A DNA stretch of 35,911 nt from Alcanivoracaceae bacterium (GTDB lineage Bacteria > Pseudomonadota > Gammaproteobacteria > Pseudomonadales > Alcanivoracaceae): NCBI GenBank assembly GCA_002706085.1, contig PAJO01000045.1, positions 1-35,911 of the forward strand. Reading direction: 5' to 3'. Made by a program: the position numbers and the translations under genes. A model generated the notes under the pieces. The model had not been told where the DNA came from, made no database searches, and saw only the letters and a program-made list of their open reading frames with translations. How positions within the stretch are numbered: the stretch's first letter is position 1; the number at the start of each line of letters is the position of its first letter. Positions 1 to 35,911 of the stretch are shown here, in pieces.

Positions 1-91
1 ACAGCTAACAGCTAACAGCTAACAGCTAACAGCTAACAGCTAACAGCTAACAGCTAACAGCTAACAGCTAACAGCTAACAGCTAACAGCTA
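1..91. repeat. Heptanucleotide tandem repeat (CAGCTAA)n
   Basis: About 13 uninterrupted copies of the 7-base unit CAGCTAA run from the window edge to about base 91, so the array may continue upstream. One strand of a 7-bp unit cycles all three frames and includes stop codons (TAA), so it is non-coding. A second, unrelated heptamer array lies at 18434-18482. Likely a slippage-prone simple repeat; I see no spacer structure. Confidence 0.97.
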
Positions 92-186
92 CGCTGGTTT
101 GGAAGGGAAAACCCAAAATAGTTCCCGGTTTTTTTGGAAGAATGGAAACGCCTTCCAGATCGTTGAGTTCGGCGCCAATAAATAAC

Positions 187-300
187 CCGGGCACTTCGTA
201 GGAGCGTAGCGCAGCGGAGTAACGCACGCAGTGCGGCCCCGCAGGGCTGAGCAAAGCGAATAACCATGCTCGCATAGCGAACCACACCTTCGCGAGACGA
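187..300. repeat. REP-like intergenic region starting with GTAGGAGCG
   Basis: The non-coding stretch 92-334 has no convincing gene. From base 198 it begins GTAGGAGCG, the same nine bases that open the repeats at 7097, 15332 and 20709. It then runs into a GC-rich, AGCG-rich series with short inverted pieces such as CACGCAGTGCG. It may be a degenerate or composite REP element. The channel gene's promoter should lie within or after it, but I cannot place one. Confidence 0.5.
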
Positions 301-334
301 ACAAATGGATACCATGGGGACGTGAGGAACTAAA

Positions 335-667
335 ATGGAATTCACGCTGCTGTTTCTGAAATTTTTTCTCAAGGCGCTGGCCTTGGGGGCACCGTTGCTG
401 GCGTTTTTCTTTCTGCTGATTGTACTGCTGGGGCAATGGGTGGGGCGGCGTGAAGGGTGGAGCCGTTTCGATGCGTTTTACTGGTCATTCATCACTGCGC
501 TGACAGTGGGCTATGGTGACTTTCGGCCCGCCAGCCGTCGCAGCAAATTGCTGGCACTGGCAACCGCCACAGTGGGGATCATGTTCAGTGGGGTGTTTGT
601 GGCGGTGACTGTCGCGGCAGCGACAGAAGCATTTCATCAGTACATGCCGAACTGGTCACCGCAATAA
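335..667 (+). CDS. Two-transmembrane K+ channel-like protein (Ion_trans_2)
   Basis: The 110-residue protein has a hydrophobic helix at about residues 15-37, a pore loop with the K+ selectivity filter TVGYGD at 57-62, and a second hydrophobic helix at about 72-96. This is the KcsA/Ion_trans_2 pore layout, with almost no cytoplasmic gating domain. It would sit in the inner membrane, presumably as a tetramer. The start is supported by GAGGA at 324-328, six bases before the ATG. It is monocistronic and ends just before a perfect 24-bp palindrome, converging on the SnoaL-like gene. Ion selectivity follows from the filter; what gates it is unknown. Confidence 0.88.
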   Translation: MEFTLLFLKFFLKALALGAPLLAFFFLLIVLLGQWVGRREGWSRFDAFYWSFITALTVGYGDFRPASRRSKLLALATATVGIMFSGVFVAVTVAAATEAFHQYMPNWSPQ

Positions 668-669
668 CA

Positions 670-693
670 GAGGGCGGCCTGCAGGCCGCCCTC
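670..693. terminator. Palindromic terminator-like hairpin between convergent genes
   Basis: A perfect palindrome with 12-bp arms (GAGGGCGGCCTG and its complement) fills the 30-bp gap between convergent stop codons. No long T-run follows on either strand, so it may be a weak bidirectional terminator or an mRNA 3'-end stabiliser. Confidence 0.65.
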
Positions 694-697
694 GGTG

Positions 698-1081
698 TTA
701 CTTCAGTTTTTCCAGCATGGCCGCCATGCGCGTCCGCACGGTTTCGATGGCCTTGTAGGGGCGAATCATCACTTTGAAGTCGATGATTTTTCCCTCGTCG
801 TTCCATGTGATCATGTCGACACCGTTCACGGCGATACCCTCCAGCTCGAGGGCGAATTCCAGAATGGAGTGCGAGCCTTCGCTCACTTCCCGCACGTAGT
901 GGAAACTGTCGTTAGCCAACACGTGCATGGCTGCCGTCAGGTAGGCAACGGTGAGTGGCTTGCCGGCCTGGGGGGTATGCACCAGCGGAGAGTGGAACAC
1001 GGCGTCGTCAGCGACCAGCTGTTGAAGCTGGTCACTGCTTTTGCTTTTGACCACGTCATGCCAGGCGTTTAGTCCGTTCAT
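698..1081 (-). CDS. SnoaL-like / NTF2-fold protein
   Basis: The 127-residue protein has the size and pattern of the SnoaL/NTF2-like fold: helical N-terminus (about 1-30), a central LTVAYLTAAMHVL helix, then alternating strands ending in a basic helix. Such cone-shaped folds serve as small enzymes or ligand-binding proteins; the substrate here cannot be told. The start is chosen from CGGAGG about six bases upstream of the ATG at 1081; a longer upstream reading is possible but overlaps the nitronate monooxygenase. It starts 11 bases after that gene's stop, so the two are probably one transcript. Confidence 0.8.
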   Translation of the reverse strand: MNGLNAWHDVVKSKSSDQLQQLVADDAVFHSPLVHTPQAGKPLTVAYLTAAMHVLANDSFHYVREVSEGSHSILEFALELEGIAVNGVDMITWNDEGKIIDFKVMIRPYKAIETVRTRMAAMLEKLK

Positions 1082-1092
1082 ATTGCCTCCGG

Positions 1093-2055
1093 TTAGCCCA
1101 GCAGAGCCTGTTTGGCCTGTGCGTATTCTTCGGCAAGACGGGCAACGGCATCGCCAGCGCTGCCGATGCTTTCCACCGCGCCGATACCCTGGCCGCAGCC
1201 CCAGATATCTTTCCATGCCTTTTTGTCGCTGTTGCCACCGGAACCGAAGTTCATGGCAGACGGATCACTTTCCGGCAGGTTGGTCGGGTCCATGCCAGCA
1301 TTGATGATGGACGGGGCCAGGTAGTTGCCGTGCACTCCGGTGAACAGGTTGCTGTAGACGATATCTTCGGCGCTGCTGTCCACGATCATCTGCTTGTAGG
1401 CCTGGTCTGCGTTGGCTTCTTCGGTGGCAATGAACATGGAGCCGATGTAGGCGAGATCCGCGCCCATGGCCTGGGCGGCAAGAACGGCGCGGCCGTTGGC
1501 GATGGAACCGGACAGGGCCAGCGGGCCGTCGAACCACTCGCGCAGTTCCTGGATCAGCGCGAAGGGTGACTGGGTGCCTGCGTGACCACCGGCACCCGCA
1601 GCCACGGCGATCAGGCCATCGGCGCCTTTCTCAATGGCCTTGCGGCCAAAGCGGTTGTTGATCACATCGTGCATGACGATGCCGCCCCAGCCGTGGACCG
1701 CCTGGTTGACTTCTTCGCGGGCGCCCAGGGAGGTGATTACCATGGGCACCTTGTACTTGGCACACAACTCCAGGTCTTTTTCGAGACGGTCGTTGGAGCG
1801 GTGCACAATCTGGTTGACCGCGAACGGGGCGGACGGTTGATCCGGATGGTCGCGATCCCAGGCAGCCAGCTCTTCGGTAATGCGGTGCAGCCACTCATCC
1901 AGCTGGGATAGCGGGCGGGCGTTCAGCGACGGGAAAGAGCCAATGATCCCGGCCTTGCACTGGGCCAGCACCAGATCCGGGTTGGAAATGATGAACAGGG
2001 GGGAGCCCATCACCGGCACGCGGAGACGAGAGCGAATGGATTCTGGCAATGACAT
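1093..2055 (-). CDS. Nitronate monooxygenase (2-nitropropane dioxygenase family)
   Basis: The 320-residue protein is an FMN-dependent TIM barrel of the NMO/NPD family, which oxidises alkyl nitronates such as propionate-3-nitronate to carbonyl compounds. Visible signatures are the N-terminal PVMGSPLFIISNPDL segment, a mid-barrel GAGGHAG (flavin phosphate and active-site His region, about residues 153-159) and ALSGSIANGRAV followed by AAQAMGADLAYIGSMFIATEE, the usual cofactor-phosphate loops. GAGAGGAC lies upstream of the ATG. It is probably co-transcribed with the downstream SnoaL-like gene and lies 118 bp after a same-strand TetR gene. Some family members are enoyl reductases, so the exact substrate is open. 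Confidence 0.9.
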   Translation of the reverse strand: MSLPESIRSRLRVPVMGSPLFIISNPDLVLAQCKAGIIGSFPSLNARPLSQLDEWLHRITEELAAWDRDHPDQPSAPFAVNQIVHRSNDRLEKDLELCAKYKVPMVITSLGAREEVNQAVHGWGGIVMHDVINNRFGRKAIEKGADGLIAVAAGAGGHAGTQSPFALIQELREWFDGPLALSGSIANGRAVLAAQAMGADLAYIGSMFIATEEANADQAYKQMIVDSSAEDIVYSNLFTGVHGNYLAPSIINAGMDPTNLPESDPSAMNFGSGGNSDKKAWKDIWGCGQGIGAVESIGSAGDAVARLAEEYAQAKQALLG

Positions 2056-2173
2056 GCGGATGTCCTCTCAAAAAAAGGCCCCGGGTATACAGGCGGGGCA
2101 TAATGGAATACCAATAAAATTTACACCGTATATTTTTGTGCGGTCAAGTCCCGTTTGTCTGCGCGGCGTGAAA
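2056..2173 (-). promoter_or_regulatory. Candidate promoter and operator region for the nitronate monooxygenase operon
   Basis: On the minus strand this gap contains TTGACC, then about 16 bases, then TGTAAA, a plausible sigma-70 promoter. The ACCGCA...TACGGT arms around the spacer form an imperfect inverted repeat and could be the site for the TetR protein encoded just upstream. Both assignments are by eye and weak. Confidence 0.3.
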
Positions 2174-2791
2174 CTAGTCGTCGAGACGGGGAGGGTGCAC
2201 TTTCATGCCTGCGTAAAGGGTGCGCATGATTTTCTCGCGCAGGGTGTGGCCATCCATGCCGCGCAGGCCGCTGCCCAGGTCCAGCACCACGATGCCGTGC
2301 AGTGAGGCCCAGAACATGTAGCCGATCAGCTGGGCATCGCCTTCCAGCAAGCCGGCGGCGATCATGCGGCGGACATAATCCACCATATTCTCCTGAGCGC
2401 GGGCGTTGGCCGCTTGCAGTTCCGGGTAGCGTTCTTCATTGGGCTGGTTGAGGGTGAAGATCAGCTGGTAGGCAGCGGGATAACGAATGGCAAAATCCAC
2501 ATAAGCATCCCCTACCGCGCGGCCCATGCTGCGGGCGTCCGGGGCACTGGCCACGGCGGCTTCCAGTCCTTCAGAAAACCGGTTGAAGGCGGCAGCCCGT
2601 ACCGCCGCCAGGATTTCGTCCTTGTCCTGAAAATAGCGATAGGGGGTCATCGGGCTGACGCCCAGCTCACTGGCAATCTGCCGCATGGTCACGTTCTGAG
2701 GCCCGCGCTCAATAAACAGGCGGGTTGCCGCGTCACAAACCGATTCGCGAAAGGCGGCGATTTCGGCGTCGGTCTTTGCTTTCTTGGCCAC
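2174..2791 (-). CDS. TetR/AcrR family regulator with WHG-type C-terminal domain
   Basis: The N-terminal helix-turn-helix is clear (TMRQIASELGVSPMTPYRYFQDKDEILAAV), followed by a ligand domain containing FWASLHGIVVL, typical of the TetR_C_13/WHG group. It should be a DNA-binding repressor responding to a small ligand. Start: the GTG at 2791 has CGGAG about eight bases upstream and gives 205 residues; a TTG at 2809 extends it by six residues but has no Shine-Dalgarno. It lies upstream of and in line with nitronate monooxygenase, which it probably regulates. Confidence 0.88.
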   Translation of the reverse strand: MAKKAKTDAEIAAFRESVCDAATRLFIERGPQNVTMRQIASELGVSPMTPYRYFQDKDEILAAVRAAAFNRFSEGLEAAVASAPDARSMGRAVGDAYVDFAIRYPAAYQLIFTLNQPNEERYPELQAANARAQENMVDYVRRMIAAGLLEGDAQLIGYMFWASLHGIVVLDLGSGLRGMDGHTLREKIMRTLYAGMKVHPPRLDD

Positions 2792-2946
2792 GCTGGGTGC
2801 TCCGGACAAACAGGCGTACAGTGTAAACCAAGCTTGGCTCGGCTGCCGATGGCCTGTTGCGCGGGCTCATTCGGCGGGTGGGCATGAAACTTGAATGTCC
2901 TCACTACGACAAAAGAACCAGACTTTCCCCAAATACAGGAATCAAC

Positions 2947-3390
2947 GTGCCTTTACCCCCGGATTTCATGCAGGCCCGCGTCGACGCGGTCAAGAATCGG
3001 CTGAATGTGCAGGTGTGCAGCCTCTATCAGGCCGATATTGTTAACGAGACGCTGGAGATTGTGGCGACCAGCGGCTTGAACCAGAAGGCGCTGGGCGCGG
3101 TGCTTTCCTGGCGGCAGGGTTTGACCGGCAAGGTGGCGCGCTCACGCAGCCCGGTGGTGGCCCGCGAGATTCGCAATCATGCGGATTACTATCACATCCC
3201 CGGTTCTGATGAAGAACACTTCCAGAGCTATCTGGGCATCCCGCTCGAATATGACAGCATCCTCTACGGGGTGCTGGTGGTACAGACCGAAGCAAAGAAG
3301 ACTTTTTTCCTCAAGGACATCCGTGAGCTGCACAGTGCCGGGCGGGATTTGCTGGACGCCCTCAAGCTCGGAGCCCGGCAAGCAGGTTAG
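2947..3390 (+). CDS. Stand-alone GAF domain protein
   Basis: The 147-residue protein is essentially one GAF domain: VQVCSLYQAD, the central GLTGKVARSRSPVVAREI and the YLGIPLEYDSILYGVLVVQTE segment. The order and wording recall the GAF domain that precedes the phosphotransfer domain in PtsP (EI-Ntr), but nothing follows it here. The GTG start is chosen because AGGA stands six bases upstream; ATGs at 2857 and 2884 extend the frame but lack a ribosome site. It may bind a small ligand or act as a sensor partner. It is divergent from the TetR gene at 2791. Confidence 0.75.
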   Translation: MPLPPDFMQARVDAVKNRLNVQVCSLYQADIVNETLEIVATSGLNQKALGAVLSWRQGLTGKVARSRSPVVAREIRNHADYYHIPGSDEEHFQSYLGIPLEYDSILYGVLVVQTEAKKTFFLKDIRELHSAGRDLLDALKLGARQAG

Positions 3391-3490
3391 TGTTGCAGGC
3401 GCACCCCGGTAGAGTAGGATGCATGGATCCGGTTTGTCTCCTTTCTGGCAGACCGCTTCTGCTTGAAGGCACTGCTTGAAAGGGACAACC

Positions 3491-4492
3491 ATGATAATAA
3501 TAAAACGTCTGGCGTCGCTGCTGGCGATAGCCGTGATGCTGTGCGCGGTAACGTCGCGAGCATCCGCCAATACCCTGTGTGTTTTTAGTCTGATTGGCGC
3601 CCAGGGTGAGCTATGGGAGCAGATGCAGGATTACCGCATCGCCGCTGCCAGCTGGGGCACGCCAATCACACTCCGGGTTTTCACCGATGAGCGCGTTGCG
3701 GCCGAGGATTTCAAGGCCGGCTTTTGCGATGGGCTGATGATGACGGGCATCCGAGCTCGCCAGTTTGTGCCCTTCTCCGGTAGTGTCGATGCCATCGGTG
3801 GGCTGGATTCCTACGTGGCGCTACAGGCGCTGATCGAATTGCTGGCACACCCAAAGCTGGCGGCAAGCCTGCGCCATGGCGCCTATGAAACCGCGGGCAT
3901 CCTTCCGCTGGGTGCGGCCTATCTCTTCATTAACGATCGCACCATCAACAGTGTGGAGAAGATGGCCGGCCACACCATGGCAGTGTTTGATAATGACCGG
4001 GCTCAATCCCTGATGGCCGAGCGCATCGGTGTGAGACCGGAGCTGTCGGATATCAGCAACTTTTCCTCGAAATTCAATAACGGGGTGGTGGATGTGATCG
4101 CTGCCCCAGCGGTGGCCTATCGCCCGCTGGAGCTGTATCGCGGGGTGGGGGTGAAAGGCATGGTCGTGAAGATGGCCACAGTACAGCTCACTCTACAGTT
4201 AGTGCTGCGCCATGAGCGTTTTTCTGACGAATTCATGGCGCGTTCGCGTCGCTACTTTGCAGACCAGTTTGAGCAGGCTATGGAGGTCGTGCGTGCAGCA
4301 GAGGATGAACTGCTGTTCTTCTACCCGCCACCGGACAAGGACCAGGAACGCTATGTCGAGATGATGAATGACGCGCGTCTGTTCCTGATAGACGCGGGCG
4401 TCTATGACACGGAAATGATGACATGGATGAAAAAGGTGCGCTGCAAGGTGGACCCCGTCCGGGCGGAATGCGGCAACGGGAGTCCCTGGTGA
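3491..4492 (+). CDS. Exported solute-binding-like protein (DUF6091 type)
   Basis: The 333-residue protein has a signal peptide (basic start, hydrophobic core, cleavage after SRASA, about residue 27) and then a periplasmic-binding-protein-like body. The pattern resembles TRAP/DctP-like and DUF6091 putative solute-binding proteins. No transporter permease is encoded nearby, so transport by this operon is unproven and a sensory role is possible. The ATG at 3491 is preceded by AAGGGA; an in-frame TTG at 3476 is less likely. The stop overlaps the next start by one base, implying coupled translation. It lies upstream of creB, with one small gene between. Confidence 0.7.
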   Translation: MIIIKRLASLLAIAVMLCAVTSRASANTLCVFSLIGAQGELWEQMQDYRIAAASWGTPITLRVFTDERVAAEDFKAGFCDGLMMTGIRARQFVPFSGSVDAIGGLDSYVALQALIELLAHPKLAASLRHGAYETAGILPLGAAYLFINDRTINSVEKMAGHTMAVFDNDRAQSLMAERIGVRPELSDISNFSSKFNNGVVDVIAAPAVAYRPLELYRGVGVKGMVVKMATVQLTLQLVLRHERFSDEFMARSRRYFADQFEQAMEVVRAAEDELLFFYPPPDKDQERYVEMMNDARLFLIDAGVYDTEMMTWMKKVRCKVDPVRAECGNGSPW

Positions 4493-4959
4493 TGAGAAGA
4501 ACAATGCGATGGTGGATTCTGGTTTTATGCAGTCTCTCTGTCAGTGTGTACGCCGATGGGCCTGAGCCTCTGATCGAGCAATATGAAAATGCATTGCGGC
4601 AGCAGAGCAGCGCCAAACTGGAGGCGGTGCTGTCTGAAAAGCTGAGTGTTGAGGTAACCCTGCTGATGGCGGATGAAGATCCCGTTACGGTGTCGCTGAG
4701 TCGTGATGAATTCTTGCAGCAGCAGCGGGCGTTATGGTTGTTTTCGACAGAGCATGCGTTTGATTTTTCCAGGCCAGTCGTGAAACGGGTGAACCAGGAA
4801 AGCGGCCGGCAGCGATGGGAGGTCACGCTTGAGCAGCAGGAACGTTATGCCCTGTTCCGGAGTACGCTGAAACGAGACAACCAGATCACCCTGATCGTCG
4901 AGCAGCATGATGATGTACAGCGCATTTCCGCAATGAACGTGGTGACGCGGGAGTGGTAG
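4492..4959 (+). CDS. Small exported protein of unknown function
   Basis: The 155-residue protein starts within the stop codon of the solute-binding-like gene (TGATG), so the pair are translationally coupled. Residues 1-20 look like a signal peptide, with cleavage probably after VSVYA. The mature part is charged, with a helix (IEQYENALRQQSSAKLEAVL) followed by alternating strands, compatible with an NTF2-like fold; that is only a resemblance. I recognise no catalytic motif. It ends 72 bp upstream of creB on the same strand, so it may be co-expressed with the Cre genes. Confidence 0.65.
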   Translation: MRRTMRWWILVLCSLSVSVYADGPEPLIEQYENALRQQSSAKLEAVLSEKLSVEVTLLMADEDPVTVSLSRDEFLQQQRALWLFSTEHAFDFSRPVVKRVNQESGRQRWEVTLEQQERYALFRSTLKRDNQITLIVEQHDDVQRISAMNVVTREW

Positions 4960-5031
4960 TGCTACAGGGAAAGGGCGTTTTTCAAAGGCTCCCTGTTATC
5001 ATGCCGATATGACCGACCAGGATGTGCGCCC

Positions 5032-5697
5032 GTGGCCCGAATATTGATTGTTGATGATGAACCCCGTATCGCCGAACCCTTGATCTATGCGTTGGAGCGT
5101 GAGCATTTCTCGGTGGCGCACGTGGCCTTGGGTGAGGCGGCGCTGGCTTGTCTGGCCCATGACAATGTGGACCTGGTGATCCTGGATGTGGGCTTGCCGG
5201 ATATCAATGGTTTTGAGGTGCTCAAGCGGCTGCGCCAGAATAATGAGGTTCCGGTGCTGTTCCTGACGGCTCGTCAGGATGAAGTGGACCGTATTCTGGG
5301 GTTGGAGCTGGGCGGCGATGATTACGTCACCAAACCATTCAGTCCCCGTGAAGTGGTGGCACGGGTGCGTGCCATTCTCAAGCGTCAGGGGGGCAACGGT
5401 TCCCGTTCAGCCGTGCCACTCTGGCAACTGGATGAAGCCGGTGCCCGTATTCTCTGCAAGGGCGAGCCGTTATCGTTAACCCGTTCCGAATTTTTGATTT
5501 TGGCGGCCCTGCTACGTCACCCCGGCCAGGTCTTCAGTCGCGCACAGTTGCTGGATATCTGTGATAGCGACGAGGACAGTTTTGAACGCAGTGTCGATAC
5601 CCATATCAAGACACTGCGCGCCAAGCTTCGGCCCTTGCAGGCGGATAGCCTGCTGGCCACCCGGCGGGGCCTGGGGTACTACCTGGAGTCAGCGTGA
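5032..5697 (+). CDS. creB: CreB-type response regulator (OmpR/PhoB family)
   Basis: The 221-residue protein has a receiver domain (acidic pocket D8/D9, phospho-acceptor D52 in LVILDVGLPD, Lys101 in YVTKPF) and a winged-helix DNA-binding domain (about 125-220, with SLTRSEFLILAALLRHPGQVFSRAQLL). Pairing with a CreC-like kinase and creD identifies it as CreB, a regulator linked to envelope stress, carbon metabolism and, in aeromonads and pseudomonads, beta-lactam response. No in-frame ATG is available upstream, so the GTG at 5032 is taken. Its end overlaps creC by four bases (GTGA). Confidence 0.9.
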   Translation: MARILIVDDEPRIAEPLIYALEREHFSVAHVALGEAALACLAHDNVDLVILDVGLPDINGFEVLKRLRQNNEVPVLFLTARQDEVDRILGLELGGDDYVTKPFSPREVVARVRAILKRQGGNGSRSAVPLWQLDEAGARILCKGEPLSLTRSEFLILAALLRHPGQVFSRAQLLDICDSDEDSFERSVDTHIKTLRAKLRPLQADSLLATRRGLGYYLESA

Positions 5698-7100
5698 AAC
5701 TCGGCCAGCGGATTCTGCTGTTTTATTTTTTTATCCTGGGGTTGCTGGGGTGGTTTGTGCTGGACCTGGTATTCGACCGGGTCAAGCCGCTGGTGCGGCA
5801 GTCTGCGGAAGAAACTCTGGTCGACGCGGCCAACTTGTTGGCAGAAATGGTCGCGGTGGAAGCCAAAGACGGTGTGGTGGTGGTTACCCCGCAATTACGT
5901 GAGGCCCTGAACCGATACGCAGGGCGTACCCCGGATGCCGATATCTGGGGCATGAAGAAAGTGGCCATTCATACTCATGTCTATATCACCAGCCCGGAGG
6001 GCATCGTGTTGTTCGATTCCCGTGGCCGGGATGAAGGGCAGGATTTTTCCCTCTGGAATGATGTGTATCTGACCTTGCAGGGGCGCTACGGTGCGCGCAC
6101 TACTCGCACTGATCCCGCCGATCCTTCGACCTCGGTCATGTATGTGGCGGCGCCGATTCGTCATGAGGGGCAGCTGATCGGTGTGATCAGCCTTGGCAAG
6201 CCAGGCCGTTCGCTGTCACCGTTTGTGGACCGCGCGGAGCGCGCATTGTTGATCTATGGCGGTAGCGTGCTGCTGTTGTGTTTGCTGCTCGGTGGCGTGC
6301 TGGCTTTCTGGTTGAGTCGTCGGGTTAACCTTTTGCGCCATTATGCCGAGGCGGTGGCCAGCGGCGAACGGGTTGCGCCGCCACAGTTGAAGGGCAAGGA
6401 TGAAATACGGGCACTGGCGGAATCGGTCACCGCCATGCGCCGGCGGCTGGAAGATCGTGCCCGGCTGGAAGACAACGTCACTCTGCTTACCCATGAAATG
6501 AAAAGCCCGCTGGCGGCCATTCGTGGTGCCGGTGAAATCCTCGCCGATGAAGTTCGCGACCCGGCCCTGCAGCGGTTCACCGAAAATGTGGTGCATGAAA
6601 GCGTGCGGCTCAGTGATCTGCTGGACCGCTTGCTGGCCATGGCACGTTTGGAAAAACTGGAAAGCCTGCCGGCACAACGTGCGCGGGTGGCGGTAGCCAG
6701 TCTGGTCGCCGACTGGGAGGCCAGCCGATATGCGCTGCTGGCCGAAAAATCGGTGTCGGTGGCGGTGGAGGATCAGGTGATAAACGTGGAACCCGAAACC
6801 TTTCAGCTGGCCCTGTTCAATCTGCTCGACAATGCGCTGCGCTTTGCCGAGCCGAATAGCGTGATACGGGTACATGGCGATGGCCATCAGCTCCGCGTTG
6901 AAAACCGCGGGCCGGCGATTCCGGATTACGCGCTTTCCCGCGTCACTGAACGTTTCTATTCGCTACCCGCGCCGGGTCAGGAAAAGAGTTCCGGACTTGG
7001 CCTGGCCATGGTGCAGGAGATTGTCCAACTGCATGGCGGCGAACTCATCGTGGAGAACACGGACGCCGGCGTGGCAGTAACCCTGATTCTCGCCCCGTAG
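5694..7100 (+). CDS. creC: CreC-type sensor histidine kinase
   Basis: The 468-residue membrane kinase has TM1 at about 7-27, a periplasmic sensor of about 155 residues, TM2 at about 184-207, then HAMP, HisKA and HATPase domains. The phospho-acceptor is His267 in LTHEMKSPLAAIRGAGE, a hallmark of CreC. The N box is FNLLDNALRFAEP, and a G box (SSGLGLAMVQEI) is also present. It should phosphorylate CreB. The GTG start overlaps the creB stop, so translation is coupled. Its TAG stop lies inside a GTAGGAGCG repeat, so the C-terminus may have been set by repeat insertion. No creA-like gene is present upstream. Confidence 0.92.
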   Translation: MKLGQRILLFYFFILGLLGWFVLDLVFDRVKPLVRQSAEETLVDAANLLAEMVAVEAKDGVVVVTPQLREALNRYAGRTPDADIWGMKKVAIHTHVYITSPEGIVLFDSRGRDEGQDFSLWNDVYLTLQGRYGARTTRTDPADPSTSVMYVAAPIRHEGQLIGVISLGKPGRSLSPFVDRAERALLIYGGSVLLLCLLLGGVLAFWLSRRVNLLRHYAEAVASGERVAPPQLKGKDEIRALAESVTAMRRRLEDRARLEDNVTLLTHEMKSPLAAIRGAGEILADEVRDPALQRFTENVVHESVRLSDLLDRLLAMARLEKLESLPAQRARVAVASLVADWEASRYALLAEKSVSVAVEDQVINVEPETFQLALFNLLDNALRFAEPNSVIRVHGDGHQLRVENRGPAIPDYALSRVTERFYSLPAPGQEKSSGLGLAMVQEIVQLHGGELIVENTDAGVAVTLILAP

Positions 7101-7123
7101 GAGCGTCGCTCGCGGCGCGATGT
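7097..7123. repeat. REP-like element supplying the creC stop codon
   Basis: The repeat starts GTAGGAGCG, with a GCGTCGC...GCGGCGC imperfect stem following. The TAG inside its first five bases is the in-frame stop of creC. It shares its first nine bases with elements at 198, 15332 and 20709. Confidence 0.7.
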
Positions 7124-7157
7124 CGGGGTTGTGTATCTTTTAGTTTTCAGCCGCCTT

Positions 7158-7175
7158 CCCCACACAATCCCCACA
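7158..7175. promoter_or_regulatory. Candidate CreB box upstream of creD
   Basis: CCCCACA occurs twice in direct orientation with a period of exactly 11 bases, about 59 bp before the creD start. Known CreB tags are TTCAC direct repeats with the same 11-base period, so the geometry fits although the bases differ. Inferred by eye. Confidence 0.35.
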
Positions 7176-7233
7176 TAACCCTCAAGTGTGCCGCTCAGAC
7201 TGCCCTCTGATATTGACTGTGAGGGCAAGGGCT

Positions 7234-8592
7234 ATGCGACCTAATTTGCTAATGAAGATGCTGACCATCGGCGGGCTGATGCTGGTGCTGGTGGTACCGT
7301 TGATGATGATTCAGGGAAAGATTATTGAGCGGGGCAATGAAGCTCATCGTGTCACCGAGCAGATTGCCCGGCAGGTCAGTGGAGAGCAACAGATCAGTGG
7401 GCCACTGATCGTGTCTTCACGCACTGTAAGAGAGTGGGAAGAAAAACCGGGTTGCGAAAGTCGCCACTGCGCGGTGCTGAAACACGCGACCCGGTTGGAC
7501 AGTCTGATTCCCGACACGCTGTCGCTGGATGGCGAGTTGCAATCCGAAATGCGCTATCGGGGTATTTACGGCGTCCCGGTGTATCGCAGTCTGTTGCATT
7601 TGGAAGCGGTGTTTCCCGCTGACTGGCGTGAGGTAAAGCGGCCAGAAGAGGTGGTGAAATCCGATGCCCCTCTGCTGCTATTTCAGATTCGTGATTTGCG
7701 CGGCTTGGTAGAGCGGCCGCAGGTGATGGTCAACGACGTGCCGTTGCCACTGGTGGAGGCGGAGCAACTGCCTCGCGGTGTTGGCAGCAACGCCATGGCG
7801 GTACGCCTGCCAGATACCCTGCAAGGGGCGTTTACCGTCAAGATTCGCCTGAACCTGAACGGCACCCAGGCATTTGGCATGTTACCGCTGGCCAAGGAAA
7901 CCCGCATGGCACTGCGTTCCGACTGGCCCCACCCCAGCTTTGAAGGGCTGGTGTTGCCGGTGGAGCGTGAGATCAATAGCAAGGGCTTCACCAGCCAATG
8001 GCGCACCAACAGTCTGGCGGCGGCCAGTGCCATTCACTGCGCCCGGGGGGATGCGGCCTGTGGCGATGCGGATCAGGCATTGCGGGTTCGGCTGGTGCAA
8101 CCGGTTACCGGTTTACTCTCCAGTGAGCGGGCACTGAAATACAGTTTTCTGATCGTGGGTCTGGCGTTTGCCGCATTTTTTCTTTTTGAAGTGCTGCGTC
8201 GTTATCCCCTGCATGCCATGCAGTACCTGTTGGTGGGGTTGTCGTTGGCGATGTTCTACATGTTGCTGGTGGCGTTGAGTGAACACATCGATTTTGCGTT
8301 GGCATACCTGATCGCTGCGTTGGCCTGTTGCGGTTTGATCGGGGTTTACCTTATGGCGGTACTGCGTTCGTTCGCGGCGGGGTGGTCGTTTGCGGCGAGT
8401 TTACTGCTGGTGCAGGGGTTGATCTACGGCATCCTGATGGCCGAAGACTATGCCTTGTTGATGGGCGCGATGCTGTTGTTTGCCGCACTTTCCAGCGTCA
8501 TGTTGGTGACACGAAAACTGGATTGGTACAGCTTTGCTTCGGTGCGTAAAACGGGCCAGGAAAGTCTGTTGAAAGAGCGGGGCATGCAATGA
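7234..8592 (+). CDS. creD: CreD-family inner membrane protein
   Basis: The 452-residue protein matches the CreD/Cet family (about 450 residues in E. coli). It has one N-terminal membrane helix (about 10-28), a large periplasmic domain to about residue 300, and a block of five or six C-terminal helices starting at YSFLIVGLAFAAFFLFEVL. CreD is the principal CreBC output and is tied to envelope integrity. The ATG at 7234 follows a GAGG/AAGGG ribosome site; an upstream GTG at 7186 would prepend a non-signal-like stretch. The stop overlaps the next ORF by four bases (ATGA). Confidence 0.92.
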   Translation: MRPNLLMKMLTIGGLMLVLVVPLMMIQGKIIERGNEAHRVTEQIARQVSGEQQISGPLIVSSRTVREWEEKPGCESRHCAVLKHATRLDSLIPDTLSLDGELQSEMRYRGIYGVPVYRSLLHLEAVFPADWREVKRPEEVVKSDAPLLLFQIRDLRGLVERPQVMVNDVPLPLVEAEQLPRGVGSNAMAVRLPDTLQGAFTVKIRLNLNGTQAFGMLPLAKETRMALRSDWPHPSFEGLVLPVEREINSKGFTSQWRTNSLAAASAIHCARGDAACGDADQALRVRLVQPVTGLLSSERALKYSFLIVGLAFAAFFLFEVLRRYPLHAMQYLLVGLSLAMFYMLLVALSEHIDFALAYLIAALACCGLIGVYLMAVLRSFAAGWSFAASLLLVQGLIYGILMAEDYALLMGAMLLFAALSSVMLVTRKLDWYSFASVRKTGQESLLKERGMQ

Positions 8593-8840
8593 ATAAAAAA
8601 GAAAGGACGCGGGTCATGGTGTTGTTGAAGGAGGCTGATGCGGCACCGGTATCCCGCCGCTATTGCTGCATGCGCGCGTTGAGAGTGGTGCAAAAATCCA
8701 TGGCTCAAAATGGCGAGGACCCGGATGCCATTGGTCTGCTGGCCGCAATCTGGATGAGGCTTGGGGCCTCCCGGCGGGCACGTGGCCTGTTGCAAAGCCG
8801 CATTGTGCAGCGTAGCAAGATACCTCATCCCCAACAGTGA
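8589..8840 (+). CDS. Small basic ORF coupled to creD
   Basis: This 83-residue frame opens in the creD stop codon (ATGA overlap), a strong sign of translational coupling. It is basic and mostly helical (MRALRVVQKS, IGLLAAIWMRLGASRRARGLLQ), with two adjacent cysteines at about 26-27 and no membrane segment. I do not recognise a family. It could be a cytosolic accessory to the Cre system or a spurious frame; the precise overlap and an internally consistent composition favour a real gene. Confidence 0.5.
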   Translation: MNKKERTRVMVLLKEADAAPVSRRYCCMRALRVVQKSMAQNGEDPDAIGLLAAIWMRLGASRRARGLLQSRIVQRSKIPHPQQ

Positions 8841-8982
8841 AACCGGTGAGGGGCATTTATGTTGTTTATTTTGGTTCGCTATTGCGAAATTGTGACAATT
8901 GCATTAATTCTGAATCCGGGTCAGGGAAGGATGTAATCAGACTCAAGGCAGTACTGGCCTGTCTTTTAAATTCAGGGAGAAA

Positions 8983-9660
8983 ATGATGAACAAGAAAACG
9001 ATGCGTGTTGCGATGGCCGTTGTGATTGCTGCTGCAGGTCAGCATGTAATGGCGGAAGCGCCTTCCTACAATTACGTGCAATTCGATTATGTGGTATCTG
9101 GCGATACCCAACTAAAATCATCCGGACTCAGCAGTGAAAGCCTTGATGTGGAGCAGGGTTTTGCCCTGCAAGGGGCGTTCGAGATTGGCGATTATATGCT
9201 GGTCATGGGACGTCACCACGCGCTGGATTACGATGACAGTGATGGCACCTTCCTGGGCGTAGACAATGCCGTGATCAACGACATGACGTTTATCGGGGTG
9301 GGTGCGCATCTTCCGATCGCAGACATGCTGGATGTGTATGGGGCCGTGGGTTTCAGTCGCCCCACTTACACCAACGTGGCTGGTGAAGGATATGGTCTGG
9401 AAGTGGGTGCCCGGGTGAACGTCGAAATGATCGAAGCGGCCCTGTGGTACAACATGGGCAGCACCGATACCAAGGCAGGCAGTCAGACCGTAGACATAGA
9501 TCCGGAGCTGTTGGGGCTGGATGTGGCCATTTCGTTTGCGCCGCAAGCTCCGCAACTGGTGCTGGGCTATGTTGATGCGACACACGAACTGAAGGCCGGC
9601 GCTACAGATGCGGATATTGAGTACGATTACTTTTCCATTGGGGTAAGAAAATCGTTCTAA
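8983..9660 (+). CDS. Outer-membrane beta-barrel protein
   Basis: The 225-residue protein has a signal peptide (cleavage near HVMAEA, about residue 25), then repeated alternating aromatic and hydrophobic strands (YNYVQFDYVV, FALQGAFEIGDYMLVMGRHH, MTFIGVGAHLP, YGLEVGARVN). It ends in YDYFSIGVRKSF, whose terminal Phe is the BAM insertion signal. It resembles small 8- to 10-stranded porin-like barrels, but I cannot name the family. AGGGAGA precedes paired ATGs at 8983 and 8986. The upstream 142-bp gap is AT-rich and suits a promoter. It ends at a strong shared terminator. Confidence 0.8.
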   Translation: MMNKKTMRVAMAVVIAAAGQHVMAEAPSYNYVQFDYVVSGDTQLKSSGLSSESLDVEQGFALQGAFEIGDYMLVMGRHHALDYDDSDGTFLGVDNAVINDMTFIGVGAHLPIADMLDVYGAVGFSRPTYTNVAGEGYGLEVGARVNVEMIEAALWYNMGSTDTKAGSQTVDIDPELLGLDVAISFAPQAPQLVLGYVDATHELKAGATDADIEYDYFSIGVRKSF

Positions 9661-9676
9661 CCCTAACCGCAGAGTT

Positions 9677-9708
9677 AAAAAGAGGCCTGCAATGCAGGCC
9701 TCTTTTTT
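9677..9708. terminator. Bidirectional rho-independent terminator
   Basis: A 14-bp perfect stem (AAAAAGAGGCCTGC, loop AAT, complement) is followed by T's on the plus strand and by T's on the minus strand from the A-run. It serves the outer-membrane gene and the convergent secreted-protein gene, whose TAA stop lies in its right flank. Confidence 0.93.
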
Positions 9709-10099
9709 AGTCGTGCCAGCCGTTCACCTTCCCAGAGCAGACCCAATCCATGGAGCCCTTGGTGACGCCTATCCACTTGTAGGAATAACGGCCATTGGCG
9801 CGGTAGGTCGACCAGTTCTTGGTTTTGCCGGGGGAAATCCCGGACGCGCCGCAATCTTCCGTGCCGTCGTTGCGCTCGTTGCAAAAGCGGGCGTAGATGC
9901 GGTGATCACAGACGTTGCGGTAGGTAACGATAAACTGACCTTCGGAGTACTGACTCCAGCGATCATTATCGACCACCATGCAAGGGCTGTTTCTGCTGGT
10001 TTTTCCGTCCCAGCAAGTGTCGTCGTCCACGGAAGAGTAGTAATCCGCCAGGGTAAGTGACGGTAGCAGCAGGGCGGCAAGGCCAAACGTCCATTTCAT
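9707..10099 (-). CDS. Secreted six-cysteine protein of unknown function
   Basis: The 130-residue protein has a signal peptide of about 18 residues (MKWTFGLAALLLPSLTLA). The mature domain has six cysteines at about 29, 40, 64, 73, 83 and 121, enough for three disulfides, plus many aromatics and Asn/Asp. I recognise no family. The start at 10099 is supported by GAAGGGAGCG upstream; earlier ATGs extend into non-signal sequence. It converges on the outer-membrane protein gene and overlaps the shared terminator. It could be a small periplasmic or extracellular binding domain. Confidence 0.75.
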   Translation of the reverse strand: MKWTFGLAALLLPSLTLADYYSSVDDDTCWDGKTSRNSPCMVVDNDRWSQYSEGQFIVTYRNVCDHRIYARFCNERNDGTEDCGASGISPGKTKNWSTYRANGRYSYKWIGVTKGSMDWVCSGKVNGWHD

Positions 10100-10226
10100 G
10101 ATTTCGCTCCCTTCAGGAATGTAGGGCCGACACAAACAACAGAGCCGACCGTTACATTCTAGGGAGTGCGTGCGCGCAAAGCGTACCCCATATGGGGTAG
10201 GTGTCCGGTAATTTTGTAGTGAAGTG

Positions 10227-10877
10227 TTAAGCGCTGGAATCTGGGGGGACGCCGTAAGCGCGCAGGAACATGTCGACGACCTGTTCGGCATGAGGTTGGG
10301 CTTCGCAGGCGGTCATGGGCTCGGAGTAACCGATCATGACACGCATGTGCTCACAGCCCTGCAGCAAACTGAAAAAGTTATTGGCGGCCTGACGCGGATC
10401 GGGCACGTCCAGCAGGCCGGCATCGCTGGCATGACGGACCAGGTTTTCCATGGCGGTCAACGTGCGCTGTGGGCCGGCTTCGAAAAACAGCTGAGACATG
10501 GCCGTGTCCTGGGTGGCCAGGCTGCCCATCAGGCGCTGCAGCTCAATCACTTCCGGGGTGTGGATCAGGTCCAGAAAGGCCAGCCCGATGCGGGTCAGGG
10601 TGGTGCGGATCGGTTGCCCGGGTTCCAGCTCGAAAATTGGCATGGGCAACATGTTCTGGCATTTCGCTTCGATGGCGGCGGAGAACAGGGTCTCCTTGTC
10701 GCTGAAGTGACTGTAGACGGTGAGTTTGGAGACGCCGGCTTCTTTGGCGACGGCATCCATGCTGGTACCGCTGAATCCCCCGGCAAGAAACAGGGTCTTC
10801 GCCGCTTCCAGGATGGCAGCGCGCTTGGCGGGGTCTTTGGGGCGGCCGCGATTGGCCGCAGGGACGGTCTGGGTCAT
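10227..10877 (-). CDS. TetR/AcrR repressor of the adjacent RND operon
   Basis: The 216-residue protein has a TetR helix-turn-helix at about 20-65 (RGRPKDPAKRAAILEAAKTLF, SMDAVAKEAGVSKLTVYSHFSDKETLF) and a C-terminal domain of the AefR/TetR_C_7-like type. It is divergent from an RND efflux operon with two palindromes in the gap, the classic arrangement of a local efflux repressor. The ATG is at 10877, 10 bases from the nearest palindrome, so it probably also represses itself. Confidence 0.88.
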   Translation of the reverse strand: MTQTVPAANRGRPKDPAKRAAILEAAKTLFLAGGFSGTSMDAVAKEAGVSKLTVYSHFSDKETLFSAAIEAKCQNMLPMPIFELEPGQPIRTTLTRIGLAFLDLIHTPEVIELQRLMGSLATQDTAMSQLFFEAGPQRTLTAMENLVRHASDAGLLDVPDPRQAANNFFSLLQGCEHMRVMIGYSEPMTACEAQPHAEQVVDMFLRAYGVPPDSSA

Positions 10878-10886
10878 ATTTTCAAT

Positions 10887-10901
10887 ACTGGACGGTTCAG
10901 T
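10887..10901. promoter_or_regulatory. Candidate TetR operator 1
   Basis: ACTGGACGGTTCAGT is a near-perfect 15-bp palindrome, with only one mismatched pair besides the centre. It begins 10 bases upstream of the TetR start and lies within the divergent promoter region. The ACTG-AC-GT-CAGT form resembles sites bound by efflux-associated TetR proteins. Confidence 0.6.
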
Positions 10902-10913
10902 TTAACAAACTTA

Positions 10914-10931
10914 CTATACTCGCCAGTATAG
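10914..10931. promoter_or_regulatory. Candidate TetR operator 2 / overlapping -10
   Basis: CTATACT-CGCC-AGTATAG is a perfect 7+7 inverted repeat, 36 bp before the membrane-fusion gene start. Both arms contain TATA-like hexamers (TATACT), so the palindrome probably overlaps the -10 elements of one or both divergent promoters. Confidence 0.6.
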
Positions 10932-10966
10932 CATACCGGCAATGACCGGTGACCGAGGGTACTGAC

Positions 10967-12133
10967 ATGTTGCGTAACACCGTATTCCCTGGCCTGTTGG
11001 CCGGTTTTCTGGCTTTGCAGGGGTGTTCCGATGGGGACGCCAACCACAACGAGATTCCCCGCCCGGCGCTGGTTACCCAGCCGCTGTCGGCCAATGTGGG
11101 GCAGGACGTGTTCCCCGGCGAAGTCCGGGCGCGCTATGAGCCCCAGCTGGGTTTCCGCATTGGTGGCAAGATCAGCCAACGGCAGGTGGATGTGGGTGAT
11201 CGGGTCAGCAAAGGCACCAGTCTGGCCAAGCTGGATACCGACGATGTGCGCTTGCAGCTGGATGCGGCACGAGCCCAGTTCGCCTCTGCCCAGGCGGATC
11301 ACAAGCTGGCCAGAAGCGAGCTGGAGCGCTATCGCGAACTGCTGGAGCGCAAAGTGATCAGCCGGTCCCAGTTTGATTCCTTCGAAAGCCGCTTTGATGC
11401 CAGTGCTGCCCAGCTGCGCCAGGCCCGTGCCAATCTGGATGTGGCCCGTAATCAGGCGGACTACGCTTCCCTCAAGGCCCCCCGTGACGGCGTGATTGCC
11501 CAGCGCCTGGCGGAAGCCGGGCAGGTGGTGGCCGCCGGGCAGACGGTCTTTGTGCTGGCTGCCGATGGTGATCGCGAAGTACGCATTGATCTGCCGGAGC
11601 AGGATGTAGGCCGGTTTACCATCGGCATGCCGGTGGCCATCGAGCTGTGGTCCCGTCCGGGGCAGGTCTTCCCCGGCAAACTGCGTGAGCTGTCGCCAGC
11701 GGCGGACCCCCGTTCGCGGACCTATGAAGCGCGAGTCGCTTTTGACAATGACCAGGTTGGTGCGGAGCTTGGCCAGTCTGCCCGGGTATTTGTCAGTGGG
11801 GCAGACAACGACGTGCTCAGCATTCCTCTCTCCGCCCTGACCGCGGAAGAAGACGCGACCTATGTGTGGGTGGTGAATCCGGACGACAGTGCCCTGGTAA
11901 AAACCCCGGTGGAAGTGGGCCCCTACCAGGAGCAGGTGGTGCCGGTGCTGTCCGGCTTGCAGGCCGATGACTGGATTGTGGCCGCTGGCACCCATCTGGT
12001 GCGCGATGGGCAGGTGGTGATTCCTGTGGATCGACAGAACCGCCAGGTGGAACTCACTGCGACGGCAGAGGTGTCGCAGCAGGAACCTGCCCCGGCCGAG
12101 CCGGCAGACGAACCTGTCGACCAGGGCGAATAA
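10967..12133 (+). CDS. RND membrane-fusion lipoprotein (periplasmic adaptor)
   Basis: The 388-residue protein begins with a lipoprotein signal ending LALQGC (lipidated Cys about residue 20). It follows the adaptor order: lipoyl half-motif (FRIGGKISQRQVDVGDRV), coiled-coil hairpin (about 90-155), second half-motif (ADYASLKAPRDGVIAQRL), beta-barrel and membrane-proximal domains, and an acidic Pro-rich tail. It would link the permease to an outer-membrane channel. GAGGG lies seven bases before the ATG at 10967. The permease follows after 12 bp. Confidence 0.92.
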   Translation: MLRNTVFPGLLAGFLALQGCSDGDANHNEIPRPALVTQPLSANVGQDVFPGEVRARYEPQLGFRIGGKISQRQVDVGDRVSKGTSLAKLDTDDVRLQLDAARAQFASAQADHKLARSELERYRELLERKVISRSQFDSFESRFDASAAQLRQARANLDVARNQADYASLKAPRDGVIAQRLAEAGQVVAAGQTVFVLAADGDREVRIDLPEQDVGRFTIGMPVAIELWSRPGQVFPGKLRELSPAADPRSRTYEARVAFDNDQVGAELGQSARVFVSGADNDVLSIPLSALTAEEDATYVWVVNPDDSALVKTPVEVGPYQEQVVPVLSGLQADDWIVAAGTHLVRDGQVVIPVDRQNRQVELTATAEVSQQEPAPAEPADEPVDQGE

Positions 12134-12145
12134 GGGGAGCTGGCC

Positions 12146-15100
12146 ATGTCGTTCAACCTGTCGGAATGGGCACTGAAAAACCGCTCGCTGGTGCTCTATG
12201 CCATGCTGCTTCTCGGTGCCATCGGGGCGATTTCCTACGCCAATCTTGGCCAGAGTGAAGATCCGCCGTTCACCTTCAAAGTCATGACCATCAATACCCT
12301 GTGGCCCGGTGCCAGTGCCGAAGAAGTCTCCCGGCAGATTACCGAGCGCATTGAAAAGAAATTGATGGAAACCGGTGACTTCGAGCGCATCCAGTCTTAC
12401 TCACGGCCGGGTCAGTCGCTGGTCATGTTTATGGCGCGGGACGAAATGCGCTCAACCGATATCGATGATCTGTGGTACCAGGTGCGCAAGAAAGTGGGCG
12501 ATATCCGCCACACCCTGCCGCAGGATGTGCGCGGTCCATTCTTCAATGACGAGTTCGGTACCACCTTCGGCAATATCTACGCGCTCACCGGCAAGGGTTT
12601 CGACTACGCCATCATGAAAGACTATGCCGACCGTCTGCAGCTTGCCCTGCAGCGAGTCGACGACGTGGGCAAGGTGGAGTTGATTGGCCTGCAGGATGAA
12701 AAAATCTGGGTCGAGATTTCCAACACCAAGCTGGCCTCGCTGGGGATTCCGCTGGTGACAGTGCAGCAGGCGCTGCAATCGCAAAACACCGTCGCCGATG
12801 CCGGTTTTTTTGAAACTCCCACCGACCGTGTGCGCCTGCGCGTCACCGGTGAATTCACCAGTGTGGAAGACATTCGCAATTTCCCGATTCAGGTCGACAA
12901 CCGCACCCTGCGTCTGGATGACATTGCCAATGTGTTTCGTGGCTTCAGTGACCCGTTCCAGCCGCGCATGCGTTTCATGGGAGAAGATGCCATTGGCATT
13001 GCGGTTTCCATGAAAGAAGGCGGGGACATTCTTCAGTTGGGTGAGAACCTGGACAAGGCGTTTGCTGAACTTCAGAAAAGCCTTCCCATCGGTATGGAGC
13101 TGCGCAAGGTTTCCGATCAGCCAGCGGCGGTGGAAGCCGGGGTGGGCGAATTCGTTCAGGTGTTGATGGAAGCGTTGGTGATTGTGCTGCTGGTGAGTTT
13201 TTTCTCGCTGGGTTGGCGCACTGGCATGGTGGTGGCACTGTCGATTCCGCTGGTGCTGGCGATCACCTTTGCGTCCATGAAGTATTTCGATATCGGCCTG
13301 CACAAGATTTCTCTCGGGGCGCTGGTGCTGGCGCTGGGTCTGATGGTGGACGATGCCATCATTGCCGTGGAGATGATGGCCATCAAGATGGAACAAGGCT
13401 TCAGTCGCCTCAAGGCGGCGGGCTTTGCCTGGACCAGCACTGCGTTCCCCATGCTTACCGGTACCCTGATCACCGCGGCCGGCTTCCTGCCTATTGCCAC
13501 CGCAGAATCCAGCACCGGGGAATACACCCGCTCCATCTTCCAGGTGGTGACGATTTCGTTGCTGGCGTCCTGGGTGGCGGCGGTGGTGTTCGTGCCGTAT
13601 CTGGGGGACAAGTTGCTGCCGAGCCTGGTGCGTCATAACCGTGATGGCGAAGTGCATGACCCTTACCAGAAACCGTTTTATCGCAAGTTCCGCCAATGGG
13701 TGGAGTGGTGTGTGCGTTACCGCAAAACGGTGATTGCCATTACGGTCGGCATCTTCTTTTTCTCGGTCTTCCTGTTCCGTTTTGTGCCGCAGCAGTTCTT
13801 TCCGGCCTCAGGGCGTCTGGAGCTGATGGTGGACCTGAAACTGGAAGAGGGGGCCTCGCTCAACGCCACCCAGGAATTGGCGTTGCGTCTGGAAAACCAG
13901 CTTGGCGAAAACCCGCTGATTGAAAATTACGTGGGCTACATGGGAAGCGGGTCGCCCCGTTTCTATCTGTCGCTGGATCAGAAGTTGCCGGCCGCATCAC
14001 AGGCACAGTTTGTGATCCTGACTCGCAATGTGGAAGAGCGCGAAGAAGTGCGCAGCTGGCTGATTCAGTTGCTCAACGATCAGTTCCCGACGGTGCGCAG
14101 TCGTGTATCGCGTCTGGAGAACGGGCCGCCGGTGGGTTACCCGCTGCAATTCCGTGTTTCCGGTGAACACATTCCGCAGGTGCGCGAGTTGGCTCGCCGG
14201 GTAGCAGAAAAAGTGCGTGCCAATCCGCACACCATCAACGCGCATCTGGACTGGGAAGAGCCCAGCAAGGTGGTGCGTCTGAATGTGGACCAGGACCGTG
14301 CCCGGACCCTGGGTATCAGCACCCAGGATTTGTCGGTGGCGCTGCAGGCGTCCCTGTCCGGGGTGGTGGTGAGCCAGTTCCGGGAAGACAACGAGCTGAT
14401 CAATGTGGAAGTGCGCGGCGACAGCCGCGAGCGACACGCCCTTGGGCTGCTTGGCAACCTGGCCGTACAAACGGAAAACGGGCGGGTGCCGTTGAACCAG
14501 ATCGCGACACTGGAGTATGGCTTTGAGGAAGGCATCATTTGGCACCGTGACCGGTTGCCCACGGTGACCATTCGTGCGGACATTGCCGATGATGAGCTAC
14601 CGGCCACGCTGGTGAACGAAATCATGCCGACCCTTGCCGCGGTGCAGGCAGACCTGCCGCCGGGTTACCTGTTGGAAGTGGGCGGTACGGTGGAAGAGTC
14701 GGCCCGTGGCCAGCAATCCGTGAATGCAGGCATGCCCCTGTTCGTGCTGGTGGTGATTACCTTGTTGATGTTGCAGCTACGCAGCATGCCGTTGTCACTG
14801 ATGGTCTTTGTGACCGCGCCGCTGGGGCTTATCGGCGTCACCCTGTTCCTGTTGTTGTTCCAGAAACCGTTCGGCTTTGTGGCCATGCTCGGCACCATCG
14901 CTTTGGCGGGCATGATCATGCGTAACGCGGTGATTTTGGTGGACCAGATTGGTCAAGACATGGCGCAGGGGCTGACCGCCTGGGATGCGATTATCGAATC
15001 CACCGTGCGCCGCTTCAGGCCCATCGCCCTTACCGCCCTTACCGCGGTGCTGGCCATGATTCCGCTGTCGCGGAGCGTGTTCTTTGGCCCCATGGCCGTG

Positions 15101-15208
15101 GCAATCATGGGGGGCTTGATTGTCGCCACCGCCCTGACTCTGCTGTTCCTGCCGGCACTCTATGCGGCCTGGTTCCGGGTTAAGGAAGAGCACGCGCCAC
15201 AGCCGTAA
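12146..15208 (+). CDS. RND efflux permease (HAE-1 / TriC-like)
   Basis: The 1020-residue protein has the RND layout: TM1 at about 14-32, a large periplasmic loop, TM2-6 from about 335, TM7 near 535, a second loop, and TM8-12 from about 865. The proton-relay acidic pair in TM4 is visible in ALGLMVDDAIIAVEMM. The N-terminal wording (SYANLGQSEDPPFTFK, WPGASAEEV, YSRPGQSL) recalls TriC-type multidrug permeases. It exports organic compounds by proton antiport; which ones cannot be told. AAGGGGAG precedes the ATG. No outer-membrane channel gene follows, so the pump would borrow a TolC-like protein encoded elsewhere. Confidence 0.93.
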   Translation: MSFNLSEWALKNRSLVLYAMLLLGAIGAISYANLGQSEDPPFTFKVMTINTLWPGASAEEVSRQITERIEKKLMETGDFERIQSYSRPGQSLVMFMARDEMRSTDIDDLWYQVRKKVGDIRHTLPQDVRGPFFNDEFGTTFGNIYALTGKGFDYAIMKDYADRLQLALQRVDDVGKVELIGLQDEKIWVEISNTKLASLGIPLVTVQQALQSQNTVADAGFFETPTDRVRLRVTGEFTSVEDIRNFPIQVDNRTLRLDDIANVFRGFSDPFQPRMRFMGEDAIGIAVSMKEGGDILQLGENLDKAFAELQKSLPIGMELRKVSDQPAAVEAGVGEFVQVLMEALVIVLLVSFFSLGWRTGMVVALSIPLVLAITFASMKYFDIGLHKISLGALVLALGLMVDDAIIAVEMMAIKMEQGFSRLKAAGFAWTSTAFPMLTGTLITAAGFLPIATAESSTGEYTRSIFQVVTISLLASWVAAVVFVPYLGDKLLPSLVRHNRDGEVHDPYQKPFYRKFRQWVEWCVRYRKTVIAITVGIFFFSVFLFRFVPQQFFPASGRLELMVDLKLEEGASLNATQELALRLENQLGENPLIENYVGYMGSGSPRFYLSLDQKLPAASQAQFVILTRNVEEREEVRSWLIQLLNDQFPTVRSRVSRLENGPPVGYPLQFRVSGEHIPQVRELARRVAEKVRANPHTINAHLDWEEPSKVVRLNVDQDRARTLGISTQDLSVALQASLSGVVVSQFREDNELINVEVRGDSRERHALGLLGNLAVQTENGRVPLNQIATLEYGFEEGIIWHRDRLPTVTIRADIADDELPATLVNEIMPTLAAVQADLPPGYLLEVGGTVEESARGQQSVNAGMPLFVLVVITLLMLQLRSMPLSLMVFVTAPLGLIGVTLFLLLFQKPFGFVAMLGTIALAGMIMRNAVILVDQIGQDMAQGLTAWDAIIESTVRRFRPIALTALTAVLAMIPLSRSVFFGPMAVAIMGGLIVATALTLLFLPALYAAWFRVKEEHAPQP

Positions 15209-15251
15209 CGAACGCTGAATCTGTTGCCGGACAGTTTCCGGTATTCCCCTT

Positions 15252-15278
15252 GCCCCGGCCCCTGCCGGGGCTTTTTTT
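15252..15278 (+). terminator. Rho-independent terminator of the RND operon
   Basis: GCCCCGGC and GCCGGGGC form an 8-bp GC stem around a four-base loop, followed directly by seven T's, about 45 bp after the permease stop. Confidence 0.92.
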
Positions 15279-15331
15279 ATGGTTCATCGGGGATTTCCGG
15301 GAAAGCCTGGTTTAATTAATGCCCTTTTTCC

Positions 15332-15361
15332 GTAGGAGCGTCGGTTATTCGCTCCTGCTAC
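15332..15361. repeat. REP-like inverted repeat
   Basis: GTAGGAGCG and CGCTCCTGCTAC flank a nine-base centre in the gap between the RND terminator and the minus-strand DUF839 gene. It belongs to the GTAGGAGCG family and could form a 3'-end hairpin for the DUF839 gene transcript. Confidence 0.7.
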
Positions 15362-15366
15362 ACGCT

Positions 15367-16593
15367 TCAGAGCGTCACGAATTGCTGGAATGGCCCGGTA
15401 ATTTCATAGGTGATTCCAAAGCCATTACCTCCACCAAACAGATCACTGCCGCGCTGGGAACTGAAATACAACCGGGTGCCATCCGGGCTGAAGGCGGGGC
15501 CGGTGATTTCGGAATCATCCTGACCGGTGACCTGAATTAACGGTGCCACCTCGCCTTGCTTATCAATGACGACAATTTGCATATCGCCACCGTCTTCTGC
15601 CACCAGTACATCGCCACCGCCAGACACGGTGAGATTGTCCACGCCGGTGAGGATCGGATTGGCGGCGGTAGCGGCATCGTAAATCACCGTCAGCTGGTTC
15701 AGGTTGGTGTCCAGCTGCCAGACCTTGTTGTCGCCTTTGGTGGTGAAGTACACCTGGCCGTGGCTGTACCAGCAGCCCTCGCCGCCATCGAAGGCGGTGC
15801 TTTGAGGTAATTGTTCGCGAGTCGGGGTTTGCAGCAGACGCGGGTTGGGATTGGGGACATCCAGCCAGCTCACATAGCCCTGTTCGTCCACGGCGGCGGC
15901 TTGCAGGACGCCTTCATCCAGATTCAGCGAGCCGTCCTGGTTGACGCCTGCGGGGATGAATCGGTAGAAGCGGCCATCGCCTTCATCTTCAGTGAGGTAG
16001 ACCATATTGAAGACCGGGTCGACGGCGGCGGCCTCATGTTTGAAGTAACCTAGTCCGCGGCGCAATTGTGCCGCTTTTTGGCCGAGGGGATCGCACTCAT
16101 AGACCCGGCCGAAATCGGTTTCTTCACAGGATAACCAGGTATGCCATGGCGTCAGGCCACCGGCGCAGTTCAGATTGGTGCCGCCAAGAATGCGGTAGGC
16201 ATCATTCACTGAACCATCCGCATGAAAACGAATGGCACCGGCGCCGCCCCCCAGCAGATTGATCGTCTCACTGTTGGAAACATACACCCAGCCGCCATCG
16301 TCCGTGGCAAAGGTGGCGCCACCGTCCGGGTAGCTGTGCCAGTGGTAACGAGTGCGGTTCCAGAAGCTGCGGCGTACGCGCTGGCCGGCGGCCGCCACGA
16401 TACGGGAAGAGAACCCTTGCGGAAGACGAATGCCATTGCTGTCGGGTGCCTGCAGAGGTCCCACCTCGGTGAGAGTACGGGCGGAAAGGGGCTGGCTGAT
16501 GGCCAGCAGGCTGGGGCCCACGGCCAATACCGCGAGGCCACGGGTGCCGTGCTTCAGCAGGTCACGACGGGATAGCGTTGTCTTCTGGGACAT
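15367..16593 (-). CDS. Tat-exported DUF839 / PhoX-like beta-propeller protein
   Basis: The 408-residue protein starts with a twin-arginine signal (SRRDLLKHGTRGLAVLAVG), so it is exported folded, presumably with bound metals. The body carries DUF839/PhoX-type features: WHSYPDGGATF, NLNCAGGLTPWHTWLSCEET, YFKHEAAAVDP, YLTEDEGDGRFYRF and GEGCWYSHGQVYFTTKGDN. PhoX phosphatases are Ca/Fe enzymes, but DUF839 includes proteins without shown phosphatase activity. The start at 16593 is preceded by AAGGAAGGG; an ATG at 16608 is upstream of that site and less likely. It appears monocistronic. Confidence 0.85.
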   Translation of the reverse strand: MSQKTTLSRRDLLKHGTRGLAVLAVGPSLLAISQPLSARTLTEVGPLQAPDSNGIRLPQGFSSRIVAAAGQRVRRSFWNRTRYHWHSYPDGGATFATDDGGWVYVSNSETINLLGGGAGAIRFHADGSVNDAYRILGGTNLNCAGGLTPWHTWLSCEETDFGRVYECDPLGQKAAQLRRGLGYFKHEAAAVDPVFNMVYLTEDEGDGRFYRFIPAGVNQDGSLNLDEGVLQAAAVDEQGYVSWLDVPNPNPRLLQTPTREQLPQSTAFDGGEGCWYSHGQVYFTTKGDNKVWQLDTNLNQLTVIYDAATAANPILTGVDNLTVSGGGDVLVAEDGGDMQIVVIDKQGEVAPLIQVTGQDDSEITGPAFSPDGTRLYFSSQRGSDLFGGGNGFGITYEITGPFQQFVTL

Positions 16594-16785
16594 TTTCCCT
16601 TCCTTCATGAAGTGATCAAAGTTGTCAAGTTGGCGGCAGGGTACCGATCAAATGCGACAAAAAAGGTGACGTGGTGCATGGCATAACGCCATCGGGCATG
16701 ACGCTGTTCACGTTTGAACGAAATGTCATCGAAGATTCATCGTGCTCTACGATCTTTGCCTTACCGATGCACAGCGGCAGGGGGT

Positions 16786-17265
16786 TCACCTTGGTGGTGT
16801 GTAGGGTATTACCTTGATCAGCAGCGAAGGTTCCTGTTGCTGATGATCCGCCCTCACGCAACGCAATTCAAAGAGGCCGGCTACATCAAAGCGCCAGGGC
16901 AGGCTCACGGTGCTGCCGGGCTCACTCAGGCGGGTGTTGGGGTAATCCTTGCGGAGATCCGGCATCAACCGGTGGATCAGGTTCTGGTCGCGCAGGGCGG
17001 TGTTGTCGCCAAGTGCAAACAGATGCCAGTCATCACTGTGGTTGGTGAGGGTGAGTGCCCGCGAGGCGCCCTGTGGGAATGACAGTTGTGCTGGCTGCCA
17101 GCGTTTGCTGAACAGCACAGGGGTGGCTGTCAGTTGTCCGGGTTCACGCAGGGCGGTGCCGGCGGCCATGGGGATCTCGTCTGGCAGAATGCCATGCCCC
17201 CAGCTACCCTGTGCCCACAAAAACGTGGTCAGCGCGACAAGTGCTCGTACCCGCAAAACTGTCAT
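16786..17265 (-). CDS. Cupredoxin-like exported protein lacking the Met ligand
   Basis: The 159-residue protein has a signal peptide (cleavage near SWGHG, about residue 23) and a plastocyanin-like fold. The pattern DWHLFALGDN...LFELRCVRADHQ follows CopI-type cupredoxins, giving His (about 81), Cys (about 136) and His (about 141) as ligand candidates. The usual downstream Met of the blue-copper site is absent, replaced by QQQEPSLL. Copper binding is therefore uncertain. Its start lies 23 bp from the divergent channel gene; no clear Shine-Dalgarno stands before the ATG. Confidence 0.65.
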   Translation of the reverse strand: MTVLRVRALVALTTFLWAQGSWGHGILPDEIPMAAGTALREPGQLTATPVLFSKRWQPAQLSFPQGASRALTLTNHSDDWHLFALGDNTALRDQNLIHRLMPDLRKDYPNTRLSEPGSTVSLPWRFDVAGLFELRCVRADHQQQEPSLLIKVIPYTPPR

Positions 17266-17288
17266 CCAAAATTGATCCAGGAGGGATA

Positions 17289-18350
17289 ATGTCGCTCAGA
17301 ATCCGTGTTTTGGCCACCAGCTTGCTGTTGGCCATGGTGTCGCTGGTGCAAGCTGCACCCCTAACGGTAGCGGTAAAAGCCTCTCCGCCCTTCAGCTACC
17401 AAAGTGGTGATCGCTGGGATGGCATCAGCGTGGAGCTATGGGAGATGGCCGCTGAACGGGCCGGACTGGAGTATCGCTATCGCCCTTATCGCACCGTGAA
17501 TGAGATGCTGGAAGCGGTGGAGTTCGGGCAGGCAGATGTGGCCATTGGAGCCATCAGCGTAACGGCGGATCGTGAGCGGCGGCTGGATTTTTCCCAGCCC
17601 ATGTATCGTGGCGGCTTGGGGATTGCGACCCGCAGTGAGCCCAGCGGCTGGCTGGTTACCCTGCGGAGTCTCTTTACCTGGAAGTTCTTTTCGGCGGTGC
17701 TGGCGCTTGGCCTGGTGCTGTTAATTGTCGGTGTGTTGATCTGGCTGTTCGAACGTCGCCGCAACCCGGATCAGTTTGGGGGCTCGGTAAGCGAAGGCAT
17801 CGGCAGTGGTTTCTGGTGGTCCGCCGTCACCATGACCACGGTTGGCTATGGGGACAAGGCTCCCGTGAGTCCGGCTGGGCGGGTATTGGGGTTGGTCTGG
17901 ATGTTCGCCAGCATCATTACCATTTCCGGTTTCACCGCGGCGATCGCCTCCAGCGTTACCGTCAACAAGCTGCAAACCCGCATCAGTGGCGTATCGGATT
18001 TGCCCCACGTGAAGGTGGGCAGCGTGGCGAATACCAGTGGTGCCCAGTGGTTGGCGGCGCAGGGGATTCACTACAAACCCTACGACAATCTCAAGCAGGG
18101 TATGCGTGCGGTGGCACTGGGCGAGATTGATGCCATGGTCTCTGATGCGCCCGTCATGCGTTACATGCTGCGTGATCGTGATGACAAGAGTTTGTTGGTG
18201 TTGCCCAATCTGATTCGTGACGAAAGTTATGCCTTTGCGGTCGCCAATGAAAGTCCGTTACAGGAGCCCGTGAACCTGGCCATGCTGAATGTGCTGCCGA
18301 CGGAAGAGTGGCGCATGATTTTGAATCGCTATTTGGGGCGGGGCGAGTAG
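17289..18350 (+). CDS. GluR0-like ligand-gated potassium channel
   Basis: The 353-residue protein has a signal peptide (about 1-22), then an SBP_bac_3 ligand lobe S1 (about 24-125, Arg95 in TADRERRLDFSQPMY as candidate ligand-carboxylate contact). TM1 is at about 133-153, a pore helix carries the K+ filter TVGYGD at 184-189, TM2 is at about 198-222, and lobe S2 follows (about 232-345, Asp286 as candidate amino-group contact). This is the architecture of prokaryotic glutamate receptors such as Synechocystis GluR0: an amino-acid-gated K+ channel lacking the M3/M4 and N-terminal domains of animal receptors. AGGAGG precedes the ATG at 17289. It is divergent from the cupredoxin gene. Confidence 0.92.
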   Translation: MSLRIRVLATSLLLAMVSLVQAAPLTVAVKASPPFSYQSGDRWDGISVELWEMAAERAGLEYRYRPYRTVNEMLEAVEFGQADVAIGAISVTADRERRLDFSQPMYRGGLGIATRSEPSGWLVTLRSLFTWKFFSAVLALGLVLLIVGVLIWLFERRRNPDQFGGSVSEGIGSGFWWSAVTMTTVGYGDKAPVSPAGRVLGLVWMFASIITISGFTAAIASSVTVNKLQTRISGVSDLPHVKVGSVANTSGAQWLAAQGIHYKPYDNLKQGMRAVALGEIDAMVSDAPVMRYMLRDRDDKSLLVLPNLIRDESYAFAVANESPLQEPVNLAMLNVLPTEEWRMILNRYLGRGE

Positions 18351-18367
18351 CGACGGGTTTCGGGTGA

Positions 18368-18482
18368 CGAGTTTCGAGTTGCGAAAATCAAAAGCAAAGC
18401 CATTGCGTCTGCTATGGGCTGGGTTTTGCTCTTCGAAACTCGAAACTCGAAACTCGAAACTCGAAACTCGAAACTCGAAACT
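18368..18482. repeat. Heptamer tandem array with an inverted outlying copy
   Basis: CGAAACT is repeated seven times at 18434-18482, ending four bases before the thioesterase stop codon. About 56 bp to the left, CGAGTTTCGAG (18368-18378) is the reverse complement of the array, and the intervening arms (AAAGCAAAGCC and GGGTTTTGCT) are also roughly complementary. The whole could fold as one imperfect hairpin with one arm expanded by slippage. Confidence 0.9.
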
Positions 18483-18486
18483 CGCC

Positions 18487-18906
18487 CTAGGTCGTCAGAA
18501 TCGACTTGGTCACCGAGCCGGTAGCAATCAAACGTTCTTCACCGTCCTGGTTAACCGCGTAGGCTTCAGCACGCATCGCTGCCAGGGTGCGGCCAATACG
18601 ATCGGCCTTACCGCGCAGGATCACGCTTTCTCCTTTCCGGGCGGCGCGTAGCACACTATTGTGCGTTTCCACGGTCACAGGGGCCTGGTTGTCATCCAGC
18701 AACGGCACAGCCGCAAAGAAGCAGGCCACGTCCATCAGTGCATAGAGAATGCCGCCATGTAATGCGCCCAGCGGATTGGTGGTGAAATCATTCACCTGAA
18801 AGCGTAATTCACTGGTGCCTTCCCCGGCCTGCAACAGTTCCAGTTCACAGGCGCGGTGTAGAGGATGGGCAAGGACATCATCGCGGGTGACATCAAGACG
18901 GCTCAT
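18487..18906 (-). CDS. PaaI-family hotdog thioesterase
   Basis: The 139-residue protein is a single hotdog domain, with the PaaI signature NPLGALHGGILYALMDVACFF (catalytic-area His and Asp, about residues 52-63) and later THNSVLRAARKGESVIL. Such enzymes hydrolyse acyl- or aryl-CoA esters in the cytoplasm; the substrate is not evident. The ATG at 18906 is chosen because it starts the conserved domain; an upstream extension to 19092 has no family resemblance. The 7-bp tandem array lies at its 3' end. It is divergent from the metal-efflux operon. Confidence 0.85.
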   Translation of the reverse strand: MSRLDVTRDDVLAHPLHRACELELLQAGEGTSELRFQVNDFTTNPLGALHGGILYALMDVACFFAAVPLLDDNQAPVTVETHNSVLRAARKGESVILRGKADRIGRTLAAMRAEAYAVNQDGEERLIATGSVTKSILTT

Positions 18907-19051
18907 GGGAGATCTCTTTCTTTCGGTAGCACGAAACGGCTGACACTCTGCCTGCACTCCGCTGTGCTGTGAATGACCGCTGGGAACCTCTTCGCTTGAC
19001 TTGGGTCTCAATGATGTCGAGGATAGCCCCTCACCCCACATTGGCGAATCC

Positions 19052-19363
19052 ATGAAATCACTGGTCTGGACATTGCTGCTGATCATCTGCACCCATGTGC
19101 TGGTGCTCGATGCCGTGCATCATGAACATGATGCCGGGGCAGACTATGCCCAGTCGCTGAGTGATGACAGCCACCAGCAGGAGCGCGTCCAACTGGATGT
19201 GCTGGACCAGGGCGCAGAGCACTGCTGCCAGTGCCACGGCTTCATGGCTGGTGTGGATTGCCCGCCTGCACGACAGCCAGCGCCAGTCACCGCGCTGCTC
19301 GGCTGGCGCCCGGATCTTCCCGACGCCCCCCCGGAATCCCCGTTCCGCCCTCCTATCGCCTGA
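19052..19363 (+). CDS. Small His/Cys-rich exported protein heading the metal-efflux operon (CzcI-like)
   Basis: The 103-residue protein has an N-terminal hydrophobic segment (about 4-20) and then metal-ligand-rich motifs HHEHD and CCQCHG, with a Pro-rich tail. Its position, 87 bp before czcC, matches small CzcI/DUF2946-type proteins found at the start of Czc and Cop operons. A metal-sensing or chaperone role is inferred from position and ligands only. The start is the ATG beginning MKSLVW; an in-frame ATG at 19001 gives a non-signal-like extension. Upstream, TTGACT (18996-19001) could be a -35 element, but I cannot fix a -10 element. Confidence 0.65.
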   Translation: MKSLVWTLLLIICTHVLVLDAVHHEHDAGADYAQSLSDDSHQQERVQLDVLDQGAEHCCQCHGFMAGVDCPPARQPAPVTALLGWRPDLPDAPPESPFRPPIA

Positions 19364-19450
19364 TCGTTCTGACGTTTCGTTTGCAGTGATGCGCCCCGTG
19401 TCAGGCCGTTCGCTGTGATTCATCGTGTCTGAATTATCAGGAGACTTCCC

Positions 19451-20701
19451 ATGGGAAGCCGTTACCTCGTGCGTGCCAGTGTCATGCTGGCCGTACTGTG
19501 TGGCGCGCCATTGGCCGCCAGCGCGACTGTCGATCAGCATTCGGCAGCGCAATCGCAATGGGCGCAATGGGTGCGCCAGCAAGTCCAGCAGTTGCCCGCC
19601 AGCCGTGCCATCCAGGCGCGGCGGGAGCAGTGGCTGGCAGAAAGCCGTGGGGCAGAGCAACCGCTCTATAACCCCAATCTCAATCTCAACTATGAAGACA
19701 GTGCCGAGGTCACCCAGACCGTGGGCCTCAGTCAGACTCTGGACTGGTCTGGCAAGGCGCGGGCCAGTCGCGATGTCAGTGCAGTGCGTCAGACGCTGGC
19801 GGACCTGCGTGCGCAAAAGGCGCGGGCCGATCTGTTGGCGCAATCGCTTCAGGCATTGGTCGCCTGGGATGCCGCCCAGGCACGACTGCAGGCCGCCCGC
19901 CAGCAAGAGCAGCAGCTCACCGAACTCACCGAACTGATCCGCCGTCGCCAGCAGGCCGGTGATGTGGGGCAGGTGGATGCCAGCCTCACCCTGCTATCGG
20001 TGGGGCAGGCCCAGCAATCGCTGGCGGAAGCGGAAGCCAGTGCCACCCGGGCACAAACCCGGCTGCGCGAAGTGATGGCGCTGTCCGCGCCCGCCTATGG
20101 GTTGCCACAGGACGGCTTCACTTCAGCGGGTGCCCTTACGGGCTCGCCCGATGTGCGCCTGCCAGCCAACTACGATCTGCAGCTGGCGGAACAGCAACTG
20201 GCGTTGGCCGAGCAGGGCGTCACCATCGCCAACAAGCAGCGCAATGCGGATCCCTCCCTGGGGGTGTACGTGGGCAAGGAGGGTGACGATAACCTGTGGG
20301 GCGTGGACCTCAGCTTGCCGCTGAAATTCTTCAACACCGACAAACCTGCCTACCAAAAGGCGCTGGCCGACAGCGATGCCCGCCGTGCCCTGCTGGAGAA
20401 AACCCGCAACGATATCAGCGCCCGCCTGCAAGGCGCGCTCGACAACGCGCAGCAACAACAGCAGCGCTGGGACAACTGGCAGCAACTGGCGCAACCCTCG
20501 TTGAGCGATAACGGCGCCCTGCTCAAACGTGTCTGGCAACAAGGTGAGCTCACCACCCAGAACTACCTGCTGGCCCTCAATCAGAGCCTCGACACCCGCC
20601 TGTCCGGCATCGCCCTGCGCGAAGCCATGCAGCAAGCCTGGATCCACTGGCTCCAGCAAAGCGCTCAGCTGGATGAGTGGTTAGCCGCACTGGCGGATTA
20701 A
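19451..20701 (+). CDS. czcC: CzcC-type outer-membrane channel (TolC family)
   Basis: The 416-residue protein has a signal peptide (about 1-26) and the OEP organisation: paired long helices rich in Gln/Ala (about 100-175 and 310-400) interrupted by barrel strands (NPNLNLNYED, LGVYVGKEGDDNLWGVDLSLPL). It forms the outer-membrane duct of the heavy-metal RND pump. AGGAGA lies before the ATG. It is separated from czcB by 106 bp that carry a long inverted repeat, which may alter the ratio of CzcC to CzcBA. Confidence 0.88.
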   Translation: MGSRYLVRASVMLAVLCGAPLAASATVDQHSAAQSQWAQWVRQQVQQLPASRAIQARREQWLAESRGAEQPLYNPNLNLNYEDSAEVTQTVGLSQTLDWSGKARASRDVSAVRQTLADLRAQKARADLLAQSLQALVAWDAAQARLQAARQQEQQLTELTELIRRRQQAGDVGQVDASLTLLSVGQAQQSLAEAEASATRAQTRLREVMALSAPAYGLPQDGFTSAGALTGSPDVRLPANYDLQLAEQQLALAEQGVTIANKQRNADPSLGVYVGKEGDDNLWGVDLSLPLKFFNTDKPAYQKALADSDARRALLEKTRNDISARLQGALDNAQQQQQRWDNWQQLAQPSLSDNGALLKRVWQQGELTTQNYLLALNQSLDTRLSGIALREAMQQAWIHWLQQSAQLDEWLAALAD

Positions 20702-20707
20702 TTGTTT

Positions 20708-20787
20708 TGTAGGAGCGGCGCTTGAGCCGCGAAGAAATTGGCACTGCATGCCGTGTAACGCTTCGCGGCTCAAGCGCCGCTCCTACA
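20708..20787. repeat. Long perfect inverted repeat (paired REP elements) between czcC and czcB
   Basis: Bases 20708-20734 and 20761-20787 are perfect inverted copies, 27 bp each, around a 26-base centre. Each arm starts GTAGGAGCGGCG on its own strand and itself holds the smaller stem GCGGC...GCCGC. This is a BIME-like pair of REP units inside an operon. It could stabilise the upstream mRNA, stall transcription or bind gyrase or IHF; none of these is shown by sequence. Confidence 0.95.
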
Positions 20788-20807
20788 TAAAAAATGGGAA
20801 ATTTTTT

Positions 20808-22043
20808 ATGAAAATCAAAATGAATTTCAAAAAAACGCCGCTGGCGATTGCCCTGCTGGCAACCCTGTCCCTGCCCGCATGGGGCGAAGACGATCACGGC
20901 CATGACCATGATGCTGCGCCGGCAAAAAGTGAATCCCACGCGCAGGAAAACCATGATGATCACGACGCCCACGATAATCATGACGGCAACGCACCCACGC
21001 ACGATCACCAGGACGAACACGGCGAGCAAGAGGAATCCGGTGTAACCCTTACGCCCGAACAACAAGCCATGCTCAACCTGCAGGTCGTCACTCTGCAGCC
21101 GCAACAGAACGCCACCCAAACTCTCACCGTCCCGGCGGAAATCACCAGCAACCAGTACCGCACCTGGGTGGTGCCGGTGCGCATCGATTCCCAGGTGCAA
21201 TCGCGCAGCGCCTCCCTGGGCCAGCACATGAAAAAAGGGGAGCCCATTGCCACCCTGTTCAGTCCGGCCATGGCGGAACTGCAAAGTGAACTGCAGGTGG
21301 CCGCCGATGCCTGGCGACGGGTCAATAATCTGGGCCGACGCACCGTGGGCAACCAGCGCTATCTGGATGCGCAAAGCCAGTACCAGTCCCTGCGTGCCCG
21401 CGCCAAGGGTTATGGACTGGACGATGCTGCCATCCGCGCCATCGAAAGCGGCAAAAGCGAAAAGGGCGTCTACACACTCACCGCCCCGGATGAAGGGCTG
21501 GTGCTGGAAGATGCCTTCCAGCAAGGGCAGTGGCTCACCGCCGGTAGCGAACTGGTCACCTTGGTGGATGAATCCGAACTGTGGGCTGAAGCGGCGCTGC
21601 CGCCCAGCCCCGGCCTGAACATTCCCACCGGCACTGGCGCGCGGTTGCTTATCGGTGATGCGACTGTAGAAGGCGAAGTGATCCAGTCCGGCCACCGCCT
21701 TAACCCGGTCACGCGAACCTTGTCGGTACGTGTGGCGGTACCCAACGCCGGGCACCTGTTGCACCCCGGCATGTTCGCCGATGTGGCGTTGTCACTGTCG
21801 GCACCGGAGAACGCGCTCACCGTACCGGAAGAGGCCCTCACCCGTGGCCCTGATGGGGATTGGCAATTGTTTGTGGAAGAAGCGCCGGGCCAGTACCAGC
21901 CGGTGGAAATCGAACTCACCGGTCAACTTGGTGAGCAACGCATCGTTAGCGGCATCGAACCGGGCACCCGCGTCGTCACGCGCGGCGCGTTCTTCCTGGC
22001 CAGCGAAATGGCCAAGTCCGGTTTCGACATTCACAACCACTAA
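20808..22043 (+). CDS. czcB: CzcB-type membrane-fusion protein with His-rich N-terminus
   Basis: The 411-residue adaptor has a signal peptide (about 1-26, ending SLPAWG), followed by a region to about residue 77 packed with His and Asp (DDHGHDHD, NHDDHDAHDNHD, HDHQDEHGE), a likely metal-loading segment. Then come the lipoyl and hairpin domains (RIDSQVQSRSASLGQHMKKGEPI, YTLTAPDEGLVLED) and barrel domains. It couples CzcA to CzcC. The start at 20808 has GGGAA about ten bases upstream; an ATG at 20820 is also possible. czcA follows after 12 bp. Confidence 0.92.
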   Translation: MKIKMNFKKTPLAIALLATLSLPAWGEDDHGHDHDAAPAKSESHAQENHDDHDAHDNHDGNAPTHDHQDEHGEQEESGVTLTPEQQAMLNLQVVTLQPQQNATQTLTVPAEITSNQYRTWVVPVRIDSQVQSRSASLGQHMKKGEPIATLFSPAMAELQSELQVAADAWRRVNNLGRRTVGNQRYLDAQSQYQSLRARAKGYGLDDAAIRAIESGKSEKGVYTLTAPDEGLVLEDAFQQGQWLTAGSELVTLVDESELWAEAALPPSPGLNIPTGTGARLLIGDATVEGEVIQSGHRLNPVTRTLSVRVAVPNAGHLLHPGMFADVALSLSAPENALTVPEEALTRGPDGDWQLFVEEAPGQYQPVEIELTGQLGEQRIVSGIEPGTRVVTRGAFFLASEMAKSGFDIHNH

Positions 22044-22055
22044 AGGATCACTGCC

Positions 22056-25000
22056 ATGTTTAATCGTATTGTCGATTGGGCGGTGACCAACCGTCTGATT
22101 GTATTGTTGCTGCTGGTGATCACCGTGGGAGTGATCGGCTGGCAATTGCCCAACCTGAAACTGGACGCCTTCCCGGACGTGACCAACGTTCAGGTACAGG
22201 TAAACACCGAGGCCGAAGGCCTGGCCGCGGAAGAAGTGGAGCAGCTGATCACCTATCCCATCGAGGCGGTGATGTACGCGCTGCCCCAGGTGGCCGAGGT
22301 ACGTTCCATTTCCAAGACCGGTCTTTCCATCGTCACCGTGGTGTTCGAAGACGGCACCGATATCTACTTCGCCCGCCAGCTGGTGTTCGAACGTTTGCAG
22401 GCAGCGCGGGAAGATATTCCCGAGGGCGTCGGCACCCCGGAGATGGGCCCCAACACCTCCGGCCTCGGGCAGGTCTATCAATACCTGCTCACCGCCAAAC
22501 CCGGCGCCAACATCGATGCCATGCAACTGCGCAGCCTCAACGACTGGGTAGTAAAGCTGCTACTCATGCCCGTGGGCGGTGTCACCGATGTGCTCAGCTA
22601 CGGCGGGGAAGTGCGCCAGTATCAAGTCAACGTGAACCCTACCCGTCTGCTCGCCTACGACCTGACCCTGCAACAGGTCATGGACGCCATCGCAGCCAAC
22701 AACCGTAATGCCGGTGGCTGGTATCTGGATCGCGGTGCCGAGCAACTGGTGATTCGTGGCATGGGCTGGGTGGGCAGCGGTGAGCAGGGCCTGCAAGACA
22801 TCGCCGCCATTCCCCTGCGCGAAGTGGACGGCACCCAGGTGCGCGTCAGCGATGTGGCCAAGGTGGAATTCGGCGGCGAGATCCGTCAGGGCGCGCTCAC
22901 CATGACCCGCCGCAATGCCAACGGCGAACCGGAAGCATTGGGCGAAGTAGTGGCGGGCATCGTTCTCAAGCGCATGGGCGCCAACACCAAGGCCACCATC
23001 GATGGTATCAAGGCACGGGAAGCGCGCATCCAGCAGGCCCTGCCCGACGGGGTGGAATTTCAGGTGTTCTACGATCAAGCGGACCTGGTGGAAAAAGCCG
23101 TCAGTACCGTGGTCACCGCCTTGCTGCTGGCGTTCGTATTTATCGTCATCGTGCTGGCCCTGTTCCTGATGAATCTGCGCGCCACCGTGCTGGTGCTGCT
23201 GTCCATTCCGCTTTCCATTGGTCTGGCCTTGCTGGTGATGGCAAGCCTGGGCATGTCCGCCAACCTGATGTCACTGGGCGGCCTGGCCGTGGCCATCGGC
23301 ATGTTGGTGGATGGCTCGGTGGTGATGGTGGAAAACATCTTCAAACACCTGAGTCGCGTAGAAGGCAGTCACGATGCACAAGGCGGTATCGCGCTACGGG
23401 TGAAAGACGCCGGTCAGGAAGTGGCTCGCCCGGTGTTCTTCGCCGCCAGCATTATCCTGGTGGTGTTCCTGCCCCTGTTTGCCTTCGAAGGGGTGGAAGC
23501 GAAGATGTTCGTGCCCATGGCTATCAGCATCATGCTCGCCATGGCCGCCGCCGTGCTGGTGGCGTTGATCGTGGTGCCCGCCCTGGCCGGTTTTCTGTTC
23601 CGTCACGGTGTGGAAGAAAAGCCCAACAAACTGATGCAGTGGCTGGAAGCCCGCTACCGCACCCTGCTGGGCAAAGCCATGCAGGCCCGTAAAGTGGTAG
23701 TCGGCGGCGCCGTCGGTTTGTTCGCGTTGGCCCTGGCCACCACCCCCTTCATCGGTACTGAATTCGTGCCGGTACTGGAAGAGGGTACCCTGGCCCTGCG
23801 CGTGACCCTGGCGCCGTCTTCCAGTCTCGATACCGCATTGGAAGTGGGTGAAAAGCTGGAGAAAGAAATCATGACCTTCCCGGAAGTCACCTACGCGCTC
23901 AGCCGGGTCGGACGCGCTGAAATCGGTGGCGATCCGGAGCCGGTGAGCAACGTGGAAATCTATATCGGCCTGAAGCCGGTCAGCGAATGGGAAAGTGCCA
24001 GCACACGTCTGGAGCTACAGGAAAAAATCCAGCAAAAACTGGCGGTCCATCCCGGCCTGCTACTCAACTTTTCCCAGCCCATCGCCATGCGCGTGGATGA
24101 ATTGCTCTCCGGCGTGAAAGCGCAACTGGCCATCAAACTGTTTGGCCCGGATCTCACTGTGTTGCAGGAAAAAGGCGAAGCGATTACCCAGGCAGTGAAA
24201 GAAGTCGATGGTGCCACTGATGTGCAACTGGAACAGATCGCCGGGGAAGCCCAGCTGGTGGTCACCCCGGACCGCAACGCCCTCAGTCGTTACGGCCTTA
24301 GCGTCAATCAGGTCATGGATCTGGTCAGCAACGGCCTGGGCGGCGGTAGCGCCGGGCAGGTGATTAACGGTAACGAACGCTACGACATCTATGTGCGCCT
24401 GGAACAGGATGCCCGCAACAATGCGGAAGCCATTCGCAACCTGCGCCTAAAGGCAGTGGACGGTGCCTGGGTACGGCTCATGGATGTGGCAGACGTAGAC
24501 CTGGTGTCCGGCCCACCCCAGATCAGCCGCGACGACGTGCAGCGCCGGGTGGTCATCCAGGCCAACGTGGCCGGGCGTGACATGGGCTCGGTTGTCACCG
24601 ACATCCAGCAAGCCATCGACAGCGAAGTGGATCTGCCCCCCGGCTACAGCGTGGACATCGGCGGCCAGTACGAAAACCAGCAGCGGGCCCAGCAGCGCCT
24701 CGCCATGGTGGTACCTGTGGCCGTCGGCCTTATCGCCCTGTTGCTCTACTTCGCCTTCGGCTCCGTGGCTCAGGCCGCGCTGATTTTGGTGAATGTCCCA
24801 TTGGCGCTCATCGGCGGCATCCTCGCGTTGGCCATCAGCGGCCAGTACCTGTCCGTGCCCAGTTCCGTAGGCTTTATCACCCTGTTCGGGGTGGCAGTGC
24901 TGAATGGGGTGGTGATGGTGGAAGCCATCAATCATCGGCTGCGTGATGGGGAGGCGCTGGAGACGGCGATCTTCGAAGGGGCGGTGTCTCGCCTGCGCCC

Positions 25001-25199
25001 GGTGCTGATGACTGCGCTCACTTCCATGCTGGGTCTGATTCCCATGTTACTGGCCACGGGGGTGGGCAGTGAGGTGCAAAGGCCGCTGGCAGTGGTAATT
25101 GTCGGGGGGCTAGTGTCGGCGACGGGGTTAACGTTGCTGGTACTGCCAAGTCTTTATGCGTTTTTCTCGAGCAAAAAAGCTGTCGAGTTACAACGATAA
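22056..25199 (+). CDS. czcA: CzcA-type heavy-metal RND permease
   Basis: The 1047-residue protein has 12 membrane helices and two large periplasmic loops, the HME-RND arrangement. The TM4 signature reads AIGMLVDGSVVMVEN. It keeps the VDG acidic residue, but the DFG Asp seen in Zn/Co-type CzcA is Ala, and the VDA of CusA Cu/Ag pumps is absent. Metal choice is therefore not settled; a divalent cation is likely given the His-rich CzcB. It would export metal from the periplasm and cytoplasm by proton antiport. No metal-responsive regulator is encoded in the window. Confidence 0.92.
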   Translation: MFNRIVDWAVTNRLIVLLLLVITVGVIGWQLPNLKLDAFPDVTNVQVQVNTEAEGLAAEEVEQLITYPIEAVMYALPQVAEVRSISKTGLSIVTVVFEDGTDIYFARQLVFERLQAAREDIPEGVGTPEMGPNTSGLGQVYQYLLTAKPGANIDAMQLRSLNDWVVKLLLMPVGGVTDVLSYGGEVRQYQVNVNPTRLLAYDLTLQQVMDAIAANNRNAGGWYLDRGAEQLVIRGMGWVGSGEQGLQDIAAIPLREVDGTQVRVSDVAKVEFGGEIRQGALTMTRRNANGEPEALGEVVAGIVLKRMGANTKATIDGIKAREARIQQALPDGVEFQVFYDQADLVEKAVSTVVTALLLAFVFIVIVLALFLMNLRATVLVLLSIPLSIGLALLVMASLGMSANLMSLGGLAVAIGMLVDGSVVMVENIFKHLSRVEGSHDAQGGIALRVKDAGQEVARPVFFAASIILVVFLPLFAFEGVEAKMFVPMAISIMLAMAAAVLVALIVVPALAGFLFRHGVEEKPNKLMQWLEARYRTLLGKAMQARKVVVGGAVGLFALALATTPFIGTEFVPVLEEGTLALRVTLAPSSSLDTALEVGEKLEKEIMTFPEVTYALSRVGRAEIGGDPEPVSNVEIYIGLKPVSEWESASTRLELQEKIQQKLAVHPGLLLNFSQPIAMRVDELLSGVKAQLAIKLFGPDLTVLQEKGEAITQAVKEVDGATDVQLEQIAGEAQLVVTPDRNALSRYGLSVNQVMDLVSNGLGGGSAGQVINGNERYDIYVRLEQDARNNAEAIRNLRLKAVDGAWVRLMDVADVDLVSGPPQISRDDVQRRVVIQANVAGRDMGSVVTDIQQAIDSEVDLPPGYSVDIGGQYENQQRAQQRLAMVVPVAVGLIALLLYFAFGSVAQAALILVNVPLALIGGILALAISGQYLSVPSSVGFITLFGVAVLNGVVMVEAINHRLRDGEALETAIFEGAVSRLRPVLMTALTSMLGLIPMLLATGVGSEVQRPLAVVIVGGLVSATGLTLLVLPSLYAFFSSKKAVELQR

Positions 25200-25208
25200 T
25201 CTAATCTT

Positions 25209-25232
25209 CCCCCGGCGGTTATCAGCCGGGGG
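25209..25232 (+). terminator. GC hairpin between czcA and the methyltransferase gene
   Basis: CCCCCGGC and GCCGGGGG form an 8-bp stem with an eight-base loop. Only three T's follow before the AGGAGG ribosome site of the next gene, so it is probably a partial terminator or attenuator rather than a full stop. Confidence 0.6.
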
Positions 25233-25247
25233 GTTTAGGAGGAAAAA

Positions 25248-25991
25248 ATGCTTTACTCTACATTGTGCAATCAAGGTGACTGGGCTTTTCGATGGCGTAG
25301 TATCGCTCCGGCGGTGCTTATGATTCCCGCGGTAATAGTTGCCTTAATAGATGTGCAATATTTTTTGGATAGTCACACCTATGATCAGTGGTGGGACTTG
25401 TTCGCGATATCGTTTGTGGTGGCGGGCCTTGGGATTCGTGTCTGGACTACTGGACATACCCCGCGAAGAACCTCTGGTCGTAATACCAAAGGTCAGGTGG
25501 CGGATTCACTAAACACTCGCGGTATTTATTCTATTGTTCGTAATCCTCTCTACCTGGGGAATTTTGTCGGAGGCTTGGGGGTGATTCTATTGCTCCACTC
25601 CTTATGGTTAACCCTTTACTATGTGCTGGCGTTCGCGCTTTACTTCGAACGTGTAATTCTTGTTGAGGAGAGATTTCTGTTGAGAAAATTTGGTGATTCA
25701 TATCGCCAATGGGCAGAAAAAACGCCGGCTTTCTTCCCTTTAATATTACGAAAGTACCAGCCTGATGAATTGCCTTTTTGTTGGAGAACGGTGTTACGTC
25801 GTGAATATATAACTGTCGCCATGACAGTGTTGCTGCTGTTTGTTATGGAGGTCGGCGAAGATACAATGATCCAGGGGGAAATTATTCTGGATAGTCGCTG
25901 GCTAATAATTGCGGCAATCAATGGAGGGATGTTCTTGTTCTTCCGGGTGGTTAGCAAGCGAACACGTTGGCTTTCCAAGGTTGGCAGGTAA
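25248..25991 (+). CDS. Membrane methyltransferase (ICMT/PEMT family)
   Basis: The 247-residue protein has several hydrophobic helices and the isoprenylcysteine/phospholipid methyltransferase motif: GRNTKGQVADSLNTRGIYSIVRNPLYLGNF (about 85-113, S-adenosylmethionine region). This is followed by EERFLLRKFGDSYRQWAEKTP, the conserved E-E and Y..W segment. It likely methylates a lipid or small hydrophobic thiol or amine in the inner membrane. It is visibly AT-richer than czcA, with codons such as TTA and ATA, suggesting different ancestry. AGGAGG precedes the ATG. It follows czcA by 48 bp and may be partly co-transcribed. Confidence 0.82.
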   Translation: MLYSTLCNQGDWAFRWRSIAPAVLMIPAVIVALIDVQYFLDSHTYDQWWDLFAISFVVAGLGIRVWTTGHTPRRTSGRNTKGQVADSLNTRGIYSIVRNPLYLGNFVGGLGVILLLHSLWLTLYYVLAFALYFERVILVEERFLLRKFGDSYRQWAEKTPAFFPLILRKYQPDELPFCWRTVLRREYITVAMTVLLLFVMEVGEDTMIQGEIILDSRWLIIAAINGGMFLFFRVVSKRTRWLSKVGR

Positions 25992-26026
25992 TATACCGAA
26001 AGGAAAAATCGTTAGGGAAGGAGAAG

Positions 26027-26063
26027 ATAATCGTGGACACCCATAAATTGAAAGATCTCCTAC
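26027..26063 (+). repeat. GGACACCCAT repeat, copy A (upstream of RAYT)
   Basis: The core ATAATCG-TGGACACCCATAAAT continues to AAAGATCTCC. It matches copy C (30451-30482) over ATAATCG and GGAYACCCATAAAT, and copy B (about 30387-30420) over GGACACCCAT and GATCTCCTAC. It lies about 80 bp before the Y1 transposase start, the place where a RAYT's own REP-like repeat is expected. Confidence 0.75.
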
Positions 26064-26143
26064 TCTGAAAATGCGCGATGTCTGATACTTGTCTGTCTTT
26101 ACGGCCAGTACATTGATGTCATGGATAAGCAAGGAGGCGTTCC

Positions 26144-27124
26144 ATGACTCGTGCGCGTTATACCCAGATATCGCTGGATTCCACGTCTTACTATCACTGT
26201 ATCTGTCGCTGTGTGCGGCGGGCGTTTCTGTGTGGTCGGGACCACTATTCCGGCCAGGATTATGAGCATCGCCGCCAGTGGGTGGTGGATCGCCTTGCGG
26301 TGTTGGGTGAGGTGTTCGCCATCGATCTCTGTGCCTATGCGGTGATGGCCAACCACTATCATGTTGTTGTCCGTATCAATGAGAAACAGGCAAGCGGGTG
26401 GGGCGACACTGAGGTCGCTGAGCGATGGATGCAGTTGTTTCGTGGCCCGGAGGTGGTAAAGCGTTGGTTGTCCGGGCAGACAGAAGGGGGTGAAACACTT
26501 AAGGCGCTTGAAATCATTGGGCTGTGGCGGGAGCGGCTTTATGATCTTGGGTGGTTTATGAAGTGCCTGAATGAGTACCTTGCGCGTCGTGCCAATGAGG
26601 AAGACTGCTGTAAGGGGCGCTTCTGGGAAGGGCGTTACAAGTGCCAGGCGCTGCTGGATGAAAAGGCGGTGCTGCAGTGCATGGCGTATGTGGATCTTAA
26701 CCCTGTCAGGGCAGCGATGGCGGCGACGCCGGAGGAATCTGACTATACCTCCATTCAGCAGCGCACGAGCGCGATCAACGGCACTGGCAAGCAGAGCCAG
26801 ACACCGCGGTTATTGCCGCTGGTGGATGATACGCATGTTGAGGCCGATGATAATGAAACGGTTTGTCGGTTCCGATTGATGGACTACCTGGTGCTTGTGG
26901 ACAGTACAGGTCGGGCGATCCGCCATGACAAACGCGGTGCGGTTTCCCTTGAGGCTGCAGAAATTTTAAACCGACTTGGCATTAATGAATCTGTCTGGCT
27001 ACAACATATGAGGCCTAGACGGAAAAGATTGCCGGTGGCAGTAGGAAGCACGGTGAGGCTGAAAGAGTATGCGGCGCACACAGGACGCCGTTGGGTTGCG
27101 GGTCAGAGTCAGATGGTTTGTTGA
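26144..27124 (+). CDS. RAYT-like Y1 (HUH) transposase
   Basis: The 326-residue protein is an IS200-like/REP-associated tyrosine transposase. The HUH metal motif is H71-Y72-H73 in AYAVMANHYHVVVRI; a candidate catalytic tyrosine is Y145 in LNEYLARR; FWEGRYKCQ and MAYVDLNPVRAAM (about 181-193) are family hallmarks. It has a longer C-terminal extension than IS200 TnpA. RAYTs are usually single-copy, domesticated genes thought to move REP sequences by single-strand nicking. AGGAGG lies before the ATG. No terminal insertion-sequence structure is seen; one repeat lies upstream. Confidence 0.9.
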   Translation: MTRARYTQISLDSTSYYHCICRCVRRAFLCGRDHYSGQDYEHRRQWVVDRLAVLGEVFAIDLCAYAVMANHYHVVVRINEKQASGWGDTEVAERWMQLFRGPEVVKRWLSGQTEGGETLKALEIIGLWRERLYDLGWFMKCLNEYLARRANEEDCCKGRFWEGRYKCQALLDEKAVLQCMAYVDLNPVRAAMAATPEESDYTSIQQRTSAINGTGKQSQTPRLLPLVDDTHVEADDNETVCRFRLMDYLVLVDSTGRAIRHDKRGAVSLEAAEILNRLGINESVWLQHMRPRRKRLPVAVGSTVRLKEYAAHTGRRWVAGQSQMVC

Positions 27125-27184
27125 GAACAGTAAACCGCAGTGCTTGAAATCGATAGCGTTTCCCATCCCTGATTGCTGCTGCAG

Positions 27185-29002
27185 TCAAAGCGAAAGTTGC
27201 AGCGCCGCGATCGGTATCTCCAGCCGGCACTGGCACCCCCCTTCCGGCAGATTTTCCCATTTCACTATGGCACCGATATCGGTTGCCCGATAACGGATAT
27301 TGGTGAGTCCCATGCCCTGCGGGTTATCTATTACCGATAGGCCTGGACCTTGATCCTGCAATGTCAGATGAAGGGTGTGATTACTTGCCGCGCAGTGCAA
27401 GCGGACAGTGCCTTGGTTGGCATGCTTGATGATGTTGGAGGTCAGTTCGCGAAGGATGCGACTTAGATGGTATGCCTTTTGGGGGTCGGCGGGGAGGTCA
27501 GGAATGTCGCCTGAAAACGTGGTTTCAAATGGGATGCGTGCGTGGGTCAGCCTGTTTTTTGTTTCGCTGAGGGTGTTGCTCAGTAGTTCGTTCATGGGGA
27601 GCACGTCGCGAGCGCTTTGATTGACGGTTTCCCGCAGAGAAGAGAGTGCCTCCCGGGCTAGCAGGGATTTTTCGTCTTCCGCGCGAGAATGCAAAATAGA
27701 GAGCAGTTTCGCTCCCACGTCGTCATGAAGATCTCTGTAGACTTTCTGACGTTCCTGCTGGGCGTGATTGTGGAGCGCCAGGGCATGGTTTTCTGCGTAG
27801 CTTTGTTCAAGAGAGGCAGATACTTCAGCAACCCGTTTCTCCAATTGACTGTTCAGGGTTTCGCTGCTGTTGAGTGCGCGCACGAAAGTGCGGACCAGGT
27901 GGATAAAAATCAATATCAGCAGGACGGCGAACCCATATTGCATGTAGGTGCCTTCAGGTAACCCGCCCGGCTGCCTGGCCGCCATCTGAAAAGCGTAGAT
28001 GTCGTGCAAGACCAGTGCCGCGATAATCAGAAAACCGGGGATTAACGCTAACAGTTCGCGACTTCGCTTGCGGACCGCCATGCTTGTACCAATGACGAGC
28101 AGGTAGACCACCAGCGCCAGATGCATGCCATGAACCAGAGTAATCACTAGTGAGTGTAAGTGCATGGGCATGCTGAACAGCAGTATCCCGGAGAGGAGAA
28201 CCGCAATGATGGCTGTTGCCTTGAGGCGTGGCCGGTGCAGCTTCATCAGCTTGTAGAGAAACATGAACAGGAAAAAGCCGGATAAATCCACGCAGTAAAA
28301 TGCGAAGCGCAACCAGAGACCGTGATCGAAGGGAGCAAACGGGACGGCTAGGTAGAACATGACAACTGACCAGCTGAAACAGAGTAACGAGAAATACAAA
28401 TAGAGCCGGTCTTTGCGGCGCTGCAACCAGATAAATAAGGTAAGGCCGCCCATGATCAGGCAGGCGATCATGCTCCATTCTGAGATGTAAATTTTTTGTC
28501 GTACCGCTTGCTGATAATGGTTCTTTAGCACTGTCTGGGCGCCCAGGAAAAGTGGCGACAATACCGCATTGGGCTCGCCGCTTCGAATGCGTACCAGCAG
28601 CTGATTACCTGTTTTTTGCCAAAAAAGGGCGGGAATGGCGGTGTAGAACGGGTGATTCCAGCCTGTTGATTCCAGTCCATCCAGGCGTTCGGTGCTGCCC
28701 ACCAAGTGACCGTTCAGGTACACAGTAATGTCAAACACGTGATGGGCGACGTAAAGGCTATCCCGCTGCTGAGAGGGAAGATCATCCAGGGGAAAGCGAA
28801 ACCAGAAGGTGCCGTCAGTCTGCTGGCTAGAGCCGGAAAAAGGCAAGCCAGTTTCCTGCCAGCCGGTAAGGGGAGGTTGGTCGGTGGGGGTTTCTGTATA
28901 GGAGACTTCCCCCTGAGTGATTGGGGCATAGGGAGTGTCTGCATATGACTGGCTGGTCAGAAATAGCAGGAAAAGGACAGGCCATATGGAGAAAAGGTGC
29001 AT
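27185..29002 (-). CDS. Orphan 7TMR-DISM sensor histidine kinase (HisKA_3)
   Basis: The 605-residue protein has a signal peptide (about 1-21), a periplasmic jelly-roll 7TMR-DISM extracellular domain (about 22-165, with GTFWFRFPL and VYLNGHLVGS), seven membrane helices (about 175-375) and a coiled coil (about 380-420). A HisKA_3 phospho-acceptor follows, His426 in YRDLHDDVGAKLL, then a HATPase with ELTSNIIKHA (about 519) and DQGPGL (550-555). It should signal to a LuxR/NarL-type regulator, but none is adjacent; downstream is the RAYT gene. The ATG at 29002 gives a good signal peptide, with only a weak ribosome site. Confidence 0.88.
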   Translation of the reverse strand: MHLFSIWPVLFLLFLTSQSYADTPYAPITQGEVSYTETPTDQPPLTGWQETGLPFSGSSQQTDGTFWFRFPLDDLPSQQRDSLYVAHHVFDITVYLNGHLVGSTERLDGLESTGWNHPFYTAIPALFWQKTGNQLLVRIRSGEPNAVLSPLFLGAQTVLKNHYQQAVRQKIYISEWSMIACLIMGGLTLFIWLQRRKDRLYLYFSLLCFSWSVVMFYLAVPFAPFDHGLWLRFAFYCVDLSGFFLFMFLYKLMKLHRPRLKATAIIAVLLSGILLFSMPMHLHSLVITLVHGMHLALVVYLLVIGTSMAVRKRSRELLALIPGFLIIAALVLHDIYAFQMAARQPGGLPEGTYMQYGFAVLLILIFIHLVRTFVRALNSSETLNSQLEKRVAEVSASLEQSYAENHALALHNHAQQERQKVYRDLHDDVGAKLLSILHSRAEDEKSLLAREALSSLRETVNQSARDVLPMNELLSNTLSETKNRLTHARIPFETTFSGDIPDLPADPQKAYHLSRILRELTSNIIKHANQGTVRLHCAASNHTLHLTLQDQGPGLSVIDNPQGMGLTNIRYRATDIGAIVKWENLPEGGCQCRLEIPIAALQLSL

Positions 29003-29090
29003 TCGTGTTGTTCTGTGATTATCGATTTGTGGCAAATGTAGCATAGATGCCTGGTGTAAATTGATGTGTATTGAGGATTAAGTTTCTCAA

Positions 29091-29160
29091 AATTCATGCG
29101 TGTCCCAGACTAAGACCTTGTCCCAGACTAAGACCTTATGCGTGTGCCAGGCTAAGCCCC
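29091..29160 (-). repeat. GGACACGCAT repeat copy D and degenerate direct repeats
   Basis: On the minus strand 29091-29106 reads GGGACACGCATGAATT, one mismatch from copy B (GGGACACCCATGAATT), so this copy is inverted relative to A, B and C. It overlaps a direct series: ATGCGTGTCCCAGACTAAG at 29096, a shortened GTCCCAGACTAAGACCTT at 29119-29136, and ATGCGTGTGCCAGGCTAAG at 29138. The 159-bp gap holds no gene. Confidence 0.7.
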
Positions 29161-29161
29161 A

Positions 29162-29824
29162 CTACAAATGCCCCACCTTCACATAGATCAGTGCCCCATC
29201 TGCCTTTGTAAACGGCGTGTGTTGGCTCAGGTGGGGGCTGCGGAGCCAGGTGCCTTTCGGGTAGCTGCCATGCTCGTCGTAAAAGGTGCCTTCCAGTACG
29301 AAGATCTCTTCTCCGCCCCAATGCTGGTGTGGCTGGAATTGGGTATTAGGGGCCCATTTGACCAGCGCCACGTGCTCACCTTCGAAATCGTGCAGGGGCA
29401 TCACTGTCAGCCCTTCGACAAGCCCTTGCCGCCAGGGCTGGGTGCGGGTGTCGATGACCTTCTGTTCGGTATCGTCCTGGCTGAATTGATGTAGCTTGAC
29501 CAGTATCGTGACGCCTTCCTTGCCTATTCTCGGGGTGTGAGAGGTACCAATGGGGTTGCGCACATAGCTCCCTGCCGGGTAGTGCTGATGCTCGTCCGAA
29601 AACACCCCTTCCAGGACCAGGAATTCTTCTCCGCCATCATGGGTGTGGGATGAGAATTCGCTGTGTGGCGCATAGCGCACGATCGAAGTGGCTCGGGCCA
29701 CTTCGTCGCCGATGCGATCCAGCATCATGCGTTCAACCCCCGGCATGGGAGAGGCGACCCAGCGATAATCGCTGGGCCGAATGACGATACGTTGCTCAAA
29801 ATCAGCGTTCAGTAATGTGGCCAT
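29162..29824 (-). CDS. Double-cupin protein (ChrR cupin-like)
   Basis: The 220-residue protein has two cupin repeats, with metal-binding motifs HTHDGGEEFLVLEGVF (about 60-75) and HQHWGGEEIFVLEGTF (about 166-181). Each is followed by a PxGxxxR/S-P-x-H second motif. This is the ChrR-cupin arrangement, found alone or fused to anti-sigma domains; no zinc-binding ASD domain is present here. It may bind a metal and act as a small dioxygenase or sensor. The ATG at 29824 has a weak AGAGA site. No sigma-factor gene is adjacent. Confidence 0.85.
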   Translation of the reverse strand: MATLLNADFEQRIVIRPSDYRWVASPMPGVERMMLDRIGDEVARATSIVRYAPHSEFSSHTHDGGEEFLVLEGVFSDEHQHYPAGSYVRNPIGTSHTPRIGKEGVTILVKLHQFSQDDTEQKVIDTRTQPWRQGLVEGLTVMPLHDFEGEHVALVKWAPNTQFQPHQHWGGEEIFVLEGTFYDEHGSYPKGTWLRSPHLSQHTPFTKADGALIYVKVGHL

Positions 29825-30070
29825 CGTTATCTCTGGATAGACGCCATTCCGGCTAGTGGACTTTGCCGGAATGCGCCGGTGAAGTACCTGACAAGTAAAC
29901 GATGTTATCTGTCGATAATGAGTGAAGCGAGCGAGGGGTTGTTAGTCTGTCTGGGCCCAAACTTAAGGTCCGACCTGGCCCCAGTTTTTCGTTATTGTGA
30001 GTGACGTCCTGAAAGCTGCAATAACTTTCCGCCTCAACGTCTGGGACAGGGGCGAACGACAAGATAAAAA

Positions 30071-30089
30071 AACCGCCTTGAAGGCGGTT
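30071..30089 (-). terminator. Terminator of the GlyGly-CTERM remnant
   Basis: AACCGCC and GGCGGTT form a stem around a five-base loop; on the minus strand it is followed by a run of T's. It lies just downstream of the truncated gene and shows that its 3' end remained intact. Confidence 0.85.
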
Positions 30090-30109
30090 CTTTTATTTCA
30101 AAAGCAGCA

Positions 30110-30403
30110 TCAGGATCGGTTGCAACGCAAGCCGAGCAAGCCCAGCAGGGAGGGCCACAGCCAGGAGGCCGATCCGCCACCGCCGCCACTGCTGATAATG
30201 GGGCTGGCCGCGGGTGCGGTTTCCGTAATGACGGCTTTACCGGTGATGACGCGGTTCATGACCGGGGCGCCATTATCGGACACGATTACTGTGATCAGGA
30301 AGGTGCCCGTGGTGGTCGGTGTGCCACTGATAATACCGGTTTCCTTGTTGGCGACCATGCCGGGCGGAACGGAGAAATAAGGGAAGAAATAAGGGACACC
30401 CAT
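30110..30403 (-). pseudogene. 5'-truncated GlyGly-CTERM protein remnant with He_PIG domain
   Basis: The reading frame ends in a GlyGly-CTERM tail: a Gly run (SSGGGGGSASW), a short hydrophobic helix (LWPSLLGLLGL) and Arg/Cys, the signal processed by rhombosortase. Upstream is a putative Ig-like He_PIG piece (VPPGMVANKETGIISGTPTTTGTFLITVIVSD). No signal peptide remains. The first codons, MGVPYFFPYF, come from repeat copy B, which joins the frame directly to the Ig-like part. This looks like a large surface or secreted protein cut by repeat insertion or deletion. No rhombosortase gene is in the window. Confidence 0.75.
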
Positions 30404-30422
30404 GAATTAGCGGATCTCCTAC
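30387..30422 (+). repeat. GGACACCCAT repeat, copy B
   Basis: The copy reads AAGGGACACCCATGAATTAG followed by CGGATCTCCTACG. It supplies the start codon and first residues of the truncated GlyGly-CTERM frame on the opposite strand, and lies 65 bp from copy C in the same orientation. Confidence 0.7.
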
Positions 30423-30758
30423 GCCAAGGATGATTGATCTCTGAGGAGGAATAATCGGGGATACCCATAAATGGCAAGATCCGTCACTGTGTGGCGAGGG
30501 GCTTTCTTTTGGTCCCGGTTCTCTTGCCCGACCAGAAAGCCCAATATTTCCATCAGTGGGTGCTGACACCTGCCTTGAGTTGCTGGCCTTCCCCTGATGG
30601 ATGGTGAATAGCGGCGAATTCTGCAGAATCCGGCAAGAAATCGACAGTATCCGGTGCCCACGCTTGCCTATTACTCCCTTATCATGGTGTCCTCTCTGGC
30701 GCGGTGTTCACGGCGCCGTCGTTATTGTTACCCCTGAAATCCATTCCCGGGAGAGTTT
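30423..30758. other. Intergenic region with repeat copy C and a hairpin
   Basis: This 336-bp stretch contains copy C of the repeat (ATAATCGGGGATACCCATAAAT, split here as ATAATCG and GGATACCCATAAAT, 30451-30482). It also has an imperfect inverted repeat, GGGCTTTCT...TGGTC at 30499-30514 with GACCAGAAAGCCC at 30530-30542. The remainder should hold the alcohol dehydrogenase promoter, which I cannot place. I see no gene. Confidence 0.6.
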
Positions 30759-31811
30759 ATGAAAACCGTCGGCTACGCGGCTTTTTCCTCCGATGCCCAC
30801 ATGCAGCCTTATCATTTTGAGCGACGCGCCCTGCGTGGCAATGATGTGGCCATCGAAATTTTGTTCAGCGGGATATGTCATTCCGATTTGCATACGGTGA
30901 ACGGTGACTGGGGCAAACAGCATTATCCGCTGGTACCCGGCCACGAGATCATTGGGCGGGTGATTGAAGTGGGCCCGCAAGTGACCCGTTACCAGGTGGG
31001 CGACAATGTGGGCGTGGGCTGCATGGTCGACAGTTGCCAGGCCTGTGATCAGTGCGATCATGGTGAAGAGCAGTACTGTCGCAATGGTATGACCCCGACT
31101 TACGGTGCGCCGGATCGCATTGATGGTGAGATAACCCAGGGCGGCTATTCCAAGCATATTGTAGTGCGTGAAGAGTTTGTGCTGCGCCTGCCGGAGGCGC
31201 TGGATCCGTCCCGTGCCGCTCCGATTCTGTGTGCGGGGATTACCACGTTTTCTCCACTGCGCACCTGGAACGTGGGCAAGGGAAGCCGGGTAGGGGTGAT
31301 CGGCCTCGGCGGCCTTGGCCATATGGCGGTGAAGCTGGCGGTGGCCATGGGCGCCGAGGTGACTGTACTGAGCCGCTCTGCCCGCAAGGCAGAAGAAGCG
31401 CAAAGTCTGGGCGCCACCGGGGTGCTGGTGTCCACCGATGAGGTCGCCATGGAGGCCGCCGAGTCCTCACTGGATCTGATTATCGACACCGTGCCGGTAC
31501 AGCACGACCTGAACCCCTACGTTCCCTTGCTGGATGTGGATGGCACCCTGGTGATTGTTGGCCAGGTGGGTGACATGGACCCGTTTGAATCGGCGCCGAT
31601 GATCTTTGGCCGCCGCCGGGTAGCCGGGTCGCTGATTGGTGGCATTCAGGAAACCCAGGAGGTGCTGGATTTTTGTGCCGAGCATGGGATTCATCCGGTC
31701 TGTGAAATCATTCGTCCGGATCAGGTGAATGATGCCTACGACGTGATGGTGAAGGGGGATATCGCCCATCGCTATGTGATGGACATGTCCAGCCTGAGTG
31801 TGGCGGACTGA
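30759..31811 (+). CDS. Zinc-dependent alcohol dehydrogenase (YahK/CAD type)
   Basis: The 350-residue medium-chain dehydrogenase has catalytic zinc ligands Cys40 and His62-Glu63 (GICHSDLH, PGHEIIG), structural zinc cysteines in DSCQACDQCDHGEEQYC, and the Rossmann GLGGLGHMAVK. The set matches YahK/cinnamyl-alcohol dehydrogenase, which are NADP(H)-dependent aldehyde reductases or alcohol dehydrogenases of broad substrate range. GGGAGAG precedes the ATG. It stands alone and ends at a strong terminator shared with the convergent amine oxidase gene. It probably interconverts medium-chain or aromatic alcohols and aldehydes. Confidence 0.92.
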   Translation: MKTVGYAAFSSDAHMQPYHFERRALRGNDVAIEILFSGICHSDLHTVNGDWGKQHYPLVPGHEIIGRVIEVGPQVTRYQVGDNVGVGCMVDSCQACDQCDHGEEQYCRNGMTPTYGAPDRIDGEITQGGYSKHIVVREEFVLRLPEALDPSRAAPILCAGITTFSPLRTWNVGKGSRVGVIGLGGLGHMAVKLAVAMGAEVTVLSRSARKAEEAQSLGATGVLVSTDEVAMEAAESSLDLIIDTVPVQHDLNPYVPLLDVDGTLVIVGQVGDMDPFESAPMIFGRRRVAGSLIGGIQETQEVLDFCAEHGIHPVCEIIRPDQVNDAYDVMVKGDIAHRYVMDMSSLSVAD

Positions 31812-31825
31812 GTCAGTCAGGTAAC

Positions 31826-31856
31826 AAAAACGGGGCCTTCATGCCCCGTTTTTTTG
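31826..31856. terminator. Bidirectional rho-independent terminator
   Basis: AAAAACGGGGC and GCCCCGTTTTT pair over 11 bp around CTTCAT, with T-runs on both strands. It serves the alcohol dehydrogenase and the convergent amine oxidase genes. Confidence 0.93.
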
Positions 31857-31871
31857 TTGTGCGGAAAGGGC

Positions 31872-33227
31872 TTATCGGTTGAGTACTTCCTGCGCGGCGC
31901 GAATGCCGGATTGCAGAGCGCCATCCAGGTAGCCGCACCACCGGGTTGCGGTTTCGGTGCCGGCCCAGTGAATTCGTCCGCAGGGCTCGCGCAGGGTATC
32001 ACCGAAGGACGTGATGACCCCGGGGGCGGTGTGGGCCACGTAGCAGCCGCGGCTCCAGGGTTGTGCAGTCCAGTCCTGTTCTACATAGGCGATGGGGTGA
32101 GCGGCATCTGGCCCAAAGTAGTGAACCAGATCGGTTATCACCTGCTGGCGCCGGGTGGCTTCATCGGTGGCGCTCATCGCGATCGCATGGTCGGCGTCGA
32201 TAAAGCCCACCAGAACGCCCATGCCGTCATCATCCAGAGACTGATCGAACACAACATTGAACACCCGGTTGTTGCTGACCACACCACCATTGAGGCCACG
32301 CAGGCGCCAGAAAGCGCGCTCGTAGGCAACATGGATCTTGATCACCGAGCCCATGGGCATGCGTTCCAGTAGCGCGTTGCGCTTGGCGGGGAGTGGCTGG
32401 TTATAGCGAATCTTGGCGGCGAGCACCGGTGGGATGGCCATGATCAGGTGCCGTGCGCGGTAGGTGTGGCCGTTGCTGATGACGCTGACACCGTCGTGGT
32501 GTTGTTCCACCGCGTGCACCGGTGAATCAAGCTGCACACTGTCGCCCAGTTGCGCGGCCATGCGTTGGGGGATTTGCCAGGCGCCGCCAGCAAATTTGTC
32601 CTGCTGGGCACCTCCTTCTATACCAATCAGGCTTTCAAGGCTTTCACCTTGGCGCAGATATTCGAGAAAGCACAGGTACGAGACCTGGCGAGGTTCGGCG
32701 CAGAGCACCGCGCGGGTGATGGTGCGGGCGAACTCGCGAGCGCCGCGGGTGTGGACATGTTTGAGTATCCAGCTTTCCAGGGTTTGCGAGTCCCATTGCT
32801 GTGCTTTGGCGGCGAGCCAGGGCTCTGCTGTGACTGGCAGGCTGCGCATTTCCTTGTTCCAGCGCCGTTGCAGCAGGGCCAGCTCCATCAGCGACAGGAA
32901 CGGAAGTTTGGGGATGTCCGAGGTGAAGGTGCTGACGTTGTCATCCAGGGAAAGGATGCTGGCCCCGGCGGTGTATTGGGGCAGGGTTTTGACGCCGAGG
33001 GCGCTGGCCTGCTCCAGCAGCAGGGTTTGTTGCGGGCCCACCCACTGGCCGCCCAGATCGATGGTCTGGCCGGCGATTTCACCGGGCATTGAGCGCCCGC
33101 CAACCCGGTCGCGTGCTTCCAGAACCCGTACGCGTTTGCCTGCCTGCTGTAGCTCAAGGGCAGCCTTGAGCCCGGCAAGGCCTGCGCCAACGATGATGAC
33201 ATCCTGCTCCAGATCGGTATGGTTCAT
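31872..33227 (-). CDS. Flavin monoamine oxidase family protein
   Basis: The 451-residue protein has the FAD-binding start VIIVGAGLAGLKAALELQ and GG motif (ARDRVGGRS), then DLGGQWVGP. The C-terminal flavin segment is GRIHWAGTETATRWCGYLDGALQSG, whose Cys is at the position of the covalent-FAD cysteine in eukaryotic MAO (SGGC) in a related context; whether the link forms is unknown. It would oxidise amines to imines/aldehydes with oxygen. The ATG at 33227 has GCGAGA upstream; another at 33242 is possible. It is divergent from a TetR gene, with an operator between. Confidence 0.88.
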   Translation of the reverse strand: MNHTDLEQDVIIVGAGLAGLKAALELQQAGKRVRVLEARDRVGGRSMPGEIAGQTIDLGGQWVGPQQTLLLEQASALGVKTLPQYTAGASILSLDDNVSTFTSDIPKLPFLSLMELALLQRRWNKEMRSLPVTAEPWLAAKAQQWDSQTLESWILKHVHTRGAREFARTITRAVLCAEPRQVSYLCFLEYLRQGESLESLIGIEGGAQQDKFAGGAWQIPQRMAAQLGDSVQLDSPVHAVEQHHDGVSVISNGHTYRARHLIMAIPPVLAAKIRYNQPLPAKRNALLERMPMGSVIKIHVAYERAFWRLRGLNGGVVSNNRVFNVVFDQSLDDDGMGVLVGFIDADHAIAMSATDEATRRQQVITDLVHYFGPDAAHPIAYVEQDWTAQPWSRGCYVAHTAPGVITSFGDTLREPCGRIHWAGTETATRWCGYLDGALQSGIRAAQEVLNR

Positions 33228-33262
33228 GGTGTTCTCGCACATTGTCCGTGTTGGATTTATAA

Positions 33263-33284
33263 TTTAATGAACGCGTTTATTAAA
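33263..33284. promoter_or_regulatory. Candidate TetR operator between amine oxidase and TetR genes
   Basis: Bases 33263-33284 form a 22-bp palindrome, TTTAAT-GAACGCGTTT-ATTAAA, with only one mismatched pair. It is centred between divergent genes and ends nine bases before the TetR start, so binding would block both promoters. Confidence 0.75.
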
Positions 33285-33292
33285 ATCAAGCC

Positions 33293-33928
33293 ATGACCTC
33301 GACCAAGACCAAAACGGCCCGCCGTGGCCGTCCGCCCCGCAGCAGCCAGCAGGCTCAGGACAGCCGCCAAAGGATTATTGCCGCTGCCCGTGCCTTGTTT
33401 GCCGAGGAGGGGTATCACGGTGTGTCCATGCGCAAGATTGCTGCGCGGGCAGAGTGTTCCCCCGCGGCGTTGTACCAATTGTTCCCCGGTAAGCGTCAGC
33501 TGCTGTTGCATATCTGGAATGAAATCTTTGTGGCGCTGATCGACGCGTTGCATCAGTGCTACGCCACGGCGCCGGTGGAAGACCGCTTGGAAACCATGTG
33601 TCTGCTGTACGTTGATTTCTGGCTGTCGCGGCCGGATGACTACCGGGCAATTTTCCTGATTGAGGATCACCCTCAAGCGGATGGCGACAGTTACTTTGTG
33701 GAAAGCTCGGGTGTGCAGGAAGGGCTGCAGATTTTTCGGCGGGCCATTGAAGATGCCCAGGCGCACGGCGCGTTGCGTGCGGGCGATGCGGATGAGATGC
33801 AGAGTGTGCTGTTGTGCGGTATGCAGGGGGTGGCCATGAACCTGATTACCATCCCCGAATTCCCCTGGGGGAAGCCGGAGGTAATCCGGTTGGCCACCGT
33901 TCGTGCGTTACTGGCGGGGCTTCGGTAG
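33293..33928 (+). CDS. TetR/AcrR family regulator
   Basis: The 211-residue protein has a basic start (ARRGRPPRSSQQ) and a TetR helix-turn-helix (SMRKIAARAECSPAALYQLFPGKRQLLLHI, about 45-75), followed by an all-helical ligand domain. Its position, divergent from amine oxidase with a 22-bp palindrome in the gap, marks it as that gene's likely repressor and autoregulator. No clear Shine-Dalgarno precedes the ATG. It ends nine bases before the convergent GMC gene's stop, with no terminator between. Confidence 0.88.
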   Translation: MTSTKTKTARRGRPPRSSQQAQDSRQRIIAAARALFAEEGYHGVSMRKIAARAECSPAALYQLFPGKRQLLLHIWNEIFVALIDALHQCYATAPVEDRLETMCLLYVDFWLSRPDDYRAIFLIEDHPQADGDSYFVESSGVQEGLQIFRRAIEDAQAHGALRAGDADEMQSVLLCGMQGVAMNLITIPEFPWGKPEVIRLATVRALLAGLR

Positions 33929-33937
33929 CGGTGCCGG

Positions 33938-35539
33938 CTAGCCGGCGCGCACTTGCCCGCGAATCATATCGACGGCCTTTTCGGCAATCATCATCACCGG
34001 CGCATTGGTGTTGCCCCCGATCAGGGTGGGCATGATTGAGGCGTCGATGACGCGCAGGCCATCGATGCCATGCACGCGCAGTTGCGGGTCCACCACGGCG
34101 GCTTCATCGGTCCCCATCTTGCACGAGCCCACCGGGTGGTAGACGGTGTCGGTGCGTTGTCGGATGACGGCGCGAATCTCGTCGTCACTGTTCACGTTTT
34201 CGGTGAACATGTCTTTCTTGATCCAGCGTTTGAGTGACGGGGCGTGCATGAGGTCGCGGGTGATCTTGTAGCCGGCGACCATGTCTTCCAGATCTTGTGG
34301 ATCCTCCAGAAAAGCCGGGTCGATCAGTGGCAGGTCATCGGGGTTGGCGCTGGCCAGCTGGACGCTGCCGCGGCTGCGCGGGCGCAGCAGGCACACATGG
34401 CAGGAATACCCCTGGGTGAAGTGCAGTTTGCGGCCGTGGTCGTCCACCAGGGCAGTGACCATGTGCAGCTGGATATCCGGTGCTGAGAGTTCGGGGCGGG
34501 TTTTCAGGAAGGCACCGGCTTCGGCAAAGTTGGAGGTCCACAATCCGCGCCGGGTCTTGCGGTAGGTGGCCATGGCCTTGAGGGCCCGCCAGATGCCGCC
34601 AAGGGAAAACCCAAAGGTGTCCGGGCTGTCGGTGGTGTAGCCGAAGATAAAGTCCGGGTGGTCTTGCAGGTTTTTGCCCACGCCGGGCAGGTGATGCACC
34701 ACGGGGATGCCGTGTTGTTTCAGCTCGGCTTCGTCACCGATGCCGGACAGCATCAGCAGTTGTGGTGACTGGAATGCCCCGGCGGACAGCAGGACTTCCT
34801 TGCGGGCGTGGAAGGTACGTGTCTGGTTACCTTGCTTGAATTCCACGCCGACGGCGCGTTTGTCTTCCACGATGATGCGTTGCACCTGGGCGAGGGTTTC
34901 CACTTGCAGGTTGGGACGATTCAGGTGCGGGAACAGGTAGGCGCGGGCGCTGCTCCAGCGCTCGCCATTTTTCTGCGTCACCTGAAATACCCCGGCGCCT
35001 TCCTGTTCTTCCCCGTTGAAGTCATCGGTGATGGGGATGTCGCATTCGCGCGCGGCATTCAGAAAGTAATCGTGAAACGGGCTGTCCGTGCGGATATCGC
35101 TGACGCTGAGCGGGCCATCGTTGCCGTGGTAATCATTGCGCAGGCGTTCGTTGCCTTCGCTGAGCCGGAAGTAGGGCAGCACATCCTGGTAGGACCACCC
35201 CTCGTTGCCCAGTGCCGCCCACTGGTCGTAGTCCTCGCGGTGACCGCGAATATAGACCATGGCATTGATGGCAGAGGAGCCGCCCAGGCATTTGCCGCGG
35301 GGCTGGAAACCCTGGCGACCGTTCAGGCCTTTTTGTGGCACGGTTTCCATCAGCCAGTTGTTCACCGGCTTGGCCAGCATGGCCACGGCCCCGGCGGGGA
35401 CGTTGACCAGCAGGCCGTCCCCTTTGCCTCCGGCTTCCAGCAGGCACACGCGGGTGTCGGGGTCTTCGCTCAGTCGCCCGGCCAGGGCGCACCCGGCTGA
35501 GCCGCCACCGATGATGAGGTAATCGAATTCGTTGTCCAT
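33938..35539 (-). CDS. GMC-family FAD alcohol dehydrogenase (AlkJ/choline dehydrogenase-like)
   Basis: The 533-residue protein has the GMC features: FAD motif IIGGGSAGCALAGRLSE (about 9-25), signature 1 GKCLGGSSAINAMVYIRG (about 82-99), signature 2 SAGAFQSPQLLMLSG, and the catalytic His region TVYHPVGSCKMG with a later Asn (IGGNTNAP). Length and wording fit AlkJ-type membrane-associated alcohol dehydrogenases, which oxidise medium-chain alcohols to aldehydes during alkane use, and related choline dehydrogenases. AGGGAAG stands before the ATG. The exact substrate is not fixed because these organisms carry several GMC paralogues. Confidence 0.9.
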   Translation of the reverse strand: MDNEFDYLIIGGGSAGCALAGRLSEDPDTRVCLLEAGGKGDGLLVNVPAGAVAMLAKPVNNWLMETVPQKGLNGRQGFQPRGKCLGGSSAINAMVYIRGHREDYDQWAALGNEGWSYQDVLPYFRLSEGNERLRNDYHGNDGPLSVSDIRTDSPFHDYFLNAARECDIPITDDFNGEEQEGAGVFQVTQKNGERWSSARAYLFPHLNRPNLQVETLAQVQRIIVEDKRAVGVEFKQGNQTRTFHARKEVLLSAGAFQSPQLLMLSGIGDEAELKQHGIPVVHHLPGVGKNLQDHPDFIFGYTTDSPDTFGFSLGGIWRALKAMATYRKTRRGLWTSNFAEAGAFLKTRPELSAPDIQLHMVTALVDDHGRKLHFTQGYSCHVCLLRPRSRGSVQLASANPDDLPLIDPAFLEDPQDLEDMVAGYKITRDLMHAPSLKRWIKKDMFTENVNSDDEIRAVIRQRTDTVYHPVGSCKMGTDEAAVVDPQLRVHGIDGLRVIDASIMPTLIGGNTNAPVMMIAEKAVDMIRGQVRAG

Positions 35540-35911
35540 GCGGGCTTCCCTGTTCTTTGTTATTGGTGGTCGCGTTTATTGAGGCGGTTGTCCTCTTGGG
35601 CCCTGGCGGTCGCGCCCAGACTGTTATCAGCCTAGGTGGGTCGCGCCGGGGAGTCGACCGGTAATCTGTTAAAGTCAGGTTAGCACCCGCAGGATGAGAC
35701 GATAATTGTAATTTGTATCACTCTGGACGGATCTCTGAACGGGATGGTCAACGGCAGACCGGCTCAGTGGGTGAGGGCATGGGCGACCCAGCCACCCAGG
35801 GAGCCTCTGAATAACTCCTTGCATGCTCAGCGTGGCCTGAAGCGTGCAGCTGTTGTGTCTTGTCTCGACGGTAAGGGTGGTTCCCTTTCCTAGAGGCAAG
35901 GCGCAGCAGAT
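35540..35911. mobile_element. Intergenic region ending in a possible insertion-sequence terminus
   Basis: No gene is seen in these 372 bases. From 35799, GGGAGCCTCTGAATAACTCC followed later by CCTAGAGGCAAGGCGCAGCA resembles, from memory, terminal inverted-repeat regions of IS elements in proteobacteria. The element would continue past the window edge. Bases 35540-35798 should include the GMC promoter, which I cannot place. Confidence 0.35.

What the first reader, a model, noticed from the sequence alone, without database searches (positions are those of the whole stretch)
17289..18350. Prokaryotic ionotropic glutamate receptor (GluR0-like)
The sequence shows S1 lobe - TM1 - pore with TVGYGD - TM2 - S2 lobe in one 353-residue protein. 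This architecture is known from Synechocystis GluR0 but rarely studied in marine gammaproteobacteria. It implies amino-acid or small-ligand control of membrane potential.
Basis: partly seen in the sequence, partly recalled or inferred. Interest (0 to 1): 0.72.

Follow-up and report, generated by a model that had tools for sequence, protein, structure and literature searches.

The report
GluR0-type amino-acid-gated potassium channel
The gene most likely encodes a bacterial cousin of our brain's glutamate receptors, a small potassium channel that looks built to open when an amino acid binds outside the membrane; the kind is already known, so this copy is ordinary but correctly spotted.

Summary
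Window 17289-18350 (+) encodes 353 residues: signal peptide, S1 lobe, TM1, pore loop with TTVGYGD, TM2, S2 lobe. Pfam finds a split SBP_bac_3, Lig_chan and Ion_trans_2, all above cut-off. The best solved chain is a bacterial glutamate receptor domain (2pyy); GluR0 ranks fifth. A profile of the family matches full-length animal receptors in one stretch. dN/dS is 0.03-0.12, and 16 of 17 genomes of the genus (Alcanivorax) carry the gene. It meets the sequence criteria of 'Group 1' prokaryotic glutamate receptors, published in 2010: a new member of a known kind. K+ flux, ligand and tetramer are untested; the structure predictor was busy at all 18 tries. Two side leads: position 285, beside the ligand Asp, is small in most Alcanivorax rows but Tyr in 64 of 74 others. 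In 7 of 12 Marinobacter loci the channel follows a MltF-type lytic transglycosylase gene; in the 5 genomes tested this is a second MltF copy.

The parts
17279..17284 (+). AGGAGG ribosome-binding site
   Evidence: Sequence
17289..18350 (+). GluR0-type ionotropic glutamate receptor gene, 353 aa plus stop
17289..17354 (+). Signal peptide, residues 1-22
   Evidence: Hydropathy peak; weakly conserved (dN/dS 0.22-0.86 in the 10 of 11 pairs with a value); cleavage site by eye, no predictor run
17358..17648 (+). S1 lobe of the ligand-binding domain, about residues 24-120, with R95 (17571-17573)
17685..17747 (+). TM1 (M1), about residues 133-153
   Evidence: Hydropathy
17802..17864 (+). Pore loop, residues 172-192; K+ filter TVGYGD at 17838-17855
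   Evidence: (Ion_trans_2)
17883..17957 (+). TM2 (M3), about residues 199-223, ending in an SGFTAAIAS stretch that aligns with SSYTASLTS of plant GLR3.4
17970..18338 (+). S2 lobe, residues 228-350, with T249/S250 and D286 (18144-18146)

Best explanation
The gene encodes a subunit of a GluR0-type (prokaryotic Group 1) ionotropic glutamate receptor in the inner membrane of an Alcanivorax species. Shown by sequence: the order leader - S1 - TM1 - K+-type pore loop - TM2 - S2, the two ligand anchors, and selective constraint. Inferred from GluR0 and animal receptors: four subunits assemble with the S1/S2 clamshell in the periplasm and the pore inverted relative to KcsA. An L-amino acid is held by R95 (alpha-carboxylate) and D286 (alpha-amino), with S90, T249 and S250 close by. 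Closure of the clamshell pulls TM2 open and lets K+ pass. In the cell this would couple amino acids in the periplasm to K+ flux, turgor and membrane potential. Glutamate itself is only one candidate ligand (my guess about 0.4); some amino acid, about 0.8.
For: Pfam SBP_bac_3, Lig_chan and Ion_trans_2 above cut-off. Best solved chain 2pyy (bacterial iGluR homologue, E 9e-29); plant GLR3.4 ranks fourth, GluR0 1iit/1ii5 fifth (E 2.7e-18), then NMDA and other receptors. The profile of 81 rows matches GluA2 chains in a single stretch, profile positions 23-344 at best (E 8.5e-36 to about 3e-34). R95 and D286 in 81 of 81 rows, S/T at 249 in 80 of 81. M1-P linker holds more Lys/Arg than the pre-TM1 flank in 67 of 81 rows and than the post-TM2 flank in 77 of 81. 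dN/dS 0.03-0.12 over residues 24-350 against 11 orthologues. GluR0 itself restores K+-limited growth of E. coli LB2003 and has both ends outside by PhoA fusions, some of them not significant (PMC13099474).
Against: No structure model could be made (18 tries of structure prediction, all 'busy'), so fold, pocket and tetramer are unchecked. K+ selectivity rests on the filter motif alone. In the profile search the top chain is a binding domain of an ABC transporter (6h30, E 7.5e-54), just above 2pyy, so the lobes alone do not single out receptors. Net charge does not follow the inverted topology. The TM2 'SYTANLAAF-like' stretch is weak evidence, because ordinary K+ channels among the low Lig_chan hits read SLVTANISAF (L052). 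S285 differs from the Tyr of 64 of 74 rows outside the Alcanivorax clade, so the ligand may not be glutamate. The neighbouring genes scanned name no ligand or pathway.
Confidence: 0.87

Rival explanations
1. A substrate-binding component of an amino-acid ABC transporter, as public annotation suggests ('transporter substrate-binding domain-containing protein').
For: The lobes are SBP_bac_3; 12 of the 15 plasmid relatives listed carry that label; the top chain of the profile search is an ABC-transporter binding domain.
Against: Two TM helices and a K+-filter pore loop are inserted between the lobes; Lig_chan and Ion_trans_2 are above cut-off. No ABC permease or ATPase appeared among the window neighbours scanned (not every ORF of the window was scanned).
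Confidence: 0.02
2. A K+ channel whose lobes bind something other than an amino acid, or nothing, so that it is leaky or gated by tension or ionic strength.
For: GluR0 acts in KCl upshock without added glutamate, and its authors suggest a possible tension response (PMC13099474). Position 285 is atypical in this genus.
Against: Both amino-acid anchors stand in 81 of 81 rows. Both lobes are under purifying selection.
Confidence: 0.1
3. A degenerate or unused gene.
For: One genus copy (L019, genome G005, a draft of about 90 contigs) is frameshifted near codon 45, and the genome G016 lacks the gene.
Against: The window copy is intact, with dN/dS 0.03-0.12; 16 of 17 genus genomes carry the gene, the frameshifted copy included.
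Confidence: 0.01

Closest known systems
GluR0 (Slr1257, Synechocystis; PDB 1ii5, 1iit, 1iiw)
   Same: S1-TM1-pore-TM2-S2 order (GluR0's from PMC13099474) and K+ filter; the Arg, Thr pair and Asp of GluR0 align with R95, T249/S250 and D286
   Different: Lower score than NpGluR's lobes (69.5 against 104 bits); the family lacks two residues that GluR0 has after the ligand Arg; S285 where GluR0 has Phe
Prokaryotic 'Group 1' glutamate receptors of Ger et al. 2010 (PMC2950845)
   Same: S1/S2 flanking two TMs and a pore loop, K+ filter, conserved Arg and Asp; a signal peptide, which 10 of their 12 have
   Different: Another species; the text does not name Alcanivorax. Some of their 12 accessions are, I believe, from marine gammaproteobacteria (recalled, not looked up)
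NpGluR ligand-binding domain (PDB 2pyy; organism Nostoc punctiforme recalled)
   Same: Best solved match, over both lobes
   Different: I believe NpGluR belongs to Group 2, without a K+ filter (recalled, not tested)
KcsA-like 2TM K+ channels
   Same: TVGYGD pore between two TMs
   Different: Membrane orientation inferred to be opposite; ligand lobes added

Membership tests
GluR0-type / Group 1 prokaryotic iGluR | S1 and S2 lobes flanking two TMs and a pore loop in one chain | tested here: met
GluR0-type / Group 1 prokaryotic iGluR | K+ channel selectivity filter | tested here: met
   TTVGYGD at 183-189; 12 of 12 genus rows. In the 80 named relatives it was favoured by construction, since TTVGYGDK and [FL]WW[SA]AVTM were the search seeds
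GluR0-type / Group 1 prokaryotic iGluR | Arg in S1 and Asp in S2 that hold the amino acid | tested here: met
   R95 and D286 align with GluR0; 81 of 81 rows
GluR0-type / Group 1 prokaryotic iGluR | Signal peptide placing the N-terminus outside | tested here: met
   Hydrophobic N-terminus, cleavage site judged by eye; no dedicated predictor was run
GluR0-type / Group 1 prokaryotic iGluR | Topology inverted relative to KcsA | tested here: inconclusive
   Lys/Arg count agrees in 67 and 77 of 81 rows, but mean net charge does not (+0.72, +0.36, -1.04 for pre-TM1, linker, post-TM2)
GluR0-type / Group 1 prokaryotic iGluR | Receptor fold and tetramer | not tested
   Structure prediction busy at all 18 tries
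GluR0-type / Group 1 prokaryotic iGluR | Amino-acid-gated K+ current | not testable with these tools
   Needs a bench assay

The most novel reading that the evidence does not exclude
Some K+-type bacterial glutamate receptors are sensors of cell-wall turnover: the pocket reads amino acids or peptides released from peptidoglycan and answers with K+ flux that trims turgor. In 7 of 12 Marinobacter loci the channel lies directly behind a MltF-type lytic transglycosylase gene (MltF identity checked in 5 of the 7) that carries an SBP_bac_3 domain in the one copy scanned for it (L090); in L091 the two genes overlap by ATGA. In the 5 such genomes tested this is a second MltF copy, apart from a better-scoring one elsewhere, and the 2 Marinobacter genomes tested without the pair have one copy. 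The Alcanivorax member, with its opened position 285, could read a related but different ligand. For the window itself there is no such neighbour.
Probability: 0.08. Interest if true: 0.65.

Novelty: new member of a known kind. Interest (0 to 1): 0.25.

Why it matters
K+-type glutamate receptors are presumed forerunners of synaptic receptors, yet Zhang et al. 2026 call their GluR0 work the first direct evidence of a role for a prokaryotic one (PMC13099474). A family with relatives in culturable Alcanivorax, Marinobacter and Pseudomonas species, hidden under a transporter label in 12 of the 15 plasmid records listed, offers other hosts than cyanobacteria in which to ask what bacteria use it for. 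A member of the genus that lacks the gene (G016) is a natural comparison.

Tried and rejected
The one-stretch profile match to solved receptors stands in for it.

Neighbourhood as a clue to function: the ORF caller recovered the channel in 68 of 80 named loci and the window. Besides the channel, the largest cluster of neighbours is in 13 loci (Alteromonas, Marinobacter, Idiomarina-type) and lumps DEAD-box with RecQ helicases; of 13, only L123 has it within 120 bases upstream on the same strand. Every other cluster spans at most 8 loci. Recurrent close same-strand partners: MltF upstream in 7 Marinobacter loci; one cluster upstream in 4 Pseudomonas-type loci (thymidylate synthase in the one scanned); an ABC exporter cluster downstream in 3 Idiomarina loci (one scanned); one cluster downstream in 2 Pseudidiomarina loci. 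RND pump genes of the window type recur in 6 named loci (3 Alcanivorax, 2 Halopseudomonas, 1 Balneolales).

Empty site in G016: the window's thioesterase neighbour has no match there either, so the site was not located.

Phage or plasmid origin of the window gene: not supported. 3 phage records match 24% of the query at about 35% identity; 83 plasmid records match, all under 60%, the best listed 36%; the first viral scan found no relative, the second, with an alignment, four full-length ones at 27-28%.

The SYTANLAAF-like stretch as proof of receptor ancestry: dropped, because ordinary K+ channels carry a similar one.

GluR0's dimer residues (Q127, K354 in PMC13099474): Q127 probably corresponds to Q103, but the numbering rests on recall, so this was not used.

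No claim is made that such receptors of Gammaproteobacteria are absent from print. The search for Alcanivorax with glutamate receptor listed one paper, on aminoacylases; six other searches listed no title about gammaproteobacterial members, but some lists were capped and only titles and abstract starts were seen.

Full report
What is there. Window 17289-18350 (+) encodes 353 residues behind AGGAGG. Pfam gives SBP_bac_3 (74.6 bits, split over residues 25-350), Lig_chan (62.4, cut-off 30.8) and Ion_trans_2 (47.9, cut-off 22.5); Lig_chan-Glu_bd is below cut-off. All 10 NCBIfam matches are far below their cut-offs; they include amino-acid binding proteins and K+ channels. Hydropathy shows a leader, TM1 at 127-157 and TM2 at 199-225, with the pore loop between them.

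Comparison with solved structures. The best chains by sequence are 2pyy (bacterial iGluR homologue, 104 bits), 6h30 (binding domains of a glutamine ABC transporter), 4q0c (BvgS), 7lzh (plant GLR3.4), GluR0 (1iit/1ii5, 69.5 bits) and an NMDA receptor; 451 distinct sequences pass E 0.001, 60 shown. With the profile of 81 K-type rows (A3: the window protein and 80 named relatives), 6h30 comes first (E 7.5e-54), then 2pyy (6.8e-52). GluA2 chains match in one stretch, profile positions 23-344 at best (E 8.5e-36 to about 3e-34), and the printed GLR3.4 alignment runs from within S1 through the pore and S2, so lobes and pore are continuous. In the printed GluR0 alignment the ligand Arg, the Thr pair and the Asp fall on R95, T249/S250 and D286.

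Conservation. R95 and D286 are kept in 81 of 81 rows, 92 is T in 75, 249 is S or T in 80, but 250 is S or T in only 29. The filter is also 81 of 81, but it was a search seed. Position 285, next to the Asp, is S in 6, A in 4, F in 1 and G in 1 of 12 genus rows. In A3 the seven rows of the Alcanivorax clade have A 3, S 2, G 1, H 1; the other 74 have Tyr 64, His 6, Asn 3, Ser 1. The matching position is known to tune ligand choice in animal receptors (recalled), so a larger or different ligand side chain is plausible here. The M1-P linker carries more Lys/Arg than the flank before TM1 in 67 of 81 rows and than the flank after TM2 in 77 of 81, but mean net charge does not follow (+0.72, +0.36, -1.04 for pre-TM1, linker and post-TM2).

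Distribution. The genus is Alcanivorax by the titles of the closest named loci, several of which are on contigs of the same length as contigs of the genus genomes. In the family, Lig_chan rings over cut-off in 18 of 46 genomes: 16 of 17 of the genus (own and one frameshifted copy included), 2 of 13 of one sister genus, 0 of 16 of the others. The genus genome without it, G016, is on a contig of 3,120,143 bases, the size I recall for A. borkumensis SK2. In the class, 17 of 369 genomes ring over cut-off. By my reading of the translations, 11 of these, own copy included, are canonical K-type receptors, 2 have the filter with divergent lobes, 2 lack the filter, and 2 are ordinary K+ channels. By their titles, many of them metagenome bins, these span Gammaproteobacteria, Alphaproteobacteria, Planctomycetota, Verrucomicrobiota, Balneolota, Gemmatimonadota and others. 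The tree of 93 rows puts the window protein in a fully supported clade of 9 (Alcanivorax rows and one Pseudomonadales bin), next to Abyssibacter and Solimonas; the bootstrap had not settled and several branches are long.

Constraint. dN/dS over residues 24-350 is 0.03-0.12 against 11 orthologues, with dS above 1 in 10 of 11 pairs, so the ratio is rough. One genus copy is frameshifted in a draft of about 90 contigs.

Surroundings. In the window the gene stands alone between a divergent, weakly CopI-like gene (16786-17265, -; 20.8 bits against a cut-off of 280) and a convergent thioesterase gene (18487-19092, -), with RND efflux genes further out. Among 80 named loci, 23 have a same-strand gene ending within about 120 bases upstream and 18 one starting within about 120 bases downstream. 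The recurrent upstream partners are a MltF-type transglycosylase in 7 of 12 Marinobacter loci and a cluster with thymidylate synthase in 4 loci; downstream, an ABC exporter cluster in 3 Idiomarina loci and one cluster in 2 Pseudidiomarina loci. MltF identity was checked for 4 of the 7 and for a fifth (L105). In L091 the two genes overlap by ATGA. Of 7 Marinobacter genomes searched, the 5 with the pair have two MltF genes over cut-off (547-569 bits elsewhere, 470-481 beside the channel) and the 2 without have one.

Literature. Ger et al. 2010 (PMC2950845; parts 1-3 of 4 of the text read, and one term search) defined Group 1, K+-filter prokaryotic receptors, 12 sequences, with the ligand Arg and Asp totally conserved, and inferred transfer between cyanobacteria and proteobacteria. 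Zhang et al. 2026 (PMC13099474; parts 1-3 of 5 read) report K+-limited growth rescue in E. coli, inverted topology and a role in cell volume for GluR0. Passages of PMC3483616 and PMC6385376 describe the origin by fusion of a binding protein with an inverted K+ channel.

Verdict. The protein is a new member of a known kind. Its function as an amino-acid-gated K+ channel is strongly suggested and untested.

Noticed in passing
L153, L154 (= L156), L155 (IMG/VR contigs of 40, 119 and 211, and 264 kb), genes near 4866-6041: Four viral-labelled records, three distinct, encode full-length K+-filter glutamate-receptor-like channels, 27-28% identical to the window protein. In L153 and L154 a PspA/IM30-like gene lies upstream (31.6 and 26.7 bits, below the Pfam cut-off of 33.9), with a CesT_Tir_1 gene in L154. 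A CesT/Tir-PspA operon with a K+ channel of intracellular ligand sensing is published (PMC11237479, passages); a version that senses outside may be new. Whether the contigs are truly viral was not tested.
   Followed up: partly
L089, L090, L091, L105, L108, L115, L124 (Marinobacter): The channel gene follows a MltF-type lytic transglycosylase gene; in 5 of 5 genomes tested this is a second MltF copy.
   Followed up: partly
window 335-667 (+): A 110-residue protein with TVGYGD and two hydrophobic stretches (Ion_trans_2, 61.3 bits), a pore-only K+ channel of small size.
   Followed up: no
window 5694-8592 (+): CreC-type sensor kinase and CreD-type envelope protein, above NCBIfam cut-off.
   Followed up: no
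window, about 18430-18485: Short direct repeats of the type ctcgaaa just downstream of the channel gene.
   Followed up: no
G000:C11:51730-53604: In the window's own genome, a 711-residue frame with two stretches matching the MltF profile, below the MltF cut-off (304.8 against 354 bits), perhaps a variant with two binding domains.
   Followed up: no
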